Assembly: GCA_903916765.1 (NCBI GenBank) | Contig: CAIWXV010000027.1 | Location: 1-36,046, forward strand | DNA: 36,046 nt | Direction: 5' to 3' | DNA from: an uncultured Dehalococcoidia bacterium | Lineage (GTDB): Bacteria > Chloroflexota > Dehalococcoidia > Dehalococcoidales > Fen-1064 | Shown: positions 1 to 36,046 of the stretch, piece by piece | How positions within the stretch are numbered: position 1 is the first letter of the stretch | Layout: each line of letters begins with the position of its first letter | Translations under genes and position numbers: made by a program | Notes under the pieces: model-generated | Database searches by the model: none | The model's input: the letters and a program-made list of their open reading frames with translations, nothing else | What the model was told of the DNA's origin: nothing

Positions 1-1011
1 AATGGCAATGGCCGCCGCCGGTACAGGTGACAGATCTAAAAATTCCACCAAGGTATACAGCATCACCATATCGAAAAGCAGAGTAACCAGCGCCATCGAC
101 AGATATCTCAAACCGCCGAATCTCTGCTCTTTCCAGCCTTTAAACGTCCAGATTTTGTTTAATTCATAATTACAAAGAATGGCAATCAAAGAGGAAATTA
201 CGAAAGGCGGAAGGTAGAAGCTCTGTCCTAGGAAAGTGACTTCCGATTTAAAAATTATAGTAAGAGGCCAATAGATTAACATATTTACTGCATAACCTAT
301 CCCACCCACAACCATAAAGTTCAGCACCTGGAATTTATATAAGTAGAGGCGAATCAGTTGCTGGAGATATTGCCAGATAATGCGTCTCGATAACTTCGAA
401 GAACCGTGGGATCGCCGGGCAAAAGTGTACGGCACCTCAGTCACTGAAGTGAATCGACTGCGCACCAGAATTTCAAGACCTATTTTCCAACCGAGCGGAT
501 TCAATAATTTTGAATCTACGGAGGCACGTCTGAAACCGAAGAAACCACTGACACGATCTTTTATCTTGTACGCTAACGGTAATGCCAACAGGTTGGCAAC
601 AAGGGATACAATTCGCCTTGGCAACGTCCATTTTCCGGGGCTTCCACCATCAATGTAACGAGATGCCATCACAAATTCATAATTCTTCAGCGCTTTGATG
701 ATATCGGGCAGAACTTCCGGAGGGTGTTGTAAATCAGCATCCATTACTACTACAGACGCACCACTTGCGTAAGAAAGACCATCGACAACCGCAGATGCTA
801 ATCCCCTCTTATCTTTGCGAACAACAACCTTTACAGGATATTTATTAGACAAACTCGTAGCTAACTCGGCAGTTCCATCTTTGCTATTATCGTCGATAAA
901 AACAATCTCGTAGTCGTATCCGGAGAGAATATTATGTATCCTTTCAATAAGAAGTGTTATATTGTCCTTCTCATTATAAGTCGGAATTATGATAGAGATA
1001 GCCTTACCCAT
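1..1011 (-). CDS. GT2 glycosyltransferase fused to GtrA-type membrane domain (3' end outside window)
   Basis: The frame is open from ATG at 1011 to base 1 (337 codons) and is missing from the ORF track only because its stop lies outside the window. The N-terminal half is a family 2 glycosyltransferase of the dolichyl-phosphate mannose synthase type: it begins MGKAISIIIPTYNEKDNI, has the nucleotide-binding IDDNSKDGT at about residue 38, the metal-binding DADLQHPP near 88 and the acceptor-loop ASRYIDGG. From about residue 235 the chain turns hydrophobic (VVGGIGYAVNMLIYWPLTI, then RYLSMALVTLLFDMVMLYTL), as expected for a GtrA four-helix domain. In known relatives such fusions make polyprenyl-phosphate sugars for envelope glycans; that role here is inference. 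An upstream GAGGAG supports the start. The last GtrA helix is probably cut off by the window edge. Confidence 0.9.
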   Translation of the reverse strand, partial: MGKAISIIIPTYNEKDNITLLIERIHNILSGYDYEIVFIDDNSKDGTAELATSLSNKYPVKVVVRKDKRGLASAVVDGLSYASGASVVVMDADLQHPPEVLPDIIKALKNYEFVMASRYIDGGSPGKWTLPRRIVSLVANLLALPLAYKIKDRVSGFFGFRRASVDSKLLNPLGWKIGLEILVRSRFTSVTEVPYTFARRSHGSSKLSRRIIWQYLQQLIRLYLYKFQVLNFMVVGGIGYAVNMLIYWPLTIIFKSEVTFLGQSFYLPPFVISSLIAILCNYELNKIWTFKGWKEQRFGGLRYLSMALVTLLFDMVMLYTLVEFLDLSPVPAAAIAI

Positions 1012-1068
1012 CGGCAAGTCACTCCTCATTACTATTTACGAAGTAAATTTTCTTACATTGTATCACAC

Positions 1069-1476
1069 TGGAAGTGGGGCATCGTACTTCCCCCTGACAA
1101 CCTTCGAGCGCTTCGCATTACCCTACTTAAAGAAAATGGTGAATACTTTTGCTGCTCAAGATATTATTACAGTACTACATCTTGACAATGACTGGATACT
1201 CAATTTGCCATACTTACGGGGACTCCCTCCAAGGATGTGTGTCTGCGAACTGGATGGCAAAACCAGTATTTTCGACGCTAGAGAGATTCCGAAGAATCCT
1301 ACTGCAAGAAATTGATTGAAGGAATCGGGAAAGACACCGGTTTTATTTTGAGCACCGGTTGTGTGTTACCTGCCGATTGCAAACCTGAGAACTTTAAAAC
1401 AATGGTAAAAACTGCCAAAGATTACTATCCTTACGCTCGCAAACCTATCAAAAAAATATTTTTAAAAGAAATTTGA
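1069..1476 (+). pseudogene. Decayed C-terminal part of a URO-D/methylcobamide methyltransferase family gene
   Basis: Two reading frames together give the C-terminal third of a uroporphyrinogen decarboxylase-family protein (the MtaA/CmuA-like branch common in anaerobes). The first frame, inside the 989..1315 ORF, reads FERFALPYLKKMV, then ITVLHLDNDW and CELDGKTSIFDAREI, up to about 1290. The second frame, from 1300 to the TGA at 1474-1476, reads YCKKLIEGIGKD, GFILSTGCVLPADCKPENF and KTAKDYYPY. The family segment expected between them (the G-D-V-P...LGTPEEV stretch, roughly 25-30 residues) is missing and the frame changes, so there was an internal deletion. The N-terminal two thirds are also gone, and nothing similar continues upstream because the glycosyltransferase starts at 1011 on the other strand. 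Not functional. Confidence 0.8.
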
Positions 1477-1501
1477 CAACCATATCTAGTAGTGGTATTA
1501 T
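1473..1501 (+). promoter_or_regulatory. Sigma-70-type promoter of rpoBC
   Basis: A consensus TTGACA (1473-1478) and TATTAT (1496-1501) are separated by exactly 17 bp. Transcription would start near 1508, leaving an AT-rich leader of about 135 bases (1508-1643) with pyrimidine runs and no clear terminator hairpin. The -35 box overlaps the TGA stop of the decayed URO-D gene. An SD-like AGAGGTG precedes the rpoB ATG. Confidence 0.8.
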
Positions 1502-1643
1502 TAAAATTTGTCAAATATGCCTCACAAGCTTTTTCCCTTTATTTTTTATTTTCCGGTAAGAGTTCCCGTTCTCGTTGGTGTTCATTCAACGTAGCACGTC
1601 GTTCTTTGTGCAAAATTTAACGTACTGAGTTAGAGGTGTTTTT

Positions 1644-4600
1644 ATGTCGTTAGCCAGCACTATGCCAACAAAATCCCCGGTTCAAAGACATTCCTATGCC
1701 AGATTACCTCAGATATTAGAGGTACCCAATCTCATCGAAGTCCAATTGGACTCCTTCCGTTGGCTTCAAGAAGAAGGACTGAGACAGGTACTGGAGGAAA
1801 TATCCCCGATAACCGACTTCACTGGAAATAAACTGGAACTCACACTCACGGGCTATGAGTTCAGAGAACCGCGTCAATCCGAACGTGAATGTCGTCAACA
1901 CGACCTGACCTATGCCGCTCCATTGTATGTCAGAGCCCGCCTGCTGATTAAAATCACCGGCGAAATAAAAGAGCAGGATATTTTCCTAGGCGATGTCCCG
2001 TTGATGACAGCCAAAGGCACCTTCATCACCAGCGGTGCTGAGCGAGTAGTCGTCAGCCAATTGCTCCGCAGTCCCGGTGTCTATTTTACAGCCGAAGAAG
2101 ACCCCGCTAGCGGGCTTCACTTGTGCCATGCCAAACTAATTTCCAATCGCGGCGCATGGTTAGAATTCGACACCAGCAGTTCGGATGTTATCTCAGTCAA
2201 AATCAATGGCAAAAGAAAAATCGCCGTTACTACCTTACTTCGTTCTCTTGGTTATAAAGGAGATAATGCCATAATCAGCATGTTTGCCAAAGAAGACAAT
2301 TCACACAATCATCACTATATTAAATCAACACTGGAACGGGACCCATCGATTCGTGATGAGTCCGAAGCTCTACTGGATATCTACCGTAAATTACGCCCTG
2401 GTGACCCGCCCAGTATTGAAAATGCCAAGAAATTGTTAGAGGCTCAACTCTTTAATGCCCAGCATTACGATTTGGGTGTAGTGGGACGTTACAAATTAAA
2501 CAAGAGACTAGGGCTCAATATCCCCGAGAGCCAACGTGCCCTGACAAAAGAAGACCTCGTCGAGATAATCCGCCACATGATCTTGATTAATAATGGCAAA
2601 GATTCAGGCGATGATATCGACCATCTTGGTAATCGGCGAATACGCACGGTCGGAGAACTTATTCAAAATCAGTTCCGTATCGGTCTTCTCCGCCTGGAAA
2701 GAGTAGCTAAAGAACGTATGAGTACTATACCGGTAGAAGTCGCTACTCCCAGCGTTCTTATCAATACCCGCCCTGTAGTAGCTTCTATACGAGAATTCTT
2801 CAGCAGTTCTCAACTGTCACAATTTATGGACCAGCCGAATCCTCTCGCTGAGTTGACTCATAAGAGACGTCTGTCTGCGATGGGACCTGGTGGGTTATCC
2901 CGCGAACGGGCAGGGTTTGAAGCTCGTGATGTCCATTATTCCCACTACGGACGTATCTGTCCCATTGAGACACCTGAAGGTCCTAACGTCGGTCTTATTG
3001 GTTCCCTGGCTATCTATGGCAAAGTCAACAAATACGGTTTTATCGAAACACCCTACCGTAAAATCACCAAGGAATTGAAAAACAAGAGTAAACAATTGCT
3101 CGGAAAGACTATCCGTGAGGCAGTACTCGATGGCAAGGGAAAGAAAATCGTTAATGCTGACACGGTGGTCACTCCAGAAATCGCCGCTAAACTGAGTAAA
3201 TTATCGCGCAATATTAAGGTTGTGCCTTATGTATCCGAAGAAATTGAATACATGTCGGCAGATATGGATGAGAAATATTCTATCGCCCAGGCAAACGCTC
3301 GACTCGATGCAAAAAACCAATTTATGGATGGGAGAGTAGAAGCCCGAATTGGCGGTAGTTATATTCATGAAGCACCCGAAAAAATCGATTACATGGATGT
3401 ATCACCAAAACAAATATTTAGTGTTGCCGCTGCCTTGATACCATTTCTGGAGCACGATGATGCCAACCGTGCACTAATGGGCAGTAACATGCAACGTCAG
3501 GCGGTACCTTTACTTCGCCCCTCGGCGCCTATCGTCGCTACCGGCATGGAATTGGAAGCTGCCCGACATAGCGGACAGGTATTGGTCGCCGATAATCCCG
3601 GGGTAGTGACCTCGGTAACCAGTAATGAAATTATCGTTACCAGAGATGACGGACAAACAGATACTTACGAGCTGTTGAAGTTCGTCCGTACCAATCAAGG
3701 TACTTGCATCAACCAACGCCCCATCGTGAACAAGGGGGACCGTGTGGAGAAAAAGCAGGTATTGGTCGATAGTTCATCTACCGAGCAAGGAGAACTGGCA
3801 CTCGGTCAGAATGTAGTCTGTGCTTTTATGAGTTGGCGTGGTTATAACTACGAAGACGCCATTATTATCAGCAGCCGGTTGGTAGAGAATGACTCCTTCA
3901 CTTCGATACATATCGAAAAATATGAAGTGGAAGCACGGGATACCAAGCTCGGTCCTGAAGAAATCACCCGAGATATCCCCAATGTTGGTGAAGAAAGCCT
4001 GAGAGAACTTGATGAGGAAGGCATCATCCGTATCGGTGCCAAAGTAGGACCCGATGATATATTGGTCGGAAAGATTACTCCTAAGGGAGAAACAGAACTA
4101 TCCGCAGAGGAAAAACTGCTCAGAGCAATCTTTGGCGAGAAAGCAAGGGAGGTCAAAGATACTTCCTTGCGCGTTCCTCATGGTGAATGGGGTAAAATCG
4201 TTAATGTCAGAACATTCACCGGTGACGAACTAGCTGCTGGTGTCAACAGAAAAGTGCAGGTCTGGATTGCACAGAAACGTCCCGTTTCCGTCGGCGATAA
4301 AATGGCCGGGCGCCATGGCAATAAAGGCGTTGTCTCAATTATCGCTCCAGCTGAAGATATGCCCTTCCTACCGGATGGGACTCCCGTCGACGTAGTCCTC
4401 AATCCCATCGGCGTACCTTCACGTATGAATATAGGACAGGTACTGGAAACTCATATAGGATGGGTAGCCCAGGTATTGGGTTTCAAAGTTCTAACGCCAG
4501 TCTTCGATGGTGCTGATGACGTTGCAATTGAAGATGGCTTGGCAAGGGTTTGGGTAGCACAACAATCAGGTGCAGTTGAACTTCTGCCGGATAAGCGTCG

Positions 4601-5378
4601 TTCTGAGATGGACATTAGCATTGCCAAAGCATGGATAAAAAGACGTGGTTATGACAGTGACAAAGTATTCAATGAAAAATATCACGGACAGGCAACCGAA
4701 ATTTGCAAACGACTCTGGCTAGAAGATTTAGGCATCCCTGCTAAAAACCTGAAGGCGCAAGCATTGGCAGACACTATCCAAAAGATCAAGGCAGAAAAGG
4801 GGTTGGCATCTCCAACCACAGGTAAATTTATACTGCGAGACGGACATACAGGGGAACCTTTCGACCAACCGATAACCGTCGGTAATGTTTATATTATGAA
4901 ACTCAATCACCTTGTGGAAGATAAGGTACACGCCCGTTCCACAGGTCCGTACTCACTAATCAGCCAGCAACCTCTGGGAGGTAAAGCTCAGTTCGGCGGA
5001 CAGCGCTTCGGTGAAATGGAAGTCTGGACGCTGGAAGCCTATGGCGTTGCCCATATTCTCCAGGAAATGCTGACCATTAAGTCCGATGATGTTACCGGAC
5101 GTACCAAAGCTTATGAGGCAATCTTGAAAAATGAAGATATACTCCAGCCCAGTGTTCCCGAATCATTTAAAGTGCTGGTAAAGGAATTGCAGAGCCTCGG
5201 ACTTGCCATTGAAGTGATTAATGAGGGTGAAGAGGAAAAAACTCTTGCGGCAAAGGGAACTCCTGAAGCACCTCAACTGGAAGTGACCGCCGACACAGGG
5301 ACAGAAACTCCTTTGTCTGGCGAAACCGCTAAAGCACCAAAGGCAGAAATTGAAACTAAACCCGAAGAGGTAAAGTAG
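1644..5378 (+). CDS. rpoB: DNA-directed RNA polymerase beta subunit
   Basis: Beta subunit of RNA polymerase, which with beta' forms the active-site cleft. At 1244 residues it has normal bacterial length. Visible landmarks are the N-terminal [14 protein letters not shown], the rifampicin-region cluster [13 protein letters not shown] from about residue 385 followed by [14 protein letters not shown] and [12 protein letters not shown], the [19 protein letters not shown] block, [11 protein letters not shown], and the C-terminal [17 protein letters not shown] that contacts beta'. The usual rifampicin-contact residues (Q, D, H and S of the E. coli cluster) are all kept, so a sensitive enzyme is expected. 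After about residue 1195 there is an acidic, low-complexity tail ([12 protein letters not shown]...KPEEVK). The stop is one base before the rpoC ATG, so the two are translationally coupled. Confidence 0.99.
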
Positions 5379-5379
5379 A

Positions 5380-8300
5380 ATGCTTGAAGTAAATGATTTT
5401 GATGCAGTCCGTATTTCGCTAGCGTCACCAGAGCAAATCAGAAGCTGGTCTTATGGTGAAGTGACCAAACCGGAAACTATCAACTACCGCACTCTAAAAC
5501 CAGAAAGGGATGGCCTTTTCTGTGAAAGAATATTTGGACCAACCAAAGACTACGAATGCTTCTGCGGCAAGTACAAAAAGGTGCGTTTTAAGGGAATTAT
5601 CTGCGATAAATGCGGCGTTGAAGTTGCCCGATCTAAGGTAAGAAGAGAGCGAATGGGACACATCGAACTCGCCTCACCCGTAAGCCACATCTGGTTTGCC
5701 AAGGGCATCCCCAGCCGGTTAGGGCTGCTCCTCGACCTGGCTCCAAGAAATCTGGAACGTGTATTGTATTTTTCTCATTACATCATCACTTCCATCGATG
5801 AAAAGAAACGAGAAGAAGTAATTGCCCAGCTAGAGAAACACACCGTACAGAAAGCCTCTGACCGTCAGGCAGCAGTTGAAGCCAAAGTCGACTCGATGAA
5901 AGAGGCGACTGTAGAAGAAGTCAATCAGCTTCGTCGTGATGTAGTAGAAGAAAATGAAGAGGCGGAGGATCACACTGGCAGTGAAGTAGAAAGAGTCGGA
6001 AACTTGCGTGTCCAGAAACTCCTTACCGAGAATGAATACCGCATGCTGAAACAAAAATATGGCCATATTTTTGAAGCAGAAATGGGTGCTGACGCTATCC
6101 TTAAAATAGTCAAGGCAATAAATCTGGACCAACTCCGTAGTGAATTGATTCAAGAGGGACATTCCCCATCAGGACAGCGACGGAGAAAAGCGAGTAAGCG
6201 TTTACAGGTGGTCGAGGCATTCCGTCGAAGCGGAAACAAACCCGAATGGATGATTTTAACAGTCCTGCCAGTGTTACCACCCGACCTCAGGCCTACCGTT
6301 CAACTCGACGGCGGGCGTTTCGCTATCAGCGATATTAACGACCTTTACCGTCGTGTCATCAATCGTAATAACCGACTCCATCACCTTGTAGAAATCGGCG
6401 CACCTGAAATAATCATCCGCAACGAAAAAAGAATGTTACAGGAGTCAGTGGACTCTCTAATCGATAACGGAAAGAGAGGACAACCTGTTTCCATCAGCGG
6501 CAGTCACAAACTGAAGTCTCTTTCCGATATGTTGCGCGGTAAGCAGGGACGCTTCCGCCAGAATCTACTCGGCAAGCGTGTAGACTACAGCGGACGTTCT
6601 GTTATCGTCATCGGTCCGGATCTTAAACTCCACCAGTGCGGTTTACCGCGACGTATGGCACTGGAACTCTTCAAACCCTTTGTAATGCGCCGCCTGATTG
6701 AACAAGGGCTGGCACACAATATCAAGAGTGCCCGAAGACAGGTAGAAAGAGCCAAACCCGAAGTCTATGACATACTGGAAGAGGTTGTTAAAGAGCGGCC
6801 GGTATTACTCAACCGTGCCCCGACACTGCACCGCCTCAGTATTCAGGCTTTCGAAATTGTACTGATTGATGGCAGCGCTATCCAGATTCATCCGCTTGTC
6901 TGTTCGGCATTCAATGCCGACTTCGATGGCGACCAGATGGCCGTCCATCTGCCTCTTTCAAAAGCGGCAGTCAAGGGCGCCAGAGAGCAAATGCTAAGTA
7001 TCCACAATATGCTTTTACCGTCCTCCGGCGACCCGGTGGTTACCCCGACTCTGGATATGGTTTTAGGTTGCTACTATTTAACGAGCATCAAACCGGGATC
7101 TAAGGGAGAGGGTAAGCTATTCGGCAGTTTCGAAGAAACAAAACTTGCTTACGACCTGGGTATCATCGATTTGAAATCAGAGGTTGAGGTCAGAGACCAG
7201 AACAACGAAGGTAAGCGAATCAAAACCAGTGTCGGAAGAATCATCTTTAATGAAGCCTTCCCTAAGGAAATCGGTTTCCGCAATTATACAGTCGATAAAT
7301 CAAGCCTTAAAAAGGTTGTTGCCGATTGCTCCAGGATATTGGGCGATGAAGCTATGGCAGAAGTAATGGATAGAATCAAAGAAATGGGATTCCGCTTTGC
7401 TACCAAATCTGGTACGACCATTGCAATGAGCGATATCGAGGTACCCAAAGCAAAACCCAAGCTAATTGCTGAAGCTGAAGAAAGGACAGTCCTTATTGAA
7501 AATCAATACGAAAACGGACTCATCACCGAAGACGAAAGGTATGATGAGGTAGTCAAGATATGGATGGAGACTACCGATAAAGTTACTTTGGCAACACAGA
7601 AGAGTCTTGACCCATTCAGCGGCATCTATATGATGGCAACCTCCGGGGCAAAAGGTAATATGACCCAGATCAGACAGATGGCAGGCATGCGTGGATTGAT
7701 GACCAATCCTTCAGGTAGAATCATCGACTTCCCCATCAAGGCAAGTTTCAGCGAAGGGCTTAGTGTGCTGGAATACTTCATTTCCACACACGGCGCTCGT
7801 AAAGGTCTTGCAGACACCGCTTTGAGAACATCAGAAAGCGGTTACCTCACCAGACGTCTGGTGGATGTTGCACATGATTGCATCATTCTGGAAGAGGATT
7901 GCGGTACGCCAGATGGTACATGGTTATCAGAAACAAAAGCCGGAGAGTTACTTCCCTCACTCAGCGAACGTATTATCGGACGGTTTGCCGCCAGCGATGT
8001 AGTTGACCCGAAAACGGGGGAAATCATCGTTCAACGGAATGAAGAATTCGATGACAAGAAGGCAAGTCAACTTGTTAAGGCAGGGGTTAAAAGCGTTAAT
8101 GTTCGGTCGCCGCTCACCTGCCAGGCTAAACAGGGTATGTGCCAGAAGTGTTACGGACGTGATTTGGCACGAGGTAAGAGCATAGGCTTAAATAGTGCCG
8201 TGGGTATAATTGCAGCTCAAAGTATCGGTGAACCCGGTACCCAGCTGACCTTAAGAACCTTCCATACCGGCGGTGTGGTCGGATTGGATATCACCACCGG

Positions 8301-9387
8301 CCTTCCCAGAGTAGAGGAACTCTTCGAGGCAAGAATCCCGAAGAATCAAGCTATTATCTCAGAGATAAACGGCCTAGCCAAAGTATCTCAGACCGACGAT
8401 GGTCAGACTATCAAGATTTCAAGCAGTGAAATGTTCCGTGAGGAACACCAATTACCAAAAGGCTGGAAGGTTGTTGTAAAGAATGGACAACAGATAGAAA
8501 TGGGAGCTATAATCGCTAACCCGCCATCCAAAAGCAAAAAGACAAAAACCAAGGATGCTAAAGAATCACAGGAGATTGCAGTATCTGATGAAAATAAGGC
8601 TGTCATCTCACCGATGGCAGGAACAGTTGTAATTGAAAGCGGGAAGTTATCCATAGTGTATGAGGAAAAAGATGAGCGGGTTTACCAAGTCTCATCAGCC
8701 ACCCGTCTCCGCGTTCGATCCGGTGACAAAGTTACGGCAGGGCAACAGCTCACCGAGGGTCAACTCAATCCTCAGGATATTCTGAACGTCTCCGGTAAAG
8801 AAGCTGTGCAGAGATATCTGGTGGATGAGGTACTGAAGGTTTACCGTTCACAAGGTGTGACCATCAACGATAAGCACCTTGAAACTATTGTCCGTCAGAT
8901 GCTTTCTAAAGTACGCACTGATTCTTCTGGCGATACTGAATTGGTGCCGGGAGAATTGGTTAATCGCTTCCAATACGAAGATATCAATGCCAAGGTATTA
9001 GCAGAAGGTGGCGAACCAGCCACAGCTCATCCGGTACTCTTGGGAATCACCAGAGCGGCACTCAGTACCAGTAGTTGGTTAGCAGCCGCATCCTTCCAGG
9101 AAACGACTAAGGTTCTGACCGAAGCTGCTATCAGGAGGGCCAGTGACCGGTTAGTCGGCTTGAAAGAGAATGTCATTATCGGTAGATTGATACCGGCGCG
9201 CTACAAGCCAATCTCAGAAATGTTGACTGCACCGCCGGCAATCTTAGAAGAAGCTCTGGAAAAGATGGATGAAGAGGCAAGCGTCAGTCCTGATGAAGAC
9301 ATCGAGAAAGAAGAGAACCTATCGTTAGCCCCAGAAGCGGAAGAGACTGCAGCTGATGAAATAGCTATAGATGATGATGGTGAGTAA
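5380..9387 (+). CDS. rpoC: DNA-directed RNA polymerase beta' subunit
   Basis: Beta' subunit of RNA polymerase (1335 residues), the catalytic partner of RpoB. The N-terminal zinc site is C60, C62, C75 and C78 (CFCGKYKK...ICDKCG). The magnesium-binding catalytic loop NADFDGDQM is at residues 512-520. The clamp and switch motif [18 protein letters not shown] and the [14 protein letters not shown] stretch are intact. The second zinc site (CGTPDG, then [11 protein letters not shown]) and the bridge/trigger-loop region ([24 protein letters not shown]) are complete. A Lys/Ser-rich insert ([15 protein letters not shown]) sits in the C-terminal jaw region, and the protein ends in an acidic tail. It starts one base after the rpoB stop with an SD inside the rpoB end (AGAGG) and is followed by a strong terminator. 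Confidence 0.99.
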
Positions 9388-9412
9388 TTAAGCCTGCCCG
9401 TGTAATTTTATC

Positions 9413-9444
9413 AAGCGCCCCCTTTCAGGGGGCGCTTTCTTTTT
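9413..9444 (+). terminator. Rho-independent terminator of rpoBC
   Basis: A 10-bp perfect stem AAGCGCCCCC / GGGGGCGCTT with a 5-base TTTCA loop is followed by TTTCTTTTT. It lies 26 bases past the rpoC stop. Confidence 0.95.
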
Positions 9445-9480
9445 GGCTACACAACAATTAAAATCTGCAACCCCACGTTA

Positions 9481-9489
9481 TGATATAAT
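9481..9489 (+). promoter_or_regulatory. Extended -10 promoter for ruvB
   Basis: TG-A-TATAAT is an extended -10 box. No good -35 is seen 17 bp upstream (AAATCT). The predicted start near 9496 would leave a leader of about 30 bases before the proposed ruvB start at 9527. Confidence 0.6.
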
Positions 9490-9526
9490 ACCGCCATAAA
9501 GAAATATCAAACAAGAGGATAGTAGC

Positions 9527-10549
9527 ATCGCACGCATCATATCAGGGAAACCAACAGCTGAAGATAACCCGATTGAAACCAGCCTTCGCCCGCACCAAAT
9601 GACAGATTTCATCGGGCAAAATAAGGTTAAGGATAACCTGCTCATTGCAATTGCCGCTGCCAAAAAGCGGGGAGAGGCGCTCGACCATATGTTACTTTAT
9701 GGACCGCCTGGACTGGGGAAAACCACTCTCGCCTACATCGTCGCTGCTGAATTGGGAGTGCAAATCAGAATAACTTCAGGACCTGCCATAGAACGCACCG
9801 GCGACCTTGCTGCAATACTCACCAATCTGAAGAAACAGGATGTCCTGTTTATCGACGAAATTCACCGGCTCAGCCGGGCAGTGGAAGAAATCCTCTACCC
9901 TGCAATGGAAGATTCCGCTCTCGATCTCATCATCGGGAAAGGACCCGGTGCAAGAAGTTTGCGGCTCAATCTGCCCCCATTCACTCTGATTGGAGCAACA
10001 ACACGCTATGCTATGCTCAGTGCACCTCTGCGCGACCGATTTGGCAGTGTCTATCATCTCGATTTCTATGACCGGGAAGCCATCAGGACAATCGTCAAAC
10101 GCTCTGCCCAAATCTTACAAATCAAATCGGAACCTTCCGGGTTGGAAGAAATCGCCAGTCGTGCCCGAGGAACACCACGCGTGGCAAACAGGCTACTCAA
10201 GCGGGTCAGAGACTTCGCACAGGTAAAGGCAAACGGCATCATCACAAAAGAAGTTGCCATCGGAGCCCTGTCCAAACTGGAGATTGACCCTATCGGACTG
10301 GATGACCTCGACCGCAAGGTATTACACACCATCATCGAGAAATTCAATGGTGGACCGGTAGGATTGGAAACCATTGCCGCCTCCATCAGTGAAGAAGCAG
10401 ATACCATTATGGATGTTTATGAACCTTATTTATTACAACTGGGATTTATCGACCGTACTCCCCGCGGCAGAGTAGCGACACCGCTTGCCTATCAGCACCT
10501 CGGCATCTCTTACAACAAAGATAAAACTGCTCAGCAGACTCTCATATAG
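9527..10549 (+). CDS. ruvB: Holliday junction branch migration helicase RuvB, likely ATC start
   Basis: AAA+ motor that drives Holliday-junction migration with RuvA. Walker [11 protein letters not shown] (about residues 58-67), Walker [10 protein letters not shown], the sensor/arginine-finger stretch [18 protein letters not shown] and the C-terminal winged helix ([22 protein letters not shown]) are all present. The ORF track starts at ATG 9599, but conserved RuvB sequence continues upstream in frame: [12 protein letters not shown] and [15 protein letters not shown], matching the family's R-I-S...LRP...GQ opening. No in-frame ATG, GTG, TTG or CTG exists between the upstream stop (9497) and 9599. 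AGAGGA at 9514-9519 lies 7 bases before ATC 9527, exactly where the family's first Met falls. With that start the protein is 340 residues, the usual size; from 9599 it would be 316. Co-transcribed with the next gene. Confidence 0.92.
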
Positions 10550-10558
10550 GAGGTGGCT

Positions 10559-11116
10559 GTGCTGACAGAACAACCCACACTTATAACTCAACGTCTCATA
10601 CTTCGACCTTATACTTTGAGCGATGCCAAAGAACTCCAGAGACTTATCGGTGAGCGGGTTGTTGCCAATACTTTGCTGAACGTCCCTCACCCATATGAGG
10701 ACGGTGTAGCAGAGGAATGGATAAGTAAGCACCCAAAGGAGTTTGAGGAAGAGAAAGCTGTTCAGTTTGCTATCACTCATCGTGAAAAAGGGTATCTCAT
10801 TGGTGGCGTCGGATTAAGACTGGATAAGATACATGAAAACGCTGAAATGGGGTACTGGATTGGCAACCCCTACTGGAAAAACGGCTATTGTACGGAAGCC
10901 GCTGGTGCCGTCATGAAATACGGATTTGAAGTGCTTGGCTTAAACCGCATCATTGCTCGTCATATGACTCGTAATCCCAGTTCCGGTAAAGTGATGCAGA
11001 AAATCGGGATGAAACACGAGGGGCATTTACGACAGGACAAGAAGAGATGGGGTAAGTTCGAGGATTTGGAAATCTATGGAATCTTGAAGAGTGACTACAG
11101 CAACTCAAAAGAGTAA
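10559..11116 (+). CDS. GNAT N-acetyltransferase, RimJ/RimL-like
   Basis: A 185-residue acetyltransferase of the Acetyltransf_3 (RimJ/RimL) type, which moves acetyl from acetyl-CoA to an amine, in known members often a protein N-terminus. It opens with TQRLILRPYTLSDAKEL, has AEMGYWIGNPYWKNGYCTEA (beta-4 and the acetyl-CoA loop), then RIIARHMTRNPSSGKVMQKIGM and the closing EGHLRQDKKRWGKFEDLEIYGI. The substrate cannot be told from sequence. The ORF track begins at GTG 10553, but that codon overlaps the SD AGGAGG (10548-10553); GTG 10559 lies 5 bases after it and is preferred. The SD overlaps the ruvB stop, so the two genes form an operon. Confidence 0.85.
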   Translation: MLTEQPTLITQRLILRPYTLSDAKELQRLIGERVVANTLLNVPHPYEDGVAEEWISKHPKEFEEEKAVQFAITHREKGYLIGGVGLRLDKIHENAEMGYWIGNPYWKNGYCTEAAGAVMKYGFEVLGLNRIIARHMTRNPSSGKVMQKIGMKHEGHLRQDKKRWGKFEDLEIYGILKSDYSNSKE

Positions 11117-11134
11117 AAACGCTTGGGTAAAAAT

Positions 11135-11168
11135 AATGGTCGTCCTTCATTTGAAGGACGACCATTTT
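11135..11168. terminator. Bidirectional terminator between converging genes
   Basis: A perfect 14-bp stem AATGGTCGTCCTTC / GAAGGACGACCATT with a 4-base ATTT loop. On the plus strand it is followed by TTAGTTAT; on the minus strand it runs into TATTTTTACCC. It separates the ruvB operon from the minus-strand sigma-factor operon that ends at 11197. Confidence 0.85.
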
Positions 11169-11196
11169 AGTTATATCTTGCTCTATTATAGAATTA

Positions 11197-11880
11197 TTAC
11201 CGAAGCTTTCCGAGTCCGGCACCAGGCACAACTTTGTCCAGAGCCACCGGTCTCTGCGCCCACCATGATTCAATCTGGTTTGCCTCGTCCTGCGTTATCT
11301 TTCCATTCTCCACCACTTTGTCTAACGCAGGCGTAATTCTCTCTTCCTTAAGTTCGCTCTTCGCCTGTTTGAAAGCATCCCGTAATTCCTGTTCCGTGAC
11401 GCCGAGAATTTCGGCGGTCTTCTTCAGTACCAGTCTATAAATAGCACCTGGTTTACCGATTAAATAGGCGTATTGTTTGATTCTACCCGGCGCCTGCCAT
11501 AAACCCTTAAGAAATCCGGATTTGGCTATCTCTGGCCGTGCTTCCAGCCATACTTCCCATGCTTCTTTGTCAGAAGGATCCGGTCTCTGTGCTAACCAGT
11601 TTCTAATCGCAGTTCCCTCTGTCTCGGATATCTTCCCTTTCTCGACCGCATTGGCAAGCCACTTATCGATTGCCTCATTTGCTACCTGTTCTCTGACTTG
11701 TGCCAGCGCATTCGTCAACTGCTGTTCCGTAATACCCAGAATCGCAGCTACCTTAGCAACGAGAGTGGTATTCTGAGTCGTATCTTCGTCATACTGCGCC
11801 ATAACAGCTACCCCACCACCTATTGCAAACAATACCACTGCTGCTACCACCGCTAACAAAATTTTTAATTTCTTGGACAC
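11197..11880 (-). CDS. Secreted or membrane-anchored protein with two helical repeats
   Basis: 227 residues starting at GTG (AGAGG lies 9 bases upstream). The N-terminus, KKLKILLAVVAAVVLFAIGGGVAVMAQ, is a signal peptide or membrane anchor, so the rest should be outside the membrane. Two diverged copies of one unit follow, at about residues 41-108 and 150-215. Each has AxILG(I/V)TEQ(Q/E)L, a Lys/Glu-rich amphipathic stretch, a turn (EKGKISETEG or ENGKITQDEA) and a closing W(L/W)AQRP. The middle segment (PGRIKQYAYLIGKPGAIYRLV) links them. Similar ILGVTxxxL...GKITxxEA repeats occur in small secreted proteins of Chloroflexota and Firmicutes, but I know of no proven function. It is the last gene of the sigma-factor operon, 34 bases after the SIMPL gene. 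Confidence 0.8.
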   Translation of the reverse strand: MSKKLKILLAVVAAVVLFAIGGGVAVMAQYDEDTTQNTTLVAKVAAILGITEQQLTNALAQVREQVANEAIDKWLANAVEKGKISETEGTAIRNWLAQRPDPSDKEAWEVWLEARPEIAKSGFLKGLWQAPGRIKQYAYLIGKPGAIYRLVLKKTAEILGVTEQELRDAFKQAKSELKEERITPALDKVVENGKITQDEANQIESWWAQRPVALDKVVPGAGLGKLR

Positions 11881-11914
11881 CTACTTCAACCTCTTTTCGA
11901 ATAATAAACTACCA

Positions 11915-12649
11915 TTACTGAATGGCGTAATTTATCTGGACCGTGAGACTGATCTTCAATTCACCTGTACTTATAGGCGTTGATGCGCTTGAATCCGCCG
12001 CAGACAATGTCCGTACTACGGTAGGTTGAGATACTGAGCCATCAGTTTCCGAGATATAAATCGGCTTACCCAGCTTTATATTGGATAATTCAGCTAATTG
12101 CGTCGCGGTATCCTTGGCATCAGCCATTGCCTTTTCTCGTGCCTGGGCATAGTAATCCGTCGGGTTATCAATAGTGAATTGAATATTATTAATACGAATT
12201 AAATCCCCACCGGCAACAACCACTGCATCTATAATGGTACCGGTTTTAGTCAAATTTCTGACTTTAACCGTTAACATATTGGCAACCTGATAGCCCACAA
12301 CCACCGATTCTTGTTTAGTATTATCCCATTTGGTCACTTGTTGAATGCTGTAATACTGAGTTTGAATATCCTTCTCAGCCACACCGTTAGAAGTCAAGGC
12401 AGACATCACATCGTTCATTGCCGATGATGCCTGGGATTGAGCTCCGTCAACGGTCAGCGCTTGAGCCTGAATTCCTAACTGTAAAATAGCCGCGTCGGGA
12501 GCAGCATTTACCTCTCCCGTCCCGGTCACCCAGATACCCATTTGCTGATTGTTAGATGCCTCTCCCGGTGATGCTTGCTGACAACCATAAAGTGAAACGA
12601 CCGTCAGCAAAAGAACTGCGACCATAGTGAACAACAGATATTTCTTCAT
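11915..12649 (-). CDS. SIMPL (DUF541) domain lipoprotein
   Basis: 244 residues. The ORF track begins at 12673, but ATG 12649 (MKKYLLFTMVAVLLL) is better because AGGGGG lies 8 bases before it. The signal peptide ends in a lipobox-like SLYGC (Cys 23), so this should be a lipid-anchored exported protein. The body is a SIMPL domain: GIWVTGTGEVNAAPDAAILQ opens it, then LTSNGVAEKDIQTQYYSI, then YQVANMLTVKVRNL and ARERAMADAKDTATQLAEL-like helices (here AREKAMADAKDTATQLAEL). SIMPL proteins are periplasmic or surface proteins, linked in some bacteria to oxidative or envelope stress; the biochemistry is poorly known. It lies between the DUF5667 gene and the repeat protein, consistent with an envelope role for the operon. 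Confidence 0.88.
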   Translation of the reverse strand: MKKYLLFTMVAVLLLTVVSLYGCQQASPGEASNNQQMGIWVTGTGEVNAAPDAAILQLGIQAQALTVDGAQSQASSAMNDVMSALTSNGVAEKDIQTQYYSIQQVTKWDNTKQESVVVGYQVANMLTVKVRNLTKTGTIIDAVVVAGGDLIRINNIQFTIDNPTDYYAQAREKAMADAKDTATQLAELSNIKLGKPIYISETDGSVSQPTVVRTLSAADSSASTPISTGELKISLTVQINYAIQ

Positions 12650-12722
12650 CTTGCTTACCCCCTGAATAATCAACTTCTAATTAGTTATAACGAAAAATCT
12701 ATCAGATAGTTAGTAAATAACT

Positions 12723-13598
12723 TTATTGGTCATCAAGATTATCAATAGCATTCTGATAATTGTTTCCTGACGTCTGGAGTGCCTGGCGAAGAGCAATTTT
12801 AGCAGATTCGGGGACTTTATCGGAATCCAGTAATTTCTGAATTTTATCCGATTGAGTCGAGGCATAATAGACAAGAATTTGTTTCAATTTTGCTCTGATA
12901 CTTGCATTGGAGTTTCCCGCTATTGACTTCGCGCCAGTCGTTTCTGCTTGCTGAGTTGTCGTACTGTTATCAGAAGCCAGAGCAGCACCTAGCATCGGGG
13001 CGGGGACTGATGCTGTCGTCACAGATTCAGTCCCCGCTACAAAAGATAATTCACCCATCATTGTATAATTTTTGTAAAGCCGTTGCGCTACTTTCTCTAT
13101 ATCCGCCGACTTGCCCTTGGCAACCAAATAATCCAATTCTGCCATTCTTCTATCGGCAAATAATGCATACAGCTCTGCTTTCTTTTCCTCAGAGCCTGTT
13201 AAACTTACCCGAACATTCTCGGTTATCAACTTCACAGGATAAAGAGGATTCCCTGGCATACTACCATCAGCCGCTAACACCGTACCGCCACTCAAAAAGA
13301 AAACCAATAGTACAACACATACTGCTACTGCCCATCTCGGAACAGCTGCACGCACACGCTTCTCGGCTTTTGGTTTTGACATTATTGATTGAAGCTGGAA
13401 TCTGACTCTAGCACGGGCATCAGCGGAAGGCTTAATATCAACTGCCTTTTTCACCGTTACCGCTGTCCGGAGCAAAGATCCAAGCTCGGAAGCATATTCC
13501 GGATAACGCCGAAGACATTGCTCTATCGTTTCATCCCCGGCGAGCATATGCTCCAGGCATTCATTCAAAATGTAATTAAACCGTTTATTATTTCCCAC
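12723..13598 (-). CDS. DUF5667 membrane protein, putative anti-sigma partner
   Basis: About 291 residues from GTG 13598 (MGNNKRFNYILNECLEHMLA); the ORF track's 13643 start lies inside the sigma gene and is unlikely. The N-terminal cytoplasmic helical region (ETIEQCLRRYPEYASELGSLL) is followed by a single membrane helix (RWAVAVCVVLLVFFLSGGTVLA) and then the DUF5667 signature MPGNPLYPVKLITENVRVSL. The remaining extracytoplasmic part is helical and ends in LRQALQTSGNNYQNAIDNL. The upstream sigma gene stops at 13600, one base before this start, and GGGGGA in the sigma-gene end serves as SD. The inside-TM-outside layout and coupling to an ECF sigma gene fit an anti-sigma factor, but no zinc-binding anti-sigma motif (HxxxCxxC) is visible, so that role is inferred from context. 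Confidence 0.85.
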   Translation of the reverse strand: MGNNKRFNYILNECLEHMLAGDETIEQCLRRYPEYASELGSLLRTAVTVKKAVDIKPSADARARVRFQLQSIMSKPKAEKRVRAAVPRWAVAVCVVLLVFFLSGGTVLAADGSMPGNPLYPVKLITENVRVSLTGSEEKKAELYALFADRRMAELDYLVAKGKSADIEKVAQRLYKNYTMMGELSFVAGTESVTTASVPAPMLGAALASDNSTTTQQAETTGAKSIAGNSNASIRAKLKQILVYYASTQSDKIQKLLDSDKVPESAKIALRQALQTSGNNYQNAIDNLDDQ

Positions 13599-13599
13599 C

Positions 13600-14139
13600 T
13601 TATTCCCCCACCAACAAGGTTTTGCGAAGAGCCAATATGGCACTGTGCTGTAAAGCCTTAATAGCGCCCTCGCTCTTCCTCATCGTTTTTGCCGCCTCGG
13701 CAATTGACAATCCGCCGGCAAAGCGGAGATTGATGACCTCACGCTGTGCCCCGGTCAATTTTCTGGAGGCCAAAACCACCTTTTCCATTTCCATTTTCAC
13801 TTCGACCTCGTGCTCCGGATTGCTATCGCTCAACACCGGTAGCGACTCATCGAACGGTATAGTCTTTTTCTTACTTTCTTTCCTGACAAAATCCACCATC
13901 TGGTTATGCGCAATACGGAATAACCAGGCAGAAAAAGGTATACCCTGCCAACGATAAGAGTCGATTGACTCATAAGCTTTAACGAAGACCTGTTGAGTCA
14001 TATCCTCCGCCTCTGCCATATTTCCTATCTTCAAAACCACATAGCGATAAATCTTATCGAAGTGGTTTTCATATAGTTGGGCAAAAGCATCCTGGTCTCC
14101 CTGCCGTGCCCGTTGAATAAGATTTTGTTCTTCTTGCAC
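13600..14139 (-). CDS. ECF-type RNA polymerase sigma factor
   Basis: 179 residues from a GTG start with AGGGGA upstream. Region 2 reads FAQLYENHFDKIYRYV, then EDMTQQVFVKAYE and the DNA-melting part FSAWLFRIAHNQMVDFVRK. Region 4 reads LTGAQREVINLRFAGGLSIAEAAKTM with the recognition helix KSEGAIKALQHSAILALRK. No extra domain is present, so it is a plain group 4 sigma factor. It heads the operon with the DUF5667 protein, a SIMPL lipoprotein and a secreted repeat protein, which suggests control of an envelope response. TTTGACA motifs lie upstream on the minus strand (near 14187 and 14249), but neither has a convincing -10 at normal spacing, so no promoter is called. Confidence 0.93.
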   Translation of the reverse strand: MQEEQNLIQRARQGDQDAFAQLYENHFDKIYRYVVLKIGNMAEAEDMTQQVFVKAYESIDSYRWQGIPFSAWLFRIAHNQMVDFVRKESKKKTIPFDESLPVLSDSNPEHEVEVKMEMEKVVLASRKLTGAQREVINLRFAGGLSIAEAAKTMRKSEGAIKALQHSAILALRKTLLVGE

Positions 14140-14309
14140 TAGATAAATCCCCTACTCGCCTGACTAGATACAAATCTATTAATTTGTCAAACTTTCTCTC
14201 GGGTTTTTACCCCGTGCATACAGTATAACGAAGGATGTCAAAAAAAGATAGGGTTTAGAGGGTGACTAACTACTTGCATTTGATTGAGAGTGCGATCATG
14301 CATCTCAAC

Positions 14310-14421
14310 TATTAATCACACAACCCTTTCGACTTCACTTAGGGGAAGCGACCCACTCCCAACCATCGCCCTTTTCTGGCGAGGGGAAACACAAAAGGAA
14401 TGGCAAATGCCCTTCCTTTTC
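14310..14421. repeat. Possible dispersed-repeat relic with hairpins in the 14140-14508 gap
   Basis: The 369-base gap between the sigma operon and the RimI-like gene holds no convincing gene. CCCTTTCGACTTCACTTAGG near 14325-14343 resembles the CCCTTCGACTTCGCTCAGG-type motif often seen in dispersed noncoding repeats of bacterial genomes. Next to it are a hairpin TCGCC/GGCGA (14366-14382) and a longer one, AAAAGGAA...TTCCTTTT with inner GGC/GCC (14393-14420). A start-less 46-codon frame on the minus strand (14335-14475) crosses these hairpins. Copy number elsewhere cannot be seen from this window. Confidence 0.35.
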
Positions 14422-14481
14422 TAGAACTTCTACTCCTTGATATACTTCGGGGAAATCAGCCGTACTTCGATGTGCTCATTA

Positions 14482-14490
14482 TGCTAGAAT
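14482..14490 (+). promoter_or_regulatory. Extended -10 promoter for the RimI-like gene
   Basis: TG-C-TAGAAT is an extended -10 box. A start near 14497 gives a short leader that contains the SD AGAGGA (14498-14503), 5 bases before ATG 14509. No clear -35 is seen. Confidence 0.5.
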
Positions 14491-14508
14491 ATTGACTAGA
14501 GGATAAAG

Positions 14509-15183
14509 ATGCTTTTCACTGTACGTTTTATGCGACGACAGGATATCCCACAGGTAACAGAGATTGACCGCGAAGCCTTTCCGAATGAATGGCCGCCGAC
14601 TAATTTTGCACGGGAACTGGTGAATAAGTTGGCATATTATGTGGTCGCTTATGAAACTCAGCAAGCCGACCCCAAACCCGCTAATAAACCTGCCTTAGAG
14701 GGGGGAACATCAGGGTTTCTCAATAGACTGCAAAATCTGTTCTCGCGGAGGCAAACTCCCCAAGATACATCTTCCGAGAAAGAGCCTCAAATCCTCGGCT
14801 ATGCCGGTATGTGGATTATGGCAGATGAAGCTCACATTACCAGCATCGCTTCAAACAAGAATCAGCGCCATCAAGGTATCGGTGAAGGCTTACTGATATG
14901 CCTCATCGAAATGGCGATGAAGTACCAGGCACGCATCGTTACCCTGGAAGTCCGCGTCTCGAATCAAACTGCTCAGAATCTTTACTATAAGTTCGGCTTT
15001 GATAATCTGGGGAATCGTAAAGGGTATTATCTGGATAACAAAGAAGATGCAGTCATAATGTCCACGGAATATATCGGCTCCCCATCATTCAGGGAAAAAT
15101 TCAGGCAAGCAAAGCAAGCTCACTATAAGAAATGGGGAGTAACCTCTAACGAAACTATGGCAAAGGCATCAGGAAGGGCTTAA
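14509..15183 (+). CDS. rimI: RimI-like ribosomal protein alanine N-acetyltransferase
   Basis: A 224-residue GNAT enzyme. RimI acetylates the N-terminal alanine of ribosomal protein S18. The opening FTVRFMRRQDIPQVTEIDREAFPNEW and the acetyl-CoA loop region SNKNQRHQGIGEGLLICLIE are followed by the RimI hallmark LEVRVSNQTAQNLYYKFGF and RKGYYLDNKEDAVIM. Between beta strands (about residues 47-92) there is a Pro/Gln/Ser-rich insert, QQADPKPANKPALEGG...SSEKEPQ, that ordinary RimI (about 150 residues) lacks, and a basic tail of about 35 residues follows the core. It could be a related GNAT with another substrate; the usual neighbours tsaB and tsaD are not here. It is a single-gene unit converging on the next gene. 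Confidence 0.8.
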   Translation: MLFTVRFMRRQDIPQVTEIDREAFPNEWPPTNFARELVNKLAYYVVAYETQQADPKPANKPALEGGTSGFLNRLQNLFSRRQTPQDTSSEKEPQILGYAGMWIMADEAHITSIASNKNQRHQGIGEGLLICLIEMAMKYQARIVTLEVRVSNQTAQNLYYKFGFDNLGNRKGYYLDNKEDAVIMSTEYIGSPSFREKFRQAKQAHYKKWGVTSNETMAKASGRA

Positions 15184-15191
15184 ATTCAGCC

Positions 15192-15659
15192 TTACCGCTC
15201 GCCGAAAAAGAAACCTGTCATGGTAGGATATTTTACCGGTAATTCTTTCTGCCCGGTCTTATCGACCATCCAATCTTCGAGTTCTTGTCGGCACTTAGCC
15301 AATAGTTCCTTGAATTTGGTAAGGTCGATAGCTTTGTAGCTATCGGAATGGGTTTTCTTACACTCTTTTATCTGCGTGTTAAACTCTTCCACAAAGGTAA
15401 AGGACTCCCTAAGGTTCTGCTTCAACGATTCGCCGAGGAAGCCAACCCTAGATTTGTTCATCTGCCAGTTCGAATCCTCAAAGCGATGTGGTTTTTCCCT
15501 CTGGAGAAAGGTTTCCGCCAGTGCTTGATTACACCTGATATCATAAAGTAACGACTGGACTATTTCAGGGTATTTGGCTGGCCCACCACGTCTCCTGAGC
15601 AAAGAAACAAGCAAGAGAATTATTAACAATATTATGATTACTAACCAGGTACTACTCAT
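15192..15659 (-). CDS. Small membrane-anchored protein of unknown function
   Basis: 155 residues. The first 22 residues form one membrane helix (WLVIIILLIILLLVSLL), followed by RRRGG, so the rest should lie in the cytoplasm by the positive-inside rule. The soluble part is helical and charged (YPEIVQSLLYDIRCNQALAE, then LRESFTFVEEFNTQIKECKK, then KELLAKCRQELEDW) with no motif I recognise. It ends only 8 bases from the converging RimI-like gene; a small imperfect hairpin (AAGGGCT/AGCCTT) lies between them. Codon use and a clean frame support a real gene, but its function is unknown. Confidence 0.75.
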   Translation of the reverse strand: MSSTWLVIIILLIILLLVSLLRRRGGPAKYPEIVQSLLYDIRCNQALAETFLQREKPHRFEDSNWQMNKSRVGFLGESLKQNLRESFTFVEEFNTQIKECKKTHSDSYKAIDLTKFKELLAKCRQELEDWMVDKTGQKELPVKYPTMTGFFFGER

Positions 15660-15708
15660 TCTATACTAATCCTACATTTTTCCTGAACACGTCATTCTAA
15701 TCGAAAGG

Positions 15709-15900
15709 TTAAGCTGTTTTGCTTTCGGAGGAAAGTTTACCCCCAGTAACCCAATTATGCTTAGGAATATCATTGAGAATAATATGAACGGCTTCAGCGG
15801 GTACACCAATTTTAGTGAAGGTAGCAGTAATACCCTCGACTAACAGTTTCTTCTGTTCGATGGTGCGTCCTTCCCACATATCAACAATCACTACCGGCAT
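15709..15900 (-). CDS. 4-oxalocrotonate tautomerase family protein
   Basis: 63 residues beginning MPVVIVDMWEGRTIEQKKLL. After removal of Met, Pro1 is the catalytic base and Arg11 is kept, as in 4-oxalocrotonate tautomerase. The second active-site arginine (Arg39 of the Pseudomonas enzyme) is replaced by His in AVHIILNDIP. The closing HNWVTGGKLSSE matches the family's FGIGG-type turn. Such small enzymes isomerise enol and keto acids, but the true substrate here is unknown; no aromatic-degradation genes are nearby. It follows the zinc-ribbon gene by 20 bases with an SD (AAGGAG) between, so it is the second gene of a two-gene operon. Confidence 0.9.
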   Translation of the reverse strand: MPVVIVDMWEGRTIEQKKLLVEGITATFTKIGVPAEAVHIILNDIPKHNWVTGGKLSSESKTA

Positions 15901-15920
15901 AGCAATCTCCTTATGTGGTT

Positions 15921-16145
15921 TTATGCACCGCCACGTCTGAATTTGTCCTTCATCGCCTGAATTTCTTCCAATTTCGCCATTGCTGCGGGGTCGATTGGCT
16001 CACAGGACTTCAGAACATTGTGTTCCATTCTGATTCTAAAGAGTTCACGGCATTTCCAACACCGATACGGTCCTTCGTAAACAGGGTCGGATAAGGAAAA
16101 CGTACCCTCAGTATTGCATTTGGGGCACTTTATTTTGGTTAACAT
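15921..16145 (-). CDS. Small zinc-ribbon protein
   Basis: 74 residues with one predicted zinc site: CPKC at residues 8-11 and CWKC near residues 29-32, separated by a short beta-type segment (TEGTFSLSDPVYEGPYR). The C-terminal part (AAMAKLEEIQAMKDKFRR) is a charged helix. This looks like a small zinc-ribbon regulator or adaptor; no partner is evident. GGAGG lies 11 bases before the ATG and a good promoter lies upstream, so this gene heads the pair with the tautomerase. Confidence 0.8.
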   Translation of the reverse strand: MLTKIKCPKCNTEGTFSLSDPVYEGPYRCWKCRELFRIRMEHNVLKSCEPIDPAAMAKLEEIQAMKDKFRRGGA

Positions 16146-16197
16146 GACTCGGCAATACCTCCTGACAGAAGAATTTCACTAATAGCTATTATGTGGC

Positions 16198-16226
16198 ATA
16201 TTAATTATTATCACTGTTTTTGTCAA
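16198..16226 (-). promoter_or_regulatory. Promoter of the zinc-ribbon/tautomerase pair
   Basis: On the minus strand, TTGACA (16226-16221) and TAATAT (16203-16198) are spaced by 17 bp. The leader to ATG 16145 would be about 45 bases. Confidence 0.75.
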
Positions 16227-16283
16227 ACTATATTAAAGTATATCACTATTTCAATAAATTGTAAGTTGCTCCACGATGAAGAA

Positions 16284-16937
16284 TTAGCCATTTCTTTCGA
16301 CTAGAAGACAGATGTTCTGCGAAAATTTTTTGATGGGGAAGCGGTAACTATTTTCCGGAAAAACCTTTATCACCCGCAAACCGGCTTTCTGTGCCAAGTT
16401 CACCAACTCGGTATAGGAAAACAGATAATAATAGCGGTGCAGAGTCTCATCCTTTATTCGCCAGGGAACCAATACCACTTTCCCCCGAAACCAAAAACGC
16501 GGCTGCCAGCGATTCCATACGGTAATGAACGCCTTTCCGCCGGGTTTTAGTACCCGCTTTAACTCTACCAGTGCCGTCAGATGGTTCTGCTCTTTTAGAT
16601 GATGGTAAGTAGCTATTGAGATTACATAGTCGAAGGCTTCATTATTATAAGGTAGCTGGCAGACATCAGCGACAGTAAGATTAACCTCGAATTTGAATTT
16701 ATCCGCATATTTGCGGGCGAGTCTTAGCATCTCATCGGAAAAATCGGCACCGTATAACCCGAAATTTTGAGCAAACGGTAGAAAATCGGCGCCATGCCCG
16801 CAACCAAGATTGAGGAGCCTACCATTGCCCCAGTCTTTTGCCAGTGTTTCCAATTCGCGACGGAAAATGGTCCAGTGCCGATAATTGTACCAGCTGGGAG
16901 CTATACGATTGAAAACATCTCTGAGATTGGCTGACAT
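16284..16937 (-). CDS. Trm9/ALKBH8-like SAM-dependent methyltransferase
   Basis: A 217-residue class I methyltransferase. The SAM-binding motif I is LLNLGCGHGADFLPFA, motif II is YGADFSDEML, and ADVCQLPYNNEAFDYVISIA covers the acidic loop. The second half resembles the Trm9/ALKBH8 methyltransferase branch more than generic family 11 enzymes: SIATYHHLKE, then RVLKPGGKAFITVWN, and especially LVPWRIKDE followed by LHRYYYLFSYTELVNL. In eukaryotes that branch methylates 5-carboxymethyluridine (cm5U) at tRNA position 34 to mcm5U, after Elp3 has installed the carboxymethyl group. An Elp3 gene lies 670 bases away, on the other strand. The assignment rests on recalled motifs, not on a search; a generic small-molecule methyltransferase remains possible. 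Confidence 0.8.
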   Translation of the reverse strand: MSANLRDVFNRIAPSWYNYRHWTIFRRELETLAKDWGNGRLLNLGCGHGADFLPFAQNFGLYGADFSDEMLRLARKYADKFKFEVNLTVADVCQLPYNNEAFDYVISIATYHHLKEQNHLTALVELKRVLKPGGKAFITVWNRWQPRFWFRGKVVLVPWRIKDETLHRYYYLFSYTELVNLAQKAGLRVIKVFPENSYRFPIKKFSQNICLLVERNG

Positions 16938-16951
16938 AAGAACCTGCGCTG

Positions 16952-16977
16952 TACTAACTTCAGTACCAGTTAGTATA
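16952..16977 (-). promoter_or_regulatory. Methyltransferase promoter overlapped by an operator-like inverted repeat
   Basis: On the minus strand a TATACT -10 box (16977-16972) lies 34 bases before the methyltransferase ATG; the -35 is weak. TACTAACT (16952-16959) and AGTTAGTA (16968-16975) form an 8-bp inverted repeat with an 8-base gap that covers most of the -10 and the predicted start, which is where a repressor would bind. Confidence 0.45.
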
Positions 16978-17015
16978 ACACAGAAACCGAGGGTAAATTA
17001 GAAATGCCCAAGATC

Positions 17016-17400
17016 TTAGTGTGCTTGTTCCAGCGCAAAAACGATGTCGAAGCTAACGCTATCACCCTGAATCTCATTACCTACCGTGGTGGGGATATTC
17101 CGAACAGCCGTCAGATTGAGCCTGCTATTAGCTGTCATTGTAGTTATCCGGGCTTGCGTAATTTAGCAACGGTTGATAGTAATAAGCAATACCGCCGGCG
17201 CCGGGGGCAACATTATCCATATCGAGTGCTTCAGTTGTTTGCCCTCTACCGACTTTCAGGTCAAGAACTCCGCCAGCGAAATCGCCCTGGGCGCCATTCC
17301 ACCCATCTCCGAAGTATGCCCAGGCACCACCACTGAAGAGAAGCCCCATCAGTAAAACCACTATTGCTAAACCTAATATTTTCTTCGCTCTGCTGTTCAT
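17016..17400 (-). pseudogene. TasA/CalY-like secreted protein gene with a frameshift
   Basis: The 90-residue ORF starts MNSRAKKILGLAIVVLLMGLLFSGGAWAYF, a signal peptide, and then GGVLDLKVGRGQTTEALDM and NVAPGAGG, typical of the TasA/CalY (camelysin) family of exported, sometimes fibre-forming proteins. It stops at YASPDNYNDS. In another frame the sequence continues ITTMTANSRLNLTAVRN and GDSVSFDIVFALEQAH, ending in TAA at 17018-17016; this is the family's usual C-terminal strand pattern. So a one-base insertion (or two-base loss) near 17150 splits a gene of about 128 codons. It could be an assembly error or a real mutation. Confidence 0.7.
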
Positions 17401-17519
17401 TTTTTGTTCCTGTATCTACAGAATAATGTTTCGGTGATAAACTAAATATTAAACAACAGGGTAACACTCTAAACATTTCATAAATATTTCCATTGATTTG
17501 GAGGTTTCCCTCCCCACCC

Positions 17520-17548
17520 GAATATTCATCGCTGCACTTAGAATGACA
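17520..17548. repeat. Possible dispersed-repeat relic upstream of elp3
   Basis: GAATATTCATCGCTGCACTTAGAATGACA resembles the GATTCTTCGCTGCGCTCAGAATGACA-type motif common in dispersed noncoding repeats. It falls inside the N-terminal extension of the ORF-track elp3 frame, which is a reason to place the elp3 start further downstream. Confidence 0.35.
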
Positions 17549-17605
17549 ATATCAGGACTCGGGGATAGCACTGCGGTACCAGATTTTGATACACTATTGG
17601 GAGTT

Positions 17606-19009
17606 ATGGGAAAACCACAGATTACAATGAGAAAATCCACGCGCACTATTTCCGGCGTGACACCGGTTGCCGTAATGACTGCACCGATGCCCTGTCCCGG
17701 CAGGTGTGTCTATTGCCCGACTTATTCCGAGACGCCTCAGAGCTACACACCGGAATCGCCGGCGGTACTGAGAGGCAAAGAGTGCCAGTATGATGCCGTC
17801 AAGCAGGTAAAGATACGGATAGCAGGTCTGGCAGATATGGGTCACCCCATAGATAAAATCGAGCTCATCATTATGGGCGGGACCTTCCTTGCTACACCGA
17901 AAGACTACCAATACCAATTCGTCAAAGAATGCTTTGATGCTATGAATGAAGCAACATCTGTCTCTCTGGAAGAAGCCAAAAAAATCAACGAGACGGCGGC
18001 TTGCCGTTGTGTCGGACTATGTATCGAGACCAGACCCGATTTCTGCGGCGAGGAAGAAGTAAAAAGGATGCTGGAATTCGGCACAACCCGAGTGGAAATC
18101 GGCGTGCAAACACTGGATGACGATATCTATAATATGGTAAGAAGAGGGCATCTTATCGAGGATGTAAGTAGAGCTACGGCGCTTCTCAGAAAGTACGGCT
18201 TCAAGGTACACTACCACTGGATGCCAGGGCTACCAGGTTCGACACCGGAGCACGACTTGGCAATGTCCCGACAGCTATTCGACGACCCTCGTTTCCGTCC
18301 CGACGGTCTGAAAATATACCCGACGGTGGTAGTCTCCGGCACAGAACTGGGAAAATGGTATCAGGAAGGGCGCTATAAGCCTTATGATAACAATACCATG
18401 CTCAACCTGGTAGCAGATATCAAAGCCATTGTTCCGAAATACGTCCGCATCTCCCGTGTTTTGCGCGATATTCCAGTCAAATTCATCGTTGCCGGCTATA
18501 AAGAATCACTGCGCGGTCCTGTCAAAAAAACGATGCAGGCGAAAGGTATGGAGTGCCACTGTATCCGTTGCCGCGAGTACGGGCACAGGGTAGCAGACGG
18601 CTGGCAAATCGGCGAACCGATATTGAAAAGGATGGATTATCCAGCTTCCGGCGGTACAGAGATTTTTCTGTCTTTTGAGGATGAGAAAGAAACCCTATTC
18701 GGGCTTTTAAGACTGCGCATCCAGTCTGAGTCTATATTAAAAGTATCAGAGCAAAGCAATATCAACCCTACCGTCATCATCAGGGAACTGCATATTTATG
18801 GACCGGAAGTGCCGCTCAAGTACCAGAGCCCCAATGCCGTCCAGCACAAAGGTCTGGGGAAAGCATTACTCAGAGAAGCGGAACGTATTGCCAAAGAGGA
18901 GTTCAAGTCTTCACAGATGCTGATTTTGAGCGGCGTGGGAGCCAGGGAATACTATCGTACCGAATTCGGCTATCATCTGGCAGGTGATTATATGGTGAAA
19001 AGATTATAG
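17606..19009 (+). CDS. elp3: Elp3-type tRNA uridine-34 carboxymethyl-modification enzyme (radical SAM/GNAT)
   Basis: About 467 residues. Elp3 uses a radical-SAM [4Fe-4S] cluster and acetyl-CoA to put a carboxymethyl group on C5 of wobble uridine in tRNA (cm5U34). It opens with TISGVTPVAVMTAPMPCPGRC; the cluster cysteines are CPGRCVYC. Then come MGGTFLATPKDYQY, the LCIETRPDF and VEIGVQTLDDDIY strands, and YPTVVVSGTELGKWY. The zinc-binding linker is ECHCIRCREYGHR. The C-terminal acetyltransferase-like part ends QHKGLGKALLREAERIA, SGVGAREYYRTEFGYH and GDYMVKRL. The ORF track's TTG 17498 start runs through repeat-like sequence; ATG 17606 or ATG 17627 (MRKSTRTISGVTPV) fits the family better, though neither has a good SD. 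The Dehalococcoides mccartyi homologue has a published crystal structure, so the family is known in this class. Confidence 0.95.
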   Translation: MGKPQITMRKSTRTISGVTPVAVMTAPMPCPGRCVYCPTYSETPQSYTPESPAVLRGKECQYDAVKQVKIRIAGLADMGHPIDKIELIIMGGTFLATPKDYQYQFVKECFDAMNEATSVSLEEAKKINETAACRCVGLCIETRPDFCGEEEVKRMLEFGTTRVEIGVQTLDDDIYNMVRRGHLIEDVSRATALLRKYGFKVHYHWMPGLPGSTPEHDLAMSRQLFDDPRFRPDGLKIYPTVVVSGTELGKWYQEGRYKPYDNNTMLNLVADIKAIVPKYVRISRVLRDIPVKFIVAGYKESLRGPVKKTMQAKGMECHCIRCREYGHRVADGWQIGEPILKRMDYPASGGTEIFLSFEDEKETLFGLLRLRIQSESILKVSEQSNINPTVIIRELHIYGPEVPLKYQSPNAVQHKGLGKALLREAERIAKEEFKSSQMLILSGVGAREYYRTEFGYHLAGDYMVKRL

Positions 19010-19040
19010 TCCCGATTCCGTATATCGGAGAATCGGGACT
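19008..19040 (+). terminator. Hairpin at the end of elp3
   Basis: AGTCCCGATT / AATCGGGACT forms a 10-bp stem with an inner CCG/CGG step and a TATAT loop, beginning within the elp3 stop codon. There is no run of T after it, so termination is uncertain. Its CCCGAT/ATCGGG core recurs in two later hairpins. Confidence 0.5.
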
Positions 19041-19144
19041 CCTCGCAAAGCCATTTTCTCTGCTCACCTAACCAAAACGGTGCAATTACGTTATATAATA
19101 CATGCAAGCTGTGAAAGAGGGCAAATATACCTCCCAACCACCCC

Positions 19145-19194
19145 GAGATTGCCATGCGGAGTTTATACTGAGGAACGAAGTGCTCGCAATGACA
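19145..19194. repeat. Possible dispersed-repeat relic (GAGATTGCCA...GCAATGACA)
   Basis: GAGATTGCCATGCGGAG (19145-19161) and TGCTCGCAATGACA (19181-19194) resemble the two ends of the GAGATTGCCACG...CTCGCAATGACA-type element common in intergenic DNA of many bacteria. It lies in the 19010-19323 gap, where I see no gene apart from this, the elp3 hairpin and the promoter at 19262. Confidence 0.45.
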
Positions 19195-19261
19195 AAAAAT
19201 AGGAAACTTGCAATGCCATTGACAGGGTATGATACAACAGGTGGTCTGAAGTCACTCTAGC

Positions 19262-19289
19262 TTGACAAATCGTGGTTAAGTGTTATAAT
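19262..19289 (+). promoter_or_regulatory. Strong promoter of the surface-protein locus
   Basis: Consensus TTGACA (19262-19267), 16-bp spacer, consensus TATAAT (19284-19289) and an extended TG at 19281-19282. The predicted start near 19296 gives a leader of about 28 bases to the small ORF at 19324. This is among the best promoter matches in the window. Confidence 0.85.
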
Positions 19290-19323
19290 AAGAGTTAGAT
19301 TATGTAATCAAGGAGGTGATGGT

Positions 19324-19395
19324 ATGTCAAGAACCCGCAAGGGAGACAGCTTAAACGCTGAGGCTAAAGTAAAAGAAAAATTATCAACCAATTAA
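19324..19395 (+). CDS. 23-residue small ORF ahead of the surface-protein gene
   Basis: ATG 19324 opens a frame of 23 codons, MSRTRKGDSLNAEAKVKEKL..., ending in TAA at 19393, too short for the ORF track. AAGGAGGTGAT (19310-19320) is an almost perfect anti-16S match, 3-7 bases before the ATG depending on alignment, and the strong promoter sits just upstream. The product is hydrophilic and basic with a short helix, and has no signal peptide. It could be a real small protein, a leader peptide whose translation sets expression of the next gene, or a chance frame; the signals argue against chance. I recognise no family. Confidence 0.6.
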   Translation: MSRTRKGDSLNAEAKVKEKLSTN

Positions 19396-19464
19396 TCATG
19401 GTCTCCGTGAAGAAGCTTTTTGGCACGGGGGCTTAACGAATTTAAGAAGGAGTATTTAAAGTCG

Positions 19465-21816
19465 ATGAAAAGCAAAATGTTTAGAATTCTCGGTGTAGTA
19501 GCGGCAGTTTCGATGCTGGCAGCAACACTGACGGCAATCCCTGCATTAGCTATTAGTTCCTCAGGGCTGACTATTGTCAATAAAACTATTAGCACTGCTA
19601 CTACATATACCCTTACTTTCAATCTTGGCGCAACCTTACCGCTTGGCGCTGCTGCAATCACGGTGGGCTTCCCCACTGGAACCACTGGACTTGGCGCTGC
19701 CACTGCTACCCTTGAAGCAGGCCCCGGTCTTGGTACCGGTGCTGTCCCTGTAGCCGCAGTTGTTATTGCCAACCCCGCCGGTACCACTAACCTGACAGTG
19801 ACTACGGTTGCCAATATGGGCGCCGGAGCCATCGTCCAGTTAATTTTCACCGGTATTATCAATCCACCCACAGTGGGTGATTTCACCGTCACCTTGAAGA
19901 CCGCTACTGAAACCACCGCGATTACAGCCGGTACCTTCACCACCATTGTTCCGGTACCGCCAATTTTACCGGGTGTCGCTTCTGTTTACAATAGCGCGGG
20001 TGTTTTAATGAGCACAAGCAATTCCTTAACAACCGCTCTTGGTGCAGTTCTTGCCGGCGGAAGCATTACATTAACTCCCGGCCTCTATAACACCGCTTTC
20101 GTTGGTAATGCGCTCTCCTGTACTATCAAGGGTACCACCACTGCAGCTGATGTTATCCTTACATCAATTGGCGCGTGGGCTATGAATGGTGCCACTGTCG
20201 TTATCGACAAAGTGACCATTGATGGTTCAACTGGTGTTCTCACTATGACCAACGCTACTGCAGGGACTGTGAGTAATTCCGTCCTGAAGGGCGCTGTATT
20301 AACCATGGCCGGTGCAGGCACCAACACAGTTGATACCTGTGCTTTCACAGTTTTAACTGTTGCAAACGGCTTCGCCAACGGAGCTGCTGCCACTGTTAAG
20401 ACCTCTACCTTCAGCGTCGCCGGTACCGGTGTCGGTATCGCTAACGGCGCTAACGTTACTGTCAGCGGCTGCACGTTCACCGGCGTTACCGCTGCAGGCA
20501 TTGGTATTGCTCTGACTGCTGGTGCCGCTAACGTTATCGGAACCAGCACTTTCACCGGTTTAACCACTGCTCTGGCAGTCACCGCTCCTGCCGCGGTTGC
20601 CTTTAATGGCAATACCGTATCTACCTGCGGCGTCACCTTAGGAGCCTCCGCTATCGCCGTAACCAGCACAGCCGGATTATCAGTAACCAACTGTAAAATC
20701 ACCGGCAGTTTGGCTAACATTATTAATGTAGCCGCTAACGACAATCTAGTCGTTGTCATGTTCAATGAATTCAGCGGCAACGTTTCCAGCGCAACCAATG
20801 CCGGTGGCGTTGGATTCTTGAATGTCACCCACAACTATTGGGGAGGAGCAGCCGCTCCTACTTCAACCGCGACTGTTTCCTATGCTCTTCCTCTTGGCAA
20901 AGCCGCTACCGCTAGTAGTTTCGCCGCCGCACTCACTTTGAATGCAACTGCAACTGCCCGCGTAAACATCACGGCTTCGACCGCCTCTACGCTGCTTGGT
21001 GCTGGTATCTTAACCGGAATCCCTGTGGGCGTAGCTCTACCAACAACTGTTACAGCGGTCAACTACTATGATGTGTTCGGTGTTGCTACCACCGCTGCAA
21101 CCATTCAATTCTACGGCACTACCACTGCTCCAATCACCGCTAGTTCTGCGGTCTATTTCTACAACACAACTTTCGGCAGATGGGATCCCGCTGCTTATAC
21201 CGTTAACATCTTTGGCAATTACGTAGAAGTAACGGTTGGTGCTACTCCTACTGCCGCTCAGTTCGTTGGGTTACCGTTCGCTCTGGTTACCATTAACCCG
21301 ACCGCTCCTGCAGCTCCTCCTGTTGCCGTTATAGCCCAGTATCCTTTGAATGGTGCGGTGGCCATACCCATCGATGTCACCTTCACCTGGCCCGCAGTAG
21401 CCGGTGCAACCAGCTACGACTTCGTACTGGCTCAAGAACTCGGCCAGATCGATAAATTCGCCATTCCGGATTACGGCAGCACAACTCCTACCAATGCTGT
21501 AAAGGCTTCTACGGATATGAAGTACAATACTCAATATTGGTGGAGAGTCAGATCAGTCAATTCAATCGGTAGTAGTGCTTGGACTGTGGGCACCTTCACG
21601 ACTGCTAAGGAACCAGCGGCTGTAGTCACACCGACGACAACCATCATTGTTCCGACCCAGCCTGCTGTAACACCTACCGTCATCATTACGACATCTGCAC
21701 CTGTCGAACAAACGCCCGTCATACCTTCTTACCTGCTCTGGGCTGTAATTGCAGTCGGTGCAGTACTCGTCATCGTCGTAATTGTCCTGATTGTCAGAAC
21801 CCGCAGAATTAGCTAA
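19465..21816 (+). CDS. Large secreted, membrane-anchored beta-helix surface protein
   Basis: About 783 residues, very rich in Ala, Thr, Val and Gly. ATG 19465 (MKSKMFRILGVVAAVSMLAATL) begins a clear signal peptide ending near PALAIS; the ORF track's TTG 19420 adds an unlikely extension. Domains in order: a beta-sandwich-like region (about 30-155) ending GIINPPTVGDFTVTLKT; a right-handed parallel beta-helix of short repeats (about 165-470, for example VSGCTFTGVTAAGIGI), closed by the pectin-lyase-type cap NVTHNYWGG; a further beta region; a fibronectin III-like domain (FTWPAVAGATSYDFVLAQ ... QYWWRVRSVNSIGSSAW); a Pro/Thr/Val linker; and a C-terminal membrane helix (LLWAVIAVGAVLVIVVIVLIV) with RTRRIS inside. 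It is probably an abundant cell-surface or S-layer-like protein held by its C-terminus. No catalytic residues are evident. Confidence 0.88.
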   Translation: MKSKMFRILGVVAAVSMLAATLTAIPALAISSSGLTIVNKTISTATTYTLTFNLGATLPLGAAAITVGFPTGTTGLGAATATLEAGPGLGTGAVPVAAVVIANPAGTTNLTVTTVANMGAGAIVQLIFTGIINPPTVGDFTVTLKTATETTAITAGTFTTIVPVPPILPGVASVYNSAGVLMSTSNSLTTALGAVLAGGSITLTPGLYNTAFVGNALSCTIKGTTTAADVILTSIGAWAMNGATVVIDKVTIDGSTGVLTMTNATAGTVSNSVLKGAVLTMAGAGTNTVDTCAFTVLTVANGFANGAAATVKTSTFSVAGTGVGIANGANVTVSGCTFTGVTAAGIGIALTAGAANVIGTSTFTGLTTALAVTAPAAVAFNGNTVSTCGVTLGASAIAVTSTAGLSVTNCKITGSLANIINVAANDNLVVVMFNEFSGNVSSATNAGGVGFLNVTHNYWGGAAAPTSTATVSYALPLGKAATASSFAAALTLNATATARVNITASTASTLLGAGILTGIPVGVALPTTVTAVNYYDVFGVATTAATIQFYGTTTAPITASSAVYFYNTTFGRWDPAAYTVNIFGNYVEVTVGATPTAAQFVGLPFALVTINPTAPAAPPVAVIAQYPLNGAVAIPIDVTFTWPAVAGATSYDFVLAQELGQIDKFAIPDYGSTTPTNAVKASTDMKYNTQYWWRVRSVNSIGSSAWTVGTFTTAKEPAAVVTPTTTIIVPTQPAVTPTVIITTSAPVEQTPVIPSYLLWAVIAVGAVLVIVVIVLIVRTRRIS

Positions 21817-21854
21817 CGGTTCAAAAATCAAGACAAAATCACTAACCTGAATCC

Positions 21855-21890
21855 AAGGGAGCCCCGATAGAATCGGGGCTCCCTTCTTTT
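21855..21890 (+). terminator. Terminator of the surface-protein gene
   Basis: A perfect 14-bp stem AAGGGAGCCCCGAT / ATCGGGGCTCCCTT with an AGA loop, followed by CTTTTTG. It lies 38 bases past the stop. Confidence 0.93.
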
Positions 21891-21915
21891 TGTCCAACTG
21901 CCATACCGCCTTAAG

Positions 21916-21950
21916 ATACATTCGTCCCGATAAAATCGGGACGAATGTAT
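21916..21950. repeat. Perfect 16-bp hairpin without T-tract
   Basis: ATACATTCGTCCCGAT and its exact complement ATCGGGACGAATGTAT flank an AAA loop. It has no T-run on either strand, so it is not an ordinary terminator. It shares the CCCGAT/ATCGGG core with the hairpins at 19008 and 21855. Confidence 0.7.
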
Positions 21951-21982
21951 GACACACTGCAGTACTTGCCCCAAATATTTTC

Positions 21983-22012
21983 TTAACAATTCCGTCATAT
22001 TATAGGTATAAT
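21983..22012 (+). promoter_or_regulatory. Promoter of the two-component operon
   Basis: TTAACA (21983-21988) and a consensus TATAAT (22007-22012) with an 18-bp spacer. The leader to ATG 22032 would be short (about 13 bases) and carries the SD AGGGAG. Confidence 0.7.
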
Positions 22013-22031
22013 AGGGTTCCAGGGAGTCATT

Positions 22032-22730
22032 ATGGTGTCTAGGAAGATTTTGGTAGTCGATGACGATGTAAAAACGGTAGAGCTGGTCAAGCTCTATCTG
22101 GATCGTGACGGTTACCATGTTTTAACCGCATACGATGGGAACGAAGCACTGGAACTTGCCCGTCAGAGCCACCCCGACCTGATAGTGCTCGACCTGATGT
22201 TACCCGGATGTGACGGGTTGGAAATCTGCCATCAATTAAAGAACGAATCCGATGTTCCCATCATCATGCTCACTGCCCGAACCACGGAAGATGACAAACT
22301 GACAGGATTGGACAGTGGTGCTGATGACTATATGACCAAACCATTCAGCCCCAGAGAACTTGCCGCCAGGGTACGCGCCGTCCTCAGAAGACTACCCGAA
22401 GAGGCACTTCAGCGTGGTCCGGAGGAAATCAAATGTAGTGATCTGGCGATTAATTTCCCCAAGCGTGAGGCCTCAATAAAAGGCAAAGCCCTACAACTTA
22501 CTCCGGCAGAATTCAAATTATTGGGAGTGTTAGCCAAGGAACCAGGGCGAGTATTCAGCCGTGAACAGCTCATAAGTATGGTTTTTGGATATGATTTCGA
22601 AGGTTTTGACCGTACGATAGACGTTCATATCCTCAATCTGCGCAGAAAGTTGGAACCTGACCCCAACCATCCGAAATATATAAAGACTGTTTATGGAACC
22701 GGCTACAAATTTGCAGGAAGTGCGGAATGA
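22032..22730 (+). CDS. OmpR/PhoB-family response regulator
   Basis: 232 residues. The receiver domain has the acidic pocket VVDDD (10-12), the phosphate acceptor Asp54 in [10 protein letters not shown], the switch Thr81 (IIMLTAR) and Lys103 in [13 protein letters not shown]. After a short linker ([13 protein letters not shown]) the C-terminal winged-helix DNA-binding domain reads [36 protein letters not shown], then [16 protein letters not shown] and the wing [11 protein letters not shown]. It is a phosphorylation-controlled transcription factor, co-translated with its kinase (ATGA overlap). Its position between two surface-protein loci suggests, but does not prove, control of surface genes. 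The stimulus and targets are unknown. Confidence 0.96.
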
Positions 22731-24109
22731 TAAACAAACTAAGATTAATATCGCATAAACTGCAATTCCGTCTCTTGCTGTCCTTCCTTATCGTCATAAT
22801 TGTAGCCATCGGCGCTATCTTGATTTTTGTGGTGAGCAATACCGGTGGTGAGCTTCAGCAGTTCGACCAGCGTGCCGCACAAGGACGTGACTTACGCATC
22901 GAATTCATGCTATCGAATTATTATGCCATCAGCGGAAACTGGAATGGTGTGCAATCATTTGTGGAAGCCCTGGCCACTTTAGAAGAACAGCATATCATTG
23001 TCACCAACGACTCGGGTATCATTGTCGCTAATTCCGAGGGTACCTCGCTAGGCAAACAATACCATCCCACCGCACCCAGCATACCGTTATTTGCACCGGC
23101 AGCACTGTCGACTTTACCTTCACAGAGAAGCTCCGTAGGAACTCTCTATATCAACCCTGAGAATAACCCATTCACTCTTACCAAGGGTCTGGCGATAACA
23201 ATAAACAGCTTCCTTCTCTGGGGAGGCTTGATTGCAATTGTCCTGGCACTTTTATTGACATTCATATTATCCCGTAGAATCTTAGCCCCCGTTCGTGCAC
23301 TCACAACGACTGCACGGCAATTAGGGCAAGGCAATTTTTCCAAGAGGGTAACCGTCAAAGATAAAGGTGAGATAGGAGAACTGGCTCAATCCTTCAACAC
23401 AATGGCTGATGACCTCGAAAGGGCAGAAAAGTTGAGACGGAATTTAATTGCAGACACTGCTCATGAGCTCAGAACACCGCTATCTAATCTGAAAGGTTAC
23501 CTCGAAGCGATACGTGATGACGTTGTAAAACCGGATGCCGCTACCATTAATTCGCTATATGAAGAGGTTACACTATTAACACGTCTGGTTGATGACTTAC
23601 AGGAACTAGCCCTTGCAGAAGCAAGCGAATTAAAGCTCATCAGACAAGCGGAGGACATTCCCCGAATCATCAATCAGGTAACAACTGCCGCTCAAGCTCA
23701 AGCTAATACCAAGGAAATAAGTTTACAAGCTAATCTACCTGATACTCTCCCGTTATGCGACATCGATGCACAACGAATTGCACAAGTCATACGCAACCTC
23801 GTCGACAATGCTATCACACACACACCACATGGGGGTAAGATTACCGTAACTGCCAAAGAATCCGGTAACTGGGTAGAAGTAGCCGTGACAGATAATGGCG
23901 AAGGTATTCCGGCAGAAGAACTTCAGAACATTTTTGAGCGGTTCTATCGTGTCGACCGGTCACGGTCTCGCCTAACAGGCGGAAGCGGATTAGGACTTAC
24001 CATTGCCAAACGGCTCGTGGAAGCACACGGCGGCAGAATAGCTGTCAGCAGCGAACTGGGGAAAGGAAGCTGTTTTACCTTCACTATCCCGATAGTCAAA
24101 GCTCAGTGA
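22727..24109 (+). CDS. Membrane sensor histidine kinase
   Basis: 460 residues; its ATG overlaps the regulator's stop by 4 bases. A first membrane helix at about 15-37 ([21 protein letters not shown]) and a second at about 163-183 ([19 protein letters not shown]) enclose a sensor region of about 125 residues outside the membrane, with a PAS-like [22 protein letters not shown] linker follows ([17 protein letters not shown]...[12 protein letters not shown]). The phosphorylated His246 lies in the H-box [15 protein letters not shown]. The ATP-binding boxes are NLVDNAITH (N), VTDNGEGIP (G1), [10 protein letters not shown] (F) and GGSGLGLTI (G2). It is a complete BaeS/PhoR-type kinase. The sensed signal cannot be read from the sequence. 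Confidence 0.96.
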
Positions 24110-24156
24110 CGTAAGCTCCCAACAGTTCCCCAGAATTTAACATGCTGGCTTTCTAA

Positions 24157-24336
24157 CAAACACTGTTAGTACCGGAAGCTACCACAACACCAACTCAACA
24201 ACCCGTAAATGCCCATATAAATATTCCGGAATGGGTAATGTACGGCGGTATAGGTTTATTAAGAACAATTTTGATAACGCTAGTAATACTCGTGATAAAC
24301 ATGATAATAATGATAAGAAACAATCGCCCTTGGTAA
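24157..24336 (+). pseudogene. 3' relic of a membrane-anchored surface protein gene
   Basis: The frame opened after a TAA at 24154 and closed by TAA at 24334-24336 has no start codon at its head but reads as a C-terminal surface anchor: VPEATTTPTQQPVNAHI (Pro/Thr linker), then IPEWVMYGGIGLL and ITLVILVINMIIMI (membrane helix), then RNNRPW. This is the same linker-helix-basic-tail design as the end of the large surface protein at 21640-21816. The rest of the gene is missing, so it is a deletion relic. It occupies most of the gap between the kinase and the metallo-hydrolase. Confidence 0.6.
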
Positions 24337-24350
24337 AGCTGTGTGAGGGT

Positions 24351-24986
24351 TTACTTATAATTGAGCAGAACGACCTGTAGAGAAAGAGGCAGATTATTTT
24401 TATTCACTAATAGTTTAGGTTGGGGCACTGATTCTTTAACTCCCATCTCTTTGAGGAAACGGTCGACTGTTGCCAGTTCTTTTTTCAGGACCTCGGTTTT
24501 GTAATGCATTGGGATGACGATTTTCGGCTCTAAACGGCGGACCACCTCAGCGGCTTGAGTCGCATCAATCGTAGAAACACCACCCACCGGCAACATCAGC
24601 ACATCGACCGAATCGATAGCCGCTACCTGTTCGGCAGTGAGAGGGTGTCCCAGATCACCCATATGACAGACCGACAGGTCATCAATCTCAATTACATAAA
24701 CGGTATTCTTCCCTCTCTGGGCGCCCTTTTCATTATCATGATAAGTCTGCACCCCGATAGTTAGGATACCACCAATCTCATACTCACCGGGCCCCCTGAT
24801 AACAATCGGGTCATCACCCACACCTTTAACATAAGAATGACCGTCATGCGAATGACTGACGGTAACGATTTGAGGCGTGACTTTACCCAGAGTATAACCA
24901 AGTTCAGGGGAGAAAGGGTCAGTTAAAATAGTAGCTTGTTTACCTTTGAGCTTGAAACAGGAATGTCCGAGCCAAGTAATCTCCAT
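24351..24986 (-). CDS. MBL-fold metal-dependent hydrolase (UPF0173-like)
   Basis: A 211-residue metallo-beta-lactamase-fold protein of the compact Lactamase_B_3/UPF0173 type. It starts MEITWLGHSCFKLKGKQATI and LTDPFSPELGY, then the metal motif SHSHDGHSY, GPGEYEIGGI, CHMGDLGHPLT, DVLMLPVGGVSTID, and the final metal histidine PMHYKT. The usual HxHxDH motif reads H-S-H-D-G-H, so the fifth position Asp is replaced by Gly; the three histidines remain. Relatives are often annotated as L-ascorbate-6-phosphate lactonase-like, but the substrate here is unknown. There is no SD before the ATG and the -10 box lies only 6 bases away, so the mRNA may be leaderless. Single-gene unit. Confidence 0.88.
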   Translation of the reverse strand: MEITWLGHSCFKLKGKQATILTDPFSPELGYTLGKVTPQIVTVSHSHDGHSYVKGVGDDPIVIRGPGEYEIGGILTIGVQTYHDNEKGAQRGKNTVYVIEIDDLSVCHMGDLGHPLTAEQVAAIDSVDVLMLPVGGVSTIDATQAAEVVRRLEPKIVIPMHYKTEVLKKELATVDRFLKEMGVKESVPQPKLLVNKNNLPLSLQVVLLNYK

Positions 24987-24992
24987 TAATTA

Positions 24993-25021
24993 AGTTTAAC
25001 ACAGGCACGCTTGAGATTCAA
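24993..25021 (-). promoter_or_regulatory. Promoter of the MBL-fold gene, probably leaderless
   Basis: On the minus strand TTGAAT (25021-25016), 17-bp spacer, TAAACT (24998-24993). Only 6 bases separate the -10 from ATG 24986, so transcription would begin at or next to the start codon. Confidence 0.6.
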
Positions 25022-25042
25022 TTACCATATTGATACAAACTC

Positions 25043-25071
25043 TTGACAATCTTTGCCCAAAATGCTAATTT
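25043..25071 (+). promoter_or_regulatory. Promoter of hrcA-grpE-dnaK-dnaJ
   Basis: TTGACA (25043-25048) and TAATTT (25066-25071) with a 17-bp spacer. The predicted start near 25078 falls at the first base of the CIRCE operator. Confidence 0.8.
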
Positions 25072-25078
25072 AAGATTG

Positions 25079-25105
25079 TTAGCAGTCGGTAGGTAAGAGT
25101 GCTAA
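25079..25105 (+). promoter_or_regulatory. CIRCE operator (HrcA binding site)
   Basis: TTAGCAGTC, nine bases, then GAGTGCTAA. The consensus is TTAGCACTC-N9-GAGTGCTAA, so the right arm is perfect and the left arm has one change (C to G at its seventh base). The position just after the promoter and before hrcA is that of a classical HrcA autoregulation site. Confidence 0.93.
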
Positions 25106-25107
25106 AT

Positions 25108-26157
25108 ATGAATAAAACACTTTCGCCAAGAACAGATTTCATCTTAAAATCCATTGTCGAGCAATATATCGCTCGGGCATTGCCCGTGCCGTCTCAGAGC
25201 ATCATGGATAACTATCGAATGGATGTCTCTTCCGCCACCATTCGTAACGAGATGATGCATTTGAAACAGGACGGCTACATCCTACAACCTCACACCTCAG
25301 CCGGTAGTGTCCCCTCGGATAATGGCTACCGCTATTATGTGGAAACACTGACCGATGTCCGCTTACCCATAAACCAACAGAGAATGATTAACCATCTTTT
25401 CCATCAAGTTGAGACCCGACTGGAAGAGTGGGCAAGACTAACTGCTACACTGCTGGCTAATCTGTCCCAAAACATGGCGATTGTTACCACTGCCAGAGCA
25501 TCTAATTGCATCTTTAAACATCTGGAACTGGTCAGCATACAGGATTCCACAGCATTGGTTGTTCTGGTTCTTGAAGGTGCTATCGTCAGGCAACAATTAG
25601 CTACCTTCGAGCAGGTGATATCGCAAACAGACTTGACGACCATCAGTAATAAACTGAACTTTGCCTTTGACGGATTGAGCAAACCTCAGATTATGGGGAA
25701 AAACATAGAATTGACCGAACTCGAAAAAAGCATCGCCGACTGTGTACTGAATATTATGAAATCCGAAGACGAAACAGGGCGTGAAGGACCTTATCTGGAT
25801 GGAATGCAATTTATTTTTAACCAACCGGAGTTCTCAAGCCCTCATCAGGCCGTGACACTATTAGAACTCACCGAACATAAAAACTTGATGAGCGTCATTA
25901 TGGCAAACGACATGGCGGGAGATGGAGTACATGTCTTCATCGGTAAAGAAAACAGAGCGGAGGCTATTCAAAATTACAGCCTCGTTGTCAGCCGATATGG
26001 TTTGCCAGGGGAAGCCATCGGTTGTATTGCCATCTTAGGACCCACTCGTATGCATTACGTCCGTAGTATTGCCTCCGTAGATTACCTGTCGGAAGTACTA
26101 ACCGGACTTGTTGCATGGTTACATGGCAGAAAAACAACGCCGGAATCAAAAAACTAG
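25108..26157 (+). CDS. hrcA: Heat-inducible transcription repressor HrcA
   Basis: 349 residues. HrcA binds CIRCE and represses chaperone genes until unfolded protein titrates GroEL. The N-terminal winged helix reads SPRTDFILKSIVEQYIARALPVPS, then VSSATIRNEMMHLKQDGYI and QPHTSAGSVPSDNGYRYYV, the family's hallmark. The GAF-like core includes IVTTARASNCIFKHLELV and the C-terminal IGCIAILGPTRMHYVRSIASVDYLS. The ORF track's GTG 25099 lies inside the CIRCE right arm; ATG 25108 is the better start. Because that arm also covers the ribosome-binding area (AAGAG), the RNA hairpin of CIRCE could reduce HrcA translation. It is the first gene of the heat-shock operon. Confidence 0.96.
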   Translation: MNKTLSPRTDFILKSIVEQYIARALPVPSQSIMDNYRMDVSSATIRNEMMHLKQDGYILQPHTSAGSVPSDNGYRYYVETLTDVRLPINQQRMINHLFHQVETRLEEWARLTATLLANLSQNMAIVTTARASNCIFKHLELVSIQDSTALVVLVLEGAIVRQQLATFEQVISQTDLTTISNKLNFAFDGLSKPQIMGKNIELTELEKSIADCVLNIMKSEDETGREGPYLDGMQFIFNQPEFSSPHQAVTLLELTEHKNLMSVIMANDMAGDGVHVFIGKENRAEAIQNYSLVVSRYGLPGEAIGCIAILGPTRMHYVRSIASVDYLSEVLTGLVAWLHGRKTTPESKN

Positions 26158-26224
26158 AGCCGAACATCACTGAAGAAATCCGAAGAAAGCAAAATCGGGA
26201 ATCACTACGCTTCAATAAGGAGAG

Positions 26225-26791
26225 ATGTTAAAAAGCATGATACCGAGAGAACCGGAAAATCAGGATAATAATGAGTCCGAAATCGGAAATAATCCGGCAT
26301 GTGAATCAAGCCAAGATATTGAGAAAGTCCTGACAGAAGCACAACAAAAAGCCCAGGATTATCTGGATAGCTGGAAAAGGGCTCAAGCGGATTTTATCAA
26401 CTACAAACGTCGTACAGAGCAGGAAAGATTGGAGATGGGGAAATACGCCAATACCCAGCTTATCCTTAGCCTTTTGCCGATTCTAGATGATTTCGACAGG
26501 GCTTTTGATTCGACCACACCACAGCTGGAGAAAACAGAATGGATAGAAGGTATAAAACTTATCGAACGCAAATTAAAGTCAATACTGGAGATACAGGGGG
26601 TATCCCCGATTAAAGCAGTCGGAGAGCCTTTCGATCCCAATCTGCACGAAGCTGTGATGCACATTAAAGGAGAAGAAGGGAAGGTAATACAGGAATTGCG
26701 TAAAGGCTACAACCTATATGATAAAGTTATCCGCCCGAGTCATGTAGCCGTCGGCAACGGAGAGCTGGTAGAAGAACAAACTGACGAATAA
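26225..26791 (+). CDS. grpE: Nucleotide exchange factor GrpE
   Basis: 188 residues. GrpE releases ADP from DnaK. A disordered acidic N-terminus is followed by the long dimerising helix (KVLTEAQQKAQDYLDSWKRAQADFINYKRR) and the C-terminal beta domain with the family signature GEPFDPNLHEAVM and RKGYNLYDKVIRPSHVAV. The start is uncertain: AAGGAG (26217-26222) is only 2 bases from ATG 26225 and 14 from ATG 26237, so neither spacing is ideal. It lies 67 bases after hrcA and 48 before dnaK in the same operon. Confidence 0.96.
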   Translation: MLKSMIPREPENQDNNESEIGNNPACESSQDIEKVLTEAQQKAQDYLDSWKRAQADFINYKRRTEQERLEMGKYANTQLILSLLPILDDFDRAFDSTTPQLEKTEWIEGIKLIERKLKSILEIQGVSPIKAVGEPFDPNLHEAVMHIKGEEGKVIQELRKGYNLYDKVIRPSHVAVGNGELVEEQTDE

Positions 26792-26839
26792 ATTTCACTC
26801 GATAAACATAGTACAGAGATATAGATAGGAGGTATTTAA

Positions 26840-28738
26840 ATGGGAAGAACAGTTGGTATTGACCTGGGAACGACATTCAGCGAAGTGGCAGTGATGCAGG
26901 GTGGCGAACCGGTGGTAATTCCTTCGGCCGAAGGCAGCCACTTGTTCCCATCGATAGTCGCAATAAATAAGGGGGGAGAACGGCTGGTCGGGCAGATAGC
27001 CAGACGACAGGCGATTGTGAACCCTGAGAATACGATTTACAACATCAAGCGATTCATGGGACGCAAATGGGGTGAACCCCTAGGAAGGGAACTCCCGGTA
27101 GAAGAGGATGCCCGCCGCAAAACCTATAAAGTAACGCGCGGCTCTAACAACGAAGCAAAAGTCTTAATGGGTGGGAAAGAATATAGCCCTCCGGAAATAT
27201 CGGCAATGATTCTGCAAAAGCTGAAGACCGATGCCGAGGCATATCTAGGTGATAAAGTCACCGATGCCGTCATCACTGTCCCGGCATACTTCAATGATGC
27301 TCAACGTCAGGCGACTAAAGATGCCGGTACCATCGCAGGACTAAATGTCCTCAGAATTATTAACGAGCCGACTGCGGCCGCACTGGCGTATGGTTTGGAT
27401 AAGAAAAAAGAGGAAACCATTGCTGTCTACGATCTCGGCGGTGGGACATTCGATGTCTCCATTCTGGAGATTGGAGGGGGAACTTTCCAGGTCAAGTCAA
27501 CCGCCGGAGATACTCATCTGGGCGGTGAGGATTTCGACCAGAGAATTATGGACTGGCTTAGTGAAGAATTTAAACGTGACCAAGGTATCGACCTGAGACA
27601 AGATAGAATGGCACTACAGAGACTCAAGGAAGCAGCAGAAAAAGCTAAGATAGAGCTTACTACCGTTCAGCAAACCGATATTAACCTGCCATTTATCACG
27701 GCTGATGCCAGTGGTCCCAAACACCTTAACATTGCCCTCAGCCGCGCCAAGCTGGAACAATTAGTAATGGATTTGGTGGAAAAAACTCTTGAGCCGTGCA
27801 AACAGGCAGTAAATGATGCTGGTAAAACCACCGCTCAAATCGATGAGGTTATCCTCGTTGGCGGACAGACCAGAATGCCGCTCGTCCAGCAAAAAGTGAA
27901 GCAGTTCTTCGGTAAGGAACCGAATAAAGGGGTCAACCCCGATGAAGTAGTAGCCATAGGCGCTGCAATTCAAGCCGGGGTGCTCAAAGGTGAAGTCAAG
28001 GAAGTCTTACTGCTGGACGTTACGCCTCTTACACTCGGTATCGAGACTCTGGGTGGAGTGATGACACCGCTTATTACACGCAATACCACTATTCCCACAT
28101 CCAAGAGCCAGATTTTTAGCACCGCCACAGATAGTCAACCCAGCGTGGAAATTCATGTCATGCAGGGTGAAAGGCAAATGGCAAACGATAACCGGACCCT
28201 GGGACGGTTTATGCTGGATGGTATTTTGCCAGCACCGCGAGGATTGCCTCAGATCGAGGTTACATTCGATATTGATGCCAATGGCATTTTGAGTGTAAAA
28301 GCACATGATAAGGGCACCGGTAAGGAACAAAAAATCACTATCACTGCCTCCAGCGGCTTGAGCAAGGACGAGATAGAGAAGATGCGGAAGGAAGGTGAAG
28401 TTCACGCCTCTGAAGATGCCAAGCGTAAAGAAGAGGTGGAAACCCGCAATACCGCCGACAATATGGCTTACATGGCGGAAAAAACCTTGCGCGATAACAA
28501 AGATAAGATTCCCGATGAGATGAATAAAGAAATTGAAGGCAAAGTCGCTGCAGTACGGGAGTCTCTAAAGGGAAGCGATATCGAAGCCGTCAAACGAGCC
28601 TCTCAGGAATTGAATGAAGCTATGCAAAAAGTTGGCGCAGAAATCTACAAACAACAACAACCACCGCCGGGAAATCAGCCACCACCCGGTGGCAAGAAAG
28701 ACGATGGTACCGTAGATGGCGAATTCCACGAGGTGTAG
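26840..28738 (+). CDS. dnaK: Chaperone protein DnaK (Hsp70)
   Basis: A 632-residue Hsp70. The ATPase domain starts [18 protein letters not shown] (the common GTTNS reads GTTFS), with [28 protein letters not shown] and [13 protein letters not shown] in the expected order. The linker [16 protein letters not shown] leads to the substrate domain ([23 protein letters not shown], then GIPPAPRG-type here [24 protein letters not shown]). The helical lid follows, then a Gln/Pro/Gly-rich tail and the EFHEV end, close to the EEVD-like ends of bacterial DnaK. GGAGG lies 7 bases before the ATG. Works with GrpE and DnaJ encoded on either side. Confidence 0.98.
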
Positions 28739-28770
28739 ACGGTAAATTACACAAGGTATAAAATAAAGAA

Positions 28771-28799
28771 TGCTGGAGAGGTTAATACCCCCTCCAGCA
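28771..28799 (+). terminator. Hairpin between dnaK and dnaJ (possible partial terminator)
   Basis: TGCTGGAG / CTCCAGCA is a perfect 8-bp stem, extended by GG/CC after one A-C mismatch. It is followed by AGACTTTCAGCTTCTTTC, which is pyrimidine-rich but lacks a T-run. It may attenuate read-through into dnaJ or protect the dnaK mRNA end. Confidence 0.5.
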
Positions 28800-28839
28800 A
28801 GACTTTCAGCTTCTTTCAGATAATGGGGTTTAGGTTCGT

Positions 28840-29910
28840 ATGACGGAAAAACGCGATTACTACGAGATTTTAGGGATTGATAGGAATGCTACCGATGAAG
28901 ACATCAAAAAGGCATTCCGCAAACTCGCTTTTAAATATCACCCTGACCACAATCATGACGATGGTGCCTCAGATAAGTTCAAGGAATTGAATGAGGCTTA
29001 CCAGGTACTATGCGACACTGAGAAGCGTTCTGCTTACGACCGATTCGGGCATAATGGCGGGGCAAACATCTTTGGACGGGAATCGGATGGATTCGACTTC
29101 GGTTTCGGGGATATCTTTGAAGCCTTCTTCGGCGGTAGCGCCAGCGGCGCACGCCAGGCTCCTGAAAAAGGAGCGTCATTACAATACAATGTAAGTATCA
29201 CGTTGAAGGAAGCCGCTTTCGGTTGTGATAAAGAAATTACCCTCACCCGCACCGAGCATTGCTCCGAATGTCAGGGTACACGTAGTAAACCAGGGAGTCA
29301 ACCAGAGCGTTGCCCCAATTGTAATGGTTCAGGGCAAATCAAACGGGTACAATCGAGTGTTTTCGGACGTTTCACCAATATTACCACCTGTCCGAACTGC
29401 CATGGCGAAGGTAGAATTATCACCGAACCATGTCCCAAATGCCACGGGAGCGGGAGGGAGAAACGTCAGCGCACTATCTCCGTCAAAATCCCTGCCGGTG
29501 TAAATGATAGCAATCAAATCCGCGTCCGCGGTGAAGGTGATACCGGCTCCAGGGGTGGACCATCGGGTGATCTATTCGTTAGTTTGTCAGTTGAGAAACA
29601 TGAGTTCTTCCAACGAGAAGGCTACGATATTCTCTACAAGTTACCTATCAATTTCGCTCAAGCAGCATTGGGGGTAGAGGTTTCCATTCCCACACTGGAA
29701 GGCGATACCAAGCTAAAAGTTCCTGCCGGCTGTCAGAGCGGTGCTACTTTCCAGCTCAAAAACAAAGGGGTTCAACATTTGCAGGAGCGTGGCCGTGGCG
29801 ACCAAATAATTACTGTTTCTGTAACGACACCTGAATCCCTGACTAAAGAACAAAAATTATTATTTGAGAAATTGGCAGAGAGTCTGGGACATCACAAGAA
29901 GAAAGGGTAA
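28840..29910 (+). CDS. dnaJ: Chaperone protein DnaJ (Hsp40)
   Basis: 356 residues, the DnaK co-chaperone that stimulates its ATPase. The J domain runs from [20 protein letters not shown] with the essential HPD in [11 protein letters not shown]. The Gly/Phe-rich region includes [17 protein letters not shown]. The zinc domain has four repeats: [32 protein letters not shown] and [10 protein letters not shown]; the first has Arg where CxxCxGxG usually ends in Gly. The C-terminal peptide-binding and dimerisation part follows ([18 protein letters not shown], then [18 protein letters not shown]). It is a full-length type I DnaJ. Last gene of the HrcA operon, 101 bases after dnaK. Confidence 0.97.
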
Positions 29911-29921
29911 TAGCCCTTGTG
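29893..29921. terminator. Weak hairpin between converging dnaJ and plsY
   Basis: CACAAG (29893-29898) pairs with CTTGTG (29916-29921), with an inner GGG/CCC closing a TAATAG loop. The stem includes the dnaJ stop codon. No T-run is present; the gap between the two genes is only 27 bases. Confidence 0.3.
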
Positions 29922-29937
29922 AGGTTCTGTTTCTAAA

Positions 29938-30654
29938 CTATGTCTTTTTCTTTTGGTCGCTGGTAGGAGTGTGAATCTTCTCAGCTTTCTGCCCCAGTCT
30001 ACGTTCAATGCCCTTGAACAAGCGGACAATATTACCCCGGTGTGTGTAGAGAATCATCCCTGTGCCGATTAGAGCATACAGCAGATATTCAATCGGAAAA
30101 TGATTTAAGATGGTGAGTGGAATCAGGATAGCATACATACCCACTACACCAGCGATGGAACCTAATGACATAAACAACGTCGAAGCAGCGCCGAGAACCA
30201 GAATTTCACCTCCGAACAGGGCAACCATCGGCAATAGAGCTATCCAGCCACCAAAAAAGGTAGCAACACCGCTGCCACCACGGAATTTAAGAAATACCGA
30301 CCAGTTATGTCCGGCAACAGCTGACAAACCTGCCAGAACCTGACCTAGTAGAGACCCAAACCCAAATTGACCTACCACCATGTAACTTTTACCGATTATT
30401 AACCCGGCAAACAACACAGCGAGAGCCCCTTTGACAATATCCAGTAAACCTGAAATGATTGCCACCTTTTTGCCGGCGGAGCGCATGACATTGGTAGCAC
30501 CAACTTTACCGCTCCCCCATTCCCGGACATCCACTCCCGCCATGGTCTTGGCTAGAATCAAACCCCATGGAATAGAGCCCAGTAGATAGCCGATAATCAT
30601 CGAGGCTAGATAACGAGCAATCATGATAGCAGCAATCATCATATCAGCTATCAT
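29938..30654 (-). CDS. plsY: Glycerol-3-phosphate acyltransferase PlsY
   Basis: A 238-residue polytopic membrane enzyme that moves the acyl group of acyl-phosphate to glycerol 3-phosphate, the first step of phospholipid synthesis. Motif 1 is GYLLGSIPWGLILAK, motif 2 is GSGKVGATNVMRSAG, and motif 3 is GHNWSVFLKFRGGSGVAT; in motif 3 the usual F-K-G-G-K-G reads F-R-G-G-S-G, an altered version of a very conserved loop. At least five membrane helices can be seen. The protein is longer than the typical 190-210 residues because of a Met/Ile-rich N-terminus and a basic C-terminal tail. GGAGGTGAG precedes the ATG, which overlaps the der stop by 4 bases (ATGA), so plsY is translated with der. Confidence 0.93.
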   Translation of the reverse strand: MIADMMIAAIMIARYLASMIIGYLLGSIPWGLILAKTMAGVDVREWGSGKVGATNVMRSAGKKVAIISGLLDIVKGALAVLFAGLIIGKSYMVVGQFGFGSLLGQVLAGLSAVAGHNWSVFLKFRGGSGVATFFGGWIALLPMVALFGGEILVLGAASTLFMSLGSIAGVVGMYAILIPLTILNHFPIEYLLYALIGTGMILYTHRGNIVRLFKGIERRLGQKAEKIHTPTSDQKKKT

Positions 30655-31964
30655 GACTCACCTCCGGTTTTAAAGACTAAATTTATCGGCGTACCGGTAA
30701 AACCGAACGCCTCACGAAGCCTGTTTTCCAGAAAACGCCGGAAGGAAAAATGAACGATTCTGGGATCATTGACCCGAAAAGTAAAGGTCGGAGGATTTAC
30801 TCCCGTCTGGGAAATTCCTTTTATCGATAACGTTATCTTGCCTTTTCGCGGCATATTATGAGACGCTACCGCACCCTGAATAACACCGCGAAGTTCTGTG
30901 TCAGGTACTTGCTTCATTCTCTCCTGATACACCTGGTAAGCTAAAGGCAACACCTCACTGACTCCATCCCCTAATTTGGCAGAAATAAACAATATCGGCG
31001 CATAAGTAATAAACTTGAACTGTTTCCTGGTATTCTCAGCCCACAAATCTTGATTTTCATTGGTAACTATGTCCCATTTATTTACTACAATCACAATTCC
31101 CTTCAATGCCTGCTGGATATAACCTGCGATATGCATATCCTGAGCCGCAAAATTGCCGGTAGCATCAAGAACCAGCAACGCCACATCACAACGGTCGATG
31201 GCACGCATAGAGCGTATAACACTGAACTGTTCTATTCCAGTCTCAATCTGTCCCCGTTTTCTAATACCGGCTGTATCAATAAGTAATACTTTTTCTCCGA
31301 ACAAGTCAAACTGTGTGTCTATCGCATCGCGAGTTGTCCCGGGAACATCAGAAACGATAACGCGCTCCTGACCCAGTATCGCATTCAGAAGCATCGATTT
31401 ACCCACATTAGGTCGCCCAACGATTGCTACTTTCATCATTTCCGGCTCAGCTGCCACTTGTGAAGAAGAAGGTAGCAGGGTAATGATTTTCTCGATCAGT
31501 TCTGCCGTACTGCGACCATGATAAGCACTGATGACGAATGGTTCACCTAAACCCAACCGATAGAATTCGACAGCTTGGGTCTCCAGTTTTTTGTTATCCG
31601 CCTTGTTTGACACCAGAAGAGTCGGCTTCTTCAATCTTCGCACCAAATCGGCTATTTCCAGATCAGCAGGCATTATGCCATCCTTCACATCCACCATAAA
31701 AAGGATAGCATCCGCCTCTGCCATTGCCTGCAGAATCTGCCCTTTGACACCACGGTCGATTTCCGTCTCCATTCCCAATTCGAGCCCACCGGTATCTACC
31801 AGTGTAAATTCTTTCCCTTCCCACAAAACATCGGCGAAAACACGGTCGCGTGTGGTACCCGGGAAATCTTCAACAATAGCAACCCTCTTCCCCGCAAGTC
31901 GGTTCAGCAAGGTAGATTTACCAACATTCTGCCGCCCTATAATAGCTACAATCGATTTACTCAA
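30651..31964 (-). CDS. der: Ribosome biogenesis GTPase Der (EngA)
   Basis: 437 residues with two GTPase domains in a row, the mark of Der/EngA, which acts in assembly of the 50S ribosomal subunit. Domain 1 has GRQNVGKSTLLNRL, DTGG and SNKAD. Domain 2 has GRPNVGKSMLLNAI, DTAGIRKRGQIE and NKWD. The C-terminal KH-like domain includes GKITLSIKGISQTGVNPPTF and the family end HFSFRRFLENRLREAFGFTGTPI. Its length is normal for the family. It is separated from the upstream argF gene by a terminator, so it probably has its own transcript start in the 67-base gap or depends on read-through. It overlaps plsY by 4 bases. Confidence 0.97.
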   Translation of the reverse strand: MSKSIVAIIGRQNVGKSTLLNRLAGKRVAIVEDFPGTTRDRVFADVLWEGKEFTLVDTGGLELGMETEIDRGVKGQILQAMAEADAILFMVDVKDGIMPADLEIADLVRRLKKPTLLVSNKADNKKLETQAVEFYRLGLGEPFVISAYHGRSTAELIEKIITLLPSSSQVAAEPEMMKVAIVGRPNVGKSMLLNAILGQERVIVSDVPGTTRDAIDTQFDLFGEKVLLIDTAGIRKRGQIETGIEQFSVIRSMRAIDRCDVALLVLDATGNFAAQDMHIAGYIQQALKGIVIVVNKWDIVTNENQDLWAENTRKQFKFITYAPILFISAKLGDGVSEVLPLAYQVYQERMKQVPDTELRGVIQGAVASHNMPRKGKITLSIKGISQTGVNPPTFTFRVNDPRIVHFSFRRFLENRLREAFGFTGTPINLVFKTGGES

Positions 31965-31984
31965 AATTTCTCCCGATACAGGCT

Positions 31985-32017
31985 AATAAAAAATAGACAC
32001 CCCTTTAAAAGGGGTGT
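31985..32017 (-). terminator. Terminator of argF (minus strand)
   Basis: Read on the minus strand, ACACCCCTTT / AAAGGGGTGT forms a 10-bp palindrome (practical loop of about 5 bases) followed by CTATTTTTTATT. It lies 14 bases after the argF stop and ahead of der. Confidence 0.85.
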
Positions 32018-32031
32018 GAATGGGGATTTTG

Positions 32032-32964
32032 TTATTCTTTCGCGAGCATCATTGCCAATAATGCCTTCTGGGCATGCATCCTGTTTTCAGCCTGGTCGAA
32101 CACCACCGACCGTGCGCTATCCAAAATGCCCACAGCGACTTCCTCACCATGATGAGCCGGCAGACAGTGCATTATGATGGAATTTTTCTTAGTCAAAGCC
32201 AGTAATTTCTCATTAATCTGATATTTGGCAAATACCTTACGACGTACCTCAGCTTCCTCTTCCCGACCCATACTCGTCCAGGTATCGGTGTAGATAACAT
32301 CAATACCTTTTGCCGCTTCTCGCGGGTCTTCCGTACAAAAGATCTTCGCTCCGCTAACTCTAGCATAATTGCGAGCTTTCTTCAGAACTGTCTTATCGAT
32401 TGTGTAACCTTTCGGAGAAGCGATATTAAAGTTAATTCCAGTCATGGCACAGCCAAGCAGAAGACTATTAGCCACATTATTGGCATCGCCGATATACGCC
32501 AGCGTCAGCCCTTTGAGTTTGCCTTTCTTTTCATAAATGGTGAGCAAATCTGCCAGAGCCTCGCAGGGATGCTCAAAATCGGATAAGGCATTGATGACAG
32601 GCACACGTGAATACTCAGCCATCTCCTCCAGATTATGGTGAGCAAATGTGCGGCACGTAATTATATCGACATAACGACTCAGCACTCTAGCAATGTCCGG
32701 AACCGATTCACGTTTTCCAAGACCCACCTCTGCCGGAGACAAATAGATTGCCTGTCCACCCAGTTGACGCATCGCCATCTCAAAGCTGACCCTCGTACGA
32801 AGCGATGGCTTCTCAAAGAGAATTGCCAATGTCTTGTTTTTAAGCATAGAAATCCAGCCGCGGGATTTCAATTCAATAGCGTAAGTTATAAACGACTTTA
32901 TCTCTGCCGGTGTGATATCAGTCATAGATAGGAAATGCCTTGTTTTCAAGCCAGTCTTATCCAT
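32032..32964 (-). CDS. argF: Ornithine carbamoyltransferase
   Basis: 310 residues. It makes citrulline from ornithine and carbamoyl phosphate in arginine synthesis. The carbamoyl-phosphate motif is EKPSLRTRVSFEMAM (the S-x-R-T-R type), and the following GQAIYLSPAEVGLGKRESV is typical. HPCQ, which helps bind carbamoyl phosphate, reads HPCE here (DFEHPCEALADLLT). The ornithine-binding TDTWTSMG, the catalytic-cysteine motif MHCLPAHHGEEV (usual HCLPAHRGEEV) and FDQAENRMHAQKALL are present. Catabolic and anabolic forms cannot be told apart for certain, but there is no arcA/arcC nearby, so an anabolic role is likelier. GGAGG lies only 2 bases before ATG. Confidence 0.95.
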   Translation of the reverse strand: MDKTGLKTRHFLSMTDITPAEIKSFITYAIELKSRGWISMLKNKTLAILFEKPSLRTRVSFEMAMRQLGGQAIYLSPAEVGLGKRESVPDIARVLSRYVDIITCRTFAHHNLEEMAEYSRVPVINALSDFEHPCEALADLLTIYEKKGKLKGLTLAYIGDANNVANSLLLGCAMTGINFNIASPKGYTIDKTVLKKARNYARVSGAKIFCTEDPREAAKGIDVIYTDTWTSMGREEEAEVRRKVFAKYQINEKLLALTKKNSIIMHCLPAHHGEEVAVGILDSARSVVFDQAENRMHAQKALLAMMLAKE

Positions 32965-32971
32965 ATCCTCC

Positions 32972-33001
32972 AGTATACTCTACGAGATTGTCACAATTCA
33001 A
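32972..33001 (-). promoter_or_regulatory. Promoter of argF, near-leaderless
   Basis: On the minus strand TTGAAT (33001-32996), 18-bp spacer, TATACT (32977-32972). The -10 is 7 bases from the argF ATG, so the transcript would start at about the first codon and leave out the GGAGG sequence. Confidence 0.5.
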
Positions 33002-33010
33002 GAATCATGC

Positions 33011-33039
33011 TTTACTTTTGCCATCATAACTGTTTTAAT
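33011..33039 (+). promoter_or_regulatory. Promoter of the DUF4342 gene
   Basis: TTTACT (33011-33016) and TTTAAT (33034-33039) with a 17-bp spacer, diverging from the argF promoter. The predicted leader to ATG 33078 is about 32 bases and contains a small inverted repeat (TTGCA-ACTATA-TGCAA). Confidence 0.5.
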
Positions 33040-33077
33040 GAATCTTGCAACTATATGCAACAAACAGGGAGGCTGAT

Positions 33078-33350
33078 ATGTCCAACGAGAAATTCACTAT
33101 CAACGGTAATCAACTGGTAGATAAGATCAAACAGCTTATTCGTGAAGGTAATATTCGCCGTGTCCGGATCTTGCATGAGGGAAAAATCGTTCTGGAAATT
33201 CCGCTAACCATTGGGGCATCGGCAGCAGCAATCACCATTATGGCAGCGCCGTTACTTGCCGCCCTGGGAGCATTTGCGGCACTGGTAACAGAGTGCACAA
33301 TCGAAGTAGAAAAAATAGACGGAAAACCAGATAAATCGAAACAGGAATAA
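33078..33350 (+). CDS. DUF4342 domain protein
   Basis: 90 residues from ATG 33078 (MSNEKFTINGNQLVDKIKQL), with GGGAGG 5-6 bases upstream; the ORF track's 33045 start is an unlikely extension. The sequence follows the DUF4342 pattern closely: an N-terminal helix (ELVDKVKELIREGN-type), a beta-hairpin (RRVRILHEGKIVLEIPLTIG), a hydrophobic stretch (AAAITIMAAPLLAALGAFAALV) that may insert in a membrane, and a closing strand CTIEVEK. The function of the family is unknown. It stands between argF and the acyl-CoA synthetase, each with its own promoter, so the neighbours give no functional clue. Confidence 0.88.
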   Translation: MSNEKFTINGNQLVDKIKQLIREGNIRRVRILHEGKIVLEIPLTIGASAAAITIMAAPLLAALGAFAALVTECTIEVEKIDGKPDKSKQE

Positions 33351-33376
33351 ACCCAACAGCTTTAATGCTGAAATCG

Positions 33377-33405
33377 TTGACAAGTTTTGATGCCAATGCC
33401 ATACT
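33377..33405 (+). promoter_or_regulatory. Promoter of the acyl-CoA synthetase-like gene
   Basis: TTGACA (33377-33382) and CATACT (33400-33405), spacer 17 bp. The leader to ATG 33430 is about 18 bases; AGTAGGAGA contains the SD. Confidence 0.6.
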
Positions 33406-33429
33406 GCTACCTGAGTAGGAGACCGGTTT

Positions 33430-34893
33430 ATGTCAGCAGTAAGTATTCATCATCCGCTAGAAGGGCTGTTTCATCCGCGATCAATCGCCATTATCGGTGC
33501 TTCAAAAAGCGACCGGGATACCGGCTGGGTTGGCAGATTGCTCAGCTCTGGCTATAAAGGTAAGATTTACCCTGTCAACCCCAATGCTAAAGAGATAGAC
33601 GGTTTAAAAGCTTATCCTAATATCAGGGATATTCCCGGGGTAGTAGAATACGCCATACTCAATATCCCGGCACATTTAACACCCCAGGCTATACTCGATT
33701 GTGCCGCTAAAGGCGTCAAGTTTGTGCACTGTTTCACTGCCGGATTCAGTGAGACCGGCACTAAGAAAGCAAGCCGACTGGAAGCTCGTATAGCGCAAAT
33801 AGCCAGAGACAGAGGCATCAGATTACTAGGGCCTAACTGCATGGGTATCTACTGTCCCGCATCCAGAATGACTTTCAATGCAGACTTCCCCCAAAAAAGA
33901 GGACCAGTCGCTTTCGTTTCGCAATCAGGCACGGAGGCAATGCGCCTGCTTTTTCTAGCTCATGATATAAATATTTACTTCAGTAAGGTCATCAGCTATG
34001 GGAATGCAATCGACCTGGATGCACCCGATTTTCTGGAATATCTTGCCGATGACGAGGATACCAAAATCATTGCCTGCTACATCGAGGGTAGCCGTCAGGT
34101 TGCAAGACTTACCTCCGCAGTAAAGAAATGCCTGCAGAAAAAACCGGTGGTAGTTTTGAAGGGAGGGTCGACCAGAAGCGGAGCAGGAGCTGTCGCTTTT
34201 CACACTGCCTCCCCGACAGGTTCCTTGGCAAGCTGGGACAATTTCTTCAAGAAAACCGGGGCCATCTCTGCTAATACCATGGATGAGGTCGCCGACATTA
34301 TCCAAACACTCTCGCGCGTAAAGCCACCGAAAGGACGGCGTGTTGCTCTTGTCGGACGGGGTGGCGGTATCGGGGTGATTGCCGCCGATATATGCGAACG
34401 TGCCAGCTTGGAAGTGCCTTCTTTTAGCAATAACACCAGAAAGAGACTAAGTCAGATTATTTCTGAAGTCGGCATCAGTACCCGAAATCCCGTAGAAACC
34501 ATGACGGGAATGAGCGGCGCGGTTGACTTCTATCTCCGCGGACTGCCCATCGTGGATGAAGATACGGAGACAGATATCATCCTTGTGCAAATAGCAATCG
34601 ATATTTACGGCGGACGGAACACCGACCTGACTCCCGAAGTAAGAGATGCCGCGTATGCTCTGTGTGCTACAGCCGACTCGCTAAAAAAGCCGCTGGCGGT
34701 AGTTTTATTTACAGGCGGACATCCGAAAGCTACCAAAGAAGCGCTGATAACTCGAAGAATACTTACAAAAGCCGGAATTCCGGTCTATTCAGGAGTGGAA
34801 TCCGCCAGTCAGGCAATCAGTAAAGTCATTGATTACTACGGAAATGATTCCGGAAAGGCAAAACAAGGTTCAATTATTTATAGTTGCAATTAA
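33430..34893 (+). CDS. ADP-forming acyl-CoA synthetase, alpha-type (CoA-binding) protein
   Basis: 487 residues. ADP-forming acyl-CoA synthetases convert acyl-CoA, ADP and phosphate to acid, ATP and CoA (or the reverse). This is the alpha part alone: a CoA-binding Rossmann domain (FHPRSIAIIGASKSDRDTGWVG, YPVNPNAKEIDGLKAYPNI), a succinyl-CoA-ligase-like domain (RLLGPNCMGIYCP, GPVAFVSQSGTEAM, VISYGNAIDLDAPDFLEYL) and a third domain (RRVALVGRGGGIGVIAAD). The ATP-grasp beta part is absent and is not encoded next to it. Around the active-site histidine the usual S-H-T-G-(S/A)-L-A reads AFHTASPTGSLASW: the His is there, but three extra residues lie between HT and GSLA. It may work with a beta subunit elsewhere or have another role. 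It ends 10 bases from the converging hisS. Confidence 0.87.
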   Translation: MSAVSIHHPLEGLFHPRSIAIIGASKSDRDTGWVGRLLSSGYKGKIYPVNPNAKEIDGLKAYPNIRDIPGVVEYAILNIPAHLTPQAILDCAAKGVKFVHCFTAGFSETGTKKASRLEARIAQIARDRGIRLLGPNCMGIYCPASRMTFNADFPQKRGPVAFVSQSGTEAMRLLFLAHDINIYFSKVISYGNAIDLDAPDFLEYLADDEDTKIIACYIEGSRQVARLTSAVKKCLQKKPVVVLKGGSTRSGAGAVAFHTASPTGSLASWDNFFKKTGAISANTMDEVADIIQTLSRVKPPKGRRVALVGRGGGIGVIAADICERASLEVPSFSNNTRKRLSQIISEVGISTRNPVETMTGMSGAVDFYLRGLPIVDEDTETDIILVQIAIDIYGGRNTDLTPEVRDAAYALCATADSLKKPLAVVLFTGGHPKATKEALITRRILTKAGIPVYSGVESASQAISKVIDYYGNDSGKAKQGSIIYSCN

Positions 34894-34903
34894 TTGCAAC
34901 AAG

Positions 34904-36046
34904 CTACTTCAGCATTTTGGGCAGTTCGGAGAGTTTTACGGTAGTTTGCTGAGAAGTAGACATATCGCGCAGAATGGCAGTGCCGGACTTTACCTCTTCA
35001 TCGCCGATAATGATTGCTCTTGAGATTTTAAGGTTGTTTGCCTGTCTTAACTGGGCTTTCAGACTCTTAACGGAAGTGGCTGAAATGACACCGATATCGG
35101 CACAGCGTAGTACTGTGGAGAGTTTCATCGCCTCGATACGTGCAGGTTCACCAAGACAGGCAATAAAAACTTGCGGCGCAGGTACTGATGGAACAGTAAC
35201 ATTCTGCCTTTTCAGGTTGAGAACAATTCTCTCAATGCCGGCGGCAAAACCGATACCGGGGGTCGGTTTGCCCCCCAGAGTTTCAATCAGACCGTCATAA
35301 CGCCCGCCACCAACGATAGTGCTCTGGGCTTTTTCTTCCTCAGGCTGAATCTCAAAGACCGTCCGCGCATAATAATCCAAACCCCGAACCAGATATTGAT
35401 TAACCTCGAATGGTATATCAAGGACCTGCAAGTAGTCCTTAAGTTTCTGGAAATGGTCGGCGCAGGTGGCACAGAGGTAATCGATACTTCTCGGCGCCCG
35501 ACTAACGACTTGCTGACAGCCAAGTTGTTTACAATCCAGCAGCCGTAAAACATTTCTTTCCAGTCTAGTTTTGCAATCGGGGCAAAGCGTATCGACGTGA
35601 CCGGCAAAATAAGTTTTGAGGATTTCCAGGTATTTGGGGCGACAATCAGGACAACCGATACTATTGATAAAAAGCAGGAATTTATTCAAGCCCAGTGAGG
35701 CCAGGAACCGACACGCCAGTTCAATGACCTCAGCATCCAGAAAAGCATCGGCTTCCCCGATGGCTTCACAACCGAACTGGTGATGCTGGCGATAACGTCC
35801 TGCCTGCGGGCGCTCATAGCGAAAGATGGGAGAAAAATAATACAGCTTGACCGGCTGGGGCAGGTTGGTATAGCCGTGTTCCAGATACGCACGGCAGACA
35901 GATGGAGTCCCTTCCGGTTTCAGGGTCAGGCTGTTACCGCTCCGGTCATCGAAGGTGTACATCTCTTTCTGAACGATGTCCGTGGTCTCGCCTGTACCCT
36001 TGATGAAAAGCCGGGTATCTTCGAAAATAGGCGCATCGATGCGCTC
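34904..36046 (-). CDS. hisS: Histidyl-tRNA synthetase (5' end outside window)
   Basis: A class II synthetase that charges tRNA-His. The ORF track starts at Met 35962, but the frame stays open to 36046 and the extra residues (ERIDAPIFEDTRLFIKGTGE) are typical HisRS sequence, so at least 380 residues are present and the N-terminal part (class II motif 1 region, perhaps 35-40 residues) lies outside. Motif 2 is FRYERPQAGRYRQHHQFG. The histidine-specific motif is YLVRGLDYYARTVFE, and motif 3 is GIGFAAGIERIVL. The insertion domain has paired cysteines (GCPDCRPKY, LCPDCKTRLERN, LCATC), as in many bacterial HisRS. The C-terminal anticodon-binding domain (QVFIACLGEPARIEAMKL ... RAIIIGDEEVKSGTAILRDM) is complete. 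Confidence 0.97.
   Translation of the reverse strand, partial: ERIDAPIFEDTRLFIKGTGETTDIVQKEMYTFDDRSGNSLTLKPEGTPSVCRAYLEHGYTNLPQPVKLYYFSPIFRYERPQAGRYRQHHQFGCEAIGEADAFLDAEVIELACRFLASLGLNKFLLFINSIGCPDCRPKYLEILKTYFAGHVDTLCPDCKTRLERNVLRLLDCKQLGCQQVVSRAPRSIDYLCATCADHFQKLKDYLQVLDIPFEVNQYLVRGLDYYARTVFEIQPEEEKAQSTIVGGGRYDGLIETLGGKPTPGIGFAAGIERIVLNLKRQNVTVPSVPAPQVFIACLGEPARIEAMKLSTVLRCADIGVISATSVKSLKAQLRQANNLKISRAIIIGDEEVKSGTAILRDMSTSQQTTVKLSELPKMLK

Follow-up and report, generated by a model that had tools for sequence, protein, structure and literature searches.

The window, by which we mean the whole stretch of 36,046 nucleotides that was analysed, carries two genes lying head to head, one for a Trm9-like methyltransferase and the other for Elp3. 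The source genome is 1.37 Mb in 149 contigs, and the locus lies on contig C27. The features that concern us are these:

16284..16937, minus strand: Trm9-like class I SAM methyltransferase, 217 aa (ORF, profile, signature residues, trees, AlphaFold model)
16938..17626, no strand: divergent intergenic region separating the two start codons; 689 bp in this genome, with a median of about 70 bp across 60 relatives
17128..17400, minus strand: 90-aa truncated ORF of the TasA/camelysin family, lying within that region (PF12389)
17627..19009, plus strand: Elp3 (radical SAM, zinc linker and GNAT), 460 aa (TIGR01211, 5l7j alignment, catalytic residues)

The four motifs from which the initial annotation proposed a Trm9/ALKBH8-like methyltransferase (SIATYHHLKE, GGKAFITVWN, LVPWRIKDE and HRYYYLFSYTEL) all lie in the 217-aa minus-strand ORF, and the full Elp3 gene that it saw diverging from this ORF some 670 bases away is indeed there, at a distance of 668-689 bp depending on the elp3 start. 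On the plus strand, the mechanical ORF of elp3 runs open from 17498 to 19009. The gene most likely starts at the ATG at 17627, which aligns with residue 1 of the crystallised Dehalococcoides mccartyi Elp3, and 17606 is the alternative. The gap is the third largest among the elp3-methyltransferase pairs of the class (n=60). A TasA-like pseudogene had been described as the only gene between the two, and this holds: the 90-aa minus-strand ORF matches only positions 3-61 of the 196 positions of PF12389 before a stop is reached, so that it is best read as the truncated remnant of a TasA/camelysin gene. Since none of 66 related loci has such an ORF next to the pair, the remnant is private to the source genome or its close kin.

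The plus-strand gene is Elp3, both by the TIGR01211 model, with which it scores 594 bits (cut-off, 350), and by its residues. The protein aligns over its whole length with PDB 5l7j (E 1e-203) and is identical to D. mccartyi Elp3 at 294 of 458 positions (64%). It retains the CxxxCxxC cluster (CPGRCVYC) and the zinc-linker cysteines (CHCIRC), and the acetyl-CoA-site and catalytic residues K77, K193, E386, H388 and Y441 (the last three also numbered E387, H389 and Y442) are intact. That it would produce cm5U34 is an inference. Archaeal Elp3 makes cm5U34 in vitro (reported in PMC7663514), and the D. mccartyi enzyme, which has been crystallised, showed weak tRNA-induced acetyl-CoA hydrolysis in vitro (PMC6367351).

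Linkage of elp3 and the methyltransferase gene in the Chloroflexota

How widely is the gene pair kept? We found elp3 in 61 of 294 genomes of the class Dehalococcoidia (59 over the cut-off and two split genes), and a relative of the methyltransferase in 60 of the 61, a few of these being split or partial matches. The remaining elp3 genome, G220, has a contig that stops inside elp3, so that pairing cannot be tested there. All 60 methyltransferase genes are adjacent to elp3 on the same contig and divergent from it, and the median gap is 70 bp. None of the 233 elp3-negative genomes of the class has the methyltransferase. Full or near-full relatives score at least 151 bits and generic methyltransferases at most 60. 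The paired genomes span about 19 family-level groups, and the retention of the arrangement in every testable elp3 genome excludes a chance pairing. The initial annotation had suggested a survey of adjacency and co-occurrence with elp3 as a check on its reading, and the reading passes.

When 85,462 GTDB species were scanned separately for motifs taken from yeast Trm9 and from two members of the family, 66 loci were obtained; two of them carry the label Deltaproteobacteria, and the names of all the others are those of Chloroflexota. Sufficient flanking sequence is available at 61 loci, and at 60 of these elp3 is divergent, while other neighbouring genes are kept at only 11-21 of the 66. An earlier GTDB scan with yeast-only Trm9 patterns gave no loci. 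Because the scan patterns are biased to the Dehalococcoidia family, the restriction of the result to Chloroflexota does not show that the gene is absent elsewhere. In one genome, G044, elp3 encodes a protein with 100% identity to the D. mccartyi Elp3 that was crystallised (5l7j), and the methyltransferase gene lies 67 bp away; D. mccartyi itself carries the pair.

A search of the whole phylum also located elp3 in 43 genomes that belong to a second group (f88, f118, f130 and others), which by our inference is probably the Anaerolineae. The Dehalococcoidia-type methyltransferase is not matched in this second group at E <= 1e-25, and one might have concluded that the group lacks the enzyme. The idea was discarded as a threshold effect, as the elp3 flanks hold a methyltransferase gene, strongly diverged in sequence, that is likewise placed head to head with elp3. 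The profile of this second-group enzyme (A6) matches in 41 of the 43 elp3 genomes and in none of 37 elp3-negative genomes. In 36 genomes of the group the methyltransferase gene diverges from elp3 within 3 kb, and in five it is present though unlinked; co-occurrence without linkage in these five argues for function over an inherited neighbourhood. The elp3-methyltransferase system, as observed in gene content, gene order and co-occurrence, extends beyond Dehalococcoides and its class.

Relationship of the methyltransferase to Trm9

To which family does the methyltransferase belong? Pfam and NCBIfam scans give it only generic family names. A phmmer search of the PDB places Yarrowia Trm9 (5cm2) first, at E 2.4e-14, with unrelated methyltransferases close behind, and because this lead is narrow, more specific tests were applied. 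The whole Dehalococcoidia profile gives no clear Trm9 lead against the PDB (1ve3, 73.6 bits; Trm9, 73.1 bits), a search that discriminates poorly because the SAM-binding core dominates it. When the substrate-side half alone is compared with the whole PDB, Trm9 is the sole good match (E 0.0016; next, 0.55).

Alanine mutants of R29, H115, R241, Y243 and N271 of yeast Trm9 lose tRNA affinity and kcat (PMC5372719). The five residues align with R20, H112, R168, Y170 and N208 of the window methyltransferase. All five are present in 27 of 29 family members and four in the other two, whereas the outgroups (E. coli CmoM, UbiE, UbiG and BioC, paralogues from the same genome, and the nearest plasmid-borne methyltransferases) hold from none to two. 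An HMM made from Trm9 sequences only (yeast, Yarrowia and haloarchaeal) scores the 29 family members at 64-101 bits and the outgroups at no more than 52, and a profile-profile comparison of the family with Trm9 gives E 9e-25. In maximum-likelihood trees the family joins Trm9 with moderate support, at 90/88 and 75/95; a further tree, from a run that included one mis-framed outgroup row, has the two together at 98/93. The join is unresolved once the second Chloroflexota group enters the tree. The mis-framed rows, those of Nonomuraea and Salinirubellus, are left out of the evidence, and the residue counts exclude both. Archaeal Trm9 is sampled from one haloarchaeal plasmid only. The yeast Trm9 query had 281 aa, against 279 published; the discrepancy falls before position 241, and the extra stretch was taken out. 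This query aligns with PDB 5cm2 at E 3e-70 and has R29 and H115 at their published positions.

The AlphaFold model of the window methyltransferase (pLDDT 87) has a two-stranded lid formed by residues 154-161 and 164-171. In a fold search with it the Trm9 crystal structure 5cm2 ranked third, with the top target TM-score of the list (0.82) and the lowest rmsd (2.8). The conservation of residues and fold is a matter of observation, and from the residue, profile, substrate-half, fold and tree tests together we claim that the window methyltransferase is Trm9-like and that its active site is of the Trm9 type, its activity being inferred. Strict orthology with Trm9 is likely but not proven. The Trm9/ALKBH8 resemblance first noticed from short motifs is in this way upheld by the five active-site residues, by separation with the Trm9-only profile and, with moderate support that is lost once the second group is added, by trees that place the family beside Trm9. 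Placement with UbiE-like or antibiotic methyltransferases had been named as an outcome that would refute it, and by residues and profile, and less firmly by the trees, the family is not found there.

The second group tells a less complete story. Trm9 is the best match of the A6 profile in the PDB, and the only full-length one; the group has no counterparts of Y243 and N271, so that three of the five Trm9 residues are kept, and substrate handling may differ. Does the methyltransferase then act in some other way on the Elp3 product or its tRNA, making another xm5U34 derivative or modifying those tRNAs at another position, so that the final nucleoside is not mcm5U? The suggestion that the archaeal U34 product is similar, though not identical, to mcm5s2U (Grosjean et al., PMC2584109) would be in keeping with such a divergence. 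The Dehalococcoidia enzyme, however, has all five of the substrate-side residues, and its match to Trm9 runs through the substrate half, and we regard a different final nucleoside as unlikely, though it cannot be set aside.

A more radical doubt is that the enzyme is an ordinary member of Methyltransf_11, of unrelated function, which adjoins elp3 by inherited arrangement only. The generic Pfam and NCBIfam names would allow this, and the arrangement is also common to related genomes by descent. We nevertheless consider it very unlikely, as the adjacency holds across about 19 families while other neighbours persist at so few of the 66 loci, the methyltransferase is never kept without elp3 (0/233 and 0/37), and a distant second family pairs likewise, the gene being held even by genomes where it is unlinked.

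If the methyltransferase is a Trm9-like partner of Elp3, is it also dependent on Trm112? Eukaryotic Trm9 requires Trm112. We found no stand-alone small Trm112 in the Dehalococcoides/Dehalogenimonas-type family (f2) or in genomes G105, G158 and G249, allowing that a diverged Trm112 could be missed, and all of these carry the methyltransferase. Many other genomes, whether or not they have elp3, do encode small Trm112-like proteins, and the source genome of the window is one of them. From the carriers without a stand-alone Trm112 we infer that the bacterial Trm9-like enzyme probably acts without an obligate Trm112; a Trm112 partner is the main defining feature of Trm9 that the bacterial enzyme does not meet. 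The zinc-ribbon ORF next to the pair, at 15921-16145, might have stood in for Trm112; this idea was rejected, for the ORF accompanies the pair at only 14 of 66 loci.

A proposed wobble-uridine pathway and its counterparts

What other enzymes act on the wobble uridine in these genomes? MnmG was detected in none of the elp3-positive genomes tested, whether from the class (0 of 38) or from the second group (0 of 12), and full-length MnmE in none of the 50 elp3-positive genomes tested. Full-length MnmE tracks MnmG almost exactly, the exception being one fragmentary genome that has MnmG without a full MnmE match, and both proteins are present in some elp3-negative relatives. With no MnmE/MnmG, Elp3 is the sole known enzyme able to start xm5U34 modification in these genomes. 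MnmA is present in all of 45 genomes, among them all 37 elp3-positive genomes tested, so that 2-thiolation is available; CmoB over the cut-off was found in none of the 45, and so in none of the 37, which makes the cmo5U route unavailable. The absence of MnmE/MnmG and CmoB, which is observed, and the presence of MnmA fit the inferred Elp3-Trm9 pathway.

CmoM is a bacterial carboxyl methyltransferase that acts on U34, and since its chemistry is analogous one might ask whether the window enzyme has a CmoM-like role, converting cmo5U34 to mcmo5U34 as in E. coli. That role is highly improbable with no CmoB over the cut-off in any of the 45 genomes; moreover, E. coli CmoM scores 9 bits with the Trm9 profile, among the lowest values, has one of the five signature residues and falls outside the family in the trees. 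A quinone or small-molecule methyltransferase (UbiE/MenG/UbiG-like) is the least credible reading of all, for although UbiE/MenG models are the best NCBIfam matches, they reach 45 bits against a curated cut-off of 216, all such models are far below their cut-offs, a separate protein of the genome (locus L004) groups with E. coli UbiE, and the tree puts the methyltransferase family elsewhere.

We propose that the two head-to-head genes specify consecutive reactions in a single wobble-uridine pathway. With its radical-SAM and acetyl-CoA sites, Elp3 would add a carboxymethyl group to C5 of U34 in tRNAs reading purine-ending codons, giving cm5U. The Trm9-like enzyme would bind this nucleotide under its two-stranded lid through R20, H112, R168, Y170 and N208, and would transfer a methyl group from SAM to the cm5U carboxylate, giving mcm5U. 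MnmA would add the 2-thio group in tRNA-Glu, tRNA-Gln and tRNA-Lys to yield mcm5s2U, and the Elp3 and Trm9-like pair would replace MnmE/MnmG in these Chloroflexota. The initial view that both genes belong to a single tRNA-modification system gains support from their near-perfect co-occurrence and adjacency, and from the Trm9-type residues and profile. We think it quite likely that Elp3 makes cm5U34, which a bacterial counterpart of Trm9 converts, apparently without Trm112, to mcm5U or mcm5s2U. Substrate, product and Trm112 independence are all inferred, there being no activity or nucleoside data. For the phylum, our somewhat more guarded conclusion is that one branch probably uses a two-protein wobble pathway of the eukaryotic and archaeal type, Elp3 with a Trm112-independent bacterial Trm9, making mcm5U and mcm5s2U instead of the MnmE/MnmG products.

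What would such a pathway add to present knowledge? A 2020 review finds xcm5U34 derivatives in Dehalococcoides to be without direct evidence, and names this as the only clade with bacterial Elp3 (PMC7663514). A 2017 review describes Trm112-dependent methyltransferases as without recognisable bacterial relatives (PMC5372719). In a nucleoside catalogue of 2020, mcm5U is not among the entries for bacteria (PMC7694415). No publication describing the elp3-methyltransferase pair was found, though subscription papers may be missed, and the papers found on D. mccartyi Elp3 mention no partner methyltransferase. If the proposal is true, mcm5U, so far credited to eukaryotes and archaea, is a bacterial nucleoside too, and D. 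mccartyi is the simplest known source of a complete cm5U-to-mcm5U pathway. For the open question of the bacterial Elp3 product, the conserved partner gene supplies a prediction that is specific and can be tested. The pairing also extends the Elp3 pathway across the phylum, and explains how the carriers manage without MnmE/MnmG.

Among known systems, E. coli CmoM, likewise a methyltransferase from a bacterium, turns a carboxylate on U34 into an ester; it differs in acting on cmo5U and in belonging to another branch, and cmoB is absent from the genomes tested here. MnmE/MnmG, with MnmC or MnmM, also target U34 in the same kind of tRNAs, but by glycine or ammonium chemistry that leads to cmnm5U or nm5U, and they are absent from all elp3 genomes tested. 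The archaea pair an Elp3 that stands alone with a homologue of Trm9, and in at least one of them the two genes are clustered: an Elp3-Trm9 gene cluster is reported in Sulfolobus solfataricus, the pair is predicted in Haloferax, and archaeal Trm9 homologues are reported in a subset only (PMC2584109, PMC5372719). The bacterial pair, by contrast, is strictly head to head and found in nearly every elp3 genome. The D. mccartyi Elp3 of structures 5l7j, 5l7l and 6ia6, 64% identical to the window protein, has the same methyltransferase 67 bp off.

The eukaryotic Trm9 (with Trm112) and the ALKBH8 methyltransferase domain share with the window-type enzyme the class I SAM fold, the two-stranded lid, the five active-site residues, similarity through the substrate half and an Elp3 partner. 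The window-type enzyme differs in being bacterial and about 30% identical, in having a C-terminal insertion before the N208 strand, in lacking the large insert before the lid, and in that several of its carriers have no stand-alone Trm112. For a pathway that needs at least 15 proteins in yeast, the Chloroflexota would offer a small system of two enzymes, one half of which has already been crystallised.

Reading frames around the elp3/methyltransferase pair

Two small minus-strand reading frames of the window lie close to the pair:

17128-17400, minus strand: truncated ORF of the TasA/camelysin family, aligning with roughly the opening 60 positions of a 196-position model
15921-16145, minus strand: zinc-ribbon ORF of 74 aa, downstream of the methyltransferase gene

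The first occupies the enlarged gap between elp3 and the methyltransferase gene in the window, and no copy of such an ORF is found beside the pair among the 66 related loci. The zinc-ribbon ORF, with tautomerase and RimI, is retained in 14 of these 66.

Among loci with flanking sequence there is a sole exception to the methyltransferase/elp3 arrangement, the close relative L128, where an ABC-transporter gene pair, instead of elp3, lies upstream of the methyltransferase gene. The Dehalococcoidia-type methyltransferase is also found in two records labelled Deltaproteobacteria, L184 (JABMRW010000015.1) and L185 (JAUVYB010000004.1); for L185 the label looks wrong.

Genomes without elp3

MnmG and full-length MnmE are both missing in 15 of the 21 elp3-negative genomes of the class tested. 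These 15 genomes are G001, G012, G014, G018, G030, G031, G045, G048, G054, G063, G078, G093, G046, G064 and G272.

Trm9-like methyltransferases and Elp3 of other lineages

A haloarchaeal Trm9-like methyltransferase gene is carried on an 828 kb plasmid of Natronorubrum bangense (locus L123, 2492-3202).

The second group of elp3 genomes, probably Anaerolineae, has its own, distant Trm9-like family (loci L207, L208, L209, L211, L212, L214, L215 and L217-L236). Counterparts of the yeast Trm9 active-site residues R29, H115 and R241 are retained in 20/20 of this family, the Y243 position is V, A, C or T, no counterpart of N271 could be aligned, and there is an additional conserved LLDW block. Because of the changes at Y243 and N271, together with the LLDW block, the substrate pocket of this family may be different, judging from sequence alone.

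The elp3 genes of the second group (G298 and other genomes) have frames of about 530-670 codons, and their Elp3 model matches start earlier in the model than those of the Dehalococcoidia type. Frame size and earlier match start together hint that Elp3 of the second group has an N-terminal extension that is missing from D. mccartyi Elp3.

Follow-up and report, generated by a model that had tools for sequence, protein, structure and literature searches.

A beta-helix protein with a shared membrane anchor and a conserved mRNA leader: a candidate S-layer-type envelope protein of an uncultured member of the Dehalococcoidales

Membrane-anchored S-layer proteins of archaea have a C-terminal transmembrane (TM) segment or a PGF-CTERM and a Thr-rich stalk. 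Envelope construction in the bacterial order Dehalococcoidales is poorly known, and a coat protein has been named there only tentatively, in Dehalococcoides, the pollutant-eating relative of the organism treated here. In D. mccartyi, DET1407 was described by proteomics as a putative S-layer protein only (PMC5102406), and the S-layer biomarker of strain 195 is a BNR/Asp-box protein (PMC6646388). Peptidoglycan was lost before the Dehalococcoidales radiated; Tepidiforma, which also belongs to the class Dehalococcoidia, has it (PMC10284905). At the level of mRNA, the STAB-SD of Bacillus cry3A is a described system: a 30S subunit bound at a distal Shine-Dalgarno (SD) sequence blocks RNase J1 (PMC4113751).

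The DNA analyzed here (the window) is a 36,046-nt stretch of contig CAIWXV010000027.1 (assembly GCA_903916765.1) from an uncultured Dehalococcoidia bacterium, whose genome is a metagenome-assembled genome (MAG) of 149 contigs that is 96.6% complete. The gene under study occupies a position termed slot A (Table 1). Its product is considered likely to be the main S-layer-type envelope protein of a peptidoglycan-less Dehalococcoidales bacterium, and it is tied to the putative Dehalococcoides coat protein by position, anchor and leader.

Table 1. Coordinates of the slot-A gene, its domains, its leader and its neighbors in the window
Feature	Position	Strand	Basis or remark
Radical SAM protein, upstream neighbor of slot A in several genomes	17498..19009	+	
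Sigma-70-type promoter, TTGACA-16 bp-TATAAT, 12/12, TG ahead of -10	19262..19289	+	sequence
Conserved structured mRNA leader, match to covariance model R1	19308..19467	+	E 2.7e-21, 90.2 bits; window is one of 29 model rows
Distal SD AAGGAGGTGAT, 145 nt before start codon	19310..19320	+	GGAGGTG invariant in 29 leaders
23-codon ORF after distal SD (MSRTRKGDSLNAEAKVKEKLSTN)	19324..19395	+	not kept as a peptide in relatives
Hairpin A, CCC-GCAA-GGG, GNRA tetraloop	19334..19343	+	loops of relatives: GCAA, GAAA, GTAA, GAGA, GCGA, GGAA
Hairpin C, GTCTCCGTG/CACGGGGGC, 19401-19409 paired with 19424-19432	19401..19432	+	covarying 10-bp helix in 29 leaders
Proximal RBS AAGAAGGAG and conserved AAAGTCG directly before start	19444..19464	+	GTCG next to ATG in nearly all leaders
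Beta-helix envelope protein, slot A, 783 aa	19465..21816	+	ORF, Pfam, homologue alignment, AlphaFold2
Signal peptide, residues 1-29	19465..19551	+	hydrophobicity; MKxK..RILGV.. motif common to homologues
N-terminal beta-sandwich, residues ~35-165	19567..19959	+	AlphaFold2, moderate confidence
Right-handed beta-helix and NYWGG cap, residues ~170-475	19972..20889	+	Pfam, AlphaFold2
Second beta-sandwich, residues ~500-612	20962..21300	+	AlphaFold2; Foldseek matches to tandem FN3 pairs
FN3-like domain, residues ~622-716, opens conserved anchor module	21328..21612	+	Pfam, anchor alignment, AlphaFold2, match to D. mccartyi protein
Pro/Thr/Val stalk, residues 717-752	21613..21720	+	sequence; pLDDT low at 727-749
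TM helix and RTRRIS tail, residues 754-783	21724..21813	+	AlphaFold2, hydrophobicity; near-invariant order-wide
Intrinsic terminator, 14-bp stem then CTTTTT	21855..21885	+	sequence
Response regulator and histidine kinase, between slot A and slot-B relic	22032..24109	+	
3' relic of slot-B BNR envelope gene, TM end MYGGIGLLRTILITLVILVINMIIMIRNNRPW	24160..24336	+	DNA identity
Lactamase_B_3 (LacB) protein, conserved downstream marker of locus	24351..24986	-	
hrcA-grpE-dnaK-dnaJ, conserved envelope-locus flank	25099..29910	+	

Domain architecture and homologues

The slot-A ORF opens with an ATG at 19465 and closes with a stop codon at 21814-21816. Hydrophobic windows at the N-terminus covered residues 4-32, and the strongest ones in the protein fell at residues 754-781; secretion to the surface is thus predicted from the signal peptide and the C-terminal TM helix (sequence, hydrophobicity). 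The Pfam family Beta_helix (PF13229) was matched by residues 305-427 (E = 9e-9; 35.6 bits vs. a cut-off of 25.9). AlphaFold2 was supplied with a 22-row alignment and returned a model with a mean pLDDT of 77.4, in which the means of 10-residue blocks were mostly 85-96 across residues 170-440; a model from the single sequence (pLDDT 38.7) was discarded. Foldseek matched this fold to the beta-helix of a GH87 alpha-1,3-glucanase (the top PDB fold), to tailspikes and to FN3 pairs, all with low whole-chain TM-scores, and a sequence search of the PDB with the 783-aa protein gave nothing significant. Ala, Gly, Thr, Ser and Val together make up 61% of the residues, acidic residues 2.6% and Lys plus Arg 2.8%; several homologues are much more acidic (Asp plus Glu up to 18%, vs. 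2.6% here).

The original prediction had proposed a signal peptide, a beta-sandwich, a short-repeat beta-helix with an NYWGG motif, an FN3-like domain, a Pro/Thr linker, a TM helix and an Ala/Thr/Gly/Val-rich composition. These elements were recovered, the signal peptide by hydrophobicity and the homologue motif and the beta-helix by both PF13229 and the confident part of the AlphaFold2 model, and an additional sandwich was found between the helix and the FN3-like domain. NYWGG lies at residues 457-461, with N457 and G460 invariant among eight homologues. The domain order had been called unusual; it is instead the local norm, as eight proteins, the window protein counted among them, are colinear from end to end.

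Of the 156 Dehalococcoidales genomes searched, 128 had a match, in most cases to the C-terminal module, which occurs also in other families of the class Dehalococcoidia. The remaining carriers of this module are mostly proteins of about 1000 aa, many with BNR-type ectodomains. A scan of viral contigs returned only anchor matches, on seven contigs.

The module itself (FN3-stalk-TM-RTRR) is present in the window protein and in most genomes of the order, and its FN3-stalk-TM part is 34% identical (E = 5e-19) to that of the BNR protein of D. mccartyi 195 (G077, a genome with 19 reductive-dehalogenase matches). That BNR protein fits DET1407, an assignment made by locus and BNR type. The slot beside LacB-hrcA-grpE-dnaK is common to the window gene and the DET1407-type gene, and the two types (the latter also represented by Q3Z6N3) are alike in slot, style of signal peptide, anchor and mRNA leader. 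They differ in the ectodomain, which is BNR/propeller-like and about 850 aa long in the DET1407 type, whereas that of the window protein comprises a beta-sandwich and a beta-helix in about 600 aa. Because the window protein gave no BNR match, only Beta_helix in its place, it is regarded as a variant rather than a plain member of the DET1407 family. A published S-layer peptide, AGIIDVPATADDATK, had no exact match in the Dehalococcoides proteins searched; one of them has the similar AGIIAGPSTATGTATK.

Envelope slots and exchange of ectodomains

In relatives, the same neighbors frame two envelope slots. Slot A holds a protein with either a beta-helix (G006, G010, G012, G030, G040) or a BNR or BNR-like ectodomain (G042, G003, G044, G027); slot B, which adjoins LacB, holds a BNR protein, and a BNR protein adjoins LacB-hrcA-grpE-dnaK in G021, G057 and G077. 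In a same-genus genome (L044 in G001) the slot-B gene is open; the stretch of the window at slot B aligned to its 3' end over 242 nt with 81% identity, and the alignment ran past the stop codon of that gene. Positions 24160-24336 read the slot-B C-terminal end in one frame, which is broken upstream. This identity indicates that the slot-B gene of the window organism is lost, with a 3' relic left behind. Elsewhere in the locus, a 90-aa ORF at 17128-17400 (- strand), about 60 residues of which match the Pfam family camelysin (Peptidase_M73), is possibly a truncated surface-protein gene, and a near-consensus promoter (TTAACA-18-TATAAT, 11/12) lies at 21983-22012, directly before the response regulator gene (22032-22730).

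A tree was built from 35 anchor modules. The window anchor clustered with those of two same-genus genomes, one attached to a beta-helix (G004) and one to a BNR-like ectodomain (G003), with support of 100/98. Slot-B anchors formed one group. The starred branches of the tree force at least four changes of ectodomain type, and AU tests rejected a single origin both of beta-helix anchors (p = 0.00012) and of BNR anchors (p = 2e-7). Since the anchors group by genus and not by ectodomain, the ectodomains appear to have been exchanged repeatedly: judged from this tree, the anchor tracks the organism, unlike the ectodomain. The exchange presumably took place by recombination. The locus would accordingly be modular, with leader, signal peptide and anchor kept and the ectodomain swapped (a beta-helix in the window protein, a BNR propeller-like domain in D. 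mccartyi), such that the outer domain of the coat could be replaced, module-wise, at one fixed site.

A similar tree would be obtained if the two ectodomain types were ancient paralogues that had been differentially lost, their 3' ends homogenized by gene conversion, with no recent exchange. Paralogues do coexist, as additional beta-helix genes are found elsewhere in G004 and on further contigs of G013 and G030. However, both types share slot, neighbors and leader while carrying genus-specific anchors, and gene conversion of this kind is mechanistically near to exchange in any case. The paralogue explanation is therefore rated as possible but doubtful, and exchange of ectodomains on a resident anchor is preferred.

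The mRNA leader

A structured leader and, within it, a short SD-preceded ORF lie directly upstream of the slot-A gene (19308-19467 and 19324-19395); both had been overlooked in the original prediction. The distal SD, which we take to be the full complement of the 3' end of 16S rRNA (anti-SD), is situated about 14-20 nt downstream of the predicted transcription start. Across the order, slot-A leaders are conserved regardless of the ectodomain that follows, and they share one plan: AAGGAGGTGRTG about 130-200 nt before the start codon, a CCC-GNRA-GGG hairpin, a second hairpin (GTCTCCAT...ATGGAGAC), an RBS, and AAAGGTCG joined to the ATG. Hairpin C was found by RNAalifold from 29 leaders, and for eight of the 10 base pairs at least one sequence has both partners substituted. 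Its cells were paired in 91.2% of cases, vs. 86.0% in shuffled alignments and 37-61% when the helix was slid; its covariation score was 0.336 vs. 0.231, and none of 500 shuffles reached it. The hairpin is also present in the minimum-free-energy (MFE) fold of the window leader, the MFE itself being unremarkable (z = -1.1). The alignment was assembled from copies selected by motif, which favors conservation of both the SD and hairpin A. Neither hairpin-C covariation nor the matches beyond the training set depend on this selection in the same way. A further hairpin (B), following hairpin A, had a mean z of -1.3 against mononucleotide shuffles; it was suggestive in many copies but not all, and it is not claimed.

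Model R1 was used to scan genomes for the leader. A single match was obtained in the window genome at E <= 0.01, and one in each of the three Dehalococcoides genomes. Matches outside the training set were found in G010 and, in a neighboring genus, in G080 and G082, the latter two directly before slot-A-type genes. In a class-wide sample, the leader was detected in 34 genomes of the order and, weakly, in four outside it; it is usually present as a single copy, and a few genomes have two or three. For 31 of 46 copies, the same contig encodes the anchor module downstream, or the protein where the gene is truncated. Ten of the remaining copies were inspected, and nine lead into a similar ORF with a signal peptide that runs off the contig end, so that 40 of the 41 copies examined precede a slot-A-type envelope gene. 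In L219 (~2731-2970; G039), the leader is followed by a masked gap at the place expected for the envelope gene.

Rfam scans of the window leader returned no family at the gathering score or at a relaxed E <= 5, and those of the D. mccartyi leader returned only an implausible match to SCARNA7 (18 bits vs. a cut-off of 65). These scans and the R1 distribution indicate that the leader is a previously uncatalogued element that is nearly restricted to the Dehalococcoidales. As in STAB-SD, a full-length SD sequence stands in the 5' UTR of a gene with features of high expression, far from the true start; compared to the cry3A element, the window leader adds two hairpins, one conserved with a GNRA loop and one covarying, and it is found order-wide on one type of gene. 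By this analogy, the leader probably keeps the slot-A mRNA abundant in a STAB-SD-like manner. A 30S subunit docked on the distal full-length SD would block 5'-3' decay and thereby maintain an abundant mRNA; for such stabilization, the cell would need mRNA decay of the RNase J type.

Some of these features would also suit attenuation by a leader peptide or a riboswitch that senses a ligand. An ATG is found 5 nt past the distal GGTG in about half of the leaders, where it is preceded by the SD, so that the distal SD may serve to initiate a short ORF, and hairpin C covaries; further, PMC5102406 mentions riboswitches upstream of tceA and of the S-layer gene, citing Rowe 2015. However, in homologous leaders the reading frame of the short ORF differs or is missing, its length and sequence are variable, and a start codon is absent from some copies. 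A conserved leader peptide was rejected because the peptide varies in this way while the RNA (the GNRA loop classes and the covarying helix) is conserved. Neither is there a credible Rfam match, and the proposal of a further leader ahead of the dehalogenase gene tceA was discarded, as the single R1 match in D. mccartyi 195 lies at the S-layer-type gene. A sensing or attenuating function is accordingly thought unlikely, and stabilization of the mRNA is the preferred function of the leader, which offers one testable RNA element for strong expression of the coat gene.

Metagenome assemblies are frequently broken at the slot-A gene. Many contigs end just before it or within it (L166, L167, L232-L239, L241), perhaps by strain variation. 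The leader model could serve as a marker for finding the coat gene across Dehalococcoidales genomes, whose metagenome contigs often break inside the gene.

Role in the envelope

The slot-A protein had originally been put forward as a candidate for the S-layer or main envelope protein, and this candidacy was strengthened by the agreement of four independent results: the DET1407-type slot, the shared style of signal peptide and C-terminal anchor, the shared leader, and the absence of PF00905. The last of these, the transpeptidase family of penicillin-binding proteins and the one family searched, had no match in any of 13 genomes (that of the window organism and 12 relatives), whereas 10 of 14 controls were positive. 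The accompanying statement that the class lacks peptidoglycan held for the order Dehalococcoidales, but not for the class (Tepidiforma, PMC10284905). The strong promoter and the terminator that had been noted were also located; the promoter agrees with consensus at 12 of 12 positions and the terminator stem has 14 pairs. Most of the homologues examined have a near-consensus TTGACA..TATAAT promoter upstream as well, and the codon usage of the slot-A gene (0.776) is comparable to that of rpoB/C and dnaK.

We infer the surface location, packing and abundance of the protein, like the mechanism of its leader, from these data. The protein would be secreted via its signal peptide and held in the cytoplasmic membrane by the single C-terminal helix with its short basic inner tail. 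Raised on the Pro/Thr stalk, the beta-helix and the FN3/sandwich domains would project outward, and neighboring ectodomains would pack into a coat that replaces the sacculus. Archaeal membrane-anchored S-layer proteins are similar in having a secreted ectodomain, a Thr/Pro-rich stalk, a C-terminal anchor and a murein-free cell; the window protein is, however, bacterial and has different domains, and the likeness is one of architecture.

Alternatively, the gene at this locus might encode a minor surface protein, such as an adhesin or receptor, with another protein forming the coat. Adhesins and phage tailspikes often contain beta-helices and FN3 domains, and two more proteins of the genome, encoded on contigs C74 (where the contig end cuts the gene) and C133, have domains like the C-terminal ones; moreover, because the genome is an incomplete MAG, another envelope protein could be missing from view. 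Against this, the gene occupies slot A behind a dedicated leader that occurs once in the genome, stands before the BNR S-layer-type gene in D. mccartyi, and had no R1 match at the genes on C74 and C133. The promoter and the housekeeping-like codon usage also speak, indirectly, against a minor role. A minor role was thus deemed quite improbable, and the protein is retained as the likely main component of the coat.

An enzymatic function was considered as well. The ectodomain fold resembles that of the right-handed beta-helix proteins of the NosD/pectate-lyase type (PF13229, PF05048); the window protein differs in having no conserved charged catalytic residues and in being tethered by a C-terminal TM helix. 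Among the 301 residues of the beta-helix at 180-480, there are six acidic residues, six Lys, one His and no Arg, and the columns that are invariant among homologues are Gly, Tyr, Ala, Asn and Pro; neither the alignment nor the composition revealed a conserved charged catalytic set in the helix. Identity with the copper-binding NosD was rejected, as both profile scores fell under the curated cut-offs (PF05048, 20.4 vs. 23.6 bits; TIGR04247, 10.6 vs. 300). The search for homologues yielded none with an enzymatic role, including any demonstrated away from the surface. A membrane-tethered, carbohydrate-active enzyme of the pectate-lyase, NosD or GH beta-helix kind, which the GH87 fold match and the weak, sub-cut-off NosD match would favor, is very improbable given the nearly uncharged helix, its invariant columns and the unrelated BNR ectodomain that sits on homologous anchors.

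Taken with the exchange of ectodomains, the leader leads us to favor, with some reserve, a reading in which the coat gene of the Dehalococcoidales is under a dedicated cis-acting RNA and in which leader plus anchor constitute a fixed cassette for swapped, unrelated ectodomains. If so, the coat could be replaced without altering either its expression or its anchoring. As a separate observation, the C74 protein (L055, 1725-3035; G000) has an N-terminal domain that appears cohesin-like by eye, followed by two FN3-like domains and a Pro/Thr linker.
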